This document shows positions 1-64,000 of a stretch of DNA of 64,000 nt, piece by piece. How positions within the stretch are numbered: position 1 is the stretch's first letter; each line of letters starts with the position of its first letter. The position numbers and the translations under genes are program-made. The notes beneath the pieces are model-generated. The model did no database searches, was not told the DNA's origin, and saw only the letters and a list, made by a program, of their open reading frames with translations. The stretch is from Alistipes sp. Marseille-P5061 (GTDB lineage: Bacteria; Bacteroidota; Bacteroidia; Bacteroidales; Rikenellaceae). The stretch is taken from positions 377,120 through 441,119 of the forward strand of contig NZ_LT985748.1 of NCBI RefSeq assembly GCF_900290115.1, given 5' to 3'.

Positions 1-369
1 GTAGTCGAACTCCACGCCGTTGCGGTAGCGGATGTCGGAGATGAGGGGATGGCCCCCCTCGCGTCCCCGGACGGAGAGGTCGGCGACGATGCGGTCGCCG
101 TCTTCGAGCCCGAGCCTCCGGATGCGCGTCTGCGGCACGTAGACGCTGTCGCCGTTTTCATAGACCAGATAGCCGTGTCCGTCGGGGCTCACCGAGAGCC
201 GTCCGGTCTCGCGCCGCTCGACAATCCGCGCCTTGCCGGGCTGCGGCTTGCCGAGTTCGCGCTGGTCGACCAGATAGAGCAGCAGGTAGGAGAAATTGAC
301 CACCAGGCTGATTGCCACAGCAACCAGCAGGTTGAGAATCACGGCCGAATATTTCGGATGGAGCCCCAT
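1..369 (-). CDS. Membrane-anchored protein, N-terminal part (gene runs off the window)
   Basis: The frame is open from an ATG at 369 to the left edge, giving the first 123 residues. It starts MGLHPKYSAVILNLL, followed by one long hydrophobic segment (about residues 9-33) with a short cytoplasmic start. After it comes a small soluble region rich in charged residues and Gly (about 45-123) that looks like a compact beta domain. The product is therefore anchored at the inner membrane by its N-terminus. The start lies 18 bp after the stop of the gamma-carbonic-anhydrase-like gene, so the two are probably cotranscribed with mazG. Bacteroidetes LytS-type sensor kinases can begin with a similar anchor, but no kinase domain is visible here, so the function is open. 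Confidence 0.6.
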   Translation of the reverse strand, partial: MGLHPKYSAVILNLLVAVAISLVVNFSYLLLYLVDQRELGKPQPGKARIVERRETGRLSVSPDGHGYLVYENGDSVYVPQTRIRRLGLEDGDRIVADLSVRGREGGHPLISDIRYRNGVEFDY

Positions 370-387
370 GTCGTTCCGTCTGCGGGG

Positions 388-921
388 TTACTCCTCCTTC
401 GTGTACCACGACGCATAGAGCATGTAGTCGTGGGCCGTCCGGCGGATGATTTCGTCACGCTGCTCGGGCGTCACCTCCTTGACCTTGCGGGCCGGGACAC
501 CGGCGTAGACCGAGTTGGGCTCCAGCTGGGCGTTGGAGAGCACCAGCGCATTGGCCGCAATGATGCAGCCCGAGGGGACGTGGGCATTGTCGAGGATGGT
601 GGAGCCCATGCCAATGAGGCAGTTGTCCTCGATGATGGCTCCGTGGATGGTTGCGTTGTGACCCACCGAGACGTCGTTGCCGATGATGGTCTGCGAGGGG
701 TGCTTCGCCTTGTCGTAAATCGTGTGGAGCACCACACCGTCCTGGATGTTCGTACGGTCGCCGATGACGATTTTGTTCACATCGCCGCGCAGCACGGTGT
801 TGTACCAAATCGAGCAGTCGTGACCGATGGTCACATCGCCCAGGATGACGGCCGTCTCGGCCACAAAGGTGTTCTCGCCAATGACGGGCTCGTGCCCGCG
901 TACTTTTCGAATCAGTGCCAT
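388..921 (-). CDS. Gamma-carbonic-anhydrase-like hexapeptide-repeat protein
   Basis: The 177-residue protein has left-handed beta-helix hexapeptide repeats through most of its length, for example GDVTIGHDCSIW, GDVNKIVIGDRTNIQDG and GNDVSVGHNATIHG. A C-terminal helix follows. The family (YrdA/PaaY/CaiE-like gamma-carbonic anhydrases) forms trimers and binds metal through His residues between subunits. The GHNATIHG His pair and the His in the DGVVLH region fit that pattern. Length is normal for the family. Whether this member hydrates CO2 or does something else cannot be told from sequence; many relatives have no proven activity. It lies between mazG and a membrane protein on the same strand with short gaps, so an operon is likely, although the three functions are not obviously linked. 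Confidence 0.85.
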   Translation of the reverse strand: MALIRKVRGHEPVIGENTFVAETAVILGDVTIGHDCSIWYNTVLRGDVNKIVIGDRTNIQDGVVLHTIYDKAKHPSQTIIGNDVSVGHNATIHGAIIEDNCLIGMGSTILDNAHVPSGCIIAANALVLSNAQLEPNSVYAGVPARKVKEVTPEQRDEIIRRTAHDYMLYASWYTKEE

Positions 922-1005
922 ATTGAAAATGTCGTTTTTGTATACGTGTTTCGTTTCATGTCTTTCGGAGGGGGGCGGCCCGGCCGCATCGGGCAGGGTA
1001 GCGGA

Positions 1006-1782
1006 CTACTCCTCCTTCTTGGCCTGCTGCCAGAGCGCCTCCATCTGGTCGAGGGTCATGTCGTGCAGCATGTGGCCCTCGGCGGCGGCGTGCTCCTCCA
1101 TGTAGTTGAAGCGGCGGATGAACTTCTTGTTCGTCCGTTCGAGCGCCGCCTCGGGGTCGACGCCGTAGAGACGGCAGGCGTTGATGAGCGCGAAGAAGAG
1201 GTCGCCGAACTCGCCCTCGAGCCGTTCGTGGTCTTTCGAGTTGATTTCGGCCTCGACCTCGGCGGTCTCCTCCTTGACCTTGGCCCAGACATCCTCGCGG
1301 CGCTCCCAGTCGAAGCCCGTCGCGGCGGCCTTTTCGCCCACGCGGTAGGCCTTGACCATCGCCGGCAGCGAACGGGGCACGCCGCCCAGCGTGCCGCTCT
1401 TGCGCTTCTTCTTGCGCAGTTTGAGCGCCTCCCAGTTCTCCTTCACCTCGTCGGGCGTATTGGCGTGGATGTCGCCGTAGACGTGCGGATGGCGGTAGAT
1501 GAGTTTGTCGCACAGCGCATTGGCCACGTCGGCAAAGTCGAACGCGCCCTGCTCCTCGCCCAGTTTCGAGTAGAAGACCACGTGGAGCAGCAGGTCGCCC
1601 AGCTCCTCCTTGATGCCCTCCATGTTGTGGTCGAGAATCGCATCGGCCAGTTCGTAGGTCTCCTCAATCGTGTTGCTCCGCAACGAATCGAATGTCTGTT
1701 CGCGGTCCCACGGGCATTCGCGGCGCAGGGTGTTCATCACCTCCAGCAGCCGGGCCGTGGCCTCCAAACGTTTGTCTTCCAT
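1006..1782 (-). CDS. mazG: Nucleoside triphosphate pyrophosphohydrolase MazG
   Basis: The 258-residue protein hydrolyses (d)NTPs to the monophosphate and pyrophosphate, acting as a house-cleaning enzyme. It contains two MazG helical domains. The first (about residues 8-115) begins LEVMNTLRRECPWDREQT and carries the metal-binding EE...ELGD series in EETYELADAILDHNMEGIKEE. The second (about 140-255) repeats it as KEETAEVEAEI...EGEFGDL. Length and order match the E. coli type. The frame stays open upstream to 1962, but the start at 1782 gives the conserved family N-terminus, and the upstream codons cross the divergent promoter. It is the first gene of a minus-strand group with the gamma-carbonic-anhydrase-like gene. 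Confidence 0.93.
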   Translation of the reverse strand: MEDKRLEATARLLEVMNTLRRECPWDREQTFDSLRSNTIEETYELADAILDHNMEGIKEELGDLLLHVVFYSKLGEEQGAFDFADVANALCDKLIYRHPHVYGDIHANTPDEVKENWEALKLRKKKRKSGTLGGVPRSLPAMVKAYRVGEKAAATGFDWERREDVWAKVKEETAEVEAEINSKDHERLEGEFGDLFFALINACRLYGVDPEAALERTNKKFIRRFNYMEEHAAAEGHMLHDMTLDQMEALWQQAKKEE

Positions 1783-1910
1783 AGGATTGAATATCTTTGA
1801 ATCGTCTGTTTCACACTTCCTGTCCGCATCCGGACGCACTCCGCCGGGAGGTCTCCGTGCGGCTGCCGTCCGCATGACGGCCGGAGCGCTCCTTCGCTCC
1901 ATAATTGAGG

Positions 1911-1918
1911 CAAAGTTA
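1911..1918 (-). promoter_or_regulatory. Predicted -7 box of the mazG promoter
   Basis: Read on the minus strand this is TAACTTTG, a match to the Bacteroidetes TAnnTTTG box. It is one arm of a perfect inverted repeat (GCAAAGTTA 1910-1918, TAACTTTGC 1939-1947). Its -33 position, 20 bp upstream, falls inside the opposite arm and reads TTA. Confidence 0.6.
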
Positions 1919-1938
1919 CGAATTCGGCGGAAAAAATA

Positions 1939-1946
1939 TAACTTTG
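1939..1946 (+). promoter_or_regulatory. Predicted -7 box of the GH20 gene promoter
   Basis: TAACTTTG on the plus strand lies 27 bp before the GH20 start codon. It is the mirror image of the mazG box. The -33 triplet (TTA, 1916-1918) overlaps the mazG -7 box, so the two promoters share DNA. A second TATCTTTG at 1792-1799 is too distant to prefer. Confidence 0.6.
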
Positions 1947-1973
1947 CACGAGACAAAAACACCCATTTTCCCC

Positions 1974-4133
1974 ATGAAAATACGTCATCTGCTCTCTGCG
2001 GCCGCCCTGTGGTTCCTCACGCTGACGGCCCAGGCACAACCCGCACCGGCCCACCGTACCGACCTCGGAGGCGAGTTTCTCCTCACGCGAGCGACGCTCG
2101 TCACCTACGAACAGGGGCTCGAGGCGCTGGCCGACTACCTGCGCTCGTACCTCCCGCTGGCGGGCGCAAGCGAGCAGTACGCCTCCGACGCGGCGCTCGT
2201 GCTGGCGCTCGACCCCTCGCTCGGCGAGGAGGCCTACCGGCTCGACATCCTCCCCGACCACATCGCCATCGAGGGCGGCGCCTACGGCGGCGTCTTCAAC
2301 GGCATCCAGCAGCTCTTCCGCCTCCTGCCGCCCGAGGTCTATGCCCGGGAGTGCACGCTGCCGCTCCGGCTGCCGACGCTGCACATCGAGGATGCTCCGC
2401 GCTTCGCCTACCGGGGCATGATGCTCGACGTAGCCCGCACGTGGGTGGATGCACCTCATGTGAAACGTTACATAGACCTGCTTTCGTATCATAACATAAA
2501 CAAGTTGCACCTTCATCTAAGCGATGACGAAGGGTGGCGCATCGAAATCCGATCGCACCCCGAGTTGACCGAAATCGGCGGCTTCCGAGGCGGCGACTCG
2601 CCCGTGCGGCCCATCTACGGAAAGTGGGACGAAAAGTACGGCGGCTACTACACCCAGGAGCAGATGCGCGAGCTGATTGCCTACGCCGCGGCACGCAACA
2701 TCGAAATCATCCCCGAAATCGACCTTCCGGGACACAGCCGCAACATCGCCTCGGTCCATCCCGAGATTCGCTGCAACTACCGTCCCGATACGGTCTCGAC
2801 ATGCGGCTACGACTACCGTTCGGCATGGTGCGTGGCCCGCGAGGAGAACTACCGTCTGCTCGAGGATATCCTCGGCGAGCTCTGCGCGCTCTTCCCCTCG
2901 CCCTACATCCACATCGGCGGCGACGAGGTCGATGCCTCGCAATGGGAGCGCTGTCCCGACTGCCGGGCGCTGATGGAGCGCCGCGGCATCACCGACCCGC
3001 ACCGGCTCGAGGATATCTTCATGCAGCGCATGAGCGACATCCTCGCCGCCCACGGCAAGAGGCCGGCACTCTGGAACGAAGCGGTCAAGCGCGGCGGACC
3101 GGCGCGCACGAGCCGCGTCCACGGCTGGGAGAGCGTCCGGGCCTGCCTCGATGCCGTCGACAAGGGGTATCCGACGGTGGTGATGCCCGCAACGAGCTTC
3201 TACTTCGACATGCGGCAGTCGCCCCACGAGGAGGGCCACAGCTGGGCCGCCGTCTTCGATGCCCGCACCACCTACAACTTCGACTTCGCCCGCGAAGGCT
3301 TCAATGCCGAGCGGATGCGCCACGTAGAGGGCCTCGAGTCGGCCTTCTGGAGCGAGGCCTACGTCTCGCACGAGCCCGAAAAGCCCGACTACCTCGACTA
3401 CATGACCTTCCCTCGCTTGTGCGCCCTCTCGCGCCTGGCCTGGAGCGGCAACGAGGAGGGGTGGGAGTCCTACTACCGCGAACTGGTCGGGGAGCACTAC
3501 GACCGCATGACGGCCATGGGCATCCGCTTCCGCCTCTTCCCGCCGACGGTCTCCTGCCGCAACGGCGAGCTCACGGCCTCGACCGACGACGGCTCGACGC
3601 TCTGCTACCTCGTCGACTCGTCGCCCGAGGAGCATTCCTATACCGGCCCCATCGCCACCACGCAGCCGTACCGCTACCGCTTCTTCACGCGCCGCGGCAC
3701 GGGCCGCAGCCCCGAGGCGGCCGACCGCTCCTTCTACCGCACCGTTACCCCCTCGTGGAAGCTCACCTCGTCGATGCCCCTGAGCGAGCGCTTCCCGGCC
3801 TCAAACGCCGAGCACTACCGCGGCATGAGCCGCACGAGCCGCACCTGCCGGCCGAAGGACTGGCTGCTCTACACCTTCGACATGCCGCTGCGCTGCCGCG
3901 AGCTCTTCCTCCAGACGGGATACCGGCAGCTGCCCAACGCCCACATCGTCACGGGCTATGCCGAGGTCTCCTACGACGGCGTACGCTTCGAGCGGGCCGG
4001 AGCGCTCGACAAGGGGTGCATCACGCTCCGTCCCAACCGGCCGGTGAGGGCCGTGCGGCTCGTGGCGACCTGCCGCGGTAACAGCACCCCCTTCGTCGTC
4101 ATCCAGCCGCCCGTCGTGAAGCCGGTGCTCTGA
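1974..4133 (+). CDS. Beta-N-acetylhexosaminidase, glycoside hydrolase family 20
   Basis: The 719-residue exported enzyme removes terminal GlcNAc or GalNAc from glycans. It has a signal peptide (MKIRHLLSAAALWFLTLTAQAQ), a GH20b-type N-domain to about residue 140, a GH20 TIM barrel to about 500, and a C-terminal beta-rich region of F5/8 or F3_Fn type. The catalytic Asp-Glu pair is in HIGGDEVD (D317, E318). The barrel also shows HLHLSDDEGWRIEI and EIDLPGHS, both typical of the family. The frame is open upstream to 1905, but the ATG at 1974 gives the signal peptide and sits just after the promoter. A GH89 enzyme for alpha-linked GlcNAc lies about 40 kb away, so host mucin or glycosaminoglycan glycans are plausible substrates. 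Confidence 0.93.
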   Translation: MKIRHLLSAAALWFLTLTAQAQPAPAHRTDLGGEFLLTRATLVTYEQGLEALADYLRSYLPLAGASEQYASDAALVLALDPSLGEEAYRLDILPDHIAIEGGAYGGVFNGIQQLFRLLPPEVYARECTLPLRLPTLHIEDAPRFAYRGMMLDVARTWVDAPHVKRYIDLLSYHNINKLHLHLSDDEGWRIEIRSHPELTEIGGFRGGDSPVRPIYGKWDEKYGGYYTQEQMRELIAYAAARNIEIIPEIDLPGHSRNIASVHPEIRCNYRPDTVSTCGYDYRSAWCVAREENYRLLEDILGELCALFPSPYIHIGGDEVDASQWERCPDCRALMERRGITDPHRLEDIFMQRMSDILAAHGKRPALWNEAVKRGGPARTSRVHGWESVRACLDAVDKGYPTVVMPATSFYFDMRQSPHEEGHSWAAVFDARTTYNFDFAREGFNAERMRHVEGLESAFWSEAYVSHEPEKPDYLDYMTFPRLCALSRLAWSGNEEGWESYYRELVGEHYDRMTAMGIRFRLFPPTVSCRNGELTASTDDGSTLCYLVDSSPEEHSYTGPIATTQPYRYRFFTRRGTGRSPEAADRSFYRTVTPSWKLTSSMPLSERFPASNAEHYRGMSRTSRTCRPKDWLLYTFDMPLRCRELFLQTGYRQLPNAHIVTGYAEVSYDGVRFERAGALDKGCITLRPNRPVRAVRLVATCRGNSTPFVVIQPPVVKPVL

Positions 4134-4171
4134 CCCCTCAGCCGGAAGAGGGCCGTGCATCCATGCACACA

Positions 4172-4208
4172 AAAAAATCCTGCCGCACCATCTGCGACAG
4201 GATTTTTT
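4172..4208. terminator. Bidirectional terminator between GH20 gene and pheT
   Basis: AAAAAATCCTG and CAGGATTTTTT pair around a CGC/GCG inner stem. There is an A run on the left and a T run on the right, so the hairpin can stop both convergent transcripts. Confidence 0.85.
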
Positions 4209-4280
4209 CTTGGACTGTTTCGGACAGAGGCCCGCTAGACCGCGGAACGGCCGCCGGAGCCGCCGCCCCGGTCAGAGGCT

Positions 4281-6746
4281 TCAGGCGCGAATCTGCGCGC
4301 CGCACCGCTGCTCGAACTGCTTCGCGAGGGTGGTCATCACCCGCTCGATGCTCTTCTCGTCGAGCGTCCGGCTCTTGTCCTCCAGGAAGAAGCTCAGCGC
4401 ATAGGACTTCTTGCCCTCGGGCAGCTTGTCGCCCTCGTAGACGTCGAAGAGCAAGACGCTCTTGAGCAGCTTGCGCTCGGCAGCGAAGGCCACGTCGCGC
4501 AGCGCCGAGAAGGTGACCGACTTGTCGACCAGCAGCGCCAGGTCGCGCTTTACCTCGGGGTATTTCGACAGCTCCTCGGCTGCAATGCGATGCTTCCGGG
4601 TCGACTTGACCAGCAGGTCGAAGTTCAGCTCCATGAAGTAGACCGGCTGCTTGACGTCGGTTGCGCGGCGCACCCGGGCGCTCACCGAACCGATTTGCAG
4701 CAGCTCCTTGCCGTTGAGCGACATGCTCAGCGCCTCGCTGAAGAGGTCGCTGTCGAGCGTCTCGCACTTCAGCGTGTAGATGTCGATGCCGAAGCGGCGC
4801 AGCAGCAACTCGGCCACAGCACGCAGCGTGAAGAAGGAGGTATGCTCCGCCTTGACGTTCCACGAAGGCTCCGTGGCAAGACCCGTCACGGCCACCGCCA
4901 GGCGGTAACCCTCCGAGTAGGGGGCCAGCGCCTGCTCGCCGCCGCGCTTCGACGCATCGTAGAAGTAGCAGTTGCCGAACTCGTAGAGCTTCAGGTCGCC
5001 GTTCTTGCGGTTGACGTTGAGCTGGATGGCCTCCATCATGTTGAAGAGCAACGTCTGACGCAGCACGTTCAGGTCGGTGCTCAGCGGATTGAGAATCCGC
5101 ACGCAGTGCTCGGCCGGATAGCTCGTCAGCCCCTCGTAGTAGGCCCCCTTCGTGAGCGAGTTGGACATGATTTCCGTGAAGCCGCGGTCGGTCAGGAAGT
5201 CGGCCGCCAGGTTGACCAGCCGGTTGCGGTCGGGTTTGGGCGCATAGGAGAGCGTCGAGCGCACGCGTGCGGGAATCTCGACGTTGTTGTAGCCGTAGAT
5301 GCGGAGAATATCCTCGATGAGGTCGGCCTCACGCTGCACGTCAACGCGGTAGGGCGGTACGGCCACCGTCATCACGCCGTCGTGCTCGGCGAGAATCTTC
5401 ACCTCCAGCGCATCGAGAATCGTGCGGACCGTCTCCTCGGACAGCTCCTTGCCGATGAGCGCATTGATGCGGGCGAAGGAGACGTCGAAGGTGAAGTCGC
5501 GGGCCGGAACGGGGCAGATGTCCGTGATGTCGCTCGAGATGGTGCCGCCGGCGAGCTCCTTCATCAGCAGGGCGGCGCGCTTGGCTGCATAAATCTGCAG
5601 GTTGGGGTCCACGCCGCGCTCGAAGCGGAACGACGAGTCGGTATTCAGACCGAACCGCTTGGCAGTCTTGCGCACCGATACGGGGTTGAAGTAGGCGCTC
5701 TCGATAAAGACGTCAGTCGTCGTCTCGCTGATGCCCGAATCCAGACCGCCGAAGACGCCGGCGATGCACATCGGGCGCTCGGCCGAGCAAATCATCAGGT
5801 CGTTGGCCGTGAGCTTGCGCTCCACGCCGTCGAGCGTCACGAAGGGGGTCCCTTCGGCGCAGGTGCGCACGACGATTTCATGCCCCTCGATTTTCGAGGC
5901 ATCGAAGGCGTGCAGCGGCTGCCCCAGCTCGAAGAGGACGAAGTTGGTGATGTCGACCAGGTTGTTCTTGGGGTTGATGCCCGCCGCGCGGAGGCAGTTC
6001 TGCATCCACTCGGGCGAGGGGCCGATTTTGCATCCCGTCACCGTCACGCCGGCATAGCGGGGGGCCGCCTCCGCATTCTCGACGCGGATGCGCATCTCGA
6101 GGTTGTGGTTGTCCGGAGCGAAGGCCGAAACGTCGGGCCACTTCACCTCGACCTGTTCGCCGCGGCTGCGCAGGTAGGCCGCCAGGTCGCGTGCCACGCC
6201 GATGTGCGAGGCGGCATCGACCCGGTTGGGGGTCAGACCAATCTGAATCAGATAGTCATCCTCGATGTGGAGGAACTCCTTGGCCGGCGTACCCACGACG
6301 GCATCGGCCGGAAGCTCCATGATGCCCGCGTGCGACGAGCCGACACCCAGCTCGTCCTCGGCACAGAGCATGCCGAGCGACTCCACGCCGCGAATCCTGC
6401 TGCGCTTGATTTTGAACTCCTCCTCGCCACCGTTGGGGTAGAGCACCGAACCTACGGTGGCGCAGAGCACCTTGAGCCCCGCACGGCAGTTGGCGGCGCC
6501 GCAGACAATCTGGAGCGGCTCGCCGCTTCCCACGTCGACCGTCGTTATGTGGAGGTGGTCCGAATCGGGATGGTCGACGCAGGTCAGCACCTCGCCGACC
6601 ACGACGCCCTTCAGACCGCCGCGTATGGTTTCGATTTTCTCGAACCCTTCGACCTCGAGGCCGATGTCCGTCAGAATCACGGAAATCTGCTCCGCCGTCA
6701 GCGAAGTGTCGAGGTAACGTCTAAGCCAGTTATACGAAATATTCAT
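4281..6746 (-). CDS. pheT: Phenylalanine--tRNA ligase beta subunit
   Basis: The 821-residue subunit pairs with PheS to charge tRNA-Phe. Domains in order are an N-terminal start MNISYNWLRRYLDT, an EMAP/OB-type tRNA-binding domain (about 40-150), the B3/B4 editing domain (about 210-390, with FVTLDGVERKL), B5 (about 400-475, with PPYRVDVQREADLIEDILRIYGY), the catalytic-like core, and a C-terminal anticodon-binding FDX-ACB domain. Length is normal. PheS is not next to it, so the two subunit genes are separated here. It is convergent with the GH20 gene across a shared terminator. Confidence 0.97.
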   Translation of the reverse strand: MNISYNWLRRYLDTSLTAEQISVILTDIGLEVEGFEKIETIRGGLKGVVVGEVLTCVDHPDSDHLHITTVDVGSGEPLQIVCGAANCRAGLKVLCATVGSVLYPNGGEEEFKIKRSRIRGVESLGMLCAEDELGVGSSHAGIMELPADAVVGTPAKEFLHIEDDYLIQIGLTPNRVDAASHIGVARDLAAYLRSRGEQVEVKWPDVSAFAPDNHNLEMRIRVENAEAAPRYAGVTVTGCKIGPSPEWMQNCLRAAGINPKNNLVDITNFVLFELGQPLHAFDASKIEGHEIVVRTCAEGTPFVTLDGVERKLTANDLMICSAERPMCIAGVFGGLDSGISETTTDVFIESAYFNPVSVRKTAKRFGLNTDSSFRFERGVDPNLQIYAAKRAALLMKELAGGTISSDITDICPVPARDFTFDVSFARINALIGKELSEETVRTILDALEVKILAEHDGVMTVAVPPYRVDVQREADLIEDILRIYGYNNVEIPARVRSTLSYAPKPDRNRLVNLAADFLTDRGFTEIMSNSLTKGAYYEGLTSYPAEHCVRILNPLSTDLNVLRQTLLFNMMEAIQLNVNRKNGDLKLYEFGNCYFYDASKRGGEQALAPYSEGYRLAVAVTGLATEPSWNVKAEHTSFFTLRAVAELLLRRFGIDIYTLKCETLDSDLFSEALSMSLNGKELLQIGSVSARVRRATDVKQPVYFMELNFDLLVKSTRKHRIAAEELSKYPEVKRDLALLVDKSVTFSALRDVAFAAERKLLKSVLLFDVYEGDKLPEGKKSYALSFFLEDKSRTLDEKSIERVMTTLAKQFEQRCGAQIRA

Positions 6747-6778
6747 ATCGTTGTGTTTTGATTTTGCAGATTATCATG

Positions 6779-6786
6779 CAAAAATA
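6779..6786 (-). promoter_or_regulatory. Predicted -7 box of the pheT promoter
   Basis: Read on the minus strand it is TATTTTTG followed by C, 33 bp before the pheT start. No clear TTG lies at the expected -33 distance. Confidence 0.45.
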
Positions 6787-7028
6787 CAAATTTTTCCGGA
6801 ACTCGGCGGCTTTTTCCGCAGTTTTCACGCGGAAACAGTTCTCCGAGAGCAGGTAACCCCTCCGTCGCGCAGCGTCACGCGCGGTCCGGACGCCAATCCG
6901 CCCGCTGCAGAAGGCGTCAACATCCGCGACCGCCGCGGATACGGTCCAAAGGTGGGGCATAAGCGCCTCCTGCCACAAATTCTATAAATAGGTGTCTGCT
7001 TTTTTTGCGAAAATAATCCGCGAAACGG
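6787..7028. other. Intergenic stretch between pheT and the Trp leader, no gene seen
   Basis: This 242-bp spacer separates divergent transcripts. Short open frames cross it on both strands (about 80 codons), but they are rich in Arg and Cys, have no family-like motifs, and one overlaps the pheT start in another frame. I see no hairpin with a T run. Confidence 0.5.
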
Positions 7029-7059
7029 TTGCTTTTTTCGTTTCGAAACATTACTTTTG
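7029..7059 (+). promoter_or_regulatory. Promoter of the Trp leader and trpB2
   Basis: TTG at 7029-7031 and TACTTTTG at 7052-7059 are separated by exactly 20 bp, a full match to the Bacteroidetes -33/-7 pattern. The leader-peptide ATG lies 19 bp after the -7 box, so the RNA would carry a very short 5' end before the leader. Confidence 0.8.
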
Positions 7060-7078
7060 TTTCAAGCAATTCGAAAGA

Positions 7079-7165
7079 ATGTTCTGCAATTTCAACATAC
7101 AGGCTTGGTGGTGGCACCCGTTGACGCTCGTGAACAATGAGTGCGCCCCGTCGCATGTGTGGTGA
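7079..7165 (+). CDS. Tryptophan leader peptide (attenuator sensor)
   Basis: A 28-codon frame begins MFCNFNIQAWWWHP and ends ...SHVW before TGA. It has three consecutive Trp codons (7106-7114) and a fourth just before the stop. Four Trp in 28 residues is far above chance. The frame sits between a good promoter and an intrinsic terminator, in front of a tryptophan synthase beta-type gene. This is the arrangement of a translation-coupled attenuator: ribosomes stalling at the Trp codons when charged tRNA-Trp is scarce would favour read-through. The peptide itself probably has no other role. I know that Bacteroidetes trp attenuators have been predicted before (Bacteroid-trp motif); I could not compare this one with it. 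Confidence 0.87.
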   Translation: MFCNFNIQAWWWHPLTLVNNECAPSHVW

Positions 7166-7186
7166 AACCCCAAGGATACACACTTG

Positions 7187-7224
7187 AAACCCGTTGTTTA
7201 CGAATCGTAAGCAACGGGTTTTTT
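7187..7224 (+). terminator. Attenuator terminator upstream of trpB2
   Basis: A 16-bp stem (7187-7202 with 7206-7221, one G-T pair) with a 3-nt loop is followed by a T run. An alternative pairing exists: CGTGAACAA at 7129-7137, about 15 nt after the Trp codons, can pair with TTGTTTACG at 7194-7202 (nine pairs, one G-U) and break the terminator stem. ACCCGTTG at 7116-7123 also repeats the terminator 5' arm exactly and could compete for its 3' arm. Confidence 0.87.
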
Positions 7225-7273
7225 CATATCCGTATCAAAACTCAATCTCAAAATCTTCTAAAATTTCAACGCC

Positions 7274-8650
7274 ATGGAAACGAAAAAAATCTGCCTCTCC
7301 GAGCGTCAAATGCCCACCCAATGGTACAACATCGTGGCCGACATGCCCAACAAGCCCCTGCCGCCCCTGAATCCCGCCACCAAGGAGCCCGTCAACAAGG
7401 AGCCCGTCACCAAGGAGCAGATGTCGGCCATCTTCGCCGAAGAGCTCATCGACCAGGAGATGTCGACCGAGCGCTTCATCGATATTCCGGAAGAGGTGCA
7501 GGAAATCTATAAAATCTGGAGACCCACGCCGCTCGTCCGCGCCACGGCGCTCGAAAAGGCCCTCGACACCCCCGCCAGGATTTACTTCAAGAACGAGAGC
7601 GTCTCGCCGGCCGGCTCGCACAAGCCCAACACGGCCGTACCGCAGGCCTACTACAACCACAAGCAGGGCATCAAGCATCTGACCACCGAGACCGGAGCCG
7701 GACAGTGGGGAGCCTCAATCGCCTTCGCGGCCAAGCACTTCGGCATCGACCTTCGGGTCTTCATGGTCAAGGTCAGCTACAACCAGAAGCCCTACCGACG
7801 GCTGATGATGAACACGTGGGGCGCCGAATGCGTGGCATCGCCCTCGACGCTCACCGAATCGGGCCGGGCCGCCCTCAAGCGCGACCCCGACTGCTCGGGA
7901 AGCCTCGGACTGGCCATCTCGGAGGCCGTGGAGGTGGCGCTGCGCAGCCCCGAGGATACGCGCTACTGCCTGGGCAGCGTACTGAACCACGTGCTGCTCC
8001 ACCAGACGGTCATCGGACAGGAGGCCGTCGCACAGATGGAGATGGCCGACGCCGAGCCAGACATGGTGATTGGCTGCTTCGGCGGCGGCAGCAACTTCGC
8101 CGGCATCAGCTTCCCCTTCCTGCGCAGGAATTTCGTCGAGGGCAAGAAGATACGGGCCATCGCCGTCGAACCCGAAAGCTGCCCGAAGCTCACCCGCGGA
8201 GCATTCCAGTACGATTTCGGCGATGTGGCCGGATACACGCCGCTGATTCCGATGTATACGCTCGGGCACAACTTCCAGCCCTCGGACATCCACGCCGGCG
8301 GACTGCGCTACCACGGTGCAGGAGCCATCGTCAGCCAGCTGCTCAAGGACGGGCTCATCGAGGCCCAGTCCATTCCGCAGAACGAGACGCTGGCCGCCGG
8401 CATCCTCTTCGCCCGAACCGAGGGCATCATCCCGGCTCCGGAGTCGACCCATGCCATCGCCGCCACCATCCGCGAAGCCCTTCGGGCCAGGGAGGAGGGG
8501 CGCGCAAAGACAATCCTCTTCAACCTCTCGGGCAACGGCGTCATCGACCTCTATGCCTACGAGCAGTATCTGGCCGGAGCGCTGAAGGACTACTCGCCCT
8601 CGGATGCCGAGATTTCGAAGACCCTCTCCCAGCTGGAGAAGCTCATCTGA
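7274..8650 (+). CDS. TrpB-like PLP-dependent tryptophan synthase beta chain (TrpB2 type)
   Basis: The 458-residue cytoplasmic enzyme is expected to join indole and L-serine to form L-tryptophan. The length, and an N-terminal extension ([14 protein letters not shown]) before the fold-type II PLP core, mark the TrpB2 branch. Visible motifs are the PLP lysine in [11 protein letters not shown] (K117), the ETGAGQWG loop and the phosphate-binding GCFGGGSN. No trpA, trpC or other trp gene is beside it; its neighbours are pheT and an EamA transporter. It is preceded by a Trp leader and terminator, which links it to tryptophan supply. A lone copy with this control suggests salvage of free indole, or a second beta chain beside a trp operon elsewhere. 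That role is an inference. Confidence 0.9.
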
Positions 8651-8673
8651 AGAGCACCTCTAACAACAAAATG

Positions 8674-8713
8674 AGTGAGCGAACCGCCCCGAGGCAGTCC
8701 GCTCACTTTTTTT
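8674..8713 (+). terminator. Terminator after trpB2
   Basis: AGTGAGCG (8674-8681) pairs with CGCTCACT (8700-8707) and is followed by seven T. It closes the trpB2 transcript just before the convergent EamA gene. Confidence 0.85.
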
Positions 8714-8746
8714 GTCCGCCGGCGAACGGTCCGGTCACCGCTCCGC

Positions 8747-9646
8747 TCAGCGCGAGCCGAGCCAGAGGAAGAACATGCCGACCAGAATGAAGAGCAGGTC
8801 GAGCGCCTTAGCCCGCAGATTCCGCTCGTGGAAGAGCAGCGCCCCGCAGCAGAACGAAACCACCACCGAGCCGCGGCGCACCATCGAGACCACCGAAATC
8901 ATCGCCCCCTCTTCGCCCAGCGCCGTCAGGTAGGCGAAGTCGGCCAGCGAGAGGAAGATTGAGATGAGCGGAATGGCCCAGCTCCAGTGGAACGGGGTGG
9001 TCGTGCGGCGGCGGGGCCACCAGAGCAGGCCGACCACCGTGCCCATCATCAGCAGCTGGTAGAAGTTGTACCAACTCTGGACGAAGACCGGGTCGAGCCG
9101 CGCCATGATGTACTTGTCGTAGAGACCGCTGACGGCCCCCATGACTGCGGCGGCCGCGATGCAGAGTATCCAGACGTTGTGGGCGAAATCGACCCCTTCG
9201 CGCCGTCCCGAACGGCTCAGCAGAAAGAGCGACAGCAGCGCCAGTGCCACACCGACCCACTGGTAGCCGTTGAGCCGCTCGCCGAAGAGCAGCATCGCGC
9301 CGACGAGCACCATGACGGGACGCGTGGCGTTGATGGGGCCCACGATGGTGAGCGGGAGATGTTTCATGGCGAAGTATCCGAATACCCACGACACCAGCAC
9401 GATGGCCGACTTGAGCGCAACCAGCGCGTGAGCATGTGCATCACCCGGGACACTCTCGAGCAACGTCCCGTCGAACCATCCCAGACCGCACTCCGCAGCC
9501 ACGATGACCGGGACGAAGAGCAGGCTCGAAAAGAGCGTATTGAGCAGCAGGACGGGCAACACGGCGTTGTCCGTCAGCGCCCGCTTTTTGGCCACGTCGT
9601 AGAGGCCCAGCAGGGCGGCAGAGGTAAAGGCAAGAGTCAGCCACAT
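8747..9646 (-). CDS. EamA/DMT-family membrane transporter
   Basis: The 299-residue inner-membrane protein has about ten hydrophobic segments in two similar halves, the usual EamA (drug/metabolite transporter) layout. The second half starts near residue 150. The N-terminus MWLTLAFTSAALLGLYDVAKKRAL and the segment GPINATRPVMVLVGAMLLFGERL fit the family. Members export amino acids or other small metabolites; the substrate here is unknown. It is convergent with trpB2, with no shared operon, so a link to tryptophan is not supported beyond adjacency. It ends a minus-strand pair after lysA, with a 241-bp gap. Confidence 0.88.
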   Translation of the reverse strand: MWLTLAFTSAALLGLYDVAKKRALTDNAVLPVLLLNTLFSSLLFVPVIVAAECGLGWFDGTLLESVPGDAHAHALVALKSAIVLVSWVFGYFAMKHLPLTIVGPINATRPVMVLVGAMLLFGERLNGYQWVGVALALLSLFLLSRSGRREGVDFAHNVWILCIAAAAVMGAVSGLYDKYIMARLDPVFVQSWYNFYQLLMMGTVVGLLWWPRRRTTTPFHWSWAIPLISIFLSLADFAYLTALGEEGAMISVVSMVRRGSVVVSFCCGALLFHERNLRAKALDLLFILVGMFFLWLGSR

Positions 9647-9887
9647 GATTCGTTCACGGTTTTGGGGTCGGATTACGTCACCGGCCGGAGTTCAGCCGGC
9701 AACCCGACAGAAAAAGCAGGCCGCCGATAGGGGTGAGGCCGACATGAAGCAGGCCACCGGCAGGAGAGCCGACCACCCGCAAAAGAGCCGGCTGCCGGCG
9801 GGGCAGCGGGCGGACCGACGGTAGAACTGGCGGCCCGGCAGGGTAGCAGGCGCCCGGTCGATTCGGCCGACCGGCTACAAGTCCCGG
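9647..9887. other. GC-rich low-complexity spacer
   Basis: This spacer between lysA and the EamA gene is made of short recurring pieces such as CCGGCAGG, GCCGGC and GGCAGGG. It contains GCAGGGTAG at 9838-9846, a 9-mer also found in three other gene-end spacers of this window. No coding frame with family-like content is seen. Confidence 0.5.
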
Positions 9888-11045
9888 CTACAGTTCGTCG
9901 CTATAGACCGCGCCGGGCAGGTCGTGCAGGTTGTAGCGCGAGGCCATCGACATGCCGTAGGCGCCGGCCGACTTGATGGAGAGCAGGTCGCCGCGGCGGG
10001 TCGTGCGCAGCGTCACGTTCTCGTCGAAGACGTCGGTCGATTCGCAGGCCGTACCCACCACCGTATACTTCTCGCGTGTCTCGGCCTCGGAGGTGACGTT
10101 CTCAATGTTGTGGTAGGAGCCATAGAGCGCCGGACGAATCAGTTCGGTCATGCTGGCGTCGACAATCACCAGCTTGCGGCCCGTGGCCGTGGTCTTGTTG
10201 AAGAGCACCGAGGTAATCAACTCGCCGCACTCGCCGACAATCGAACGGCCGAACTCGAAGTGCACCTCGCGGCCGCCCACCTGCAGATGGGTGTGGACAA
10301 TCGAGAAGAGGGAGGCGAAGTTGGGAATCGGCTCGTTCTCGGGCACGTCGTAGTTGATGCCCAGGCCGCCGCCCACGTCGACAAAGCGGAACGAGAAGCC
10401 CTGCGCCTCGAGGTTGGCCACGATGGCGTTGACCTTGTGGCACATGTTCTCGAAGACGTGCAGCTCGCGAATCTGCGAGCCGATATGCAGGTGGATGCCG
10501 ACGATGCTAATGTGCGACAGCGACTTAATCCACTCGGCATGGGCCAGCACCTCCTCGTACGAGATGCCGAACTTGCTGTCGGCCTGTCCCGTGTCGATGC
10601 AGTGGTTGGTCTTGGGGTCGATGTCGGGGTTGATGCGCAGCGCCACGTCGGTCACACGCCCCGCCTCGGCCGCAAGCAGGTCGACCAGCTCCAGCTCCTC
10701 GATGGATTCGCAGTTGATGGCCATGATGCCCTGCTCGATGGCGTAGCGCAGCTCCTTATCGCGTTTGCCCACGCCGGCATAGACGATGCCGCGGGGGTCG
10801 AAGCCCGCCTCTACGGCCTTGCGCAGCTCGTTGCCCGAGGCGCAGTCGATGCCGAGCCCGTACTCGCGGATGACCGCAAGCAGGTGGTCGTCGTAGTTGG
10901 CCTTGATGGCGTAGTGAACCTTGTAATCGTATTTTTTCGACTCCGAGACGACGCTTTCTAGCGTCTGACGCAGCAGCGCGATGTCGTAGAGATAGAACGG
11001 GGTCTCGAACTCCCTCAGCCGGGGAGCAATCTGTCTGCTCAGCAT
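9888..11045 (-). CDS. lysA: Diaminopimelate decarboxylase
   Basis: The 385-residue PLP enzyme converts meso-diaminopimelate to L-lysine plus CO2, the last step of lysine synthesis. It has the alanine-racemase-like TIM barrel followed by a beta domain. Motifs are HYAIKAN (PLP lysine K48), HLHIGSQI, the glycine loop [10 protein letters not shown], and the C-terminal CESTDVF (C334) and [14 protein letters not shown] that complete the partner active site in the dimer. The HIGSQ and CESTD signatures favour LysA over ornithine or carboxynorspermidine decarboxylases. A complete promoter lies 42 bp upstream. No other lysine gene is nearby. Confidence 0.95.
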
Positions 11046-11086
11046 GTTATGTGATTTAATTAACCTGTTTAACCTTAACCGAAGGG

Positions 11087-11117
11087 CAAAGATAAAAAAT
11101 TCCGTTCAGACGACAAA
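11087..11117 (-). promoter_or_regulatory. Promoter of lysA
   Basis: On the minus strand TTG (11115-11117) and TATCTTTG (11087-11094) are separated by 20 bp. This is a full match to the Bacteroidetes promoter pattern, 42 bp before the lysA start. Confidence 0.8.
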
Positions 11118-11329
11118 ATCCACGCTTCCGTCCCGCAAACCTTTCCGCAGCCTCCCAGCCCCGACCCTCCGCCGCGAAGCCGGCCGCACCGATTCCGCCC
11201 GCCGCACGACACCAGTTCCGACACCGGTTCCGACACCACCGACCCGCAAAAAGCCCCTGCACGGCGAACAAGCCGCCGAAAATCGCGCCGCTGCGGGCAC
11301 GGAGTCCCTTCGGTTTCCGAAAAAGTTCG
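11118..11329. other. Intergenic spacer between lysA and lepA promoters with a short tandem repeat
   Basis: No gene is seen. A 12-bp unit, CGACACCRGTTC, is repeated in tandem (11207-11218, 11219-11230, and a partial third copy from 11231). The lepA frame is open across this region, but the residues are Pro/Arg-rich and lie outside the conserved LepA N-terminus. Confidence 0.5.
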
Positions 11330-11337
11330 TATATTTG
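11330..11337 (+). promoter_or_regulatory. Predicted -7 box of the lepA promoter
   Basis: TATATTTG followed by CA lies 21 bp before the lepA ATG. No exact TTG is found at -33. Confidence 0.55.
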
Positions 11338-11358
11338 CATGAATTTTTCCGCCACGAC

Positions 11359-13149
11359 ATGAAAAACATCCGCAACTTCTGCATCATAGCCCACATCGAC
11401 CACGGCAAGAGTACGCTTGCCGACCGCCTGCTCGAAAAGACCAACACGCTCAACCAGCGCGAGATGCAGGCCCAGGTGCTCGACGACATGGAGCTCGAGC
11501 GCGAAAAGGGCATCACCATCAAGAGCCACGCCATCCAGATGGAGTACTGCGCCAGCGACGGAGAACTCTATACGCTCAACCTCATCGACACGCCGGGGCA
11601 CGTCGACTTCTCCTACGAGGTCTCGCGTGCCATAGCCTCGTGCGAGGGGGCGCTGCTGGTCGTCGACGCCACGCAGGGCATCCAGGCACAGACCATCTCG
11701 AACCTCTATCTGGCCGTGGGGCACGACCTCACGATTATCCCCGTGCTCAACAAAATCGACATGGAGTCGGCGATGATTGACGAGGTGAAGGACCAGGTCG
11801 TCGACCTGCTGGGCTGCAAGGAGGAGGAGATTCTGCTCGCCTCGGGCAAGACGGGTGCCGGCATCGAAGAGGTGCTCGAAGCCATCGTCCAGCGCATTCC
11901 CGCCCCCAAGGGCGACGAGAATGCCCCGCTGCAGGCGCTCATCTTCGACTCGGTGTTCAACCCCTTCCGCGGCATCATCGCCTATTACCGCATCTTCAAC
12001 GGCACGCTCCGCAAGGGCGAGCACGTCAAGTTCTTCAACACGGGCAGCGAGTACGACGCCGACGAGGTGGGCGTACTGAAGCTCAAGATGCAGCCCCGCG
12101 ACAAGGTCTGCGCCGGAGACGTGGGGTATATCTGCTCGGGCATCAAGACCTCGTCCGACGTCAAGGTCGGCGACACAATCACCTCGGTGGAGAACCCCGC
12201 CCACGAGGCCATCGCCGGCTTCGAGGATGTCAAGCCGATGGTCTTCGCCGGCGTCTACCCGGTCGAGGCCGACCAGTACGAGGACCTGCGCGCCTCGCTC
12301 GAGAAGCTGCAGCTCAACGACGCTTCACTGACGTTCGAGCCCGAGAGCTCGCTGGCGCTCGGCTTCGGCTTCCGGTGCGGCTTCCTCGGACTGCTCCACA
12401 TGGAGATTATCCAGGAGCGGCTCTACCGCGAGTTCGACATGGACGTCATCACCACCGTGCCGAACGTCTCCTACCGCATCACCACCACGCAAGGCGAGGT
12501 GCTCGAGGTGCACAACCCCTCGGGACTGCCCGAAATCACGAAGATTGCCAAAATCGAGGAGCCCTACATCCTCGCCCAGATTATCACCAAGGCGGACTTC
12601 CTGGGCAACGTCATCAAGCTCTGCATCGACAAGCGCGGCGTGATGAAGAACCAGACCTTCATCACGCAGGACCGCGTGGAAATCAACTTCGACATGCCGC
12701 TTTCGGAGATTGTCTTTGACTTCTACGACAAGCTCAAGAGCATCTCGAAAGGCTACGCGTCGTTCGACTACCACCGCACGGGCTACCAGCCCTCGAAGCT
12801 GGCCAAGCTGGACATCCTGCTCAACGGTGAACCGGTCGACGCCCTCTCATCGCTCATCTACGCCGACCACGCCTACGACTTCGGCCGCAAGATGTGCGAA
12901 AAGCTCAAGGAGCTCATCCCCCGGCAGCAGTTCGACATCGCCATCCAGGCGGCCATCGGCGCCAAGATTATCGCCCGCGAGACGGTCAAGGCGGTGCGCA
13001 AGGATGTGACGGCCAAGTGCTACGGCGGTGACATCACGCGCAAGCGCAAACTTCTGGAGAAGCAGAAGCGAGGCAAGAAACGCATGCGTCAAATCGGCAA
13101 CGTCGAGGTTCCCCAGTCGGCCTTTCTCGCCGTCCTCAAAATGGATTAA
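11359..13149 (+). CDS. lepA: Elongation factor 4 (LepA), ribosome-binding GTPase
   Basis: The 596-residue GTPase binds the ribosome and assists elongation and subunit biogenesis. G motifs are AHIDHGKST (P-loop), [12 protein letters not shown] and NKIDMESA. Domain II, EF-G-like domains III and V, and the LepA-specific C-terminal domain follow ([21 protein letters not shown], then [16 protein letters not shown]). The frame is open much further upstream, but the ATG at 11359 gives the standard [16 protein letters not shown] start, normal length, and a promoter immediately before it. The acyl-CoA synthetase gene follows after 4 bp, so the two are cotranscribed. Confidence 0.97.
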
Positions 13150-13153
13150 CCCC

Positions 13154-15061
13154 ATGAAGAAAACCATCATCGACCTCTTTGAATCATCGGTCGCCCGGTA
13201 CGGGGAGAAGACCTTCCTGCTCGAGAAGCGCCACCACAAGTTCGAACCGACGACCTATGCCGAGACCCGCGAGCAGGCACTCGAGGTGGGAGCCGGCCTG
13301 GCCGCCATCGGCATCCGTCCCAAGGAGAAGGTAGCCATCCTCTCGGAGGGGTGCAACGCCTGGATTATCTCGGAGCTCGGCCTCTTCTATGCCGGCTGCA
13401 TCAGCGTGCCGCTCTCGGTCAAGCTCGAGGAGTCGAACGACCTGCTGTTCCGGCTGCGCCACGCCGAGGTGAAGACCATCTTCGTTTCGAAGTACCAGCT
13501 GCCGAAAATCCGCCGCATCGTCGGCCAGCTGCCCGAGCTGCAGCACATCATCGTCTTCGGCCACATTCCGCTCGAAGCGGGGGAGATGGCGCTGGGAACC
13601 CTCAAGCGGCTCGGCCGCGCCTACCTGGCCGACCAGCGCGACCGCTTCCTTGCCATCGGGCAGGCTATCCAGAACGACGACTACGCCACCATCACCTATA
13701 CGTCGGGCACCACCTCGGACCCCAAGGGGGTCGTGCTGACGCACCGCAACTATACGGCCAACGTCGAGCAGTCGCTCTCGCGCATCGACATCCCGTCGTG
13801 GTACCGCACGCTCATCATCCTGCCGCTGGACCACTGCTTCGCCCACGTCGTGGGATTCTACATCATGATAGCCTGCGGCGCCTCGGTAGCTACCGTACAG
13901 GTGGGCGCCACGCCGATGGAGACGCTCAAGAACATCCCGCTCAACATCCGCGAGGTGCGGCCGCACTTCCTGCTCTCGGTACCGGCGCTGGCCAAGAACT
14001 TCCGCAAGAACATCGAGAGCTCCATCCGCGCCAAGGGACCCGCCGCCGAGCGGCTCTTCGAACTGGCGCTCCGCACGGCCTACTGCTACAACCAGGACGG
14101 CTACAGCCGCGGCAAGGGGTGGCGCTTCGTGCTCTGGCCCGCGGTCAAGCTCTTCGACCTGCTCCTCTTCCGCAAGGTCCGCGAGGCCTTCGGCGGCAGC
14201 CTGAAGTTCTTCGTCGGCGGCGGTGCGCTGCTCGACGCCGAGCTGCAGCGCTTCTTCTACGCCATCGGCATCCCGATGTTCCAGGGTTACGGCCTCTCGG
14301 AGGCGACGCCCGTCATCTCGACCAACTCGCCCAAATACCACTGGCACCGCTTCGGCTCGTCGGGCAAGATACTCATCCCGCTCGACCTGAGAATCGTCGA
14401 CGAGCAGGGGCACGAGCTTCCGCACGGCGAGAAGGGCGAAATCATCATCCGCGGCGAGAATGTCATGGCCGGCTACTGGAAGAATCCCGAGGCGACGGCC
14501 GCCACCGTGCGCGACGGATGGCTCCACACGGGCGACATGGGCTACGTCTCTAAGGACGAGTTCCTCTACGTGCTGGGACGCTTCAAGAGCCTGCTCATCG
14601 CCTCCGACGGCGAAAAGTACAGTCCCGAGGGGATGGAGGAGGCCATCGTCGACAAGTCGCCCTTCATCGACCAGATTCTGATTTACAACAACCAGAGCCC
14701 CTTCACGGGTGCCATCGTCGTGCCCAACCGCGACGCGCTGCTCCGCGAGCTGGAGGCGCGCGGCACGGCTCCAGCCGAGCGGGCCGCCACCGCGGCCGCG
14801 ATTCTCGGCGGGGAAATCGACCGCTACCGCTCGGGCGGCATCTTCGCAGGCGAATTCCCCGAGCGGTGGCTTCCGGCGGGTCTGGCCATTGTCGACGAAC
14901 CCTTTACTGAACGCAACGGACTGGTCAACAGCACGATGAAGGTTGTCCGCGGCAAGGTCGAGGAGCACTTCCGCGACAGAATCGACTACCTCTATACGGC
15001 CGAGGGGCGCAAACTTCAGAACGAGCGCAACCTCGCCTCGCTGCAAAAAGTGCTGGGATGA
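13154..15061 (+). CDS. AMP-dependent acyl-CoA synthetase/ligase (long-chain type)
   Basis: The 635-residue enzyme activates a carboxylic acid, probably a fatty acid, to acyl-AMP and then acyl-CoA. The ATP/AMP motif is TYTSGTTSDPKGVVLTHRN. Other signatures are GYGLSEATPVIS, GEIIIRGENVMAGYWKNPEAT and DGWLHTGDMGYVSKD, with a C-terminal swivel domain. The size and the insertion around the middle resemble long-chain FadD15-like ligases. The ATG at 13154 lies 4 bp after the lepA stop and gives the expected N-terminus (MKKTIIDLFESSVARYG); codons upstream of it overlap lepA in another frame. Substrate chain length is not readable from sequence. Confidence 0.9.
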   Translation: MKKTIIDLFESSVARYGEKTFLLEKRHHKFEPTTYAETREQALEVGAGLAAIGIRPKEKVAILSEGCNAWIISELGLFYAGCISVPLSVKLEESNDLLFRLRHAEVKTIFVSKYQLPKIRRIVGQLPELQHIIVFGHIPLEAGEMALGTLKRLGRAYLADQRDRFLAIGQAIQNDDYATITYTSGTTSDPKGVVLTHRNYTANVEQSLSRIDIPSWYRTLIILPLDHCFAHVVGFYIMIACGASVATVQVGATPMETLKNIPLNIREVRPHFLLSVPALAKNFRKNIESSIRAKGPAAERLFELALRTAYCYNQDGYSRGKGWRFVLWPAVKLFDLLLFRKVREAFGGSLKFFVGGGALLDAELQRFFYAIGIPMFQGYGLSEATPVISTNSPKYHWHRFGSSGKILIPLDLRIVDEQGHELPHGEKGEIIIRGENVMAGYWKNPEATAATVRDGWLHTGDMGYVSKDEFLYVLGRFKSLLIASDGEKYSPEGMEEAIVDKSPFIDQILIYNNQSPFTGAIVVPNRDALLRELEARGTAPAERAATAAAILGGEIDRYRSGGIFAGEFPERWLPAGLAIVDEPFTERNGLVNSTMKVVRGKVEEHFRDRIDYLYTAEGRKLQNERNLASLQKVLG

Positions 15062-15083
15062 TGAAAATTCCGGCGCGGAATGC

Positions 15084-15113
15084 TTGAAATATCGGAAAAT
15101 CGGAGTATCTTTG
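15084..15113 (+). promoter_or_regulatory. Promoter of tRNA-Gly
   Basis: TTG at 15084-15086 and TATCTTTG at 15106-15113 are separated by 19 bp. The tRNA starts 11 bp after the box. Confidence 0.8.
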
Positions 15114-15123
15114 TACTCCGAAT

Positions 15124-15199
15124 GCGGAAATAGCTCAGTCGGTAGAGCATCAGCTTCCCAAGCTGAGGGTCACGGGTTCGAATCCCGCTTTCCGCTCCA
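15124..15199 (+). tRNA. tRNA-Gly (anticodon CCC), CCA end encoded
   Basis: A complete cloverleaf can be drawn: acceptor GCGGAAA/TTTCCGC, D stem GCTC/GAGC, anticodon stem TCAGC/GCTGA with loop TTCCCAA, and T arm with GGTTCGAATCC. The anticodon CCC (15157-15159) reads the glycine codon GGG. The discriminator base is T15196, and the genome encodes CCA at 15197-15199. It has its own promoter and a terminator directly after. Confidence 0.95.
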
Positions 15200-15200
15200 G

Positions 15201-15242
15201 AAGGAGGAGTTTTCCCGAAAAAGGGGATGCTCCTCCTTTTTT
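15201..15242 (+). terminator. Terminator after tRNA-Gly
   Basis: AAGGAGGAG (15201-15209) pairs with CTCCTCCTT (15230-15238), followed by a T run. Confidence 0.85.
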
Positions 15243-15508
15243 CTGCATCAGTGGTTGTGTGGGGTCCGACACCACGCAAGAACCATCCCCAAGCCGCAAA
15301 GCCAAGCCCGACAAAGCAGCGGCAGGCCGGCAAAAACCGCCCGGCAGTAAAATTATGCGGGGTCGGGCTTGCCGAAATACTCATTTTTTTCTATCTTTAC
15401 GTATCGGCCGAAACGCCGCACCCAGACGGATGGTGCATCCGCAGCTGCAGAGAGCTGCCGCCACACCCGACGCCTCGACCGACCCGATATCCAACCACAC
15501 GTCAAGCC

Positions 15509-16165
15509 ATGAACATCCGGATTTTTCGCATCACGCTGTTGACGCTTCTTAGCGTCCTTACAATCAGTTCAGTAAACGCCGCCTCGACCGTCCAGGGGCG
15601 CATCTATCTCAAGGACGGACGCATCATCGAATGCGGTGAAAAAGACCGCATCAAGCTCCCCAAACACGCACAGGACGTCAAACTGCTGCGTCGTGCCTTC
15701 TACAAGGACAAGAGCAAGGAGGTCTACCGCTACGAGGAGATTGACTCGATGGTCTGCTGGCACGCCACGGCGCCCGAACACCGGCAGAAGTTCATTCCTG
15801 CACCCGGGGTCGGCTGGCTGTGGGTCTACTTCGAGACGCCGTACATCTGCGTCGGAGTCTTTGCGCAGAAGGGCTACGGCATCGACTCGAACGGAGGCAT
15901 CGAGGTGCTGGTCAAGTACCGCTCGCTGAGCCGTTCGCGCACGGCCTACTACCTGCGCAAGGCAGGCGAGGAGGAGTTCTACGACGCGGGGTCGGCCAGC
16001 CGTCAGGGCAAGGGGCGCTTCCGCGAGTCGGTGGCCGCCTACGTGGCCGATGACCCCGCACTGTCCGCCGAGATTCTCCGGTCGGAGAGCCGCGACCGCA
16101 GCCGGACGATTCTGATGCTCGAAAACTACCGTCCCGCAGACGAAGAAAAACCTGTAAAAGAATAG
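15509..16165 (+). CDS. Secreted protein of unknown function
   Basis: The 218-residue protein has a clear signal peptide (MNIRIFRITLLTLLSVLTISSVNA) and so is exported. The mature part begins with a short beta-strand unit, GRIYLKDGRIIECG, then a charged stretch ending YRYEEIDSMVCW, and an aromatic region VGWLWVYFETPYICVGVF. No enzyme motif is recognisable. The next gene, 6 bp downstream, encodes a protein with the same plan (VTLKSGEKVDCY, then YTADDVVSIDYVE, then TYWWKIWVASGF), so the two look like diverged paralogues in one operon. The ATG at 15509 was chosen for the signal peptide; the open frame further upstream crosses the tRNA terminator. A weak -7-like TATCTTTA lies at 15392-15399. Confidence 0.75.
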   Translation: MNIRIFRITLLTLLSVLTISSVNAASTVQGRIYLKDGRIIECGEKDRIKLPKHAQDVKLLRRAFYKDKSKEVYRYEEIDSMVCWHATAPEHRQKFIPAPGVGWLWVYFETPYICVGVFAQKGYGIDSNGGIEVLVKYRSLSRSRTAYYLRKAGEEEFYDAGSASRQGKGRFRESVAAYVADDPALSAEILRSESRDRSRTILMLENYRPADEEKPVKE

Positions 16166-16171
16166 TGCCGT

Positions 16172-16906
16172 ATGAAATCGTTTTTCCTTTGTGCGCTGGC
16201 CCTGGCGGCCACCGTCGGCATCGCGACGCATGCCGAAGCCCGGAAACCCGCGGATGCGGAGTCGGACCACGTGATTGTCACCCTCAAGTCGGGCGAAAAG
16301 GTCGACTGCTATGTCCACAGGGGCTGGCATGCCGAAAATTCGGTCTTCAAGAAGGAGAACTACTCGTTCAAGGTGACCCGGACACCCGATGACAAGGAGC
16401 CGATTCAATATACGGCCGACGATGTGGTGAGCATCGACTACGTGGAGACCACGGCGGACCATCCCGACGGTCTGCGCTGGGAGTCGCATCCGCTCGCCCG
16501 GCCCAACTTTGCAAGCCGCTACCACACGATGCAGAGGCTCTTCTGCGTCGACAAGGTGGGTAAGAACGCCACAACCTACTGGTGGAAAATCTGGGTCGCA
16601 TCGGGATTCAACGGCATGGGCCGCTCGCTCCAGACCAACTACGGCGTCCGCTTCCACAACGACCCCGAAGGGATTGTCTATCCCTACATGCTGGTCAACT
16701 CGGTGCTGATGAAGGACCGCTATCCCGGTCTGAAGGAGTTCTGCAAGATGTGGTTCAAGGGCTCCGAAGGCAAGGTCCACAAGAAGGAGGCCGAGGAGAA
16801 CGACGCCTGGATTCTCGACATATACGATGCCTATCTCGAGCAGATGGGCGACAAAGCGGCCGAGTTGCCATATCCCATTCCCGACAAGAAAGACAGCGAA
16901 GAGTAA
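16172..16906 (+). CDS. Secreted protein of unknown function, paralogue of its upstream neighbour
   Basis: The 244-residue protein has a signal peptide (MKSFFLCALALAATVGIATHAEA). The first 80 mature residues resemble the preceding protein: a strand pair around VTLKSGEKVDCYV, then a linker, then the DDVVSIDYVE segment. A WWKIW aromatic patch and a longer C-terminal helical part (KEFCKMWFKGSEG...) follow. No catalytic motif is seen. The 6-bp spacing to the upstream gene indicates one transcript. The role is unknown; both may act together at the envelope. Confidence 0.75.
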   Translation: MKSFFLCALALAATVGIATHAEARKPADAESDHVIVTLKSGEKVDCYVHRGWHAENSVFKKENYSFKVTRTPDDKEPIQYTADDVVSIDYVETTADHPDGLRWESHPLARPNFASRYHTMQRLFCVDKVGKNATTYWWKIWVASGFNGMGRSLQTNYGVRFHNDPEGIVYPYMLVNSVLMKDRYPGLKEFCKMWFKGSEGKVHKKEAEENDAWILDIYDAYLEQMGDKAAELPYPIPDKKDSEE

Positions 16907-17001
16907 CCGACAGGGCGGGCAGCTCTGCCGGCAGGGTTGCCGGTTCTACGGCCAAAGCCGCCTAAGGGCAGGAGCAGCAGGGTAGCGCCCCTCCAAAAAA
17001 G

Positions 17002-17041
17002 AAGCCGCCGCAACGGTTCCAAAATTCCGTTGCGGCGGCTT
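17002..17041. terminator. Strong hairpin terminator between convergent genes
   Basis: A perfect 15-bp stem (AAGCCGCCGCAACGG 17002-17016 with 17027-17041) has a 10-nt loop. An A run at 16995-17000 gives the minus-strand transcript of the flavodoxin-like gene a T tract, so that is the main direction. Confidence 0.8.
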
Positions 17042-17070
17042 GCTTTGTTATGTCCGGCAGAGACTGCCAA

Positions 17071-17604
17071 TCAGCAACTCCGACCCAGCTCGCAGGCCTC
17101 CAGCAGAAGCTGTTCCGACCCGGAGGCTCCCGGCTGCCGGGCGGCGTCGCAGACTATCCCCTTCAGAGGCGAAGAGTCGAAACTGCCGACAAAGCCACGC
17201 AGCCGATTGACGGTGCGCTCCGCCTGCCACACATCCCGCCCCGCAGCCGTAAGGAGGATGCAGAACTCCTTCGCACGGATTTCGTGACGGCAGCCACAGC
17301 AGCGGTCGATGAAGTTCTTCATCGGGCCGCCCATTGCGCAGGCCCGCGGCGTCGTATCGAGCACGATGACCTCCGAGTCGACCATCCGCGAGGCCAGATG
17401 GGCCATATCGTCCTGCAGCGGGCAGACACCGCCTTCGAAGCTGCAGTTGCCGCACCCCAGGCAGGGGTCGATTCGAAGGTCGCCGAGAAGCACCTCGGCC
17501 ACCTCGTGGCCCGCCTCGGCCGCCCCGGCCCGGAACCGGGCGCAGAGCGTGTCGGAGTTGTCGTCCCGACGCGGATTCGACGATATCACCAGTATCTTTT
17601 TCAT
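17071..17604 (-). CDS. Flavodoxin-family NAD(P)H-dependent oxidoreductase
   Basis: The 177-residue protein starts MKKILVISSNPRRDDNSDTLC, the beta-strand and phosphate loop of FMN-binding NADPH-dependent reductases (flavodoxin fold). It then has a Cys-rich segment CLGCGNCSFEGGVCPLQDDM (about 45-65), shared with iron-sulfur flavoproteins of the same superfamily, and GGPMKNFIDRCC. It probably binds FMN and passes electrons or reduces quinones or similar acceptors; the substrate is unknown. The frame is open upstream to 17832, but the start at 17604 gives the conserved first strand. The 2-hydroxyacid dehydrogenase gene ends 140 bp upstream on the same strand. Confidence 0.82.
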   Translation of the reverse strand: MKKILVISSNPRRDDNSDTLCARFRAGAAEAGHEVAEVLLGDLRIDPCLGCGNCSFEGGVCPLQDDMAHLASRMVDSEVIVLDTTPRACAMGGPMKNFIDRCCGCRHEIRAKEFCILLTAAGRDVWQAERTVNRLRGFVGSFDSSPLKGIVCDAARQPGASGSEQLLLEACELGRSC

Positions 17605-17743
17605 ACCGTTTCGATTGATTCGGTTTTCTCTGTTGCAAGAGCTGCGGACCTCAAACGCATCCAAAAGCAGTCGTCCCGCAGCCGCCGGGCCCGTCCCGAC
17701 GAAAACAGGAGCAGCCACCTTGAAGCGAATCCCGACCCGGCAC

Positions 17744-18751
17744 TCAGGCTTCGAAGCGCACCTCATTAACCAGCGGAGCCCCCGAAGCGAAGGTGCGGAT
17801 GTTGTCGAGCGTCGTGCGGGCGATGTTGTCAAGCGCCTCGCGTGTGAAGAAGCCCTGATGCGAGGTCACCAGCACGTTGTTGAACGACAGCAGACGCGCC
17901 AGCACGTCGTCGCTCATGATGCGGTCCGAGGTATCCTCGTAGAAGTAGGCGGCCTCCTCCTCGTAGACATCGAGACCGGCCGCACCGATGCGCCGCTGCT
18001 TCAGCCCCTCGATGAGCGCCTCGGTATGGATGAGCTGTCCGCGGCCCGTGTTGAGCAGCACAACCCCCGGCTTCATGCGGGCAATCGAGTCGGCGTTAAT
18101 CATGTAGCGCGTCTGCTCGGTCAGCGGGCAGTGGAGCGAGATGACATCCGAGCGGCGGTACAGCTCGTCGAGCGTGACGTAGGTGATGCCCGCCGTCCGG
18201 GCATACTCCTCGTCGGGACAGATGTCGTAGGCCAGCACCTCCATGCCGAACCCCTTCAGAATGCCAATCAGCGCCCGGGCGATGCGGCCCGTGCCGACGA
18301 CACCCGCCGTCTTGCCGTAAAGGTCAAAGCCCAGCAGTCCGTGCAGCGAGAAGTTGCCGTCGCGCGTCCGCCAGTAGGCCCGGTGCACCTTGCGGTCGAG
18401 CGCCAGCAGCAGCGCCACGGCGTGTTCGGCCACGGCATGGGGCGAATAGGCCGGTACGCGGACCACGCCGATGCCGCACGCGGCCGCCGCCTTGAGGTCG
18501 ACGTTGTTGAAGCCCGCGCAGCGCAGCGCAATGAGCCGCACCCTCTCGTCGGCCAGCCGCCGGATGGCCGCAGCATCGGCCGTATCGTTGACGAAGATGC
18601 ATACGGCCTCGGCTCCGCGTGCCAAAACCGCATTATCGGGGGTTAAATGGCTGTGGTGGTAGACAATATCGAAGCCATAGGCTCCGTTGTTATTAATGGT
18701 ATCGAACGACTCCCTGTCGTAGGGCTGCGTTCCGAAAAATACTACTTTCAT
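17744..18751 (-). CDS. D-2-hydroxyacid dehydrogenase (D-lactate dehydrogenase-like)
   Basis: The 335-residue NAD-dependent enzyme probably interconverts pyruvate and D-lactate in fermentation. Signatures are the catalytic-domain segment LIALRCAGFNNVDL, the Rossmann loop GVVGTGRIARA, the HCPLTEQTRYMI segment and the C-terminal GLDVYEEE...VLVTSHQGFFTREAL, which holds the catalytic His. The Arg in LNTGRG is also conserved. Size and motifs match LdhA. An AraC gene ends 66 bp upstream on the same strand, with a 14-bp palindrome (CAAACGCACGTTTG, 18781-18794) between them that could be an operator. Confidence 0.9.
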   Translation of the reverse strand: MKVVFFGTQPYDRESFDTINNNGAYGFDIVYHHSHLTPDNAVLARGAEAVCIFVNDTADAAAIRRLADERVRLIALRCAGFNNVDLKAAAACGIGVVRVPAYSPHAVAEHAVALLLALDRKVHRAYWRTRDGNFSLHGLLGFDLYGKTAGVVGTGRIARALIGILKGFGMEVLAYDICPDEEYARTAGITYVTLDELYRRSDVISLHCPLTEQTRYMINADSIARMKPGVVLLNTGRGQLIHTEALIEGLKQRRIGAAGLDVYEEEAAYFYEDTSDRIMSDDVLARLLSFNNVLVTSHQGFFTREALDNIARTTLDNIRTFASGAPLVNEVRFEA

Positions 18752-18780
18752 CCCTTTGTCCTTTTAGTCCTGTGATACAA

Positions 18781-18794
18781 CAAACGCACGTTTG
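18781..18794. promoter_or_regulatory. Palindrome upstream of the 2-hydroxyacid dehydrogenase gene
   Basis: CAAACG-CA-CGTTTG is a perfect dyad in the 66-bp gap between the AraC gene and the dehydrogenase gene. There is no T run, so an operator is more likely than a terminator. Confidence 0.35.
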
Positions 18795-18816
18795 GGAGCG
18801 CATGGTATGCAACGGC

Positions 18817-19659
18817 TCAGGATTTTCGACGGTATCCCGTCGGCGAGACCCCCGTACGCTTCTTGAAATAGCGCCCCAGATAGGACTGGTCGGGGAAGTG
18901 GAGACGATAGGCAATCTCCTGCACCGAGAGGTCGGTCGACTGGAGCATCATCTTGATTTCAAGGATGACCGACTTGTCTATCAGCTCCTTGGCCGATGAA
19001 TGCGAGACGTTCTGCACGATGGTCGACAGGTAGCGCGTCGAGATACAGAGCTTGTCGGCATAGAAGGCCACGTCGCGCTGCTCGGAGCAATGGTCGTGCA
19101 CCAGAGCCAGAAAGCGGTGAAAAAGTTCCGCCTGACGGTTGGTCGTTCCGGGAGCCGGGCGGTCGCGCTCGGCAAAGCGCTGGAGCTTGTCGTAGATTTC
19201 GAGTAGGATGTTCTGAACCCGGTTCTTGATAATCGTGTTGCGGAAGATGTTCTCGCGGTCCTGATAAGTATAGGTGGCAATGTCGAACCAGATGTGGATG
19301 CCGTTCTCGTTCCCGTGCGGGTAGCAAATCGGATTCTCGCTCAGGAAGCGGAAAAAGGCAGGCTCCATGCGGAAGCTCGCCTCGGCAAAGATGTCTCGCG
19401 AATAGGCGCAGTAGGTGACCTGGAAATCGTCCGACACGTCTGTCAGCATCAGGATGCTGCCCGGCAGCATCAGCAGAATCGTATTGGGCTCGATGCGCCC
19501 CCGGCGCAGATTAACCGTCGCCTCGGCATTTCCGCTGCGGCAGAGGATGATGGCTCCGCATTCGCAGCGCGCGGGGTAGTTGTAAAAGTAGCGCAAATCG
19601 GAGTCTCCGACTACGAATTGTTCGGTATCGGTAGTGACAATGGGATTTGTTGCAGGCAT
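18817..19659 (-). CDS. AraC-family transcriptional regulator
   Basis: The 280-residue protein has an N-terminal cupin-like sensing part and a C-terminal double helix-turn-helix (about 190-280). The latter shows ADKLCISTRYLSTIVQ and the AraC signature VQEIAYRLHFPDQSYLGRYFKKRTGVSPTGYR. It diverges from the RND efflux operon with a 165-bp gap, so it is a good candidate activator of that operon. It may also control the dehydrogenase gene behind it. The start at 19659 (MPATNPIVTTD) leaves space for a promoter box; an earlier ATG at 19704 would overlap it. The effector is unknown. Confidence 0.88.
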   Translation of the reverse strand: MPATNPIVTTDTEQFVVGDSDLRYFYNYPARCECGAIILCRSGNAEATVNLRRGRIEPNTILLMLPGSILMLTDVSDDFQVTYCAYSRDIFAEASFRMEPAFFRFLSENPICYPHGNENGIHIWFDIATYTYQDRENIFRNTIIKNRVQNILLEIYDKLQRFAERDRPAPGTTNRQAELFHRFLALVHDHCSEQRDVAFYADKLCISTRYLSTIVQNVSHSSAKELIDKSVILEIKMMLQSTDLSVQEIAYRLHFPDQSYLGRYFKKRTGVSPTGYRRKS

Positions 19660-19681
19660 GGGGTTCGTTGCTTTTTTCGAA

Positions 19682-19689
19682 CAAAAATA
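19682..19689 (-). promoter_or_regulatory. Predicted -7 box of the AraC gene
   Basis: TATTTTTG on the minus strand lies 23 bp before the chosen start at 19659. Confidence 0.45.
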
Positions 19690-19777
19690 GGGATAAATAA
19701 GCATATACGCGCCTTGTTGTTCCGAAAAGTACCAACACTATTCGCAATATATAAGGATAAACCGGAAGAAAATACGA

Positions 19778-19785
19778 TACTTTTG
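19778..19785 (+). promoter_or_regulatory. Predicted -7 box of the RND efflux operon
   Basis: TACTTTTG followed by CA lies 39 bp before the adaptor ATG. There is no exact TTG at -33, which fits a promoter needing an activator such as the divergent AraC protein. Confidence 0.55.
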
Positions 19786-19824
19786 CACCTGAAAAAGTTT
19801 TTTAGTATAAAATAAGAAGAAACT

Positions 19825-21039
19825 ATGAAGCAAACATTTGTACAGGCAGCGCTCGTCGCTTGCTGTATGGCAGTCGTTTCGTGCGGACAGGCACCGACTC
19901 AGCAAAGAGCCGCGGAGTATTCCGTGCAAACCATCACCACGACCGACCGTACGATTCCGACCAACTACTCGGCAACGATTCGGGGACGGCAGGACATCGC
20001 CATCTATCCGCAGGTCTCGGGTACGATTTCGCAGGTCTGCATCACCGAGGGTCAGCGCGTGACCAAGGGTCAGACGCTCTTCATCATCGACCAGGTGCCC
20101 TACAAGGCCGCCCTGCGCACGGCCGAAGCAAATGTGGAAGCAGCCAAGGCTGCCGTAGCCACCGCACAGCTGACCTACGACAGCAAGAAGGAGCTCTTCT
20201 CGCGCAACGTCGTTTCGCAGTATGACCTCTCGACGGCCGAGAACAGCCTGCTGACGGCCAAGGCTCAGCTCGCCCAGGCCGACGCCGCCCTGGTCAACGC
20301 CGCCAACAACCTCTCCTATACGGTTGTCAAGGCTCCGTCGAACGGCGTGGTCGGCACGCTGCCGTACCGAGTCGGCGCGCTGGTCAGCGCTTCGATTCCC
20401 CAGCCGCTGACCACCGTATCGGACAACTCGACGATGTATGTCTACTTCTCGATGACGGCCAAGCAGCAGCTCAACTTGACGCGCCGCTACGGCTCGATTG
20501 CCGAGACGCTCAAGAACATGCCCGACGTGCAGCTGCAGCTCAACGACGGTACGGTCTACGACCAGACGGGCCGCGTGGAGTCCATCAGCGGCGTGGTTGA
20601 CACCTCGACGGGCAGCGTCCAGCTGCGTGCCGTATTCCCCAACGAGAACGGTCTGCTGCTGAGCGGAAGCACCGGCAACATCATCATGCCGAACCTCTAC
20701 AAGGACTGCATCGTCGTTCCCCAGACGGCCACCTTCGAGATTCAGGACAAGGTCTACGTCTACAAGCTCGTGGACGGCAAGGCCACCTCGTCGATGATTG
20801 AGGTCGAGAAGATTTCGAACGGTCGGGAGTACATCGTCACCGCCGGTCTGACGCCGGGTGAGGTCATCATCACCGAGGGCGTAGGTCTGATGCGCGAGGG
20901 TACGCCCGTCGTGCCGAAGGGCCAGGCTGCCGCTGCCGCCGCACAGACGACGGAGGACGGACAGGCTGCCGAGATGAACCAGACGGCCGCCCAGACGGAA
21001 GAGGCTGCCGCCCAAACCCAAAATGCAAAGGAGGAATAA
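19825..21039 (+). CDS. RND efflux periplasmic adaptor (membrane fusion lipoprotein)
   Basis: The 404-residue adaptor has a lipoprotein signal (MKQTFVQAALVACCMAVVSC, lipidated C20). The AcrA plan follows: a barrel-sandwich half (AIYPQVSGTISQVCITEGQRV), a coiled-coil hairpin (about 90-150), the second lipoyl half (VVKAPSNGVVGTLPYRVGALV), a beta-barrel and a membrane-proximal domain. It links the inner-membrane pump to the outer-membrane channel. The last 40 residues are an Ala/Gln/Glu-rich tail of the type QTEEAAAQTQNA, which is unusual. It is the first gene of an operon with the pump (4-bp gap) and channel. Codon use (GGT, CGT, GTT) differs from most neighbours. Confidence 0.95.
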   Translation: MKQTFVQAALVACCMAVVSCGQAPTQQRAAEYSVQTITTTDRTIPTNYSATIRGRQDIAIYPQVSGTISQVCITEGQRVTKGQTLFIIDQVPYKAALRTAEANVEAAKAAVATAQLTYDSKKELFSRNVVSQYDLSTAENSLLTAKAQLAQADAALVNAANNLSYTVVKAPSNGVVGTLPYRVGALVSASIPQPLTTVSDNSTMYVYFSMTAKQQLNLTRRYGSIAETLKNMPDVQLQLNDGTVYDQTGRVESISGVVDTSTGSVQLRAVFPNENGLLLSGSTGNIIMPNLYKDCIVVPQTATFEIQDKVYVYKLVDGKATSSMIEVEKISNGREYIVTAGLTPGEVIITEGVGLMREGTPVVPKGQAAAAAAQTTEDGQAAEMNQTAAQTEEAAAQTQNAKEE

Positions 21040-21042
21040 CCC

Positions 21043-24000
21043 ATGACACTCAAAAATTTCATAGAACGGCCCGTACTGGCGTCGGTCATCTCCATCGTCA
21101 TTGTCATTGCCGGTATCATCGGCCTGGCCACGCTTCCGGTCGAGCAGTATCCCGACATTGCACCTCCGACGGTGATGGTGCATGCCTCGTACCCGGGCGC
21201 CAGCGCCGAAACGATTCAGAAATCGGTTGTCATCCCGCTTGAGGAGGCCATCAACGGCGTGGAGGACATGACCTACATCACCTCGGCCGCCGCCGCAGGT
21301 TCCGCCTCGATTTCCATCTACTTCAAGCAGGGCACCGACCCCGACATGGCGGCCGTGAACGTGCAGAACAAGGTTTCGACGGCCACCGGACAGCTGCCTT
21401 CCGAGGTAACGCAGATTGGTGTGACCACCATGAAGCGCCAGACCTCGATGGTGAAAATCTTCTCGCTCTACAGCCCCGACGACACCTACGACGAAGGCTT
21501 CCTGGCCAACTACTCGAAAATCAACATCGAGCCCCGTATCGTCCGCATCCCGGGCGTAGGTGAGGCCTTCACGCTGGGCGCCGACTACTCGATGCGTATC
21601 TGGCTCAAGCCCGACGTCATGGCGCAGTACCGCCTCATGCCTTCGGACATTACGGCCGTGCTGGCCGAGCAGAACCTCGAGGCCTCGACCGGTTCGCTGG
21701 GTGAGAACTCGAAGAACGCCTTCCAGTATACGATGAAGTATACGGGTCGTCTGACGCAGCCCGAGGAGTTCGAGAACATCGTCATCCTGGCTCAGGACGA
21801 CGGTACGATTCTCCGTCTGAAGGATGTCGCCGACATCGAGCTGGGTCGTGAGTCCTACGCCTACGTCGGCAAGACGAACGGCCACCCGGGCGTCAGCACC
21901 ATGGTCTTCCAGACGGCCGGTTCGAACGCTACGGAGGTCGTCAACCAAATCAACGAGCTGCTCGACGAGGTGGAGGCCGACATGCCGAAGGGCATAGCCA
22001 TCGCCCACCTGCACAGTGTGAACGACTTCCTCTTCGCCTCCATCAACGAGGTGATCAAGACCCTCATCGAGGCCATCATCCTCGTGGTGCTGGTGGTATA
22101 CGTCTTCCTGCAGGATATACGCTCGACGCTGATTCCTACGGTCTCGATTTTCGTGTCGCTCATCGGTACCTTCGCCTTCCTCTCCGTTGCCGGATTCTCC
22201 ATCAACCTGCTGACGCTCTTCGCGCTGGTGCTGGCAATCGGTACGGTCGTCGACGATGCCATCATTGTGGTCGAAGCGGTGCAGGCGCGCTTCGATGCCG
22301 GTTACAAATCCTCGTACATGGCCACCATCGACGCCATGTCGGGTATTACGTCTGCCATCATCACCTCGACGCTGGTCTTCATGGCGGTGTTCATCCCCGT
22401 GGCCATGATGGGCGGTACGTCCGGTGTCTTCTACACGCAGTTCGGTATTACGATGGCCGTGGCCGTCGGTATCTCGGCCATCAACGCACTGACGCTGTCG
22501 CCGGCCCTCTGCGCCCTGCTGCTGAAGCCCTACCTGGATGAGAACGGCGAGATGCGCGACAACTTCGCCGCACGCTTCCGCAAGGCCTTCAATACGATTT
22601 TCAATGCACTGATTAACAAGTACAAGCGCGGCGTGATGGTCTTCATCAAGCACAAGTGGCTGATGTGGTCGACCTTCGCCATCGCCATTGCGGCGCTCGT
22701 ACTGCTGATGAACTCGACCAAGACGGGTCTTGTGCCCGACGAGGACCAGGGTACCATCATGGTCAACGTGACCACCTCGCCCGGTACGTCGCTCGAGGAG
22801 ACCTACAAGGTGCTCGAGCAGGTTGCCAACCGCATCGCGGACATTCCGCAGGTGGAGAACGCCATGGAGACCGCCGGCTTCAACATGATTGCCTCGGCCG
22901 CAGGTTCCTCCTACGCCATGGGTATCGTCAAGCTGAAGAACTGGGACGAGCGTCCGAATCCCGAGGACGAGGTACACGCCGTCATCGGTCAGATTTACGC
23001 CCGCACGGCCGACATCAAGAATGCCCAGATTTTCGCCGTGGCACCCCCTATGATTTCGGGTTACGGTTCGACGTCCGGTTTCTCGATGTATCTGCAGGAC
23101 CGCGCCGGCGGTGAGCTCACCGACTTCTACGGCATCTTCCAGCAGTTCATCGGCACGCTCAACCAGCGTCCGGAAATCGAGCGAGCCTACTCGTCGTTCA
23201 ACATCAACTTCCCGCAGTACATGGTAAGCATCGACGCGGCGAAGGCCAAACGTGCCGGCGTCTCGCCCTCGACGATTCTGTCGACCATCGCGGGATACTA
23301 CGGCGGCCAGTACGCATCGTACATCAACCGCTTCTCGAAGATGTACTACGTAACGCTGCAGGCCCGTCCCGAGGACCGACTCGACGTGGAGTCGCTCAAC
23401 AACATCTACGTCCGCACCGACAGCGGTGAGATGGCGCCCGTGGGAGAGTTCGTCGAACTGACGAAGGTCTACAGCTCCGACGTGCTGAACCGATTCAACC
23501 TCTACAACGCCATCTCGGTACAGGGCACCGCCGCCTCGGGCTATTCGTCGGGTGACGCCATCAACGCCATCCGCGAGGTTGCCGACCAGGTGCTCCCGAA
23601 GGGCTACGGCTACGAGTTCGACGGTATCACCCGCGAGGAGGCCCAGACGACGAGCAACACGCTCATCATCTTCGGTATCTGCCTTCTGTTCATCTACCTC
23701 ATCCTGAGCGCCCTCTACGAGAGCTACCTGATTCCGTTCGCCGTCATCCTGGCCGTACCGTGCGGTCTGATGGGTTCGTTCCTTCTCGCCAAAATCATGG
23801 GTCTCGAGAACAACATCTACCTGCAGACGGGTATCATCATGCTGATTGGTCTGCTGTCGAAGACGGCCATCCTGATTACGGAGTACGCCGCCGACCGCCG
23901 CCGCGCCGGCATGAGCCTCACGCAGGCCGCCGTATCGGCCGCCAAGGCCCGTCTGCGCCCGGTTCTGATGACGGTGCTCACCTGCGTGCTGGGTATGCTC

Positions 24001-24228
24001 CCGCTGGTATTCTCGACCGGTGCCGGTGCCAACGGTAACGCGACCCTCGGTACGGGTGTCGTAGGCGGTATGATTGTGGGTACGCTGGCGCTGCTGATCC
24101 TCGTACCGACGCTGTTCATCGTCTTCGAAACCCTTCAGGAGAAGGTTAAACCCCTCGAGCTCGATCCCGATCCGCAGTGGTCCGTTCGCGCCGAAGTGGA
24201 AGAGGTCAAAAATGAGAAGGAGGAGTAA
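21043..24228 (+). CDS. RND multidrug efflux pump, inner-membrane permease (HAE1 family)
   Basis: The 1061-residue proton-driven pump has the AcrB/MexB plan: a first transmembrane helix at MTLKNFIERPVLASVISIVIVIAG, two large periplasmic loops and twelve membrane helices. The TM4 segment ALVLAIGTVVDDAIIVVEAV carries the paired Asp needed for proton coupling. The family motif GISAINALTLSPALCALLL is present, as is GIIMLIGLLSKTAILITEYA near the end. Length matches HAE1 transporters. It is expected to form a trimer with the adaptor and TolC-like channel coded on either side, exporting drugs, bile acids or detergents; the actual substrates are unknown. Confidence 0.97.
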   Translation: MTLKNFIERPVLASVISIVIVIAGIIGLATLPVEQYPDIAPPTVMVHASYPGASAETIQKSVVIPLEEAINGVEDMTYITSAAAAGSASISIYFKQGTDPDMAAVNVQNKVSTATGQLPSEVTQIGVTTMKRQTSMVKIFSLYSPDDTYDEGFLANYSKINIEPRIVRIPGVGEAFTLGADYSMRIWLKPDVMAQYRLMPSDITAVLAEQNLEASTGSLGENSKNAFQYTMKYTGRLTQPEEFENIVILAQDDGTILRLKDVADIELGRESYAYVGKTNGHPGVSTMVFQTAGSNATEVVNQINELLDEVEADMPKGIAIAHLHSVNDFLFASINEVIKTLIEAIILVVLVVYVFLQDIRSTLIPTVSIFVSLIGTFAFLSVAGFSINLLTLFALVLAIGTVVDDAIIVVEAVQARFDAGYKSSYMATIDAMSGITSAIITSTLVFMAVFIPVAMMGGTSGVFYTQFGITMAVAVGISAINALTLSPALCALLLKPYLDENGEMRDNFAARFRKAFNTIFNALINKYKRGVMVFIKHKWLMWSTFAIAIAALVLLMNSTKTGLVPDEDQGTIMVNVTTSPGTSLEETYKVLEQVANRIADIPQVENAMETAGFNMIASAAGSSYAMGIVKLKNWDERPNPEDEVHAVIGQIYARTADIKNAQIFAVAPPMISGYGSTSGFSMYLQDRAGGELTDFYGIFQQFIGTLNQRPEIERAYSSFNINFPQYMVSIDAAKAKRAGVSPSTILSTIAGYYGGQYASYINRFSKMYYVTLQARPEDRLDVESLNNIYVRTDSGEMAPVGEFVELTKVYSSDVLNRFNLYNAISVQGTAASGYSSGDAINAIREVADQVLPKGYGYEFDGITREEAQTTSNTLIIFGICLLFIYLILSALYESYLIPFAVILAVPCGLMGSFLLAKIMGLENNIYLQTGIIMLIGLLSKTAILITEYAADRRRAGMSLTQAAVSAAKARLRPVLMTVLTCVLGMLPLVFSTGAGANGNATLGTGVVGGMIVGTLALLILVPTLFIVFETLQEKVKPLELDPDPQWSVRAEVEEVKNEKEE

Positions 24229-24231
24229 CAC

Positions 24232-25602
24232 ATGAAAAAGATAGTTATCATCTGCCTGGCAGTCGCCATGACCGGCTGCGGCATCTACAAGCCCTATACC
24301 CGTCCCGAAATCCAGACCGACGGACTCTACGGCGACGCGGAGAGCGCCGATACGATGACTCTGGGCAATCTCCGCTGGCAGGAGGTCTTCACCGACCCGG
24401 CCCTGCAGAGCCTCATCGAGGAGGGTCTTGCCAACAACACCGACCTGCAGTCGGCACAGTGGCGCGTGAAGGAGGCCGAGGCGACGCTCAAGTCGGCACG
24501 CCTGGCCTACCTGCCGTCGTTCAACTTCGCACCGCAGGGGAGCATCAGCAGCTTCGACAACCAGAATACGACGAAGACCTACAGCATCCCCGTCACGGCA
24601 AGCTGGCAAATCGACATCTTCAACGGTCTGACCAACGCCAAGCGCAAGGCCAAGGCGCTCTACGCCCAGAGCCAGCAGTACGAGCAGGCGGTCAAGACGC
24701 AGCTCATCGCCAACATCGCCAACCTCTACTACACGCTGCTCATGCTCGACAGCCAGCAGGAGGTGACGCGTGAGACGGCCATGAAGTGGGAGCAGAGCGT
24801 CGAGACGATGCGCGCGCTGAAGGCTGCCGGCATGACCAACGAGGCGGGCGTTGCCCAGTACGAGGGCAACTACTTCGCCGTGGTGGCATCGCTGCGCGAC
24901 ATCGAGACCTCGATTCGTCAGACGGAGAACAGCCTCTGCTCCATCCTGGGCATCGCCCCGCAGCAGATTGAGCGCGGCAGCCTCGACGCACAGCAGCTTC
25001 CCGAGCAGATTGTCGTCGGCGTTCCGGTTCAGATGCTCTCGAACCGTCCCGACGTACGCAGCGCCGAGTATGCCCTCATGCAGGCCTACTACGCAACGAG
25101 CCAGGCCCGTTCGGCCCTCTACCCGTCGATTACGCTGAGCGGTACGGCCGGCTGGACCAACAGCGCCGGTGCCATGATTGTCAACCCGGGCAAGCTGCTG
25201 CTCACGGCAGCCGGCTCGCTGCTCCAGCCGATTTTCAACGCCGGAGCCAACCGCGCCCAGGTGAAAATCATGAAGGCACAGCAGGAGGAGGCCAAGCTCT
25301 CGTTCCAGCAGACGCTGCTCAACGCCGGTGCCGAGGTGAACAACGCCCTGACGCAGTATCAGAACGCACGGGCAAAGACCGACCTGCGCATCAACCAGAT
25401 TGAGGCCATGGCCCGCGCCGTGGAGAGCACCGAACTGCTCATGCAGCACGGCTCGACGACCTATCTCGAGGTGCTGACCGCACAGCAGTCGCTGCTGTCG
25501 GCCCAGCTCTCGCAGATTGCCGACCGCTTCGATGAGATTCAGGGTGTTGTCAACCTCTACCAGGCACTTGGTGGCGGCCGCGACCTCACCGAGGAGGAGT
25601 AG
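24232..25602 (+). CDS. TolC-family outer-membrane efflux channel lipoprotein
   Basis: The 456-residue protein has a lipoprotein signal (MKKIVIICLAVAMTGC, C16) and two similar halves of the OEP/NodT type. Each half has long helices with heptad character; one half contains LANNTDLQSAQWRVKEAEATLKSA and the other QVKIMKAQQEEAKLSFQQTL. The segment NRPDVRSAEYALMQAYYATSQARSALYPSITL is a family signature. It forms the trimeric exit duct for the pump coded upstream, 4 bp away. The TetR gene follows after 3 bp. Confidence 0.95.
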   Translation: MKKIVIICLAVAMTGCGIYKPYTRPEIQTDGLYGDAESADTMTLGNLRWQEVFTDPALQSLIEEGLANNTDLQSAQWRVKEAEATLKSARLAYLPSFNFAPQGSISSFDNQNTTKTYSIPVTASWQIDIFNGLTNAKRKAKALYAQSQQYEQAVKTQLIANIANLYYTLLMLDSQQEVTRETAMKWEQSVETMRALKAAGMTNEAGVAQYEGNYFAVVASLRDIETSIRQTENSLCSILGIAPQQIERGSLDAQQLPEQIVVGVPVQMLSNRPDVRSAEYALMQAYYATSQARSALYPSITLSGTAGWTNSAGAMIVNPGKLLLTAAGSLLQPIFNAGANRAQVKIMKAQQEEAKLSFQQTLLNAGAEVNNALTQYQNARAKTDLRINQIEAMARAVESTELLMQHGSTTYLEVLTAQQSLLSAQLSQIADRFDEIQGVVNLYQALGGGRDLTEEE

Positions 25603-25604
25603 TC

Positions 25605-26180
25605 ATGAAGCGGGGAGCTACCAGAGAGGAAATCATCCGCACGACGCAGGAACTCATCTCCCGCAACGGCATCCGTGCCGTGCGGGTGGATGAGATTGCG
25701 CAGACGCTCGGCATCTCGAAACGGACGCTCTACACCATGTTCGCCGACAAGAACGAACTGGTCAACGCCTGTCTGGACGAGATGGGCCGCTCGATTCGGC
25801 GCCGCATCTCGGGTTACCGACGGCTGCGCGCCACGTCGCTCCAGAAGACCTTCCGCCTGACGAACGAATACATCGACAGCCTCTACCTGGTGGACAGCTG
25901 TTTCCTGAACGACGTGAAGCAGAAGCTCGCTTATGCCGAGCAGTATGCCGAACACCGCGTGGTTTGGGACAAGGAGCTGACCTCCATGCTCGAAAGCTGC
26001 CAGCAGGACGGATTTATCCTCACGGACCTCAATGCCGAGGCCTTTGCCGGAAGGCTTGTAAGCTCGCTCTACGAGATGCGCATCAACCAGGCATCGCGCG
26101 AGGAGCTGCAGCTCATCTGCCGGGCCCTGCTTCGGGGCGTCGCCACGCAGGAGGGCATCGACCTCATCGACCGGAGTTGA
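25605..26180 (+). CDS. TetR-family transcriptional regulator
   Basis: The 191-residue protein begins with a TetR helix-turn-helix (about 5-50; IIRTTQELISRNGIRAVRVDE, then LGISKRTLYTMFADKNELV) followed by an all-helical ligand domain. It is the last gene of the efflux operon, 3 bp after the channel gene, so it most likely represses its own operon and is released by a pump substrate. A long perfect terminator closes the transcript. Together with the divergent AraC gene, the operon appears to have two regulators. Confidence 0.92.
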   Translation: MKRGATREEIIRTTQELISRNGIRAVRVDEIAQTLGISKRTLYTMFADKNELVNACLDEMGRSIRRRISGYRRLRATSLQKTFRLTNEYIDSLYLVDSCFLNDVKQKLAYAEQYAEHRVVWDKELTSMLESCQQDGFILTDLNAEAFAGRLVSSLYEMRINQASREELQLICRALLRGVATQEGIDLIDRS

Positions 26181-26198
26181 TGCTCCGACATACCGGAC

Positions 26199-26244
26199 AC
26201 AGCGTTCCCGGACGGATTTGATTCCGTCCGGGAACGCTGTTTTT
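26199..26244 (+). terminator. Terminator of the efflux operon
   Basis: An 18-bp perfect stem (26199-26216 with 26223-26240) has a 6-nt loop and is followed by a T run. Confidence 0.9.
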
Positions 26245-26299
26245 CGGGGCTTCGCGACAAAAAAATGCTCCGAAGTGGACAATCATACCAAAAAAAGAG

Positions 26300-26307
26300 T
26301 ATCTTTG
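26300..26307 (+). promoter_or_regulatory. Predicted -7 box of the Met leader and metY-metX-hom operon
   Basis: TATCTTTG lies 21 bp before the leader-peptide ATG. The -33 position has TGG rather than TTG. Confidence 0.65.
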
Positions 26308-26328
26308 TCAACAAACAAGAGAAAAACC

Positions 26329-26406
26329 ATGCGTACGAACCTTACGACCGGCAGCGCACTCCGAATGCGCTCGATGATGATGCACTCGATGTGCATGTTC
26401 CGCCGA

Positions 26407-26421
<15 letters not shown>
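26329..26421 (+). CDS. Methionine-rich leader peptide (attenuator sensor)
   Basis: A 30-codon frame contains LRMRSMMMHSMCMF. There are six Met codons besides the start, all within 33 bases (26365-26397), including three in a row. It lies just after a promoter box, before an intrinsic terminator, and upstream of three genes of the methionine branch. This is the layout of a leader-peptide attenuator that senses charged tRNA-Met. The tail is Arg-rich (RRRCRG) because its bases also form the antiterminator arm. It is read as a separate short frame; an in-frame start further upstream (26218) would lie before the promoter. The peptide probably has no other function. Confidence 0.85.
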
Positions 26422-27786
<1,365 letters not shown>

Positions 27787-27787
<1 letters not shown>

Positions 27788-28800
27788 TGGAAGCCCTGCA
27801 TTTCGAATACGACGCCCCCTTCACGCTGGAGTCGGGTGCAACGCTCCCCCGGCTGACGATTGCCTACCACACCTACGGGCAGCTCTCTCCCTCGCGGGAC
27901 AATGTCATCTGGGTCTGCCACGCCCTGACGGCCAACTCCGAGGTAGCCGACTGGTGGCCCCACACGGTCGAGCAGGGGCGCTTTCTCGACCCGTCGCGCC
28001 ACTTCATTGTCTGCGCCAACATCCTCGGGTCGCACTACGGCACGACGGGGCCGCTCCACACAAATCCCGCAACCGGCCGGCCCTACTACGGCACGTTTCC
28101 CAACTTCACCATCCGCGACATGGTCCGCGCCCACCGGCTGCTGGCCGATGCGCTGGGCATCGGAGGCATCGCAGCGCTCATCGGCAGTTCGGTCGGAGGC
28201 TTCCAGGCCGTGGAGTGGGCCGTCGAAGAGCCGTCGCGTATCGAGCGGCTCGCGCTGATAGCCACAGCGGCCAAGGCCTCGCCGTGGTGCATCGCCATCG
28301 ACGAGACGCAGCGCATGGCCATCGAGGCCGACCCGACGTTCGGCCAGCCGCGCGACGATGCCGGACGGGCGGGCATGGCGGCCGCCCGCGCCATCGGGCT
28401 GCTCACCTACCGGGGCGGCAGCGGCTACAACCGCACGCAGCAGGACCCCGACGGGACGACCCTGCCGCACCGCGCCTCGACCTACCAGCGCTATCAGGGC
28501 GAAAAGCTCTGCCGCCGCTACAACGCCTACTCCTACCACGCCATCCTCAATGCCTTCGACACGCACGACGTGGGGCGCGGACGGGGCGGGGTAGAGGCCG
28601 CCCTTGCGCGCATCAAGGCCCGGACGCTGGTGGTCGGCATCACGACCGACCTCGTATTCACGCCCGCCGAGATGCACTGGTTGGCCGACCGGATACCCGG
28701 CAGCCGCTACGGCGAAATCGTCTCGGAGTTCGGCCACGACGGCTTTCTGGTCGAGCACGAACAGCTCAACGCGCTGCTCTATCCATTTGTAAACAATTAA
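27787..28800 (+). CDS. metX: Homoserine O-acetyltransferase
   Basis: The 337-residue alpha/beta-hydrolase transfers acetyl from acetyl-CoA to homoserine, the entry step of this methionine route. Visible features are the N-terminal ESGATLPRLTIAYHTYG, NSEVADWW, the oxyanion-region PYYGTFPNFTIRDMV, the nucleophile elbow GSSVGG (S135), and the C-terminal Asp (TTDLVFTPAE) and His (FGHDGFL) of the triad. Acetyl versus succinyl donor is inferred from family. Its ATG overlaps the metY stop by one base (TGATG). The length is slightly short of the usual 350-380. Confidence 0.94.
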
Positions 28801-28812
28801 AAACAGAACGAT

Positions 28813-30012
28813 ATGAAAAAAATCAACATCGGACTCTTCGGCTTCGGCGTGGTCGGACAGGGCATCTACGAGGTGGTCCGCAAGGCGAAGAACGCCAATG
28901 CCGAGATTGTCAAAATCTGCGTCCGCTCGCTCGACAAGCCGCGCTCAATCGAGCGCTCCTGGTTCACCGACTCGCCCGACGAGATTCTCTCCAACCCCGA
29001 CATCAACCTCATCGTCGAGGTGATTGACGACCCGGCGGCTGCCTACGACATCGTCAAGTCGGCGCTGCTGAAGAGGATTCCCGTCGTCTCGGGCAACAAG
29101 ACGATGCTGGCGCACCACCTGCCCGAGCTCATCGAAATCCAGAAGACGCACCACGTCGCGCTGCTCTACGACGCCTCGTCGTGCGGCTCGATTCCCGTCA
29201 TCCGCAACCTCGAGGAGTACTACGACAACGACCTGCTGCTCGAGGTGAAGGGCATTCTCAACGGCTCGTCGAACTACATCCTCTCGCGCGTCTTCGACCA
29301 CAGCGACACCTACGCCCACGCGCTGGCGCAGGCCCAGGAGCTCGGCTTCGCCGAGAGCGACCCCTCGTTCGACATCGAGGGCTACGACTCGCTCTTCAAG
29401 CTGGTCATCATCACGGTCCACGCACTGGGAGTCTACGTCGCCCCGGAGCGGATTTTCACCTACGGCATCTCGACCATTCACGAGTCGGACATCCGCTACG
29501 CCCGCGAGAAGGGGGTCAAAATCAAGCTGGTGGCCCAGGTGGTCAAGGTGAGCGACGAACACTTCACGATGTTCGTCATGCCGGAGTTCGTCACCCCCGA
29601 CAAGTACATCTACAGCGTCGACGACGAGTACAACGGCGTGGTCATCCGCGGCGAGTGCTACGACCGCCAGTTCATGTTCGGCAAGGGAGCGGGAAGCCTT
29701 CCGACCGCCTCGTCTATTCTGAGCGACATCATGGCCCGGCAGCACGACTACCGCTACGAGTACAAGAAGCAGAACTACCTCCAGCTGCCCGAATACACGA
29801 CCGACATCCCGCTGCGCATCTACGTCCGCTATTCGGAGACCAACATCCCGCATATCCTCGACTTCGAGAAGATTCACGAGGAGTACTATTGCGCCGAGAG
29901 CAGCTACGTCATCGGCGACGTCACGCTCGCCGAGCTGCTCCGCAAGCGCGAGCAGCTCAACGGCCACGATGTCTTCATGGCCAACATTCCGCTCTTCTTC
30001 CAGAACAACTGA
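28813..30012 (+). CDS. hom: Homoserine dehydrogenase
   Basis: The 399-residue NAD(P)-dependent enzyme reduces aspartate semialdehyde to homoserine, the substrate of MetX. The Rossmann start is INIGLFGFGVVGQGI. The catalytic domain shows VSGNKTMLAHHLPEL, YDASSCGSIPVIRNL, KGILNGSSNYILS and AQELGFAESDPSFDIEGYDS. It is monofunctional (no aspartokinase). A C-terminal part after about residue 320 is not an obvious ACT domain. It lies 12 bp after metX, so the three genes form one operon for homoserine to homocysteine. Confidence 0.94.
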   Translation: MKKINIGLFGFGVVGQGIYEVVRKAKNANAEIVKICVRSLDKPRSIERSWFTDSPDEILSNPDINLIVEVIDDPAAAYDIVKSALLKRIPVVSGNKTMLAHHLPELIEIQKTHHVALLYDASSCGSIPVIRNLEEYYDNDLLLEVKGILNGSSNYILSRVFDHSDTYAHALAQAQELGFAESDPSFDIEGYDSLFKLVIITVHALGVYVAPERIFTYGISTIHESDIRYAREKGVKIKLVAQVVKVSDEHFTMFVMPEFVTPDKYIYSVDDEYNGVVIRGECYDRQFMFGKGAGSLPTASSILSDIMARQHDYRYEYKKQNYLQLPEYTTDIPLRIYVRYSETNIPHILDFEKIHEEYYCAESSYVIGDVTLAELLRKREQLNGHDVFMANIPLFFQNN

Positions 30013-30064
30013 CCCCTGCGGGGCCAGCGTGGGGCGGACACCTCACGGCTCTGAAACGGACGAG

Positions 30065-30099
30065 GGGGGCGGGAATCCACAACCGGGATTCCCGCCCCC
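30065..30099. terminator. Hairpin after hom
   Basis: A 14-bp perfect stem (GGGGGCGGGAATCC with GGATTCCCGCCCCC) lies between convergent genes. There is only a weak T tract, so it may act as a bidirectional stop. Confidence 0.65.
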
Positions 30100-30124
30100 T
30101 TGTCTCCGTTGTGCGACAGACGGC

Positions 30125-31345
30125 TCAGGGCTGCCTTTTTGCGTAGTAGGAGCTGTCGAGGCCGAGGGCGAAGCTGTCGCGCCACCGCCATGCCGCACCG
30201 GCAAGCAGCGCCGCCACGACGGCACTAAAGAGGAAGGGAAAGCGCTCTCCGCCCAGATGCACGAGCCCGAAGAGGTGCTCCAGGGGGTCCATCACGAAGG
30301 GGCAGAGCACGACGGCCAGGTAGTTCATCGCCATGACGAGCGACAAGGCGAGCGTCGAGGTGCGGGGCGGTCCGACGATGGCCGCCTTGTCGTAGATGAG
30401 CGGCTGCATCACCCCATAGCCGAAACCGGCAAGCAGGCAGCCCGTCACGAGCATCGCCCGGCTGCCGAAGCTGCCGATACAGGCCAGACCGACGGCAATA
30501 AGCAGCAGCGACACGACGTTGGCCCGCTGCCGAAGCAGCTGGATGGTCCGTCTGAGCAGGAATCCGGGCAGCATGATGGCCAGAAAGAACAACGAGATGA
30601 GCACTCCCGAGAGCGAATCCTTCAGCCCGCGGGCCTCGACCAGAAACGAGACGTAGTAGGTCACCGTAAGCACCAGGAAGGTGATGGCGAAGTAGAGCGC
30701 CATCACCCCGGCCAGCTTGCGCCAGTCGATGGAGGTGTGCTTGAGCTGGTCGCTCTGCGGCGGCTCGGCGGCCGCCGGTGTGCGGCGCAGCAGAAAGACG
30801 GCCGCAAAGGAGATGCCCGGCAGCGTATAGACCAGAAAGGGGAGGTGCCACTCGATGTTGGCCAGATAGCCGGCCAGCGCCGTGGCCAGCACGAGCGTCA
30901 GGTTGTTGATGGCCGAGCTGTAACCCAACTGCCGGACGCGGTAGTCGCCCGTGAAGTAGTCGACCACAAGTCCCGTCGAGAGGGGAATCACCATGCCGGC
31001 ACCCACGCCCAGGAGCGAACTGATGACAATCAGCTCGGTCATGCTCCCTGCAAAGAGGCAGGCCACGCCGCTCAGGAAGAAGAGCGCAAGCCCAGTGGCC
31101 AGGAGCGTGAACTTGTTGCGCCGTTCGGAAATTTTACCCGACAGCAGCACGAAGGGGATGACGAGCAGCGACGGAAGCGACGTGAGCATCTGAATCTCGA
31201 GGTCGGTGGCATGGGGAAAGATGCGGTTCATGTCGCCCAGAATGGGGGAGACGGCCAGCCCCGGCAGCGAGGCGACGGCCGAGACGGACCAGATGGCAAG
31301 CAGCGCCGAGAGCGGAATGGGCCCTTTGCCGGTTCGGATTTTCAT
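30125..31345 (-). CDS. MFS transporter
   Basis: The 406-residue inner-membrane protein has twelve hydrophobic segments in two halves and a central hydrophilic loop (about 195-215). The motif between helices 2 and 3 is SGKISERRNKFTLL, a variant of the MFS GxxxDRxGRR motif. The plan resembles drug- or sugar-efflux MFS proteins, and the substrate is not readable. The start at 31345 (MKIRTGKGPIPLSALL) was preferred over 31375, since upstream residues lack hydrophobic or family character. It stands alone on the minus strand between two hairpins. Confidence 0.87.
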   Translation of the reverse strand: MKIRTGKGPIPLSALLAIWSVSAVASLPGLAVSPILGDMNRIFPHATDLEIQMLTSLPSLLVIPFVLLSGKISERRNKFTLLATGLALFFLSGVACLFAGSMTELIVISSLLGVGAGMVIPLSTGLVVDYFTGDYRVRQLGYSSAINNLTLVLATALAGYLANIEWHLPFLVYTLPGISFAAVFLLRRTPAAAEPPQSDQLKHTSIDWRKLAGVMALYFAITFLVLTVTYYVSFLVEARGLKDSLSGVLISLFFLAIMLPGFLLRRTIQLLRQRANVVSLLLIAVGLACIGSFGSRAMLVTGCLLAGFGYGVMQPLIYDKAAIVGPPRTSTLALSLVMAMNYLAVVLCPFVMDPLEHLFGLVHLGGERFPFLFSAVVAALLAGAAWRWRDSFALGLDSSYYAKRQP

Positions 31346-31390
31346 GGTTGCGGGATTTTCGGGCCGTAACCGCAACTGTCATACCAAAAA

Positions 31391-31420
31391 GCGGAAGCGG
31401 CCCCATGGGGCCGCTTCCGC
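31391..31420. terminator. Palindromic terminator after the FISUMP lipoprotein gene
   Basis: A 30-bp perfect palindrome is centred on CCCCATGGGG. The A run at 31386-31390 provides the T tract for the minus-strand transcript. Confidence 0.8.
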
Positions 31421-31453
31421 GTCGTTTTGTCCGATTCCGTCGCTTCGGAGCGG

Positions 31454-32902
31454 CTACTGCTCCTTCACGCAGCGGACCGGCATGCCGTTGGCACGGTAGT
31501 GGGCCACCGAAGGCTCCACGCCGCTCGCCGCCACATCCTTCTTGTTGAAGTAGAAATAGAAGGCCGCCGATTGGGCATTGGTCAGCGCATCGGCCGTCCA
31601 GTAGAGACCCACCCAGGGCTGCGCCTCGAGCGCCTCGTTGCGCGATTCGGGCAGCGGGTTGTAGACATTCTGGAACTTGCCGTCGGTATAGACGCGGCGT
31701 CCGGCGCCCATGAAGAGCATCGTCGCCGTGCCGTCGGTCAGCTCCCAGCCGTATTTATCCATGTAATCCGTGGCAGAGCCCGACTTGTCGGCAATCGAAA
31801 GTCCCGCAAAGGCATCGGCCGAGGGGACGTGCCACCCCTTGGGGCAGGGGTCGTAGAGGCTCTTCGACGAGGAGTTCCACAGCTCCTCGGAGTGCGAGGC
31901 ATAGAGCCAGTCGTAGCGCGACTGCTCGACACCGAGCAGGAAGCAGAGCGGCTGCCGCGAGGCATAATCCAGCGTTCCCTTCGTTGCATCGGAGGCTTCG
32001 AACGCATTGTAGACGCGCTTAGCATTGCCGTCATACATCGCCTCGCTGCTGCCCATCGAGAAGTTGTAGGCGCTCGGGCCGATGAAGGGCTCCTTGCGGC
32101 CCCACTGGTAGTAGAGTCCGTAGGATTCAAGGATTTCGTCCGTCGTCGCGTTGGAGTTGTTCATGGCGCCCAGATTGCTGCCCATGACCGTCGTACCGTT
32201 GGCCAGCGTGACGGCCTTGCCCACGGGGTCGTAGCCGGTAATCCAGATATGCCACGTCCATAGCAGCGTTCCCGCGGCATCGTAGGCGCCGAGCAGCACG
32301 TTGCCCTGCTTGATTTGCGTCTCGTCATCGTCCTCCGCACCAACGTAGAAGCTCACCTTGCCGTCACGCAGATTGAGGTACTGCAGCAGCCCCGACTCGG
32401 TCTGCCAGACCACCTCCACCTTGGCCGTGGGCATCGTCTCGGAGGTTTCGCCGCGCAGCGTCGCATCGAACGAGTAGTTGGTATTGGGCCGGGTCACCAC
32501 AAAGCAGTTGGCCTGCTGCGTCGAGAGGTCCTCCGTAGCGGCAATCGCCACGTAGAGCGTCGCCGAGACATACCCTCCGCCGGTCGTACGACCCGAGAGG
32601 ATGAGGTTGCCCGACTCGACATGCTCCTCGTCGATGACCGACGGGGCGGTCACGTGCAGCGTCCCGGTCGAGAGGTCGGCCTCGGCCGTCCAGCCGCCCG
32701 GGAGGTTGGAAAATGAGATAGAGCTGACGTTCGAGGTTGTGAGGCCTACCGTTCCGGTGCCACCCGGCTCCTCGATGAAAAGCGCCGACTGGCTGAGGAC
32801 CATACGGCCCGAATCACCATCCTTGCTGCAGGAGACAAACGATGCCGCCGCAACGACAAGCAGTACGACCCATCGGATACTCTGTTCGAAAAAACTCTTC
32901 AT
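31454..32902 (-). CDS. FISUMP-domain lipoprotein
   Basis: The 482-residue protein has a lipoprotein signal (MKSFFEQSIRWVVLLVVAAASFVSC, C25). The N-terminal half is beta-rich with Ig/BACON-like spacing. The C-terminal half (about 230-480) has the FISUMP hallmarks: LYYQWGRKEPFIG, YDPCPKGWHVPSADAFAGL, YWTADAL and the final GMPVRCVKEQ. Bacteroidetes carry many such surface proteins, some linked to fimbriae; the function is unknown. It should be tethered to a membrane and may be surface-exposed. A promoter box lies 41 bp upstream. Confidence 0.82.
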   Translation of the reverse strand: MKSFFEQSIRWVVLLVVAAASFVSCSKDGDSGRMVLSQSALFIEEPGGTGTVGLTTSNVSSISFSNLPGGWTAEADLSTGTLHVTAPSVIDEEHVESGNLILSGRTTGGGYVSATLYVAIAATEDLSTQQANCFVVTRPNTNYSFDATLRGETSETMPTAKVEVVWQTESGLLQYLNLRDGKVSFYVGAEDDDETQIKQGNVLLGAYDAAGTLLWTWHIWITGYDPVGKAVTLANGTTVMGSNLGAMNNSNATTDEILESYGLYYQWGRKEPFIGPSAYNFSMGSSEAMYDGNAKRVYNAFEASDATKGTLDYASRQPLCFLLGVEQSRYDWLYASHSEELWNSSSKSLYDPCPKGWHVPSADAFAGLSIADKSGSATDYMDKYGWELTDGTATMLFMGAGRRVYTDGKFQNVYNPLPESRNEALEAQPWVGLYWTADALTNAQSAAFYFYFNKKDVAASGVEPSVAHYRANGMPVRCVKEQ

Positions 32903-32942
32903 GTGCGTTGGAAAAATCATTTTTCAACTTCGAAAATTCACG

Positions 32943-32950
32943 CAAAGATA
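32943..32950 (-). promoter_or_regulatory. Predicted -7 box of the FISUMP lipoprotein gene
   Basis: TATCTTTG followed by C on the minus strand, 41 bp before the chosen start. There is no clear TTG at -33. Confidence 0.5.
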
Positions 32951-33047
32951 CCAAAAAGCGGCGTATTTCCTACTGCCCCTTCCGAATATTTGCATTCGGG
33001 AACAATTATTGCCGCCTCTCTTCTAACGAATTCTAAATCCTCATAGT

Positions 33048-33809
33048 ATGTCGGACCACAAAATTGAACCTACGAAAAAAGACAACCCGGCCGACCGCTA
33101 CGGTGTCGTGGTGACGGAAAAGGGGCCCTATCTGGTCTATGGACGGCCGCCTCTGAACCTGCAGAGCATCCGCCTCGGGCCGCGTCCGGGCGGTCCCGGA
33201 TTCGAAGAGGGGACCCGCTTCGAGATGCGGACCGACCCCACGGCGCTCTGCCGCTGCGGCGCCTCGCGCCGCAAGCCCTATTGCGACGGCACGCACGCCA
33301 CGACGGCCTGGGACCCGACGCTCACAGCTCCCATGCAGGAGACCACGGCGGGACGCACCGTCATCGAGGGGGCGACGCTCACGCTCGAGGATAATCCGCG
33401 CCGCTGCACGCTGGCCCGCTTCTGCCAAGCCGAGGGCGACGTGCGCTCGCTTGTCGGGCGCTCCGACGAGCCGGAGTCCCGCCGGCGAGCCATCCACGAG
33501 GCAGAGCTCTGCCCCGGAGGCCGCCTCACGGCACGCGACCGTCAGAGCGGCGAGCCCTTCGAAATCCACTACGAGCCGAGTCTCGGGCTGATTGAGGCCC
33601 CCTCCATCGGGGCCAGCGGCGGATTGTGGCTGCGCGGCAGCATTACGCTCCGGCGCGAAGATGGGCGCACCTACGCCGCACGCAACCGCGTCGTGCTCTG
33701 CCGCTGCGGACGTTCGGCCGACAAACCCTTCTGCGACGGCACGCACGCCACCGTCAAATGGCGGGACGGGCTCGAAGAGCGCGTTCTGGAGCCCGCGACG
33801 AAAGGGTAG
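33048..33809 (+). CDS. Double CDGSH-type iron-sulfur protein
   Basis: The 253-residue protein has two full CDGSH motifs: CRCGASRRKPYCDGTH (about 67-82) and CRCGRSADKPFCDGTH (about 219-234). Each can bind a 2Fe-2S cluster through three Cys and one His. Between them lies a region with CTLARFCQAEGDVRSLV, typical of the divergent Fer4_19-type partner domain found in bacterial CDGSH fusions. No signal peptide is present, so it is cytoplasmic. Family members act in iron, redox or nitric-oxide stress, but no role is proven for this type. It is monocistronic. Confidence 0.9.
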   Translation: MSDHKIEPTKKDNPADRYGVVVTEKGPYLVYGRPPLNLQSIRLGPRPGGPGFEEGTRFEMRTDPTALCRCGASRRKPYCDGTHATTAWDPTLTAPMQETTAGRTVIEGATLTLEDNPRRCTLARFCQAEGDVRSLVGRSDEPESRRRAIHEAELCPGGRLTARDRQSGEPFEIHYEPSLGLIEAPSIGASGGLWLRGSITLRREDGRTYAARNRVVLCRCGRSADKPFCDGTHATVKWRDGLEERVLEPATKG

Positions 33810-33984
33810 CGGAAGGGCAGGACTGTCGTGCCGGTCGTGCCGGTCCAAAGACAGCTGCCGGTAAAATGGCAGCCAGCCAACCGGGCCGACAGGCGGAGCG
33901 ACCAGCCCAAAGGCAGCGGCCCGGCTACCCAACTAAAAGCGGCTGTCCACTCGGACAGCAGCCCAAATAAGCCCGTAACAAAAG

Positions 33985-34022
33985 CGCCGGGCGGATGATT
34001 CTCCTCATCCGCCCGGCGTTTT
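33985..34022. terminator. Bidirectional terminator between CDGSH gene and floA
   Basis: A 14-bp perfect stem (CGCCGGGCGGATGA 33985-33998 with 34005-34018) is flanked by AAAA and TTTT, serving both convergent transcripts. Confidence 0.85.
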
Positions 34023-34043
34023 GCTGTCGATGGTCCAGCAGGC

Positions 34044-35018
34044 CTATTTCTTGGTCTCGGGGCGCGCGATGGACTCCCGCATGGCGGTATCGGCCATCAC
34101 GTTCTTCATCTTGTAGTAGTCCATGATGCCCAGATTGCCGTTGCGGAACGCCTCGGCCATGGCCAGCGGCACCTCCGCCTCGGCCAGAATCACCTTGGCA
34201 CGGGCCTCCTGCGCCTTGGCCTTGTTCTCCTGTTCGAGCGCAACGGCCATGGCCCTCCGCTCCTCGGCCTTGGCCTGGGCGATGTTCTTGTCGGCCTCGG
34301 CCTGGTCCATCTGGAGCTGGGCGCCGATGTTCTTGCCCACGTCGATGTCGGCGATGTCAATCGAGAGTATCTCGAAGGCCGTTCCGGCATCGAGCCCCTT
34401 GTCCAGCACCACGCGCGAGATGGAGTCGGGATTCTCCAGCACGATTTTGTGCGTCTCGGCCGAGCCAATCGAGGAGACGATACCCTCGCCCACACGGGCC
34501 AGCACGGTCTCTTCGCCCGCACCGCCGACCAGTTGCTTGATGTTGGCACGCACGGTGACACGCGCCTTGGCGATGAGCTGGATGCCGTCCTTGGCCACCG
34601 CGGCGACCGGAGGCGTATTGATGACCTTCGGGTTGACCGACATCTGCACCGCCTCGAAGACGTCGCGACCCGCCAGGTCGATGGCCGTCGCCATCTTGAA
34701 GTCGAGCATGATGTTGGCCTTCTGGGCCGATACGAGCGCGTGCACAACATTCGTGACGTTGCCGCCGGCCAGGTAGTGCGCCTCCAGCTCGTTGGGGTCC
34801 AGATGCAGCCCCGCCTTCGTCCCCTCAATCATCGAGGAGACGATTGTCGAAGGGGGAACCTTGCGCCAGCGCATCAGAATCAGCTGCAGCAGGCTGATGC
34901 GCACGCCCGACACCAGAGCCGAGAACCACAGCCCCACAGGGATGAAGTAGAGAACCAGCCAGATGGCCAGCAGGCAGACGAATACGATGAGGATGATGAT
35001 ACCCGATTGCAAATCCAT
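34044..35018 (-). CDS. floA: Flotillin-like protein FloA
   Basis: The 324-residue protein has an N-terminal hydrophobic segment (about 6-40) that anchors it as a membrane hairpin. An SPFH-like domain follows ([25 protein letters not shown]), then an Ala/Glu-rich helical region ([28 protein letters not shown]). The family forms lipid-raft-like membrane assemblies that affect fluidity and protein complexes. Length and sequence match the YqfA/FloA type. It follows nfeD by 21 bp, the pairing also seen in Bacillus, where the NfeD-like partner works with flotillin. Confidence 0.93.
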
Positions 35019-35039
35019 GGTCAGAGAGGAGTTTTACGG

Positions 35040-35507
35040 TTATTGTTTTGGGATTGGTTTGACGATGACGCTGAAGTTCTCGAAGCCGACCACCTCGACC
35101 TCGGTTCTGGGGTCGACGTAGGCATCGAGCGACTTGGCCTCGTAGAGTTCGCCTCCGATTTCGACCCGGCCCATGGGCGACAGGCGCGAAAGGGTGACGC
35201 CGCGTTCGCCGACGCGAAGCCGCGTCTGGGGCGAAGGCATGCTCGACGAGTCAATCTTCTGGCGCAGCGAGAAGCGCTGCCACGTCTTGGCGCGCAGCGA
35301 GAGAATCGTCGCCACGAGCGAGAGGATGACGATGAGCACGACCACGACGATGCCCGTCGGAGTGTCGTGGTAGCGGAAGGCGAGGTAGATGGCGCTTCCA
35401 TCGCAGACCAGCGCCAGCAGTGCACCGACCGAGACGCCCGGCAGCAGCACGATTTCCGCAACGAGGAACAGCAGTCCCAGCACGATGAGCAGAATGATGT
35501 AGAACAT
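35040..35507 (-). CDS. NfeD-like membrane protein with C-terminal OB fold
   Basis: The 155-residue protein has three hydrophobic segments in the first 75 residues. A C-terminal domain of about 60 residues follows, with RLRVGERGVTLSRLSPMGRVEIGGELYEA and TEVEVVGFENFSVIVKPI, the NfeD OB-fold pattern. It is a short NfeD1b-type without the protease domain. Partners of flotillins belong to this family, and floA follows after 21 bp. A -7-like TAACTTTA lies at 35535-35542 on the minus strand. Confidence 0.9.
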   Translation of the reverse strand: MFYIILLIVLGLLFLVAEIVLLPGVSVGALLALVCDGSAIYLAFRYHDTPTGIVVVVLIVILSLVATILSLRAKTWQRFSLRQKIDSSSMPSPQTRLRVGERGVTLSRLSPMGRVEIGGELYEAKSLDAYVDPRTEVEVVGFENFSVIVKPIPKQ

Positions 35508-35547
35508 GGCGGATGAGGCTTGTTGGTTCTGCTATAAAGTTAACGCT

Positions 35548-37086
35548 TTATTCCGTTTGTTGGGCGATTTCGGCCACTTTTATTTCAAGTGCGTTGTCCG
35601 CCTGCGCCACGGCGTCGGCCACCCGCTGGGCCTCGGCCCGGTCGTCGAAGAGCCCCACGACGAAGAGCTGCTGACCCACGCGCGAGAGTTCGCGGCCGCC
35701 TGCCGTCGCGGCAATCGCCTCCTTTACGGGGTCGGGCAGCGCCGGCAATCCGGCGATTTCAACCCTATAGGAGAGGGCGGGCTGGGGGTCGCGGGCCAGA
35801 TTGCGGTAGACGCCGTCGACCCAGACAACCACCTCGGGACGGAGGAACCCGTGCTCCTTGAGCAGCGCCTGGGCAGCCTCCGCCTCTTCGCGCGTTGCAA
35901 AGCCGCCGGCGTAGTAGCACCACTTGTGCTCGTCGTTGACCAGATAGAAGAGCGGTTCGGCACCCCGGAAGGTCGAGACGGCCCGCTTGGTGTTGAACGT
36001 TCCGAGCAGGATGCGGTAGATGGTGCCGTTCGTATAGACCGGGCACTCGGGAATCGGGTTCTTGTAGGTATAGCGGGGCGTCGACGCGAAAGTGATGCTG
36101 TCGTAGTCGAGGAAGTAACGCTCGCGCAGCTCTATCTTCGGCAACTGGAACTCGGCGCCGTTGAGCCAGACGCCGGCCTGACGCAGCGAGTCGCGCGCCG
36201 CATCGAGTCCGAGCGCCTCGGCCACCGAGACCTCGTAGTCGAGCAGCACCTCCTTGCGCAGGAAGTAGTCGACCACCTCGTCTGATTCGGTCCTGCCCTT
36301 CAGTGCGGCAAGACGGCGCGTTGCCTTGGCCAGCAGCTCCTCTTCGCGGGCCAGCGCCTCCTCGCGGCCCAGCGTCTCGAGCACGTAGGAATAGGCGTAG
36401 GACTTGTTGTCGAAGATGTAGTTCCAACGCTTCGAGAGCGAATCGGCCAGCGTCCGGTTGAGCTGCTGCAGCACCGTGCAGTGCTCGTAAAGCGACGTCG
36501 CAGCCTGCTCGTTGTCGACCTTCTCGTAGGCCTGCACCGAGTCGGCCAGAGCGCGGTAGTTTTCAAAATAGCGCTGCACATCCTCCGCCGCCGCATACTC
36601 TTCGCGCTGGGCCTGCTGCAGCGCGGCGTAGTCGGCCTGGGGCAGCTGCTCGCGGAAATAGGGGCTCTGGACCAGATAGCGCACCCGGCCGCTGCGCACG
36701 TGCAGCGCCGGCTGCTCGCTCTCGGGCGTCGGCTCCGAGCCGAGGTTGGAGAGAATCCAATCCTGCTCGATGGTATTGATTCGGTCGATGAGACGACCCT
36801 TGGCGCTGCGGATTTCGAAGACCTCGCTCTCAAGCGCCAGAATCTGCTGCGAACGCTCGGCCCGCGTCTCGGGCTCCTCGCGCAGCAGACGCCGCGACTC
36901 TTCAATCACCCGCGTGACGGAGTCCTCGCGGAACTGCAGCCGCGCATCCTCGCGCAGCAGCGACATGTACTCTTCGTTGCCTTCCAGACCGGCAATGCGG
37001 GGGGCCACCTCCTGCGCACAGAGCGTTCCGACCGTACACAGAGCCACCGCAGACAACATGTATTTGAACATCTTACGTAACATCAT
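35548..37086 (-). CDS. Secreted coiled-coil protein with SPOR-like repeats
   Basis: The protein is 512 residues. After a signal peptide (MFKYMLSAVALCTVGTLCAQ region), a long helical, charged part (about 40-300) is rich in Glu/Arg/Leu with heptad spacing. The C-terminal 200 residues contain two segments shaped like SPOR units: YRILLGTFNTKRAV...YYAGGFATREEAEAAQALLKEHGF and VEIAGLPALP...QQLFVVGLFDDRAEAQRVADAV. SPOR domains bind denuded peptidoglycan, so an envelope role is plausible but unproven. Its ATG overlaps the trkH stop (ATGA), so it is translationally coupled to the potassium transporter. A start at 37083 is equally possible. Confidence 0.78.
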   Translation of the reverse strand: MMLRKMFKYMLSAVALCTVGTLCAQEVAPRIAGLEGNEEYMSLLREDARLQFREDSVTRVIEESRRLLREEPETRAERSQQILALESEVFEIRSAKGRLIDRINTIEQDWILSNLGSEPTPESEQPALHVRSGRVRYLVQSPYFREQLPQADYAALQQAQREEYAAAEDVQRYFENYRALADSVQAYEKVDNEQAATSLYEHCTVLQQLNRTLADSLSKRWNYIFDNKSYAYSYVLETLGREEALAREEELLAKATRRLAALKGRTESDEVVDYFLRKEVLLDYEVSVAEALGLDAARDSLRQAGVWLNGAEFQLPKIELRERYFLDYDSITFASTPRYTYKNPIPECPVYTNGTIYRILLGTFNTKRAVSTFRGAEPLFYLVNDEHKWCYYAGGFATREEAEAAQALLKEHGFLRPEVVVWVDGVYRNLARDPQPALSYRVEIAGLPALPDPVKEAIAATAGGRELSRVGQQLFVVGLFDDRAEAQRVADAVAQADNALEIKVAEIAQQTE

Positions 37087-38528
37087 CTCCACCATTTGAT
37101 AAAGAACCACTGGATTAAACCGAATATCTCGAGACGCCCCAGCAACATCAGCAGCGTATTGGAAACCTTCACCATGGCGGGCAGTCCCGAATAGTTGTCG
37201 AGCGAACCCACCTCGCCGAATCCGGGGCCGACGTTGCCCAGCGAGGCAACAGACGACGAGAAGCTCGTCAGCAGGTCAACCCCGCAGGCCGTGCTGAAGA
37301 CCGTACCGATGAGCAGCAGCAACAGGTAGGCAAAGATGAAGGTCATCACGGCGTGGAGCGTCTCGCGCTCCTGCATCACGCCGTCGAGCTTGAAGCGAAT
37401 CACCGCATTGGGGTGCTGCTGCTGGCGCAACTGTGCCCGCAGCATCTTGAGCGCCAGCACCAGACGGTTGACCTTGATACCGCCGGCCGTCGAACCGGCA
37501 CAGGCGCAGACCATCGACCCGAACAGAAGCGTGATGATGGCGAACGAGGTCCACGTATTGGAGTCGGCCGTGGCGAAGCCCGTCGTCGAGGCCACCGTGA
37601 CGAACTGGAAGCAGGCGTGGCGGAACGAGGTGCCGAACGTGGGGTAGAGCTCCGCCGCATAGAGGCTCACGGCGATGGCCAGGCTGCAGAAGAGGAGCAT
37701 CCCGACGTAGAAACGCGTCACCTCCGAGCGGAACAGGTTGCTGCGCTTGCCGGTCACCGTCGCATAAATCAGTCCGAAGTGCATACCGGCAATGGCCATC
37801 ACCAGGATGAGAATCGTATCGATGGCCGGACTGTTGTAGAACGAGATGCTGGCATTCTTGGTCGAGAAGCCGCTCGTGGCGCAGGCCGACATGGCGTGGC
37901 ACAACGCATCGAACCAGTTCATGCCCGCCATCTTGAGCAGCAGGGTCGACAGCACCGTCAGTCCGACGTAGACCACCAGCAGAACCTGGACAATCATCTG
38001 CGTCCGGTAGCGGTAGTTGTCCTTGGCCATCGACGAGAGCTCGACGTTCGAGAGGGTCATCTTGCTGCGTCCCAGCGAGGGGAGAATCAGCAGGGCGAAC
38101 ATCACCACGCCCATACCGCCAATCCACGTCGACGAGAAGCGCCAGAACTGCAGGCCCCGCGGCAGCGCCTCAACATCCGTAAGAATCGACGAGCCGGTGG
38201 TCGTGAAGCCCGAGACGCTTTCGAACCAGGCGTTGACCAGGCTGAACTCGCCTCCCCAAATCAGGTAGGGGAACATCCCCACCACGCAGGCCACTAGCCA
38301 CGAGCCGACGACGATGCAGAAGCCCTCCTTGGTGGTAATCTGCTCGCTCTTCTCGACGAAAATCAGCGGGAAGACCCCCAGCAGGGCCGTCAGCAGCGAG
38401 GAGAGCAGCAGCGGATAGAACGACGAGTCGACGCCGCTGACGTAGGAGATTACGGCCGAAAGCAGCATGAACAGCGCGATGAAAAGCATCACGCTGCCCA
38501 CATACCGCAAGACTACATCCATCCGCAT
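37083..38528 (-). CDS. trkH: Potassium uptake transporter, TrkH/KtrB family
   Basis: The 481-residue inner-membrane protein has the four M1-P-M2 repeats of K+ transporters. The selectivity-filter regions appear as ESVSGFTTTGSSIL, HAMSACATSGFSTKN, FVTVASTTGFATAD and SSVASLGNVGPGFG. Size and motifs match TrkH. The cytoplasmic NAD-binding TrkA partner is not adjacent. The gene follows a sensor-like membrane protein by 6 bp and overlaps the SPOR-like gene, a three-gene transcript that hints at envelope or osmotic control. Confidence 0.94.
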   Translation of the reverse strand: MRMDVVLRYVGSVMLFIALFMLLSAVISYVSGVDSSFYPLLLSSLLTALLGVFPLIFVEKSEQITTKEGFCIVVGSWLVACVVGMFPYLIWGGEFSLVNAWFESVSGFTTTGSSILTDVEALPRGLQFWRFSSTWIGGMGVVMFALLILPSLGRSKMTLSNVELSSMAKDNYRYRTQMIVQVLLVVYVGLTVLSTLLLKMAGMNWFDALCHAMSACATSGFSTKNASISFYNSPAIDTILILVMAIAGMHFGLIYATVTGKRSNLFRSEVTRFYVGMLLFCSLAIAVSLYAAELYPTFGTSFRHACFQFVTVASTTGFATADSNTWTSFAIITLLFGSMVCACAGSTAGGIKVNRLVLALKMLRAQLRQQQHPNAVIRFKLDGVMQERETLHAVMTFIFAYLLLLLIGTVFSTACGVDLLTSFSSSVASLGNVGPGFGEVGSLDNYSGLPAMVKVSNTLLMLLGRLEIFGLIQWFFIKWWR

Positions 38529-38534
38529 GGCGCG

Positions 38535-39329
38535 TCAGTTTTTCTGTTGTTTCGAGAGCGCAATGAGCGCATCTATCTTCTCCTTGAGCTGCAGCATCTC
38601 GTCCTTGAAGTCCCCCTTGGCAACAAAGGGAACCCGGTAGGCGAGGTAGTCGCCCAGCCCCTTGTTCATCTTGAGCACCGGGTCGACGCAGTAGAGGTTC
38701 ATGAAGTAGGAGAGCATCAGCACGATGGCAATCATCACTGCCAGCGAGATGAGCACCGGCGTGACGGCCCGGTAGGCGTTCTTCTTCATCTGCTCGGCAC
38801 GGGGCGCCAGCGAGCTCTGGGTCGAGGTCATGTAGTTCTTGATGGCCGAGGTCAGACGCCCGTATAACGCCTCGTACTCGCCGTCGTACCAGCCGTGGCG
38901 CAGCGAATCGGGTCCCGAGGCCGTGGCGGGCTTTCCCGCGGGAGCCTCCTCGGCCCACGTCAGGTAGCTGTCCGTCAGAAGGCGCAGCTCGGTGGTGGCA
39001 AAGGCCAGCGAATCGAGGAACGACTTGTCGAGCGCCTCGGTCTGAGCCACCAGCAGCGCACTCTCCAGCCGCTCCATGCTCGCACGGCACAGCGAGTCAT
39101 ACTCGCGGTCGCCGAAGACCGAGAGGTGCACCAGTGCGATGTTCTGCTCGTGGGCGGCATCGAGCATCTCGCGGGCCAGCTCGATGTTGCGGGCATTGGC
39201 CTTGAGGATATCCTCCGTATCGCGGCTCAGGTGGCTGAGCTCGAGGAAGGAGACCATACCCGAAAAGAAGAGCAGGCAGACGATGCTCACGAATCCCGTG
39301 GTCACCCGTTTGCGCAAACCTGTCATCAT
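38535..39329 (-). CDS. Sensor-like membrane protein (4HB/HAMP-type) without an output domain
   Basis: The 264-residue protein has two membrane helices (about 10-30 and 192-212). They enclose a helical periplasmic domain of the four-helix-bundle MCP type (RNIELAREMLDAAHEQNIALVHLSVFGD...). A HAMP-like segment follows the second helix (VDPVLKMNKGLGDYLAYRV). The protein then ends in a short coiled coil, with no kinase, cyclase or methyl-accepting module. It is not obviously truncated: trkH begins 6 bp later in the same operon. It may regulate the transporter directly or pair with a separate kinase; both are guesses. Confidence 0.75.
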   Translation of the reverse strand: MMTGLRKRVTTGFVSIVCLLFFSGMVSFLELSHLSRDTEDILKANARNIELAREMLDAAHEQNIALVHLSVFGDREYDSLCRASMERLESALLVAQTEALDKSFLDSLAFATTELRLLTDSYLTWAEEAPAGKPATASGPDSLRHGWYDGEYEALYGRLTSAIKNYMTSTQSSLAPRAEQMKKNAYRAVTPVLISLAVMIAIVLMLSYFMNLYCVDPVLKMNKGLGDYLAYRVPFVAKGDFKDEMLQLKEKIDALIALSKQQKN

Positions 39330-39351
39330 AGCTTCCTATTCACTTTTAGTG

Positions 39352-39359
39352 CAAATATA
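39352..39359 (-). promoter_or_regulatory. Predicted -7 box of the sensor-trkH-SPOR operon
   Basis: TATATTTG followed by C on the minus strand, 23 bp before the start at 39329. It lies just past the mtaB stop. Confidence 0.55.
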
Positions 39360-39365
39360 CGAATT

Positions 39366-40664
39366 TTAACCCAGAATATCCCCTTCGAGGTCGTGCGAAT
39401 CATCCATTTTTCCCAACCGGACGCGGCAGACCGTATTGACGCGCGCCGCATCGTAGGGGACCTTCACGCGGCGGTAGTTGCCCGTGAAGCCGAACATCAT
39501 GCCGCCGCGGCGCGTGCTTTCGAACAGCACGTCGGCCTCCGTGCCCGTTCCGCGGGCGCAGAAATCGCCATGCAGCCGCGCGCAGAGGGCCTCCAGCTCC
39601 TCCACGCGGCGGGTCGCCACTGACGACTGCACCTTGCCGGGGAAATCGACGGCCGGCGTTCCGGGACGCTCCGAGAAGGGGAAGATGTGGAGGAAGGCGG
39701 GAGCGAGCCGCTCCAGGAAGTCGTACGTCGTGCGGAAGTCGGCCTCCGTTTCGCCCGGGAAGCCCACAATGACGTCGATGCCGATGAAGGCGTCGGGCAT
39801 CAGCCGGCGCACGGCCTCAACCCGCTCGGCGAAGCGAGCCGTCGTATAGCGGCGGCGCATGAGACCCAGAATCCGGTCCGAACCGCTCTGCAGCGGGATG
39901 TGGAAGTGGTGCTGGAACTTGGGCGACGCGGCGCAGAAGGCGATGATTTCGTCGGTCAGCAGGTTGGGCTCGATGGAGGAGATGCGGTAGCGCTCGATGC
40001 CCTCGACCTCGTTGAGCGCGCGGAGCAGGTCGATGAACTTCTCGCCGGTCGTCCGGCCGAAGTCACCCGTGTTGACCCCCGTGATGACAATCTCCTTCTG
40101 CCCGGCGGCGGCAATCTGCCGCGCCTCGGCCACCAGGTCGGCAATGGGCATGTTGCGGCTCGAGCCGCGGGCATAGTGAATCGTGCAGTAGGAGCAGCAG
40201 TAGTCGCAGCCATCCTGCACCTTGAGGAAGGCGCGCGTACGGTCGCCGCTCGAGAAGGCGGCGAAGAAGTTGGTCAGCTCGTCCGTCTCGCAGCTGTAGA
40301 CCTGCGCACGTCCCTTGCCGGCCAGCTCCGTCACGCGACGGTAGAGCTCGCCCTTGTCGTTGTTGCTCAGCACGAGGTCGACCCCCTCGATGGCGGCAAT
40401 CTCCTGCGGCTTGAGCTGGGCGTAGCACCCCGTCACCGCGATGATTGCCTGCGGATTGCGGCGATGAAGCTTGCGTATCAGGTTGCGGCACTTCTTGTCG
40501 GCATGCTCCGTGACCGAGCAGCTGTTGATGACACAAATGTCGGCCTCCTCATCGGGAGCCACACGCACGTAGCCCCCCTGTTCGAACTGGCGGGCGAAGG
40601 TGGAACTCTCCGAGAAATTGAGCTTGCAGCCGAGTGTATGGAAATTGACTCTGCGTTGTTGCAT
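39366..40664 (-). CDS. mtaB: tRNA t6A37 methylthiotransferase MtaB
   Basis: The 432-residue radical-SAM enzyme adds a methylthio group to t6A37 of tRNA. It has an N-terminal UPF0004 domain with three Cys (HTLGCKLN, CVINSCSV, AVTGCYAQ) for one 4Fe-4S cluster. The radical-SAM core has the CxxxCxxC motif in DGCDYCCSYC, and a C-terminal TRAM-like part follows. HTLGCKLNFSES at the start distinguishes MtaB from MiaB and RimO. The frame is open upstream to 40901, but the start at 40664 gives this conserved N-terminus. Confidence 0.94.
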   Translation of the reverse strand: MQQRRVNFHTLGCKLNFSESSTFARQFEQGGYVRVAPDEEADICVINSCSVTEHADKKCRNLIRKLHRRNPQAIIAVTGCYAQLKPQEIAAIEGVDLVLSNNDKGELYRRVTELAGKGRAQVYSCETDELTNFFAAFSSGDRTRAFLKVQDGCDYCCSYCTIHYARGSSRNMPIADLVAEARQIAAAGQKEIVITGVNTGDFGRTTGEKFIDLLRALNEVEGIERYRISSIEPNLLTDEIIAFCAASPKFQHHFHIPLQSGSDRILGLMRRRYTTARFAERVEAVRRLMPDAFIGIDVIVGFPGETEADFRTTYDFLERLAPAFLHIFPFSERPGTPAVDFPGKVQSSVATRRVEELEALCARLHGDFCARGTGTEADVLFESTRRGGMMFGFTGNYRRVKVPYDAARVNTVCRVRLGKMDDSHDLEGDILG

Positions 40665-40968
40665 GGAAAAAGGTGTTATCGGCTGCGAATTTACGAAAAG
40701 CAGGCGAGACGGGGAAACATTCCGCCCCCTATTTTCGGAGCGCGGCCCCGGACAGCCTGACGCCCAATGCGGCAGACGGCACACCGAAGTGCGGGAAACG
40801 GAGGGCAGGAGCGCGGAAAACTGGGTGCCAGAGGGCGGAACCCGGCACACCGGCGCGCGGGAATCGAGACGCCGCAACGCGGGAAAAGGACGCCGCGGCA
40901 ATCCCGCACTTGTCCGGCGGCAGCCTTTTTAGAAGTTCCGCGGCAACCTTCCGGAGCCCCCTGCGGGA
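40665..40968. other. Intergenic spacer with a degenerate tandem duplication
   Basis: No gene is seen. Two related units of about 66 bp start at 40777 and 40843. Both begin CGGCACACCG, continue with a CGGGAA box, and have a second GGAAAA box about 20 bp later. Confidence 0.45.
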
Positions 40969-41733
40969 CTATTTGCGGGCGATGTAGAAGAGGTCGAAGC
41001 ACTCCTCCGAGACGGGGGCGATGCGGTAGTCCTCCATGCGAATCGAGGTGGTCAGCTCCGTATTGGCATGCAGCAGCCGGCGGCGGTTGAGCCGGTTGAG
41101 CAGGTCGTAGGGGAGCTGCAACAGCCGGCGGGGGAGGCGGTGCTGGAGGTCCAGCGGGTCGAAGCGGAGCAGCCGCTCGACGCTGCGGCGGTTCTCGGCG
41201 TAGTAGGCCATCACCTTTTCGTCGCCGAAGACGCCCAGCTGCTCCACCTCGCCAAACGAGGACGCGAGCAGCCGCCGCAACTCTTCGGGGCGGTATTCGC
41301 GCACGTGCCACGGATTGCGCGTGAGCGACATCGGGGCGTTGGGCGTCGTCACCACGAAGCAGCCGCCCGGACGCAGCACGCGGGCCACCTCGCGCACGAA
41401 CAAGGCATCATCCTTGATATGCTCGATGACCTGGAACGAGATGACGCAGTCGAAACTTTCGTCCGCGAAAGGCAGAGGAGGAACCGTCGCCCGGCGGAAC
41501 TCCACGTTGGGCACCTGCAGCAGTTCGGGCGCCGGAACATGCTTGTCGAGCGTCACGAAACGGTCGACACGGGGAGCAATGACCTCGATGCCGTAGCCCG
41601 AACCGGTGCCGATTTCGAGCGTGTCGCCGCCAACGCGCTCCGCGGCGGCGTGGTAGGCCAGCAGCGAGCGCTGGAAGACAAAGTTGTCCGAGGTCTCACG
41701 CGAGACCCGTTCCGCGGTATTGATTCGGCTCAT
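40969..41733 (-). CDS. SAM-dependent class I methyltransferase
   Basis: The 254-residue protein has the Rossmann methyltransferase motifs: LEIGTGSGYGIEVI (motif I), TLDKHVP (acidic end of strand 2 region), FDCVISFQVIEHI (motif IV area) and RVLRPGGCFVVTTPN (motif V-VI). The substrate is not identifiable; such proteins can act on lipids, quinones or sugars. Its ATG overlaps the stop of the S1 RNA-binding protein gene (ATGA), so they are coupled, but that neighbour does not reveal a substrate. Confidence 0.87.
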   Translation of the reverse strand: MSRINTAERVSRETSDNFVFQRSLLAYHAAAERVGGDTLEIGTGSGYGIEVIAPRVDRFVTLDKHVPAPELLQVPNVEFRRATVPPLPFADESFDCVISFQVIEHIKDDALFVREVARVLRPGGCFVVTTPNAPMSLTRNPWHVREYRPEELRRLLASSFGEVEQLGVFGDEKVMAYYAENRRSVERLLRFDPLDLQHRLPRRLLQLPYDLLNRLNRRRLLHANTELTTSIRMEDYRIAPVSEECFDLFYIARK

Positions 41734-42572
41734 TTTCCCTTGCGCAGTTTGATTCCCCGTTCCGTCATCTCCACCTCGCCGCGCTTGAGCAGCATGCCCA
41801 GCGAACGCTTGAAGACCTTCTTGCTCATCTGCGTGCGGGCGGCCACCTCCTCGGGTGCGCTCGCATCGTTGAGCGGCAGGAAGCCGCCGTTGTCGTGCAG
41901 CAGCGCCAACAGCGTCTCGGCCGAGCTCTTCACCTGGGCCAGCCCCGTCTGCTGCAGGCTCACGTCAATGCGGTTGTCGTCGGTGATGCGGCTGACGTAG
42001 CCCTGCAGCCGCTCGCCGATGGACACCGAACGGAACAGCTGGTTGCGGTAGAGCATGCCCCAGTGGCGGTTGGCCACGATGACCCGGTAGCCGATGGGGC
42101 TCTCCGAGGCAACGAGCAGCTCGACCGCCTGGCGGGGAGCCACGGTGATGATATCGTTGTTGATGAAGCCCTTGAGCTTCATGGTCGCCACGCAGCGGCC
42201 CGTGATGTTGTCCTCGTAGAGGTAGACGATATAGCTCCGTCCCGGAAGCACGCCCCCCTGCTGGTTGCGGTTCGGCAGGAAGAGGTCCTTGCCGTAGAGT
42301 CCCCAGTCGAGGAAGGCGCCGTGTTCGGTCTTGTCAACCACCTTGAGGTAACCCGCCTCACCGGCCTTGAGCAGAGGCGTTTCGGTCGTTGCGACGAGCC
42401 GGTCCTCTGAGTCGTGGTAGACGAAGACCTCCTTCGTGTCGCCGACCTTGTCGGCAAGCGAAACATAGCGGTTGGGCAGCAGCACCTCCTGCTGTTCCTC
42501 GTCCGCCAGAAAAAGTCCGTGTTCCGAGATGCGGCTCACGGTGAGTTGCTGAACATGTCCGGCTCTGAGCAT
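41730..42572 (-). CDS. S1-domain RNA-binding protein, CvfB/YitL family
   Basis: The 280-residue protein has several S1-like OB folds: GHVQQLTVSRISEHGLFLAD (1), GEAGYLKVVDKTEHGAFLDWGLYGKDLFLP (2) and GERLQGYVSRITDDNRIDVSLQQTG (3). A winged-helix end follows (GGFLPLNDASAPEEVAARTQMSKKVFKRSLGMLLKRGEV). This is the CvfB plan, a conserved RNA-binding regulator in Gram-positives; its role in Bacteroidetes is unclear. The start at 42572 (MLRAGHVQQL) avoids overlap with the promoter box; the frame is open to 42635. Confidence 0.88.
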   Translation of the reverse strand: MLRAGHVQQLTVSRISEHGLFLADEEQQEVLLPNRYVSLADKVGDTKEVFVYHDSEDRLVATTETPLLKAGEAGYLKVVDKTEHGAFLDWGLYGKDLFLPNRNQQGGVLPGRSYIVYLYEDNITGRCVATMKLKGFINNDIITVAPRQAVELLVASESPIGYRVIVANRHWGMLYRNQLFRSVSIGERLQGYVSRITDDNRIDVSLQQTGLAQVKSSAETLLALLHDNGGFLPLNDASAPEEVAARTQMSKKVFKRSLGMLLKRGEVEMTERGIKLRKGK

Positions 42573-42604
42573 ACGAAAATTCGGTATTCGATGGATTTGC
42601 GCCG

Positions 42605-42612
42605 CAAAAATA
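42605..42612 (-). promoter_or_regulatory. Predicted -7 box of the CvfB-like gene
   Basis: TATTTTTG followed by C on the minus strand, 33 bp before the chosen start. Confidence 0.5.
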
Positions 42613-42708
42613 CGTTTTATTTTCACGCCGTGCAACTTTCCGGCCGCAAGGAGCGAGGGACGAAGCCCGGCAAAACGAGGACGGATAAGAGCGGCGGCCG
42701 GCGGAAGG

Positions 42709-45234
42709 TCAGTAGAGCAGCTCTACAGCCGTATAGTTGTCGGCAGCCGGACGGCCGTGCAGCGTGAGCGTCACGGTGAACTCCTTGGCCAGAGGGGCCT
42801 CCACGTCGCGCTTCTCCACACGGAGCGTCACGCCGTCGCTGCCCGGCTCAATCCGCAGCGCGGGCTCCTGTTCGGCCCAGCAGTGGCGGCTGGCCGTGAT
42901 GCGGAGCTTTTCGAGCGTCACCGGCTCGGAGCCACGCAGCGTGGTGAAGCGCAGCCCCCGCATGCGGCGGAACTCCTCGTGTCCGATGGTGAAGGAGACC
43001 CGGGTGCGCTCCTGCGCAAAGTCGAAGGGCAGCCAGCAGCAGACCGCCCGCTCGGGGCGCTGCACCATCTCGGGCGAGATGTCGCGGGTCGCTTCGACCA
43101 GCTTGCAGGCCGCCGTAAGCGGCTCGGCAAAGGGCTTCACGCGCGAAAGAGTGTCGGTTTGGTGCCACCCCTCGTCCCACGAACGAAAGTCGAAGCTGCG
43201 CCCCTCGTTGAGCGCCGCAAAGAAGTTACGCCAGCGCGGAATGTAGAAGTCGCGGATGGGGCCCGACCAGATGCGGGCCGAATAGTCGCTCAGCGACGGG
43301 CCGCCCCAAACGGAGATGAGGCGCCGCTGCTCGCGCACGAAGCGGTCGCGCTCCTCCTCCGAACAGCCCGCCGCACGGGCCTGCTCATTCCAGCGCTCCA
43401 GCCTCAACAGGGGATGCGAGGCCAGCAGGCGGTCAGCTTCGCGCAGCAGGGCGAGGAAGCGCCGCTCGCAGCGGGCAGCCTGTTCCGTCTCACCGTGCAT
43501 GGCGGCCCACACGGCGGCATCGAGCAGGATATCGGCCTTGCCGGCGAGGTAGAAGGCCGCATACTGAATGGCATCGGTGCGGTAGTTGGGCGCTTTGCCC
43601 AGTTCGGAAGCCGCGCCGAGGAACTCCTCGATGGCTTCGAAATAATGTTCGTTGACCCCCATCGTCGCCATGCGGCGCGAGAGCGGCCGCAGCTGCCAGC
43701 GGAAGCGGGCGTTGTTGGTAAACTCGCCGTAGGCCGAGCCGAGCATGCCGCGCCAGAAGCGGTCGACGCCCCGCACCGACTTGCCGTAGCGGGCCCGCGA
43801 ATAGTCGTGCAGCAGCCGCAGCACGTCGATGCGGCGGGAGCTCCATCCGGCGGCGGAAATCACCTCGTAGACCGCCTCGTTGTTCTCGACTCCTTCGGGC
43901 GAGGTGCCGTAACCGACCAGTTCGCCCCGGTTGCGCGAGGCGAGCGCCCCGAGGTGGCCGTTGGCGTAGAAGTCGAGCACGCCCGTCAGCGCCGAGCGGC
44001 CGCCGAAGTTGGGCACCGTGCTGTATATCCACTCCTTGCCGTAGAGGCCCGAATAGTAGTCCCAGCTCCTCTCCGAACGCCAGACGTAGTCGTTGAAGTC
44101 AACCGCAAGGTCGATGATGCACAACCGCCCGTCGGGAACGCCGCTCAGCAGCGCCTCGACGCTGTGGGGGTCCCAGATGGTGCGCTGGTAGCCGAACATC
44201 CACCCCTGCATCATCCACACGGCGTCGGGATTCGCCTCGGAGAGCGAGCTGTAGACCGTCCGCGCGTAGCGGCGCAACGTCTCTGCACGCTCGTCGGAAC
44301 CCTTCTTGCCGAAGGGGACGTCCAGCTCGTTGAAGCAGTCGACCAGATAGTATTTGCCCGGGCCGAACTCCCGCTCCCATTCGCGGACAAAGGCCGCACC
44401 GATTTCGACAAAGCGCGTGTCGAGCGGCGAGAGGAGGTTGCTCTCGAATCCCGACCAGCGGGTACGGGTCAGCGCCAGGTCGGGGTAGAGGCGCCGCATG
44501 CCGTCGGGCACGAAGCCGGCAAAGCCCTGGAAGACGGGCTTCATGCCCAGCGCCCGCATGCGCTCCAGAATCCGGTGCTGCAGCTCGACTTGCCGCTCTT
44601 GCCACTCCTGCGAGGGGGCGCCGTCGAGCCCCGTCATGTTGCCCATGCGCATCCAGGGCATGTGGGCCGGACCGGTGAAGTAGGCGTCGATTTCCTCCTG
44701 CGTGAGCCCCATTTTGCGCCATACGCGCGCCAGGATAGCCTCGGTGGCCACCGGTGCCAGCGGCATGTCGAAGCCGTGGAGTGCCATCCAGTCGAGCTCC
44801 TGCTCCCACCGCTTCCAGTCCCAGAAGGGGGTCGTATAGCCGAAGGTGCATACATTCATATAGAGGTGGTGGCGGAAGGGCGAACGGGTCTCGCGCCGCT
44901 TCATGTCGGGCAGACGGTCGGGCAGTTCGAGGCGGTTGCCCGACCAGTTGGCCACGCCGTATCCATGCGAGAGGATGTAGTCGTAGAATCCGCGGCAGAG
45001 GGCCACGCAGCTGCTCCCCTCGATGCGGAGCAGCCCGTCGTCGACGCTCACGGCATAGCCGTCGCAGCCCGAGGCGTCGGGTGCGGTCAGAACCAGACGG
45101 AGCTCTTCGGGCAGGCGGCCGAACGTGCGGCGAATCACCTGCTCGGCCTCAACCACCTCGCGCGGGCGGGATTCGGCGGCCCCGGCAGGGGCAAAGAGCA
45201 GTAGCAGAAAGAGCAGAAGCAGCGATTTTTTCAT
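42709..45234 (-). CDS. Alpha-N-acetylglucosaminidase, glycoside hydrolase family 89
   Basis: The 841-residue exported enzyme is related to human NAGLU and removes terminal alpha-linked GlcNAc, as found on gastric mucin and heparan sulfate. It has a signal peptide (MKKSLLLLFLLLLFAPAGAAES) and a small N-domain. A TIM barrel follows with YMNVCTFGYTTPFWDWKRWEQELDWMALHG, GPAHMPWMRMGNM and the acid/base region YYLVDCFNELDVP. A helical C-domain ends near EGWHQTDTL, and a beta-rich tail of about 130 residues follows. The tail has no assigned family here. It lies divergent from an S15 peptidase. Confidence 0.93.
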   Translation of the reverse strand: MKKSLLLLFLLLLFAPAGAAESRPREVVEAEQVIRRTFGRLPEELRLVLTAPDASGCDGYAVSVDDGLLRIEGSSCVALCRGFYDYILSHGYGVANWSGNRLELPDRLPDMKRRETRSPFRHHLYMNVCTFGYTTPFWDWKRWEQELDWMALHGFDMPLAPVATEAILARVWRKMGLTQEEIDAYFTGPAHMPWMRMGNMTGLDGAPSQEWQERQVELQHRILERMRALGMKPVFQGFAGFVPDGMRRLYPDLALTRTRWSGFESNLLSPLDTRFVEIGAAFVREWEREFGPGKYYLVDCFNELDVPFGKKGSDERAETLRRYARTVYSSLSEANPDAVWMMQGWMFGYQRTIWDPHSVEALLSGVPDGRLCIIDLAVDFNDYVWRSERSWDYYSGLYGKEWIYSTVPNFGGRSALTGVLDFYANGHLGALASRNRGELVGYGTSPEGVENNEAVYEVISAAGWSSRRIDVLRLLHDYSRARYGKSVRGVDRFWRGMLGSAYGEFTNNARFRWQLRPLSRRMATMGVNEHYFEAIEEFLGAASELGKAPNYRTDAIQYAAFYLAGKADILLDAAVWAAMHGETEQAARCERRFLALLREADRLLASHPLLRLERWNEQARAAGCSEEERDRFVREQRRLISVWGGPSLSDYSARIWSGPIRDFYIPRWRNFFAALNEGRSFDFRSWDEGWHQTDTLSRVKPFAEPLTAACKLVEATRDISPEMVQRPERAVCCWLPFDFAQERTRVSFTIGHEEFRRMRGLRFTTLRGSEPVTLEKLRITASRHCWAEQEPALRIEPGSDGVTLRVEKRDVEAPLAKEFTVTLTLHGRPAADNYTAVELLY

Positions 45235-45272
45235 GACAAAGTCAGGTTGTAGGGATGGGTTGAAAAGACAAA

Positions 45273-45280
45273 CAAAAATA
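45273..45280 (-). promoter_or_regulatory. Predicted -7 box of the GH89 gene
   Basis: TATTTTTG on the minus strand, 39 bp before the GH89 start. Confidence 0.5.
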
Positions 45281-45379
45281 CGTCTTTTTCGCGACTGTTG
45301 CCTCTTTTCGCTCCGTTTTTTGCCGCTTTCATCTATTTTTTGCTACCTTTCACCACTGTTTGAACCATCCTACGCTCCG

Positions 45380-47215
45380 ATGAAACGATTCATACCGCTG
45401 CTGCTCGTCGCGCTGGCCGCACTCCGCATCGCCCCGGCCCAGCCGCTCGACAGCCTCTGCACCAAAACCGAACACCGCATCGCCATGCGCGACGGCGTAC
45501 GGCTCCACACGACCGTCTACGCGCCGCGCAGCGCCGAACCGGCCCCCATCCTCATCTTCCGCACCCCCTACGGTTGCGCCCCCTACGGCCCCGGGCGCTT
45601 CCCCTCGTCGCTCGAGGAGGGCTATCTGCGCACCTACCTCGACCGGGGCTACATCCTCGTCCTGCAGGACGTGCGGGGGCGCTACATGAGCGAAGGGGAG
45701 TTTGTCAACGTCCGTCCCGCCGCCGGCAAGGGCGCTGTCGACGAGACGACCGACAGCTACGACACGGTGGAGTGGCTCGTCTGTCATGTGCCGCACAACA
45801 ACGGCCGCGTGGGCTTTGCCGGCAGCTCCTATCCGGGCTTCTACGCACTGATGGGCGCCCTGTGCGGTCATCCCGCCGTGCGTGCCGTCTCGCCGCAGGC
45901 CCCCGTGGTCGACTGGTTCATGGGCGACGACACGCACCACAACGGCGTGTTGATGCTCACCGACTCCTACCGCTTCATCCCCGGCATGAGCCGCCCCGGG
46001 AAGCATACCCCGGCCGAGCGCATGCCCTCGAGAGGGCAGCCGACCTGCCCCGAAGGGATGACCGAATATGAATTCTTCCTGCGCATCGCCACGCTCGACA
46101 GCCTCAGCCGGATGCTGCCGCCCACCCCCTTCTGGGAGGAGATGGCCGCCCATCCCGACTACGACGCCTGGTGGCAGGCGCGCGACGTGCGGCAACGCTG
46201 CCGCGACATCCGCCCCGCGGTGCTGATTGTCGGCGGCACCTACGACGCCGAGGACTGCTACGGCACATGGAACCTCTACCGGACCATCCGCAGCCAGAGC
46301 CCCGCAACGACGTGCCGACTCGTCATCGGCCCCTGGTCGCACGGCGCCTGGCGCAGCGGCGACGGCCGGCTCGGTCCCTTCGACTTCGGAGTGGAGGCAT
46401 CGGGACGCTACTACGTCGAACACTTCGAGCTGCCCTTCTTCGAGCACTGGCTGCGCGGCCGCGAGGAGGTCCGGGATTCGCTTCCGTCCGACAGCGAGGC
46501 TGTCCGGGTCTACGTTCCGGGACGCAACGAGTGGCAGGGCTTCGACCGCTGGCCGCCCGCCGCATCACGCGAGATGACCCTCTACCTGCACGAGGGCGGA
46601 GCGCTCGACACGCTGCGCCCCACGGCCCGCCGCTCGCGAAGCAGCTACCGCTCCGACCCGAACGACCCGGTGCCCTACATGGAGCCGCTCGGCCGCAAAC
46701 GCGACAAGCGCTACATGGTGGCCGACCAACGCTTCACCGACGGCCGCCGCGACGTGCTCACCTTCGTCTCGGAGCCGCTGGCCGAGGAGCTGACGCTCGC
46801 TGGCCCCGTCGAGGTGACGCTCAATGCGACGCTCTCGACCACCGACGCCGACTTCGTCGTCCGCCTCTCTGACCAGTTTCCCGAGGGGGATTCGCTGCCG
46901 GGCTACCGGATGCTGGTGCGCGGCGACGTGATGCGGGGACGCTACCGCCACAGCTTCTCCCGCCCCGAGCCGTTCCGCCCCGGACGGGTCGAAGAGGTGC
47001 GCTTCACGATGCCCGACGCCGTGCACACCTTCCGCGCCGGCCACCGCATCGTGGTGCAGGTGCAGAGCTCATGGTTCCCGCTCGCCGAGCGCAGCCCGCA
47101 GCAGTTCGTCAACCCGTGGACTTGCCGGCCGGAGGAGTTTCTGCCCTGCGAGGTGACGCTGCTCCACGAGCGGGGGCGCGCCTCGTCGGTTACGCTCCGT
47201 GTCGCGAACGATTAA
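45380..47215 (+). CDS. CocE/NonD-family hydrolase (S15 X-Pro dipeptidyl-peptidase-like), exported
   Basis: The 611-residue protein has a signal peptide (MKRFIPLLLVALAALRIAPAQ). An alpha/beta-hydrolase domain starts HRIAMRDGVRLHTTVYAP, with FRTPYG and VLQDVRGRYMSEGEF. The nucleophile elbow is GSSYPG (S150), and VGGTYDAEDCYGTW and GPWSHGAW hold the likely Asp and His of the triad. The C-terminal jelly-roll domain (PFRPGRVEEVRFTMPDAVHTFRAGHRIVVQVQSSWFP) is typical of S15/CocE enzymes. It is a serine peptidase or ester/amide hydrolase. The start at 45380 was chosen for the signal peptide; upstream codons overlap the divergent GH89 gene. Confidence 0.9.
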   Translation: MKRFIPLLLVALAALRIAPAQPLDSLCTKTEHRIAMRDGVRLHTTVYAPRSAEPAPILIFRTPYGCAPYGPGRFPSSLEEGYLRTYLDRGYILVLQDVRGRYMSEGEFVNVRPAAGKGAVDETTDSYDTVEWLVCHVPHNNGRVGFAGSSYPGFYALMGALCGHPAVRAVSPQAPVVDWFMGDDTHHNGVLMLTDSYRFIPGMSRPGKHTPAERMPSRGQPTCPEGMTEYEFFLRIATLDSLSRMLPPTPFWEEMAAHPDYDAWWQARDVRQRCRDIRPAVLIVGGTYDAEDCYGTWNLYRTIRSQSPATTCRLVIGPWSHGAWRSGDGRLGPFDFGVEASGRYYVEHFELPFFEHWLRGREEVRDSLPSDSEAVRVYVPGRNEWQGFDRWPPAASREMTLYLHEGGALDTLRPTARRSRSSYRSDPNDPVPYMEPLGRKRDKRYMVADQRFTDGRRDVLTFVSEPLAEELTLAGPVEVTLNATLSTTDADFVVRLSDQFPEGDSLPGYRMLVRGDVMRGRYRHSFSRPEPFRPGRVEEVRFTMPDAVHTFRAGHRIVVQVQSSWFPLAERSPQQFVNPWTCRPEEFLPCEVTLLHERGRASSVTLRVAND

Positions 47216-47344
47216 CGCAAGAGGGCGGGAAGAAAGGGGCTCCGTACCCGATATTTTTCAAAACAGGGGGTTTCATTTATTAAAACAAACGGCACAATAT
47301 CATCTATTTTTTAAGCTACAGATACCATCGGCAGGAATTTTTGT

Positions 47345-47352
47345 TATATTTG
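47345..47352 (+). promoter_or_regulatory. Predicted -7 box of the omega-amidase gene
   Basis: TATATTTG lies 22 bp before the ATG at 47375. No TTG at the -33 distance. Confidence 0.55.
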
Positions 47353-47374
47353 TGTTAGCACACAAACAGTAACC

Positions 47375-48136
47375 ATGAAAGTAGATGTAGCAATTTGCCA
47401 AGTTGATATGGAGTGGGAGCACACCTCCCGCAACCTTGCCCGGTTCGAACCTGCCGTTGCCGAGGCCAAGGCCGACATCGTCGTCCTGCCCGAAATGTTC
47501 GCCACCGGATTCAAGCTCCGGCCCGCCGTGGTGGCCGAGCCGATGGATGGCGAAGTGGTGACCACGATGCTCCGCTGGGCGCGCGAATACCGCAAGGCGG
47601 TGGTCGGCAGCGCCGTCATCTCGGAAGGGGGTCTCTTCCGCAACCGACAGTTCTTCGTCGAGCCTTCGGGCAAGATGACCTGGTACGACAAGCACCACCT
47701 CTTCCGTCCGGGCGGCGAGGCGCGCGACTACGAACCCGGCCAACGGCGCGTCATCGTGGAGTACATGGGGCTGCGCTTCCTGCTGCTGGTCTGCTACGAC
47801 CTGCGCTTCCCCGTATGGAGCCGCAACCGGGGCGACTACGACGCGATTATCTACAGCGCCTCGTGGGCCGACGACCGCCGCGAGGTGTGGCGCACGCTGC
47901 TGCGGGCCCGCGCCATCGAGAACCAGTGCTACGTCATCGGCGTCAACCGCGTGGGACGCGACCCCGACGCCGAATATGCGGGCGATTCGGCCATCATCGA
48001 CTTCAAGGGGCGGACGCTGGTCGACGCCGGCTGCAGCGAGAGAACCCTCACGGCCACGCTCGACACGGAGCAGATGGCGGCCTTCCGCGAGAAGTTCCCC
48101 GCCTGGATTGACGCCGACAACTTCGAGCTGCGCTGA
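47375..48136 (+). CDS. Nitrilase-superfamily omega-amidase (YafV type)
   Basis: The 253-residue cytoplasmic enzyme has the catalytic triad of the superfamily: E40 in VVLPEMFATGF, K106 in WYDKHHLFRPG and C140 in LLVCYDLRFPVWSRN. This pattern, with MFATGF and DLRFPVW, fits omega-amidases that hydrolyse alpha-ketoglutaramate or alpha-ketosuccinamate, a repair step linked to methionine salvage by glutamine transaminases. The assignment to that substrate is from family knowledge. It is a single gene, with a promoter box just upstream and a hairpin downstream. Confidence 0.9.
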   Translation: MKVDVAICQVDMEWEHTSRNLARFEPAVAEAKADIVVLPEMFATGFKLRPAVVAEPMDGEVVTTMLRWAREYRKAVVGSAVISEGGLFRNRQFFVEPSGKMTWYDKHHLFRPGGEARDYEPGQRRVIVEYMGLRFLLLVCYDLRFPVWSRNRGDYDAIIYSASWADDRREVWRTLLRARAIENQCYVIGVNRVGRDPDAEYAGDSAIIDFKGRTLVDAGCSERTLTATLDTEQMAAFREKFPAWIDADNFELR

Positions 48137-48188
48137 CCCGAAGCCGGGTGCCGGGCAAAGGCACCGCCCCGAGGCCGGAGTGCCGCGC

Positions 48189-48245
48189 AAAAAAAGATAC
48201 ACCCGGGACGAGCCTGAGGCCCGTTCCGGGCTGTGTTGTATCCGG
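48189..48245. terminator. Extended hairpin terminator
   Basis: CCCGGGACG (48202-48210) pairs with CGTTCCGGG (48222-48230, one G-T), extended outward by GATACAC with GTGT and GTATC. A 7-A run at 48189-48195 gives a T tract to minus-strand transcription; it can also close the omega-amidase gene. Confidence 0.7.
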
Positions 48246-48325
48246 GAGATTCGGCTCCTGCATTACAAGAGAACCCACAGGATTGCAGCATTATGGCGAT
48301 ACAAACATGTGCAACCTCCAAATCG
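48246..48325. other. Short stretch between two terminators, content unclear
   Basis: About 80 bp lie between two strong hairpins with no CDS. No TAnnTTTG promoter is visible here, so a small RNA is possible but not supported. Confidence 0.3.
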
Positions 48326-48360
48326 AACCGGGCGCGTGCAAATGCACGCGCCCGGTTTTT
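48326..48360 (+). terminator. Strong hairpin terminator with T run
   Basis: A 15-bp perfect stem (AACCGGGCGCGTGCA 48326-48340 with 48343-48357) has a 2-nt minimal loop, followed by five or six T on the plus strand. No plus-strand gene lies directly before it. Confidence 0.8.
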
Positions 48361-48436
48361 CCAACTCAAAGTATAATCACTGCGTACAATCCGTCAGCGG
48401 AATCCCCGCCATCGGATGCGGCAGTTTTTGATTGCT

Positions 48437-48928
48437 TTAGTCTCTTATCAGAGGAATATCCTGCCTTACAGAAGGTTCATCCGCCTGATAAAGCCGAGAA
48501 ACCTTGGCGCCATAACCTTTGACTGTAACGGTATAACGAGTCCACAACCCGAATAGAACTCTCTTGCGTTTGGTCTCATATTGCGGATTTATGACCATAT
48601 CATAATCCGTTCCTTCCAACGCTTTCGCCATGGCCATCGAACGAATGCGCTTGCCACGCAGACCAAAAATGGACTTGCTGTTGTTGGTAGTCAAGACCTC
48701 GGCATATTTACGCCCGCCGCTGACCTTTATGCCGAACAGATATCCGACACGGACCGTTCCTTCCAACTTTTCGGATGTATTGAAATTCAAATCGGCTCGA
48801 ATCTCGTTAGGGTGCACTTCCGTATAGGCAAAGGGCGCAGAAGCGCAGGTTTTGCCCAATGTCGAACAACTTGAAAATGCAAACAGGGAAATAATTGCAA
48901 TGATTCCAGTAAATATAATACGTTTCAT
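48437..48928 (-). CDS. Small lipoprotein of unknown function
   Basis: The 163-residue protein has a lipoprotein signal (MKRIIFTGIIAIISLFAFSSC, lipidated at C21). The mature part is soluble and beta-rich, with a Gly-rich middle (GYLFGIKVSGGRKYAEVL) and a basic stretch (YETKRKRVLFGLWTRYTVTVKGYGA). I do not recognise the family with certainty. Base composition is clearly more AT-rich than the neighbouring genes, and codons such as AAA, ATA and TTT are frequent, which suggests acquisition from outside or relaxed selection. It lies beside a large palindrome in a 1.2-kb AT-rich island. Confidence 0.75.
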   Translation of the reverse strand: MKRIIFTGIIAIISLFAFSSCSTLGKTCASAPFAYTEVHPNEIRADLNFNTSEKLEGTVRVGYLFGIKVSGGRKYAEVLTTNNSKSIFGLRGKRIRSMAMAKALEGTDYDMVINPQYETKRKRVLFGLWTRYTVTVKGYGAKVSRLYQADEPSVRQDIPLIRD

Positions 48929-49026
48929 ACGTTGTCTTTTGATTTTGTTTTCATTTTATTTTCCGGTCCGTTGCAGTTTTCGGGAAGGGGCTCGGACAAA
49001 TAAAAAACGCGGACCTTTAACTTCAT
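48929..49026. other. AT-rich spacer upstream of the small lipoprotein gene
   Basis: No clear promoter of the usual type and no other gene is visible. Confidence 0.4.
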
Positions 49027-49148
49027 TTGTTTCTGAGGTATCGCCAAACACCTTACTCCCAAACAAGTAAAAGCCCACGTTGGTAAACAACGTGAGCATC
49101 AACTTTTACTCTTGGGAGTTTCTTTAATTTGGCGATTTTCAGAAACAA
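49027..49148. repeat. 122-bp multi-tier imperfect palindrome
   Basis: Five nested arms pair in order, from outside in. They are TTGTTTCTG/CAGAAACAA (49027-49035, 49140-49148), ATCGCCAAA/TTTGGCGAT (49040-49048, 49128-49136), ACTCCCAA/TTGGGAGT (49055-49062, 49112-49119), AGTAAAAG/CTTTTACT (49066-49073, 49103-49110) and CACGTTG/CAACGTG (49076-49082, 49088-49094) with loop GTAAA. About 41 pairs form one long rod with small internal loops. It has no gene of its own and no obvious target-site duplication. It could be a non-autonomous mobile element, a structured RNA gene or a recombination site. Confidence 0.75.
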
Positions 49149-49454
49149 GAATAGAAGCTAACGCTTTTTATGTCAATATGTCCCTAATTTACAAGGTCAT
49201 TTCTTCATAGGCAGTCTTTTTTATCATTACAAAAATAGTGAATTATTTGATGCATCCAATGTACTCTGGTGTTTTTTTGTAAAAATGAACGCTGCACAAA
49301 ACCATATCCGAACCCAATTCAATCCCGAGATATGCCCCTTCAACAAGATAAGCACATGAAAACGACTGACGAATCATCGAGACATGCACTCCGTCTCGGA
49401 ATCTGCAAAGCTTCTTTTCCCGTTGAAAAAATCGGCTATCACGCGAAAATGTCG
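49149..49454. other. AT-rich intergenic region before uvrA
   Basis: A 306-bp stretch without a supported gene. A minus-strand frame (49243-49527) crosses it and runs into uvrA, but it would start inside the uvrA coding start and has no motif. No terminator-like hairpin is seen apart from the adjacent palindrome. Confidence 0.45.
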
Positions 49455-49462
49455 TATCTTTG
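49455..49462 (+). promoter_or_regulatory. Predicted -7 box of uvrA
   Basis: TATCTTTG followed by CA, 51 bp before the uvrA ATG at 49514. The nearest TTG (49423-49425) is too far for a standard -33. Confidence 0.5.
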
Positions 49463-49513
49463 CACGATTGCCGCTGCTCGCACCGAAAACCGTGCGGCGG
49501 CTCGTCCGCAAAG

Positions 49514-52333
<2,820 letters not shown>

Positions 52334-52375
52334 GCACCGCTTTTGCATGGGAGTGGGGCATAAACCCCATATACC

Positions 52376-52918
52376 ATGAAAAAAGTCATCCTCATCGTTG
52401 CCGGAGCGCTGCTCTGCGTCACGGCATGGACCGTCATCGGTCAGAAGAAAGTGTTGTCGCCCAAGGAGGAGCGACGCGAAGTACGCGAAAAGCGGCGCGC
52501 CGAACGGCTGGCCGAATTCGAGAAGTCGACCGACTCGCTCGTGCTCTCGCGCAACTTCCAGTTCAACCCCCAGACGATGCAGCGTCAGCCGGCCGGTCCG
52601 CTGCGCCAGCTGCTCAACCCCAACTTCAGCGTCAACATCTGGGACGGTACGGCCGACATCTGCCTTCCCTACGTCAAGGGGTATGTGCCTCCCTACTACA
52701 CGACCATCCTCAACTACACGGTGGGCAACCTGCAGGGCTACACCACCGAGCAGACGAACGAAGGGTGGATGGTGACCTTCTCGACGCCGCTCTTCTCGGC
52801 CTCGAACTACACCTTCACCTTCGAAATCTTCAGCCGCACGGGCGGTGCCAACCTGACCATCTCGAACCCCTGGTACAGCGACGTACAGTACACCGGCACG
52901 CTCTCGCAGCTCTATTGA
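52376..52918 (+). CDS. DUF4251-type exported protein
   Basis: The 180-residue protein has a signal peptide (MKKVILIVAGALLCVTAWTVIG). A charged helix follows (PKEERREVREKRRAERLAEFEKSTDSLVLSRNFQF), then a beta domain with FSVNIWDGTADICLPYVKGYVPP, which matches the DUF4251 plan of Bacteroidetes. The function is unknown. A second protein of the same type lies at 63.2-63.8 kb, but the two are diverged. It follows uvrA by 42 bp on the same strand without a visible terminator between, so read-through is possible. Confidence 0.82.
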   Translation: MKKVILIVAGALLCVTAWTVIGQKKVLSPKEERREVREKRRAERLAEFEKSTDSLVLSRNFQFNPQTMQRQPAGPLRQLLNPNFSVNIWDGTADICLPYVKGYVPPYYTTILNYTVGNLQGYTTEQTNEGWMVTFSTPLFSASNYTFTFEIFSRTGGANLTISNPWYSDVQYTGTLSQLY

Positions 52919-52960
52919 GCCGCTGTCTGCGGTCGCCATCCGACCAAACCGCACGAAAAA

Positions 52961-52995
52961 GAGAACGCCGTTCACGCATGATGAACGGCGTTCTC
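52961..52995. terminator. Bidirectional terminator between DUF4251 gene and ispF
   Basis: A 14-bp perfect stem (GAGAACGCCGTTCA with TGAACGGCGTTCTC) is flanked by an A run on the left and a T-rich stretch on the right. Confidence 0.82.
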
Positions 52996-53129
52996 TCTTG
53001 TTTGTTTCCGCATCGGGGCGCGGAGATTTCCATATCGGGGCGGGGCAACGCCCGCGCCATCCGACGCAGCGCCGGGGCAGGGCAGGGCAGGGTAGTCCTC
53101 TTCCCGCTCCGAGGTCGTCCGGCGTGGGG

Positions 53130-53612
53130 TCAGGCCTTGTAAATCAGCGCCACGGCCGAGGTCGAAACCCCCTCCTCGCGCCCCTCGAAGCCGAGGTGCT
53201 CGGTCGTCGTCGCCTTCACCGAGACGCGGTCGACGTCGACGCCCATCGCCTCGGCCATCGCCGCACGCATGGCGTCGATGTGGGGACGGAGCTTGGGACG
53301 CTGCATCGAAATCGTGCAGTCGACATTCCCGATTTCGTAGCCCCGCTCGCGGAGCATCGCCGCTACGCGGCGCAGCAGAATCTTCGAGTCGATGCCCGCA
53401 TAGTCGTCCGACGTATCGGGAAAGTGCAGCCCGATGTCGCCCAGCGCCGCCGCACCCAGCAGCGCATCGCACAGGGCGTGTATCACCACATCGCCGTCCG
53501 AGTGGGCGATGCACCCCTTCGTGTGGGCAATCCGCACGCCGCCCAGCACCAGCGGCAGCCCTTCACCGAGGGCATGCACGTCGTATCCGTGTCCGATTCT
53601 GAAATCCGTCAT
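53130..53612 (-). CDS. ispF: 2-C-methyl-D-erythritol 2,4-cyclodiphosphate synthase
   Basis: The 160-residue enzyme makes the cyclic diphosphate intermediate of the MEP isoprenoid pathway. Motifs are FRIGHGYDVHAL with the metal ligands D11 and H13, GCIAHSDGDVVIHALCDALLGAAALGDIG, and the C-terminal ATTTEHLGFEGREEGV. Length and all key residues match. A promoter box lies upstream. No other MEP gene is adjacent; it stands alone between convergent and divergent neighbours. Confidence 0.97.
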   Translation of the reverse strand: MTDFRIGHGYDVHALGEGLPLVLGGVRIAHTKGCIAHSDGDVVIHALCDALLGAAALGDIGLHFPDTSDDYAGIDSKILLRRVAAMLRERGYEIGNVDCTISMQRPKLRPHIDAMRAAMAEAMGVDVDRVSVKATTTEHLGFEGREEGVSTSAVALIYKA

Positions 53613-53685
53613 CTTTCAAACAGTTTTTTTTGCGGAGGGGCTACCGCGCAGCAACACGCCAGCCGCACCTCCGTCCATTCCGGAA

Positions 53686-53693
53686 CAAAGATA
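53686..53693 (-). promoter_or_regulatory. Predicted -7 box of ispF
   Basis: TATCTTTG on the minus strand, 74 bp before the ispF start. Confidence 0.5.
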
Positions 53694-53822
53694 CGAACTT
53701 GCAGCGGAATCCACGCGGTGACGGGCCGCTTTTTCACCGCACGGCACGAAGCTCCGCCGCGGAGCCGCCTCAGTCCGAGCGGCGAAACACCGCGGACGGT
53801 GCACATATTCCAAACTTTTTCT

Positions 53823-53830
53823 TATATTTG
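53823..53830 (+). promoter_or_regulatory. Predicted -7 box of the SDR gene
   Basis: TATATTTG on the plus strand, 28 bp before the chosen ATG at 53858. Confidence 0.55.
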
Positions 53831-53857
53831 TACGATACAACAAAGAGTCCGGACCAC

Positions 53858-54685
53858 ATGGCAATACATCAGAACGAGGAGAGGGGGCCCGAAACGCAAC
53901 CTGCGGGCCGCGGCACGGAGCCACTCACAAAGCAGGTCGAATACCGCTTTCCGGGGCGGCGCGTCTTCGTCACGGGCGGTGCCCGGGGCATCGGCCGCTC
54001 CATCGTCGAAGCCTTCTGCCGGGCCGGCGCCCGGGTGGCCTTTTGCGACATCGATACGGTGAAAGGAGCCCGTACCGCCGCAGAGACGGGAGCCCGCTTT
54101 GCCGAGGTGGACGTCTGCAACGGAGAGGCACTGGAGGCCTGCATCGCGGAGCTGTTCGAAGCGTGGGGCGACCTGGATGTCATCATCAACAACGTGGGCA
54201 TCAGCCGCTTCTCACCGCTTGTGGAGACCTCCGTGGAGGAGTTCGACCGGATTCTGGCCACCAACCTGCGCCCGGCATTCATCACCTCGCGGGCCCTGGC
54301 CCGCCACCGGACGGCCCACCCGCAGGCGAATCGCTACGGACGCATCATCAACATCGCCTCGACGCGCTACCTCATGAGCGAACCCGGCAGCGAGGGCTAC
54401 GCCGCCTCGAAGGGGGGCATCCGCTCGCTGACCCACGCCCTGGCCCTCTCGCTTGCCCCGCTGCACGTGACGGTCAACTCTATTGCCCCGGGATGGATTG
54501 AGCATGCCAACTACGAAGGGCTCCGCCCCGAGGACCATGCGCAGCCCCCGTCGGGCCGCGTGGGACGCCCCGAGGACATCGCCCGCCTCTGCCTCTTTCT
54601 CTGCGCCGAGGCCAACGACTTCATCGACGGCGAGAACATCACCGTCGACGGCGGCATGACCCGTAAGATGATTTACGTGGAGTGA
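53858..54685 (+). CDS. Short-chain dehydrogenase/reductase (SDR)
   Basis: The 275-residue NAD(P)-dependent oxidoreductase has the classical SDR signs: cofactor loop FVTGGARGIGRSI, NNVGISRFSPL (NNxG), the catalytic Ser in IINIASTRYL, YAASKGG (Tyr and Lys), and NSIAPGWIEHANYEG. The C-terminal DGENITVDGGMTRKM is typical. About 28 hydrophilic residues precede the fold (MAIHQNEERGPETQPAGRGTE), which is longer than usual. The start at 53858 lies just after a promoter box. The substrate is unknown. pepD follows 68 bp later on the same strand. Confidence 0.9.
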   Translation: MAIHQNEERGPETQPAGRGTEPLTKQVEYRFPGRRVFVTGGARGIGRSIVEAFCRAGARVAFCDIDTVKGARTAAETGARFAEVDVCNGEALEACIAELFEAWGDLDVIINNVGISRFSPLVETSVEEFDRILATNLRPAFITSRALARHRTAHPQANRYGRIINIASTRYLMSEPGSEGYAASKGGIRSLTHALALSLAPLHVTVNSIAPGWIEHANYEGLRPEDHAQPPSGRVGRPEDIARLCLFLCAEANDFIDGENITVDGGMTRKMIYVE

Positions 54686-54753
54686 CCGCCCGAACGGAGC
54701 AGTCCGTCCGAAGAAACGGAAACAACCGAAAAACAACATAAAACAGATTCGCT

Positions 54754-56205
54754 ATGTCATCTATCACCACTCTCGAACCCCGCATCGTCTGGGAGCAGTT
54801 CGACGCCATCACGCAAATTCCCCGTCCGTCGAAGAAGGAGGGCAAGATTATCGCCTTTCTGGTCGATTTCGCCAAGCGCCACGGACTCGAGTACCGCAAG
54901 GACGCCATCGGCAACGTGGTCATCTGCAAGCCGGCCACTCCGGGCTTCGAACAGCGGCCGACCGTCGTGCTGCAGTCGCACATGGACATGGTCTGCGAGA
55001 AGAACTCCGACGTGGAGTTCGACTTCGAGAAGGATGCCATCCGCCCCTACATCGACGGCGAGTGGGTCAAGGCCGAAGGGACGACGCTGGGCGCCGACTG
55101 CGGCATCGGCATGGCGGCTGCGCTGGCCGTGCTGATTGACCCCTCGGTGGAGCACGGACCCGTCGAGGCGCTCTTCACGGTCGACGAGGAGACGGGCCTC
55201 ACGGGGGCCTTCGAGCTGGGCGAGGGGATGCTCACGGGCAAATACCTCATCAACCTCGACTCGGAGGACGAGGGCGAACTCTTCATCGGCTGCGCCGGCG
55301 GCATCGACACCATCGCCACGTTCCACTACCACGCCGAGGAGGCGCCGCTCAACTACACCTTCTTCCGCGTCGACGTGTCGGACCTGCTGGGCGGACACTC
55401 GGGCGATGACATCGACAAGGGCCGCGCCAACTCGAACAAGATTGTGGCCCGCCTGCTGTGGGAGGGGATGCAGAGCTTCGAGCTGAAACTCAGCTATTTC
55501 AATGGCGGCAATCTGCGCAACGCCATTCCGCGCGAGGCCTATGCCATCTTCGGCGTGCCGACGCGCTTTGCCGCAGAGTTCCGCAAGCGCTTCGCCCTCT
55601 TTGCCGAAGACATGAAGGCCGAGTTTCGCTTCCGCGAGCCCAACCTCCGCATCACGCTCAACGAGATGCCGCAGGTGGACAAGGTGCTCGACGCACGGAC
55701 GCAGGCCGGACTCGTCTACTCGCTGGTGGGTGTGCCCAACGGCGTCATCGCCATGTCGTTTGCCGTTCCGGGGCTGGTGGAGACCTCGACCAACCTCGCA
55801 TCGGTGAAGTTCGTCGGCGAAGAGAGCATCGTGGTCACCTCGTCGCAGCGTTCGTCGGTCGAGAGCGCCAAGACCTACGTCATGCAGATGGTCGAGTCGG
55901 TCTTCACGCTGGCAGGCGCCGACGTGGCACACTCGGACGGCTATCCCGGCTGGGCGCCCAACCCCGAATCGCGGCTGCTCGACATCACGGTCAAGAGCTA
56001 CGAGCGGCTCTTCTCGACCGAGCCCAAGGTGCGCGCCATCCACGCCGGACTGGAGTGCGGACTCTTCCTCGAGAAGTATCCCGACCTGGAGATGGTCTCC
56101 TTCGGACCGACGCTCCGCGGCGTCCACTCGCCCGACGAGCGGCTCGAGATTGCTACCGTCGGCAAGTTCTGGGCGCTGCTCCTCGAGGTGATGAAGAACC
56201 TCTGA
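54754..56205 (+). CDS. pepD: Aminoacyl-histidine dipeptidase (peptidase D, M20 family)
   Basis: The 483-residue metallopeptidase cleaves Xaa-His and other dipeptides in the cytoplasm. Zinc-site motifs are VVLQSHMDMVCEKN, TTLGADCGIGMAAALAV, and VDEETGLTGAF. The lid domain has LLGGHSGDDIDKGRANSNK. Late His and Glu occur in HAGLECGLF and SFGPTLRGVHSPDERL. Length matches PepD. It has no signal peptide and begins MSSITTLEPRIVWEQFDAITQIPRPSKKE, as expected. A hairpin follows the stop. Confidence 0.95.
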   Translation: MSSITTLEPRIVWEQFDAITQIPRPSKKEGKIIAFLVDFAKRHGLEYRKDAIGNVVICKPATPGFEQRPTVVLQSHMDMVCEKNSDVEFDFEKDAIRPYIDGEWVKAEGTTLGADCGIGMAAALAVLIDPSVEHGPVEALFTVDEETGLTGAFELGEGMLTGKYLINLDSEDEGELFIGCAGGIDTIATFHYHAEEAPLNYTFFRVDVSDLLGGHSGDDIDKGRANSNKIVARLLWEGMQSFELKLSYFNGGNLRNAIPREAYAIFGVPTRFAAEFRKRFALFAEDMKAEFRFREPNLRITLNEMPQVDKVLDARTQAGLVYSLVGVPNGVIAMSFAVPGLVETSTNLASVKFVGEESIVVTSSQRSSVESAKTYVMQMVESVFTLAGADVAHSDGYPGWAPNPESRLLDITVKSYERLFSTEPKVRAIHAGLECGLFLEKYPDLEMVSFGPTLRGVHSPDERLEIATVGKFWALLLEVMKNL

Positions 56206-56233
56206 CGCACTGAGCCCCAAGGGGCGAATCTCC

Positions 56234-56261
56234 GGGGCGACCTCCGTCGGGAGGTCGCCCC
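56234..56261. terminator. Hairpin after pepD
   Basis: A 12-bp perfect stem (GGGGCGACCTCC with GGAGGTCGCCCC), loop GTCG, no strong T run. A terminator is likely but could be leaky toward the next gene. Confidence 0.6.
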
Positions 56262-56327
56262 GCCGGTTTCGCCCGCCGCCCGTTCCCGACAACCGAACCC
56301 TCCGTCCCCCAAAAGCCGCCACACGCC

Positions 56328-58763
56328 ATGAAGCGGAGCCACACGGCGCTTCTGGCCGCAGGACTGCTCCTCATCGGAACAACCTCGGCCCAGGAGCCGC
56401 TCGACAACTACTATCCCTACGAACAGCCCGACTACGAGGAGGAGTCCCGCCCGATGCTCCGCCCCGACTCGACGCTGTTCTACCGTGGTGTGGCGCTTGC
56501 CGAGGACCTCTATGGTCTGAACACAGACTTCCGCCTCTCGTTCGTCCGCTACCGGCGGCGCGGTCTGGCGTGGGATACGGAGCGGAACACGCTCCACGGC
56601 ATCGAGCTCGATTACGATGCGCTCTCGGCGCTGCGGAATCTGGGGGCCGAGGAGTTGCGCACGGGCGGGCTCCACATGTCGGCCACGGTGGGCGATGCCG
56701 TGAACGGCAGCCGCAAGATGCGGCTTCCGGAGGAGGAGAGCGCCCCGTGGCACCGCGCATCGGTGACCTTCACCGGGCGCAACTACCTCTTCGGTGCGAA
56801 AATCGCGGCCGGGAGGCAGCTGGGTCATGGCTGGAGCGGAGCCGCGGCGCTCCACTACCGCACGGGGCGCGACCTGAGGGCCGAAGGGGTCTTCACCGAC
56901 GGGCTGTCGATTGGCGTGAGGACCGCGAAGCGATTCGGCGAGGAGCACTCGCTCACGCTGCTGCTCGTGGCGGCGCCCTCGATGCGGGGGCTGCGCTCCC
57001 CGTCGACCGAGGAGGCCTTCACCCTCACGGGCGACCCGCTCTACAACCCGGCCTGGGGCTTTCAGGACGGCAAGGTGCGCAACTCGCACGTACGGCGTCA
57101 GTTCGAACCCTTCGCCGCCGCCATCTACCGGCGCCGTCTGAGTGGGGCAACCCGCCTCGAGGCGACGCTCGGTCTGCGCTACGGCTGGCAGTCCTACAGC
57201 TCGCTGGGGTGGTATAACGCCCGCACGCCGCTGCCGGACAACTACCGTTACCTGCCCTCCTATATCGGCGACCGCGCCACCGAGGAGGCCTGGCGCCGCA
57301 ACGAGACGCGCTACACGCAAATCGACTGGGACGGCCTCATCGCCCGCAACCGGCTGGCCGACGGCGAGGCCGTCTATGCACTCGAGGAGCGCATGACGCG
57401 CACGGCCCGCATGCAGCTGGAGCTACGGCTGACCACCGAGGTCGACTCCCGCCTGACGCTGCGCTACGGTCTGAGCGCGGATATCGACAACCGGCGCAAC
57501 TACAAGCGGATGCGCGACCTGCTCGGCGCCCGCTATCTGACCGACATCGACCAGTATCTGGTCGACGACGACACATACAGCAACCTGCTGCAGAACGACC
57601 TGCGTCATCCCGACCGCCGAATCGGCGAGGGAGACCGCTTCGGATACGACTATGCGCTCCAGGCGCAACGCATCCGCGCCCACATCGATGCGGAGTACCG
57701 CACCGACCGGCTGACGGCACGGCTCCACGCCTCGCTGGGCTACGACCTCCACTTCCGGCAGGGATACTGCGAAAAGGAGCTCTTCGCGGGCAGCGGCTCC
57801 TACGGCCGCTCGCGCGAATGCAGCTTTACGCCCTATCTGCTCAAGGGAGCCGCGGGCTGGGCCTTCTCGCCGCGCAGCTATCTGGAGCTGGTGCTCGCCA
57901 CCGGAGCCCGCTCGCCGCAGAGCGAGGCGCTCTTCCTCCAGCCGCAGTACAACAACCGCCTGGTTGACAACCCCTCGACGGAGCAGTTCCATGCCATCGA
58001 ACTCAACTACCGCCGCACGGGGCGCTACCTCTCGCTGCAGGCGTCGCTCTTCGCCGTGGCGATGTTCGACGGGCTGAAGACCCGGCGCTACTACGACGAC
58101 CTGGCAGCCACCTACTGCGACCTGGTCGTATCGGGCATCGGGACCCTCTCGGCCGGAGCAGAGGCGGCGCTCGAGTGGCGGATGTCCCGGCGCTGGAGCC
58201 TCTCGCTCGCGGCGGCGGCCGCACGCTACAAGTACATCCGCAATCCGCGCGTGACACTCTACTCCGACGTGGACAACAGGCTCGTCGACGACCATGCCGA
58301 GAGCCACATGGGCGGCTGCGTGCCGGGCGGAGCTCCGCAACTGAGCGGCTGCCTCCAGGTGCGCTATTTCGGGCCGCGGGGCTGGGGCTTCCGCCTTTCG
58401 GGCAGCTACATCGGCGCACGCTATGTCGAACCCTCGGAGGTGCGCCGCACGGAGCGCGTGGCACGGCAGGGGGCCCTCTCGGAGGAGCTCTACGAACGCT
58501 TCACCACACAGGAGCGGCTCGGCGACGTCTGCTCGCTCGACGCCTCGCTCTTCAAGAGTTTCTACTTCACCCGCTCGCGTCTGAGTATCTCGCTCATGCT
58601 GAACAACCTGCTGGGCGGACGCAACGCCGTATACTCGGCCTACGAATCGCTCCGCGTGCGGCGCAGCTACAGCGGCGACACGGAGGTCTTCACGCCGTTC
58701 GACACTCGTCTTCTACACATCTATCCCCGCACGTTCTACCTTACGGTCTCTTACAAATTTTAA
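56328..58763 (+). CDS. Outer-membrane beta-barrel protein (TonB-dependent-receptor-like)
   Basis: The 811-residue exported protein has a signal peptide (MKRSHTALLAAGLLLIGTTSAQ) and many alternating aromatic/polar beta strands with periplasmic-turn-like gaps. It ends in YPRTFYLTVSYKF, the usual C-terminal strand of Bacteroidetes outer-membrane barrels. The late segment SLDASLFKSFYFTRSRLSISLMLNNLLGGRN is typical of TonB-dependent receptors. No carboxypeptidase-like domain, TonB box or clear plug is visible in the short N-terminal region, so it may be a receptor-derived barrel without a plug. Cargo is unknown. It is a single gene with the alanine dehydrogenase gene 90 bp downstream. Confidence 0.82.
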   Translation: MKRSHTALLAAGLLLIGTTSAQEPLDNYYPYEQPDYEEESRPMLRPDSTLFYRGVALAEDLYGLNTDFRLSFVRYRRRGLAWDTERNTLHGIELDYDALSALRNLGAEELRTGGLHMSATVGDAVNGSRKMRLPEEESAPWHRASVTFTGRNYLFGAKIAAGRQLGHGWSGAAALHYRTGRDLRAEGVFTDGLSIGVRTAKRFGEEHSLTLLLVAAPSMRGLRSPSTEEAFTLTGDPLYNPAWGFQDGKVRNSHVRRQFEPFAAAIYRRRLSGATRLEATLGLRYGWQSYSSLGWYNARTPLPDNYRYLPSYIGDRATEEAWRRNETRYTQIDWDGLIARNRLADGEAVYALEERMTRTARMQLELRLTTEVDSRLTLRYGLSADIDNRRNYKRMRDLLGARYLTDIDQYLVDDDTYSNLLQNDLRHPDRRIGEGDRFGYDYALQAQRIRAHIDAEYRTDRLTARLHASLGYDLHFRQGYCEKELFAGSGSYGRSRECSFTPYLLKGAAGWAFSPRSYLELVLATGARSPQSEALFLQPQYNNRLVDNPSTEQFHAIELNYRRTGRYLSLQASLFAVAMFDGLKTRRYYDDLAATYCDLVVSGIGTLSAGAEAALEWRMSRRWSLSLAAAAARYKYIRNPRVTLYSDVDNRLVDDHAESHMGGCVPGGAPQLSGCLQVRYFGPRGWGFRLSGSYIGARYVEPSEVRRTERVARQGALSEELYERFTTQERLGDVCSLDASLFKSFYFTRSRLSISLMLNNLLGGRNAVYSAYESLRVRRSYSGDTEVFTPFDTRLLHIYPRTFYLTVSYKF

Positions 58764-58789
58764 GTAAATATTAAATTTTTGCGCCGAAT

Positions 58790-58819
58790 TTGGAGCTTTT
58801 GGCTAATTTTTTATAATTT
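58790..58819 (+). promoter_or_regulatory. Possible promoter of the alanine dehydrogenase gene
   Basis: TTG at 58790-58792 and TATAATTT at 58812-58819 with 19-bp spacing. The -7 box departs from consensus. The region is AT-rich, unlike its flanks. Confidence 0.4.
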
Positions 58820-58853
58820 AGAGTAACCAAAAAACCAAAACTTACTATCTACA

Positions 58854-59960
58854 ATGATTATCGGTATTCCCAAAGAGATTAAGAACAACGAGAACCGCGT
58901 TGCTCTTACCCCCGCAGGTGCCCACGAACTGACCAAACGGGGCCACAAGGTATATATTCAGGCTACGGCCGGCGTCAACAGCGGCTTCCCCGACGAGGCC
59001 TATGTAGCTGTCGGTGCGGAGATTCTGCCCTCCATCGAAGAGGTCTACACCCGGGCCGAGATGATTATCAAGGTCAAGGAACCGATTGCTCCCGAATACA
59101 AACTCATTCGCAAGGACCAGCTGGTCTTCACCTACTTCCACTTCGCCAGCAGCGAAGCGCTCACCCGTGCGATGATTGAGAGTGGCGCCGTCTGCTGCGC
59201 CTACGAAACCGTCGAGCGTCCGGACCGTTCGCTGCCGCTGCTGATTCCCATGTCGGAGGTTGCCGGCCGCATGTCGACCCAGGAGGGATGCTACTTCCTC
59301 GAGAAGCCGCGCGGCGGCAAGGGCAAGCTGCTCGGTGGCGTTCCGGGCGTGAAGCCTGCAAAGGTCTTCGTCATCGGCGCCGGCGTGGTCGGCACGGCTG
59401 CAGCCCGTACGGCCGCCGGAATGGGTGCCGACGTGACCATCTGCGACATCTCGCTGCCGCGTCTGACCTATCTGGCCGACGTCATGCCGCAGAACGTCAA
59501 GACGCTCATGTCGTCGGAGTACAACATCCGCGAGGAACTCAAGACGGCCGACCTGGTGATTGGTTCGGTACTGATTCCGGGCGCCAAGGCCCCGAAGCTG
59601 GTGACGCGCGACATGCTGAAGCTCATGGAGCCCGGCACGGTCATGGTCGACGTGGCCATCGACCAGGGCGGCTGCTTCGAGACGTCGCATCCCACCACGC
59701 ACGAGGAGCCCGTATACTACGTCGACGGCATTCTCCACTACTGCGTGGCCAACATCCCGGGCGCCGTGCCCTACACCTCGACGCTGGCGCTGACCAATGC
59801 CACGCTGCCCTACGCCATTCAGCTGGCCGACAAGGGGTGGCGCCGCGCCTGCAAGGAGAACCACGAGCTGGAGCTGGGCCTCAACGTCGTACAGGGCAAG
59901 GTGGTCTACAAGCCCGTTGCCGAGGCCTGGGGACTTCCCTACGAGCCGCTGGAGCTGTAA
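58854..59960 (+). CDS. ald: Alanine dehydrogenase
   Basis: The 368-residue enzyme interconverts L-alanine and pyruvate plus ammonia with NAD. The N-terminus [26 protein letters not shown] and IIKVKEP (substrate lysine) match. The Rossmann part shows [28 protein letters not shown], and the C-terminal end [32 protein letters not shown] is a family signature. Length is normal. Frequent GGT, CGT and GTC codons suggest strong expression. A strong terminator follows. Confidence 0.96.
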
Positions 59961-59982
59961 AGCCTCTGCACACCAAACACAG

Positions 59983-60015
59983 AGAGGGCTTCCCCGACCG
60001 GGGAAGCCCTCTTTT
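59983..60015. terminator. Terminator between ald and the sulfur-relay gene
   Basis: A 13-bp perfect stem (59983-59995 with 60000-60012), loop GACC, T run on the plus strand. It lies between convergent genes. Confidence 0.87.
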
Positions 60016-60046
60016 CATGCACGGCGGCAGGCACCGCTCCCGAACG

Positions 60047-62563
60047 TCAGATAAAGAGGTTGACGTTCGCCTGCTCGGCCTGCTCGAGGTAGGCGGCCAC
60101 GCCGCCCAGCGTGACGTTGTCGAGCAGCTCCTCGCGGCGGATGCCCATCACGTCCATGCTCATCGTGCAGGCAATCATCTCCACACCGTTATCGGCCGCC
60201 TGACGCATCATCTGCTCGAGGCTGTCGATGCGCTTCGTCCGCATGACGTGGCGCATCATCCGGCTGCCCAGTCCGAAGAAGTTCATCTTCGAGAGGCTCA
60301 GCCGACGGCTGTCCGAAGGCATCATCCATCCGAACATGCGGCCGAAGAGGTCCTTGGCCACCGAGGGCTTCTGCTGCTTCTTGATGATGTTCAGTCCCCA
60401 GAAGGTGAAAAACATCGTCACATGCTTGCCGGCCGCCGCGGCCCCGTTGGCTATCACGAAGGAGGCCAGCGCCCGGTCCAAATCGTCGCTGAAGACAATC
60501 AGCGTCTTGCCGTCAGCCGCACCGGAGGGTGAGGGGGAGGCGCCGCAGCATGCCGGAGCGGCCGCAGCCTCGCCCTTGCTCACCGTCGCCTCGACGATGC
60601 CTCCGTGCTGCTCGACCCCTTCGAGCCGGGCCCCGGTCATCCGGCACCACGAAACGACGTCGCGGGCAAAGGCCTGGTCGGTGGCGCGAATCCGCAGCCG
60701 TCCGCCGACCGACAAACCCTCGTAGCAGCGCTTGAGCTGCATGACGGGCCCGGGGCACATCAGCCCGCAGGCGTCGACCTCAACCACCTCGCCGCAGCCG
60801 CACGCTGCGGAGGTTGCCGGAGCCTCACTGCCCACCGAGCCATCCTCCGAGACCGGAGCCGCTTCGGCCGCACGCCGCGACGTGCCCTGTTCACCGCCGC
60901 CGTTGGGAGGGGTGAGGGGCGCCGTGGCGGCGAACCAGGTCCGGTAACCGCCCGAGAGGTTGCGCACGTCGTCGAATCCATGCTGCGTGAGGATGCGCGA
61001 GGCCAGATAGCCGCGCAGGCCGACGGCGCAGGTGACGACCAGAGGCCGGTTGCGGGGCAGTTCGTCGAGGTGCTCGCGCAGCTCGTCAAGCGGAATGTTG
61101 ACAAAGCCCGGGATGGAGCCCAGCTCGTATTCGGCCCGCGTCCGCACGTCGATGCGCACGGTCTCTTCCGGAAGCCCGGCCACCTCGCGCCAGTGGAGCG
61201 TGCGGCACTTGCCCGTGAGGATGTTCTCGGCCACGTAGCCGGCCATGTTGATGGGGTCCTTGGCCGAGGAGTAGGGGGGTGCATAGGCGTGTTCGAGCTC
61301 GGTGAGGTCGTAGACCGTGCCGCCCCGCTGGATGACCTGGGCAGCCATCTCAATCCGCTTGTCCACACCGCCGTAACCGACAATCTGCACGCCCAGCAGC
61401 CGCCCGCTGTCGGGGGCAAAGACCACCTTGATGCTCATCGGCACGGCACCGGGGTAGTAGCCGGCGTGCGACGAGGAGTGAGTATAGGAGGAGCAGTAGG
61501 GGATGCCCTCGCGCTGCAGCTGGCGGGCATTCATGCCGGCCGTGGCCACCGTCAGGTCGAAGACCTTGGCAATCGAGGTGCCGATGGAGCCGGAGTAGGT
61601 GCTCTTGTCGCCGAAGACGATGTTGTCGGCCACGATGCGGCCCTGCTTGTTGGCCGGGCCGGCCAACGGAATCATCGTCGGACGTCCCGTCACGGGGTTG
61701 AGCACCTCGACCACGTCGCCCAGCGCATAGATATCGGGGTCGGAGCTCCGCATGCGGTCGTCGACGACGATGCCGCCGCGGGCGCCGAGCCGGAGTCCCG
61801 CCTCGCGGGCCAGCCGGTTCTCGGGCCGTACGCCGATGCTCAGCAGCACCATGTCGGCCTCGATGCGGGCACCGCTCTGAAGGTGCACCGCAACGGCGGC
61901 CCCCGCATCCTCGAAGCGGACCACCCCTTCACTCAGACGAAGGCCCACGCCCTTGTCCTGGAGGTGACGGTGGACGATGGCCGCCATCGAGAAGTCGAGC
62001 GGAGCCATCACCTGCGGCGCCATCTCGACCACATCGACACGAAGACCCGCCTCGTGGAGGTTCTCGGCCATTTCAAGACCGATGAACCCGCCGCCGACCA
62101 CCACCGCACGCCGGGGCCGCTCGCGAAGCAGATACTCCTTGATGGCATCCGTGTCGGGCACGCTGCGCAGCGTGAAGATGCGCCGGTCGTCGATGCCCTC
62201 GATGGGCGGACGCAGCGGTTCGGCACCGACCGAGAGCACCAGTTTGTTGTAGGGCTCCGTATAGAGTTCGCCCGTGGCCAGGCGCCGCACCTCGACCAGC
62301 CGCTTTTCACGGTCGATGCGCACCACCTCCTGCTCGGTGCGGATGTCGATGCGGAAGCGTCGGGTGAACCCCTCGACGCTCTGCACGAAGAGTTTGTTGC
62401 GGTCGGCAATCGTTCCGCCGATGTAGTAGGGCAGTCCGCAGTTGGCATAGGAGACATACTTCCCCCGCTCGAAAAGCACGATGTTCGCATGCTCGTCCAT
62501 TCGGCGCAAACGGGCCGCAACGGTGGCTCCGCCCGCCACGCCCCCGACAATCAGATAATTCAT
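60047..62563 (-). CDS. CoA-disulfide reductase fused to rhodanese, TusA and DsrE domains
   Basis: The 838-residue cytoplasmic protein carries four sulfur-handling modules. Residues 1-325 are a two-dinucleotide-binding flavoprotein (YLIVGGVAGGATVAARLRRM; redox Cys C42 in SYANCGLPYYIGG). Residues 330-445 are the dimerisation domain. Residues 455-550 are a rhodanese with C512 in VTCAVGLRGY. Then, after a low-complexity linker, residues 590-665 are TusA-like (C599 and C603 in DACGLMCPGP), and 685-838 are DsrE/F-like with C799 (IACTMSMD). The first part matches CoA-disulfide or persulfide reductases. The later Cys could pass sulfane sulfur from one module to the next, which is an inference. The start at 62563 gives the family N-terminus. 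A MarR gene precedes it with matching operator-like sites. Confidence 0.92.
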   Translation of the reverse strand: MNYLIVGGVAGGATVAARLRRMDEHANIVLFERGKYVSYANCGLPYYIGGTIADRNKLFVQSVEGFTRRFRIDIRTEQEVVRIDREKRLVEVRRLATGELYTEPYNKLVLSVGAEPLRPPIEGIDDRRIFTLRSVPDTDAIKEYLLRERPRRAVVVGGGFIGLEMAENLHEAGLRVDVVEMAPQVMAPLDFSMAAIVHRHLQDKGVGLRLSEGVVRFEDAGAAVAVHLQSGARIEADMVLLSIGVRPENRLAREAGLRLGARGGIVVDDRMRSSDPDIYALGDVVEVLNPVTGRPTMIPLAGPANKQGRIVADNIVFGDKSTYSGSIGTSIAKVFDLTVATAGMNARQLQREGIPYCSSYTHSSSHAGYYPGAVPMSIKVVFAPDSGRLLGVQIVGYGGVDKRIEMAAQVIQRGGTVYDLTELEHAYAPPYSSAKDPINMAGYVAENILTGKCRTLHWREVAGLPEETVRIDVRTRAEYELGSIPGFVNIPLDELREHLDELPRNRPLVVTCAVGLRGYLASRILTQHGFDDVRNLSGGYRTWFAATAPLTPPNGGGEQGTSRRAAEAAPVSEDGSVGSEAPATSAACGCGEVVEVDACGLMCPGPVMQLKRCYEGLSVGGRLRIRATDQAFARDVVSWCRMTGARLEGVEQHGGIVEATVSKGEAAAAPACCGASPSPSGAADGKTLIVFSDDLDRALASFVIANGAAAAGKHVTMFFTFWGLNIIKKQQKPSVAKDLFGRMFGWMMPSDSRRLSLSKMNFFGLGSRMMRHVMRTKRIDSLEQMMRQAADNGVEMIACTMSMDVMGIRREELLDNVTLGGVAAYLEQAEQANVNLFI

Positions 62564-62613
62564 GTTGGTCTTCGTTTTTTGTTGTTTATTTGACAATATA
62601 CATATTTCTTACT

Positions 62614-62623
62614 GGAAAATATT
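62614..62623. promoter_or_regulatory. MarR operator-like copy upstream of the sulfur-relay gene
   Basis: GGAAAATATT occurs here, between the MarR stop and the reductase start. The same 10-mer occurs in the MarR promoter at 63069-63078 and inverted at 63039-63048. Confidence 0.5.
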
Positions 62624-62641
62624 CGGGTAAAAAAGAGCGTC

Positions 62642-63007
62642 TCAGGCCTGCTCCATCGAACGCCTGAGGGCATCGAAGAGCGCCTTGCAGGGGAGACCCG
62701 AGGCCATCGTCCCCTCAATCTTGGCACGCCCCTCATCGGTGAGCGAGAAGACCATCTGCCGCTTGTCGTGCGGAGCGATTTCCCGCCGCACGTAGCCCTT
62801 GTTCTCGACCGCCGTGATGACCTTCGAAACCCGCGAATTGGAGAGACCGACATACTCGCTCAGCGCACCAGCCGTGCGGGTCTCTCCCTCCCTGAGGGCG
62901 CAGAGCACCATCGCCTCGTTGATGGTGATGCCGTGCTCGTCGGCAAAATCGCGCTCGAAGCGGTACAACGCCTTATAAATATCCTTGATAACACAAATCC
63001 GTTCCAT
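62642..63007 (-). CDS. MarR-family transcriptional regulator
   Basis: The 121-residue protein has a winged helix-turn-helix of MarR type: ITINEAMVLCALREGE, then LSEYVGLSNSRVSKVITAVENKGYVRREIAPHDKRQMVFSLTDEG (recognition helix and wing, including the conserved DKR). It is short for the family, with a compact dimerisation end. Two Cys (in VLCAL and GLPCKAL) could sense reactive sulfur or oxidants, as in some redox MarR proteins; this is a guess. The sulfur-relay gene starts 79 bp downstream on the same strand, so they are likely one operon with autoregulation. Confidence 0.9.
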   Translation of the reverse strand: MERICVIKDIYKALYRFERDFADEHGITINEAMVLCALREGETRTAGALSEYVGLSNSRVSKVITAVENKGYVRREIAPHDKRQMVFSLTDEGRAKIEGTMASGLPCKALFDALRRSMEQA

Positions 63008-63028
63008 AATCCCAAATCAATTCGGAAG

Positions 63029-63058
63029 CAAAGGTAATAATATTTTCCTATCGAACAA
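63029..63058 (-). promoter_or_regulatory. Promoter of the marR-reductase operon
   Basis: On the minus strand TTG (63056-63058) and TACCTTTG (63029-63036) are spaced by 19 bp. One operator arm lies between them. Confidence 0.72.
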
Positions 63059-63078
63059 ATTTTCCAGTGGAAAATATT
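63039..63078. promoter_or_regulatory. Operator-like inverted repeats over the marR promoter
   Basis: AATATTTTCC (63039-63048) and GGAAAATATT (63069-63078) are perfect inverted copies with a 20-bp spacer. Inside, TTTTCC-AGT-GGAAAA (63060-63074) is a tight dyad. One arm overlaps the spacer of the promoter and the dyad abuts the -33 TTG, so binding would block transcription. Confidence 0.65.
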
Positions 63079-63081
63079 TTC

Positions 63082-63151
63082 ATGTGGGGGAGGGACGGTT
63101 TTTTAGGGCCTTTTTTCAAAGAGGGCGGACAATCTGAGTAGAAAATACCAT
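63082..63151. other. Short spacer upstream of marR promoter, no gene seen
   Basis: A G-rich and then mixed sequence without a coding frame of note. Confidence 0.35.
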
Positions 63152-63182
63152 AAAAAATCCCGGCCGCTCGATGCAGCCGGGA
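63152..63182 (-). terminator. Terminator after the second DUF4251 gene
   Basis: TCCCGGC (63158-63164) pairs with GCCGGGA (63176-63182); an A run at 63152-63157 becomes the T tract on the minus strand. Confidence 0.7.
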
Positions 63183-63243
63183 GCAAATTCATCTTATCAA
63201 ACATTAAACAGCGGACCGCGTCACGCAACCGCTCCGCCGCGCA

Positions 63244-63837
63244 TCAGAGCGACGCGCCCTGAACTACCTGACGCCGGTCATAGGGGACCAGCCGCCCGTT
63301 GAGCGTAATCCGCTGCGAGCGGTAGATGGACTCGACAAGCAGCGAGGCGCGGTTCGTCCCCTCGGGCAGCGAGATGGTCACCATGGCCGAGATACCGACT
63401 CCCGTCACGGTCATCGTGAAGAGCGTCGTACCCTGCCGGTCCTTCTCGATTTTCACGCTCGAAGCCTTGCCCTCGACCGTAATGCCCCCCACACCGTTCG
63501 GACCGCCGCTGTTGAAGGGGGCAATCTGTACGACGGCCTCATCGTCATTCGTGAGCGAGACGAAGTTCGTCGTATTAGTGACGAAGGCCGTTCCGCCCCG
63601 TTTAAAGACCAGCTGGTCGGCCGCCAGTATGAAGTTCCGGTCGTTGAGCGCCTGCACGGCTTGGGCATAGTCGACCGAATCCTGAATCGCTTCGAGCTGC
63701 TTGCGGACCTTGCGCTTCTGGGCCCGCGTCAACTCCTCCTGCTGCGGTGCCGGCGATTCGGCGCGTGCACTCGACGTCGCGCCGAAGCTCAATGCCAGCA
63801 TCAGAATCAATGCCAACAACATTTTTCCACGTTTCAT
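63244..63837 (-). CDS. DUF4251-type exported protein
   Basis: The 197-residue protein has a signal peptide (MKRGKMLLALILMLALSFGATSSARA). A charged helix follows (EELTRAQKRKVRKQLEAIQDSVDYAQAV), then a beta domain (LNDRNFILAADQLVFKRGGTAFVTNTTNFVSLTNDDEAVVQIAP...GGITVEGKASSVKI), matching the DUF4251 plan. The function is unknown. The start at 63837 begins the signal peptide directly; earlier ATGs add residues without hydrophobic character. A relative lies at 52.4 kb. It is monocistronic with a terminator downstream. Confidence 0.82.
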   Translation of the reverse strand: MKRGKMLLALILMLALSFGATSSARAESPAPQQEELTRAQKRKVRKQLEAIQDSVDYAQAVQALNDRNFILAADQLVFKRGGTAFVTNTTNFVSLTNDDEAVVQIAPFNSGGPNGVGGITVEGKASSVKIEKDRQGTTLFTMTVTGVGISAMVTISLPEGTNRASLLVESIYRSQRITLNGRLVPYDRRQVVQGASL

Positions 63838-64000
63838 TTTAAACATCATTCTACACATTTCATGCAACACCAGACGTCATGCGGCCGCCTTACGGAAAAG
63901 AGTCCCGCCGAAGGGGTAGGGCACCCCGGCCGCATCTGCTGTTATAACGGGGAAAAGCCCCCTTTTATTGCACGGCGCAAAGCGGGAAAAAGGCGACAGC
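63838..64000. other. Right-edge intergenic sequence, no gene seen
   Basis: Contains a small GGGG/CCCC hairpin followed by TTTT near 63948-63967 on the plus strand, possibly the terminator of a gene outside the window. No coding frame is supported. Confidence 0.35.

Follow-up and report, generated by a model that had tools for sequence, protein, structure and literature searches.

A structured leader upstream of a lipoprotein gene

The window, by which we mean the whole 64,000-nucleotide stretch of DNA that was analysed, carries a palindrome of 122 bp at positions 49027–49148. Its five nested arms had been described in an earlier note on this DNA and are present in the sequence. Folded as RNA, the plus strand reaches a minimum free energy of −53.6 kcal/mol (z −8.9) and the minus strand −56.2 kcal/mol (z −10.3). 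For neither strand did any of 200 shuffled sequences fold as low. The AT-rich island in which the palindrome had been placed was likewise recovered, with a GC content of 0.36–0.42 compared to 0.63–0.70 on either side. The span originally assigned turned out to be too narrow, because the conserved element covers about 49000–49171 (154 bits with covariance model R1, see below). Conserved leader features flank this element on both sides, with a promoter and a mini-ORF reaching up to 49259 and a pairing arm at 48965–48970 (Table 1). The palindrome is the central hairpin of a structured RNA of ~190 nt on the minus strand and not an isolated palindrome. The earlier note stated that the flanking genes could not account for it, but it forms the 5′ leader of its minus-strand neighbour, the adjacent lipoprotein gene. 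The lipoprotein scored 24.6 bits against Pfam PF20205, below the cut-off of 27.

Table 1. Parts of the leader and the adjacent gene, in window coordinates
Feature	Position	Strand	Basis
−33 element TTG of predicted promoter	49257..49259	-	TTG-N19-TAnnTTTG form
−7 element TATTTTTG of predicted promoter	49230..49237	-	TAnnTTTG match, upstream regions of copies
Mini-ORF ATG AAG AAA TGA (Met-Lys-Lys-stop), context GCCTATG	49197..49208	-	Short in 57/62 copies
Hairpin H0, AAAAAGC-GUUA-GCUU	49153..49169	-	R1 helix 1, 95% paired; compensatory changes in distant copies
Stem P1, 5′ arm (partner 49027-49036)	49139..49148	-	Both-side changes in 9/10 pairs
Stem P1, 3′ arm	49027..49036	-	Same covariation test as 5′ arm
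Stem P2, 5′ arm (partner 49040-49048)	49128..49136	-	Both-side changes in 7/7 pairs
Stem P2, 3′ arm	49040..49048	-	Same covariation test as 5′ arm
Stem P3, 5′ arm (partner 49055-49062)	49112..49119	-	Folding in window and most copies
Stem P3, 3′ arm	49055..49062	-	Folding
Stem P4, 5′ arm (partner 49066-49073)	49103..49110	-	Folding in window and most copies
Stem P4, 3′ arm	49066..49073	-	Folding
Segment 1, 5′ arm of apical stem P5, GCUCACGUUG	49088..49097	-	95% paired, compensatory changes
Segment 2, 3′ arm of apical stem P5, CAACGUGGG; partner segment 1 or 3	49074..49082	-	Covariation, energies
Segment 3, putative terminator arm AAAGGUCCGCG; partner segment 2 (helix T) or 4 (helix P6)	49008..49018	-	Covariation, permutation
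U-tract UUUUUUAU after segment 3	49000..49007	-	T-run conserved in alignments A1 and A2
Segment 4, putative anti-terminator arm CGGACC	48965..48970	-	Permutation tests
Putative controlled gene, 163-aa lipoprotein with lipobox	48437..48928	-	ORF; weak DUF6567 similarity

The leader belongs to a family found across Bacteroidota

Following the suggestion of the earlier note, copies were sought in the genome and its relatives with blastn and a covariance model, and a family was found across the genus, the order and the phylum. With blastn, further copies were seen in the same genome, in the genus and in other families of the order. Between copies the stems differ almost completely, while the internal loops stay alike. 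Model R1 comprises 172 positions in the minus-strand reading and was built from 36 copies. All 61 genomes of the genus that were searched contain the element, with 1–24 copies each and seven in the genome studied here. At E ≤ 1e-4, it was found in 143 of 296 genomes of the order, a lower bound as few candidates were scored per genome, and at E ≤ 1e-3 in 36 of 297 genomes of the phylum. Carriers include Alistipes sp. dk3624, Alistipes muris, Bacteroides muris, two Dysgonomonas strains and Candidatus Symbiothrix. In the Candidatus Symbiothrix MAG Hs463_bin62, ~20 contigs have an exact match to a conserved 23-letter motif of the element, which suggests a large expansion. The copies are partly non-independent, and 107 of 129 are left once those with at least 90% similarity are removed.

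No Rfam 15 family matches the element in the window region, where the only hit was MicL, elsewhere and with 14.8 bits against a cut-off of 56. Nor was there a match over any element at 19 loci with diverse copies. At one locus, an rteR sRNA scores above the Rfam gathering threshold ~1.4 kb from the element copy (L115:38-120). A literature search, which covered the main text of PMC8040213, found no description of the element. The family is apparently uncatalogued and widespread in Bacteroidota, the published candidates HMP2_4205 and GUCCY-hairpin having been compared by description only. We rejected a viral origin, with just four IMG/VR contigs carrying the pattern. At one locus (L057:3221-5396), the element and a downstream two-gene unit are duplicated in tandem.

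Covariation and wobble pairs point to a minus-strand RNA

Independent drift of the arms in relatives had been named beforehand as what would speak against conserved pairing. The arms do not drift independently: in alignment A1, 93.2% of cells are paired compared to 74.9% in shuffled alignments, and compensatory changes on both sides occur in 25 of 32 pairs. The covariation score was 0.584 (0.247 for shuffled alignments), and control structures slid along the alignment reached only 34–46% paired cells. P3 and P4 were kept out of the covariation scoring because their lengths are too variable for alignment. Conserved, aptamer-like loops lie inside the covarying stems in the 5′-UTR. A long outer closing stem between the 5′ flank and the flank of the U-tract was also considered (3/5000, control 76/5000) and is not claimed.

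To assign the strand, we counted wobble pairs. Read from the minus strand, the alignment contains 121 G-U cells and 17 A-C cells. Such an asymmetry is not expected for a DNA palindrome or for a plus-strand RNA, and the functional form is an RNA of the minus strand. The score of R1 in the window, only 29.5 bits on the plus strand, points the same way.

Two mutually exclusive helices share one strand

In addition to the helices of R1, segments 2 and 3 can pair in a helix that the model does not contain (helix T). In this helix 96.7% of cells are paired, and its covariation lies above that of all 500 shuffles. Segment 2 pairs with segment 3 of its own copy at −14.25 kcal/mol, compared to −12.11 kcal/mol for permuted partners (0/2000). 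Four copies with a divergent segment 2 (L108, L116, L057 and L029) show matching changes in segment 3. For pairing of segment 3 with the downstream segment 4 (helix P6), permutations gave 0/5000 among Bacteroidales-like copies and 6/5000 among other copies. Forty held-out copies, fetched once the patterns had been seen, gave 0/5000 for T and likewise for P6. In the window, the energies are −16.3 kcal/mol for P5, −16.1 kcal/mol for T and −12.0 kcal/mol for P6, so that P5 and T are about equal.

P5 and T exclude each other, share segment 2, and one of them is followed by a U-tract, as is characteristic of attenuators. From covariation and the held-out copies, the four segments would appear to form a bistable attenuator, with either 1:2 and 3:4 or 2:3 followed by the U-tract. 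Because the U-tract follows segment 3, we infer that this switch acts on transcription and that 2:3 pairing would end it. Helix T spans the 3′ arms of P1–P4 and would be a pseudoknot if these stay formed. A pseudoknotted T would be unusual as an intrinsic terminator, which counts against the attenuator model.

A promoter motif and a mini-ORF precede the element

Promoters of Bacteroidetes have the form TTG-N19-TAnnTTTG. Within 170 nt upstream of the element, TAnnTTTG was found on the RNA strand in 110 of 129 copies, compared to 23 on the reverse strand and 10 downstream. The held-out copies gave 29 of 40 upstream and 12 on the reverse strand. ORFs, promoters and signal peptides were called by simple pattern rules throughout.

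Shortly after the promoter, 62 of the 129 copies carry GCCTATG. An in-frame stop follows this ATG after 0–2 further codons in 57 of the 62, and within six codons in all of them. Early stops of this kind are not seen in the other two frames. Within the genus, the encoded peptides include MKH*, MVK*, MGK*, MIK* and ME*, and copies of other families have equivalents in other contexts (MT*, MKK*, ME*). Fifteen held-out copies have both the promoter and an ATG, and in 11 of these a stop occurs within four further codon positions. The mini-ORF is clearly selected in the genus. It cannot be the universal sensor, since outside the genus the stretch from promoter to element lacks an ATG in many copies. 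We also considered a conserved UAG inside H0 as the stop of a leader peptide and rejected it, as its frame is not kept across copies. At six loci from another family of the class (L091, L092, L095, L097, L111 and L117), just 18–19 nt separate the promoter box from the element and a mini-ORF is absent, and the element precedes SusC-type receptor-like genes by 225–300 nt.

Most downstream genes encode exported proteins

The nearest ORF on the 3′ side of the element is co-oriented with it in 114 of 128 copies, with a median distance of 60 nt to the start codon, whereas orientation on the 5′ side is random (59 vs 64). By our simple rule, 80 of 96 downstream products have a signal-peptide-like N-terminus, 37 of them with a lipobox, compared to 31 of 196 background ORFs. 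Among the held-out copies, an exported product is predicted for 27 of 38. The downstream genes are otherwise diverse, with export in common and few Pfam families. No common metabolic theme or pathway was found among them, and no common neighbour gene or protein partner among the copies. As the downstream genes share export and no pathway, they give no hint of a ligand. The exported proteins that are marked by the leader may be co-regulated as a set. A repeated but rare non-exported type are dihydrofolate reductase-like genes (RibD C-terminal type), which follow the copies at L115, L293 and L295.

The promoter-leader-gene unit is accessory

The two genes that flank the promoter-leader-gene unit, a nitrilase-like gene and uvrA, are close neighbours in at least 13 other genomes of the genus that lack the unit between them. 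The lipoprotein gene was found in only 2 of 101 genomes, and the one ortholog found sits at another location, on a contig other than that of uvrA. Promoter, leader and gene together form an accessory unit.

The leader also occurs on mobile elements, in copies that are 81–89% identical and follow mobV-type or equivalent genes. In the same genome, an Erm(F) methyltransferase gene follows this leader (G000:C2:776909-777081; L148:2501-2673, minus strand) at a distance of 60 nt, and the stretch preceding the leader is the end of mobV in Bacteroides uniformis pBUN1. On pBUN1 the cargo is blaMUN-1, and on a Parabacteroides distasonis plasmid it is a DUF4433 gene. The same leader is found before different cargo and therefore travels with, and is re-usable for, different cargo genes.

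Of the options that the earlier note had offered, a structured RNA was borne out and a miniature mobile element was not. Copies dispersed independently of host genes, or empty sites of the element alone, were not found, since the copies carry a co-oriented gene and the empty sites lack the whole promoter-leader-gene unit; a terminal signature was not seen either. A recombination or conjugation site, also proposed there, found no direct evidence, although copies of the leader on mobile elements come after mobV-type relaxase genes.

Proposed mechanism and alternative explanations

We propose that the element is a cis-acting minus-strand mRNA leader, belonging to a family that mainly precedes genes of exported proteins, and that it works as a bistable attenuator with a mini-ORF; we give this reading a probability of about two thirds. 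Transcription would start near 49225, and a ribosome could translate the mini-ORF AUG-AAG-AAA-UGA. Next, H0 and the five-tier hairpin P1–P5 would form in the RNA, where segment 2 would have two near-equal partners, segments 1 and 3. Pairing of 1:2 would complete the long hairpin and leave segment 3 free for segment 4 upon read-through, resulting in expression. Pairing of 2:3 would give, together with the U-tract, a terminator-like helix, and transcription would stop ahead of the lipoprotein gene. The choice might be set by the state of a ribosome on the mini-ORF, or by a ligand or protein on the conserved internal loops. Within the genus, a ribosome on the mini-ORF is the most economical idea, and in relatives without the mini-ORF, sensing may fall to the conserved loops.

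A riboswitch-like leader is possible but doubtful. Binding of a small molecule or second messenger to the conserved internal loops of P1–P4 would decide between P5 and T, and the mini-ORF would be auxiliary. The conserved loops, the fully covarying stems, the many copies per genome and the competing helices as expression platform would all fit, as would the frequent absence of the mini-ORF outside the genus. However, metabolite riboswitches usually show one metabolic theme downstream, whereas the genes here share export, and the mini-ORF is clearly selected within the genus. We consider it unlikely that the leader is the site of a trans-acting RNA-binding protein that controls a regulon of exported proteins, either as an antiterminator or as a stabiliser. 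The regulon-like spread of the leader in 1–24 copies per genome before such genes is consistent with this, but neither a partner protein nor a common neighbour gene was found. Much less probable still is that the palindrome works at the DNA level, serving as a mobile or recombination site or an anchor for cargo capture, with incidental RNA folding. Empty sites in relatives, the different cargo (ErmF, blaMUN-1, the DUF4433 gene) behind one leader after mobV-type genes, and the shared DNA in plasmid records, which stops near the element's 3′ end, would agree with it. Against it stand the excess of G-U over A-C cells, which shows selection on one RNA strand, and the conservation of gene orientation, promoter and mini-ORF. 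A small regulatory RNA from the plus strand, pointing away from the lipoprotein gene, was rejected as extremely improbable on strand scores and wobble asymmetry, and the promoter motif lies on the minus strand, even though the plus strand folds well too and has at its 3′ end what looks like a short hairpin with Ts behind it.

Beyond the attenuator itself, we tentatively put forward, as an idea that is rather less likely to hold than to fail, a phylum-wide RNA regulon. Its bistable leaders, all of a single family and headed in Bacteroidales by an ORF of 2–4 codons, would report the state of translation initiation or early elongation to many unrelated genes of lipoproteins and secreted proteins and to mobile cargo genes. 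If so, a horizontally acquired gene for an exported protein would arrive with its own translation-stress switch. Although Bacteroidota are dominant in the gut, the cis-regulatory RNAs known from them are few; the present family, without an Rfam entry, was seen in roughly half of the sampled Bacteroidales genomes, which is a lower bound. It also ties resistance genes carried by mobile elements to this leader. The conserved mini-ORF allows a clear test of whether a ribosome on three codons controls a long RNA switch.

Comparison with known systems

In trp-type attenuators, the mRNA leader contains a short ORF and pairs either segments 1:2 and 3:4 or, mutually exclusively, 2:3. The present leader has the same four-segment layout and a short ORF. 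In contrast to the trp type, the U-tract here follows segment 3, so that the terminator-like pair is 2:3 and not 3:4. Furthermore, the ORF has 2–4 codons without a run of regulatory codons, and no biosynthetic operon is involved. Listeria lmo0919 and other antibiotic-responsive attenuators use a terminator in the leader, with ribosome sensing in several of them (PMC5418344). They resemble the present family in this logic, and some of its members precede resistance genes, but phylum, structure and gene class differ.

Among structured RNA candidates of the same phylum, Bacteroidales-1, Bacteroides-1 and Flavo-1 have Rfam models, none of which matches the element, and GUCCY-hairpin is listed without an Rfam accession in the table of PMC2864571, an earlier screen. 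PMC8040213 includes among its palindromic candidates HMP2_4205, which has 132 bp, occurs mostly in Bacteroidetes and is predicted to be a terminator. GUCCY-hairpin and the HMP2 candidates were compared by description only, and a partial overlap with the present family is possible.

In this genus, tetQ leaders carry ATG CGG CAG TAA (MRQ*) after the promoter, and three members of the present family (L129, L130 and L136) begin with the same peptide. The tetQ leader peptide is reportedly required for control by tetracycline. For tetQ of the Bacteroides element CTnDOT, the accounts of Wang et al. 2005 given in PMC12121999 and PMC5418344 describe translational attenuation and a uORF that encodes three residues, four codons if the stop is counted. 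One tetQ leader of the genus (L162:1350-1500) has this mini-ORF and long inverted arms, and gives no match with R1. The best score of R1 at tetQ leaders was 11.3 bits (E 0.95) and did not lie over the leader; a homologous structure was not found there, and we rejected tetQ as a member of the family. As far as those accounts go, tetQ also differs in being attenuated at the level of translation, while the competing helix of the present family ends in a U-tract, and tetQ is one resistance gene, while the present family mostly precedes genes of exported proteins. The two have in common the phylum, a Bacteroidetes-type promoter, a start followed by two codons and a stop, and long-range hairpin arms before the gene. 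As in tetQ, the promoter is directly followed by a peptide of about three residues in the 57 short GCCTATG copies of the genus. By this analogy of layout, tetQ is the closest precedent, and a relationship between it and the family is not claimed. If the ribosome does control these leaders, the single precedent of tetQ would become a general mechanism.
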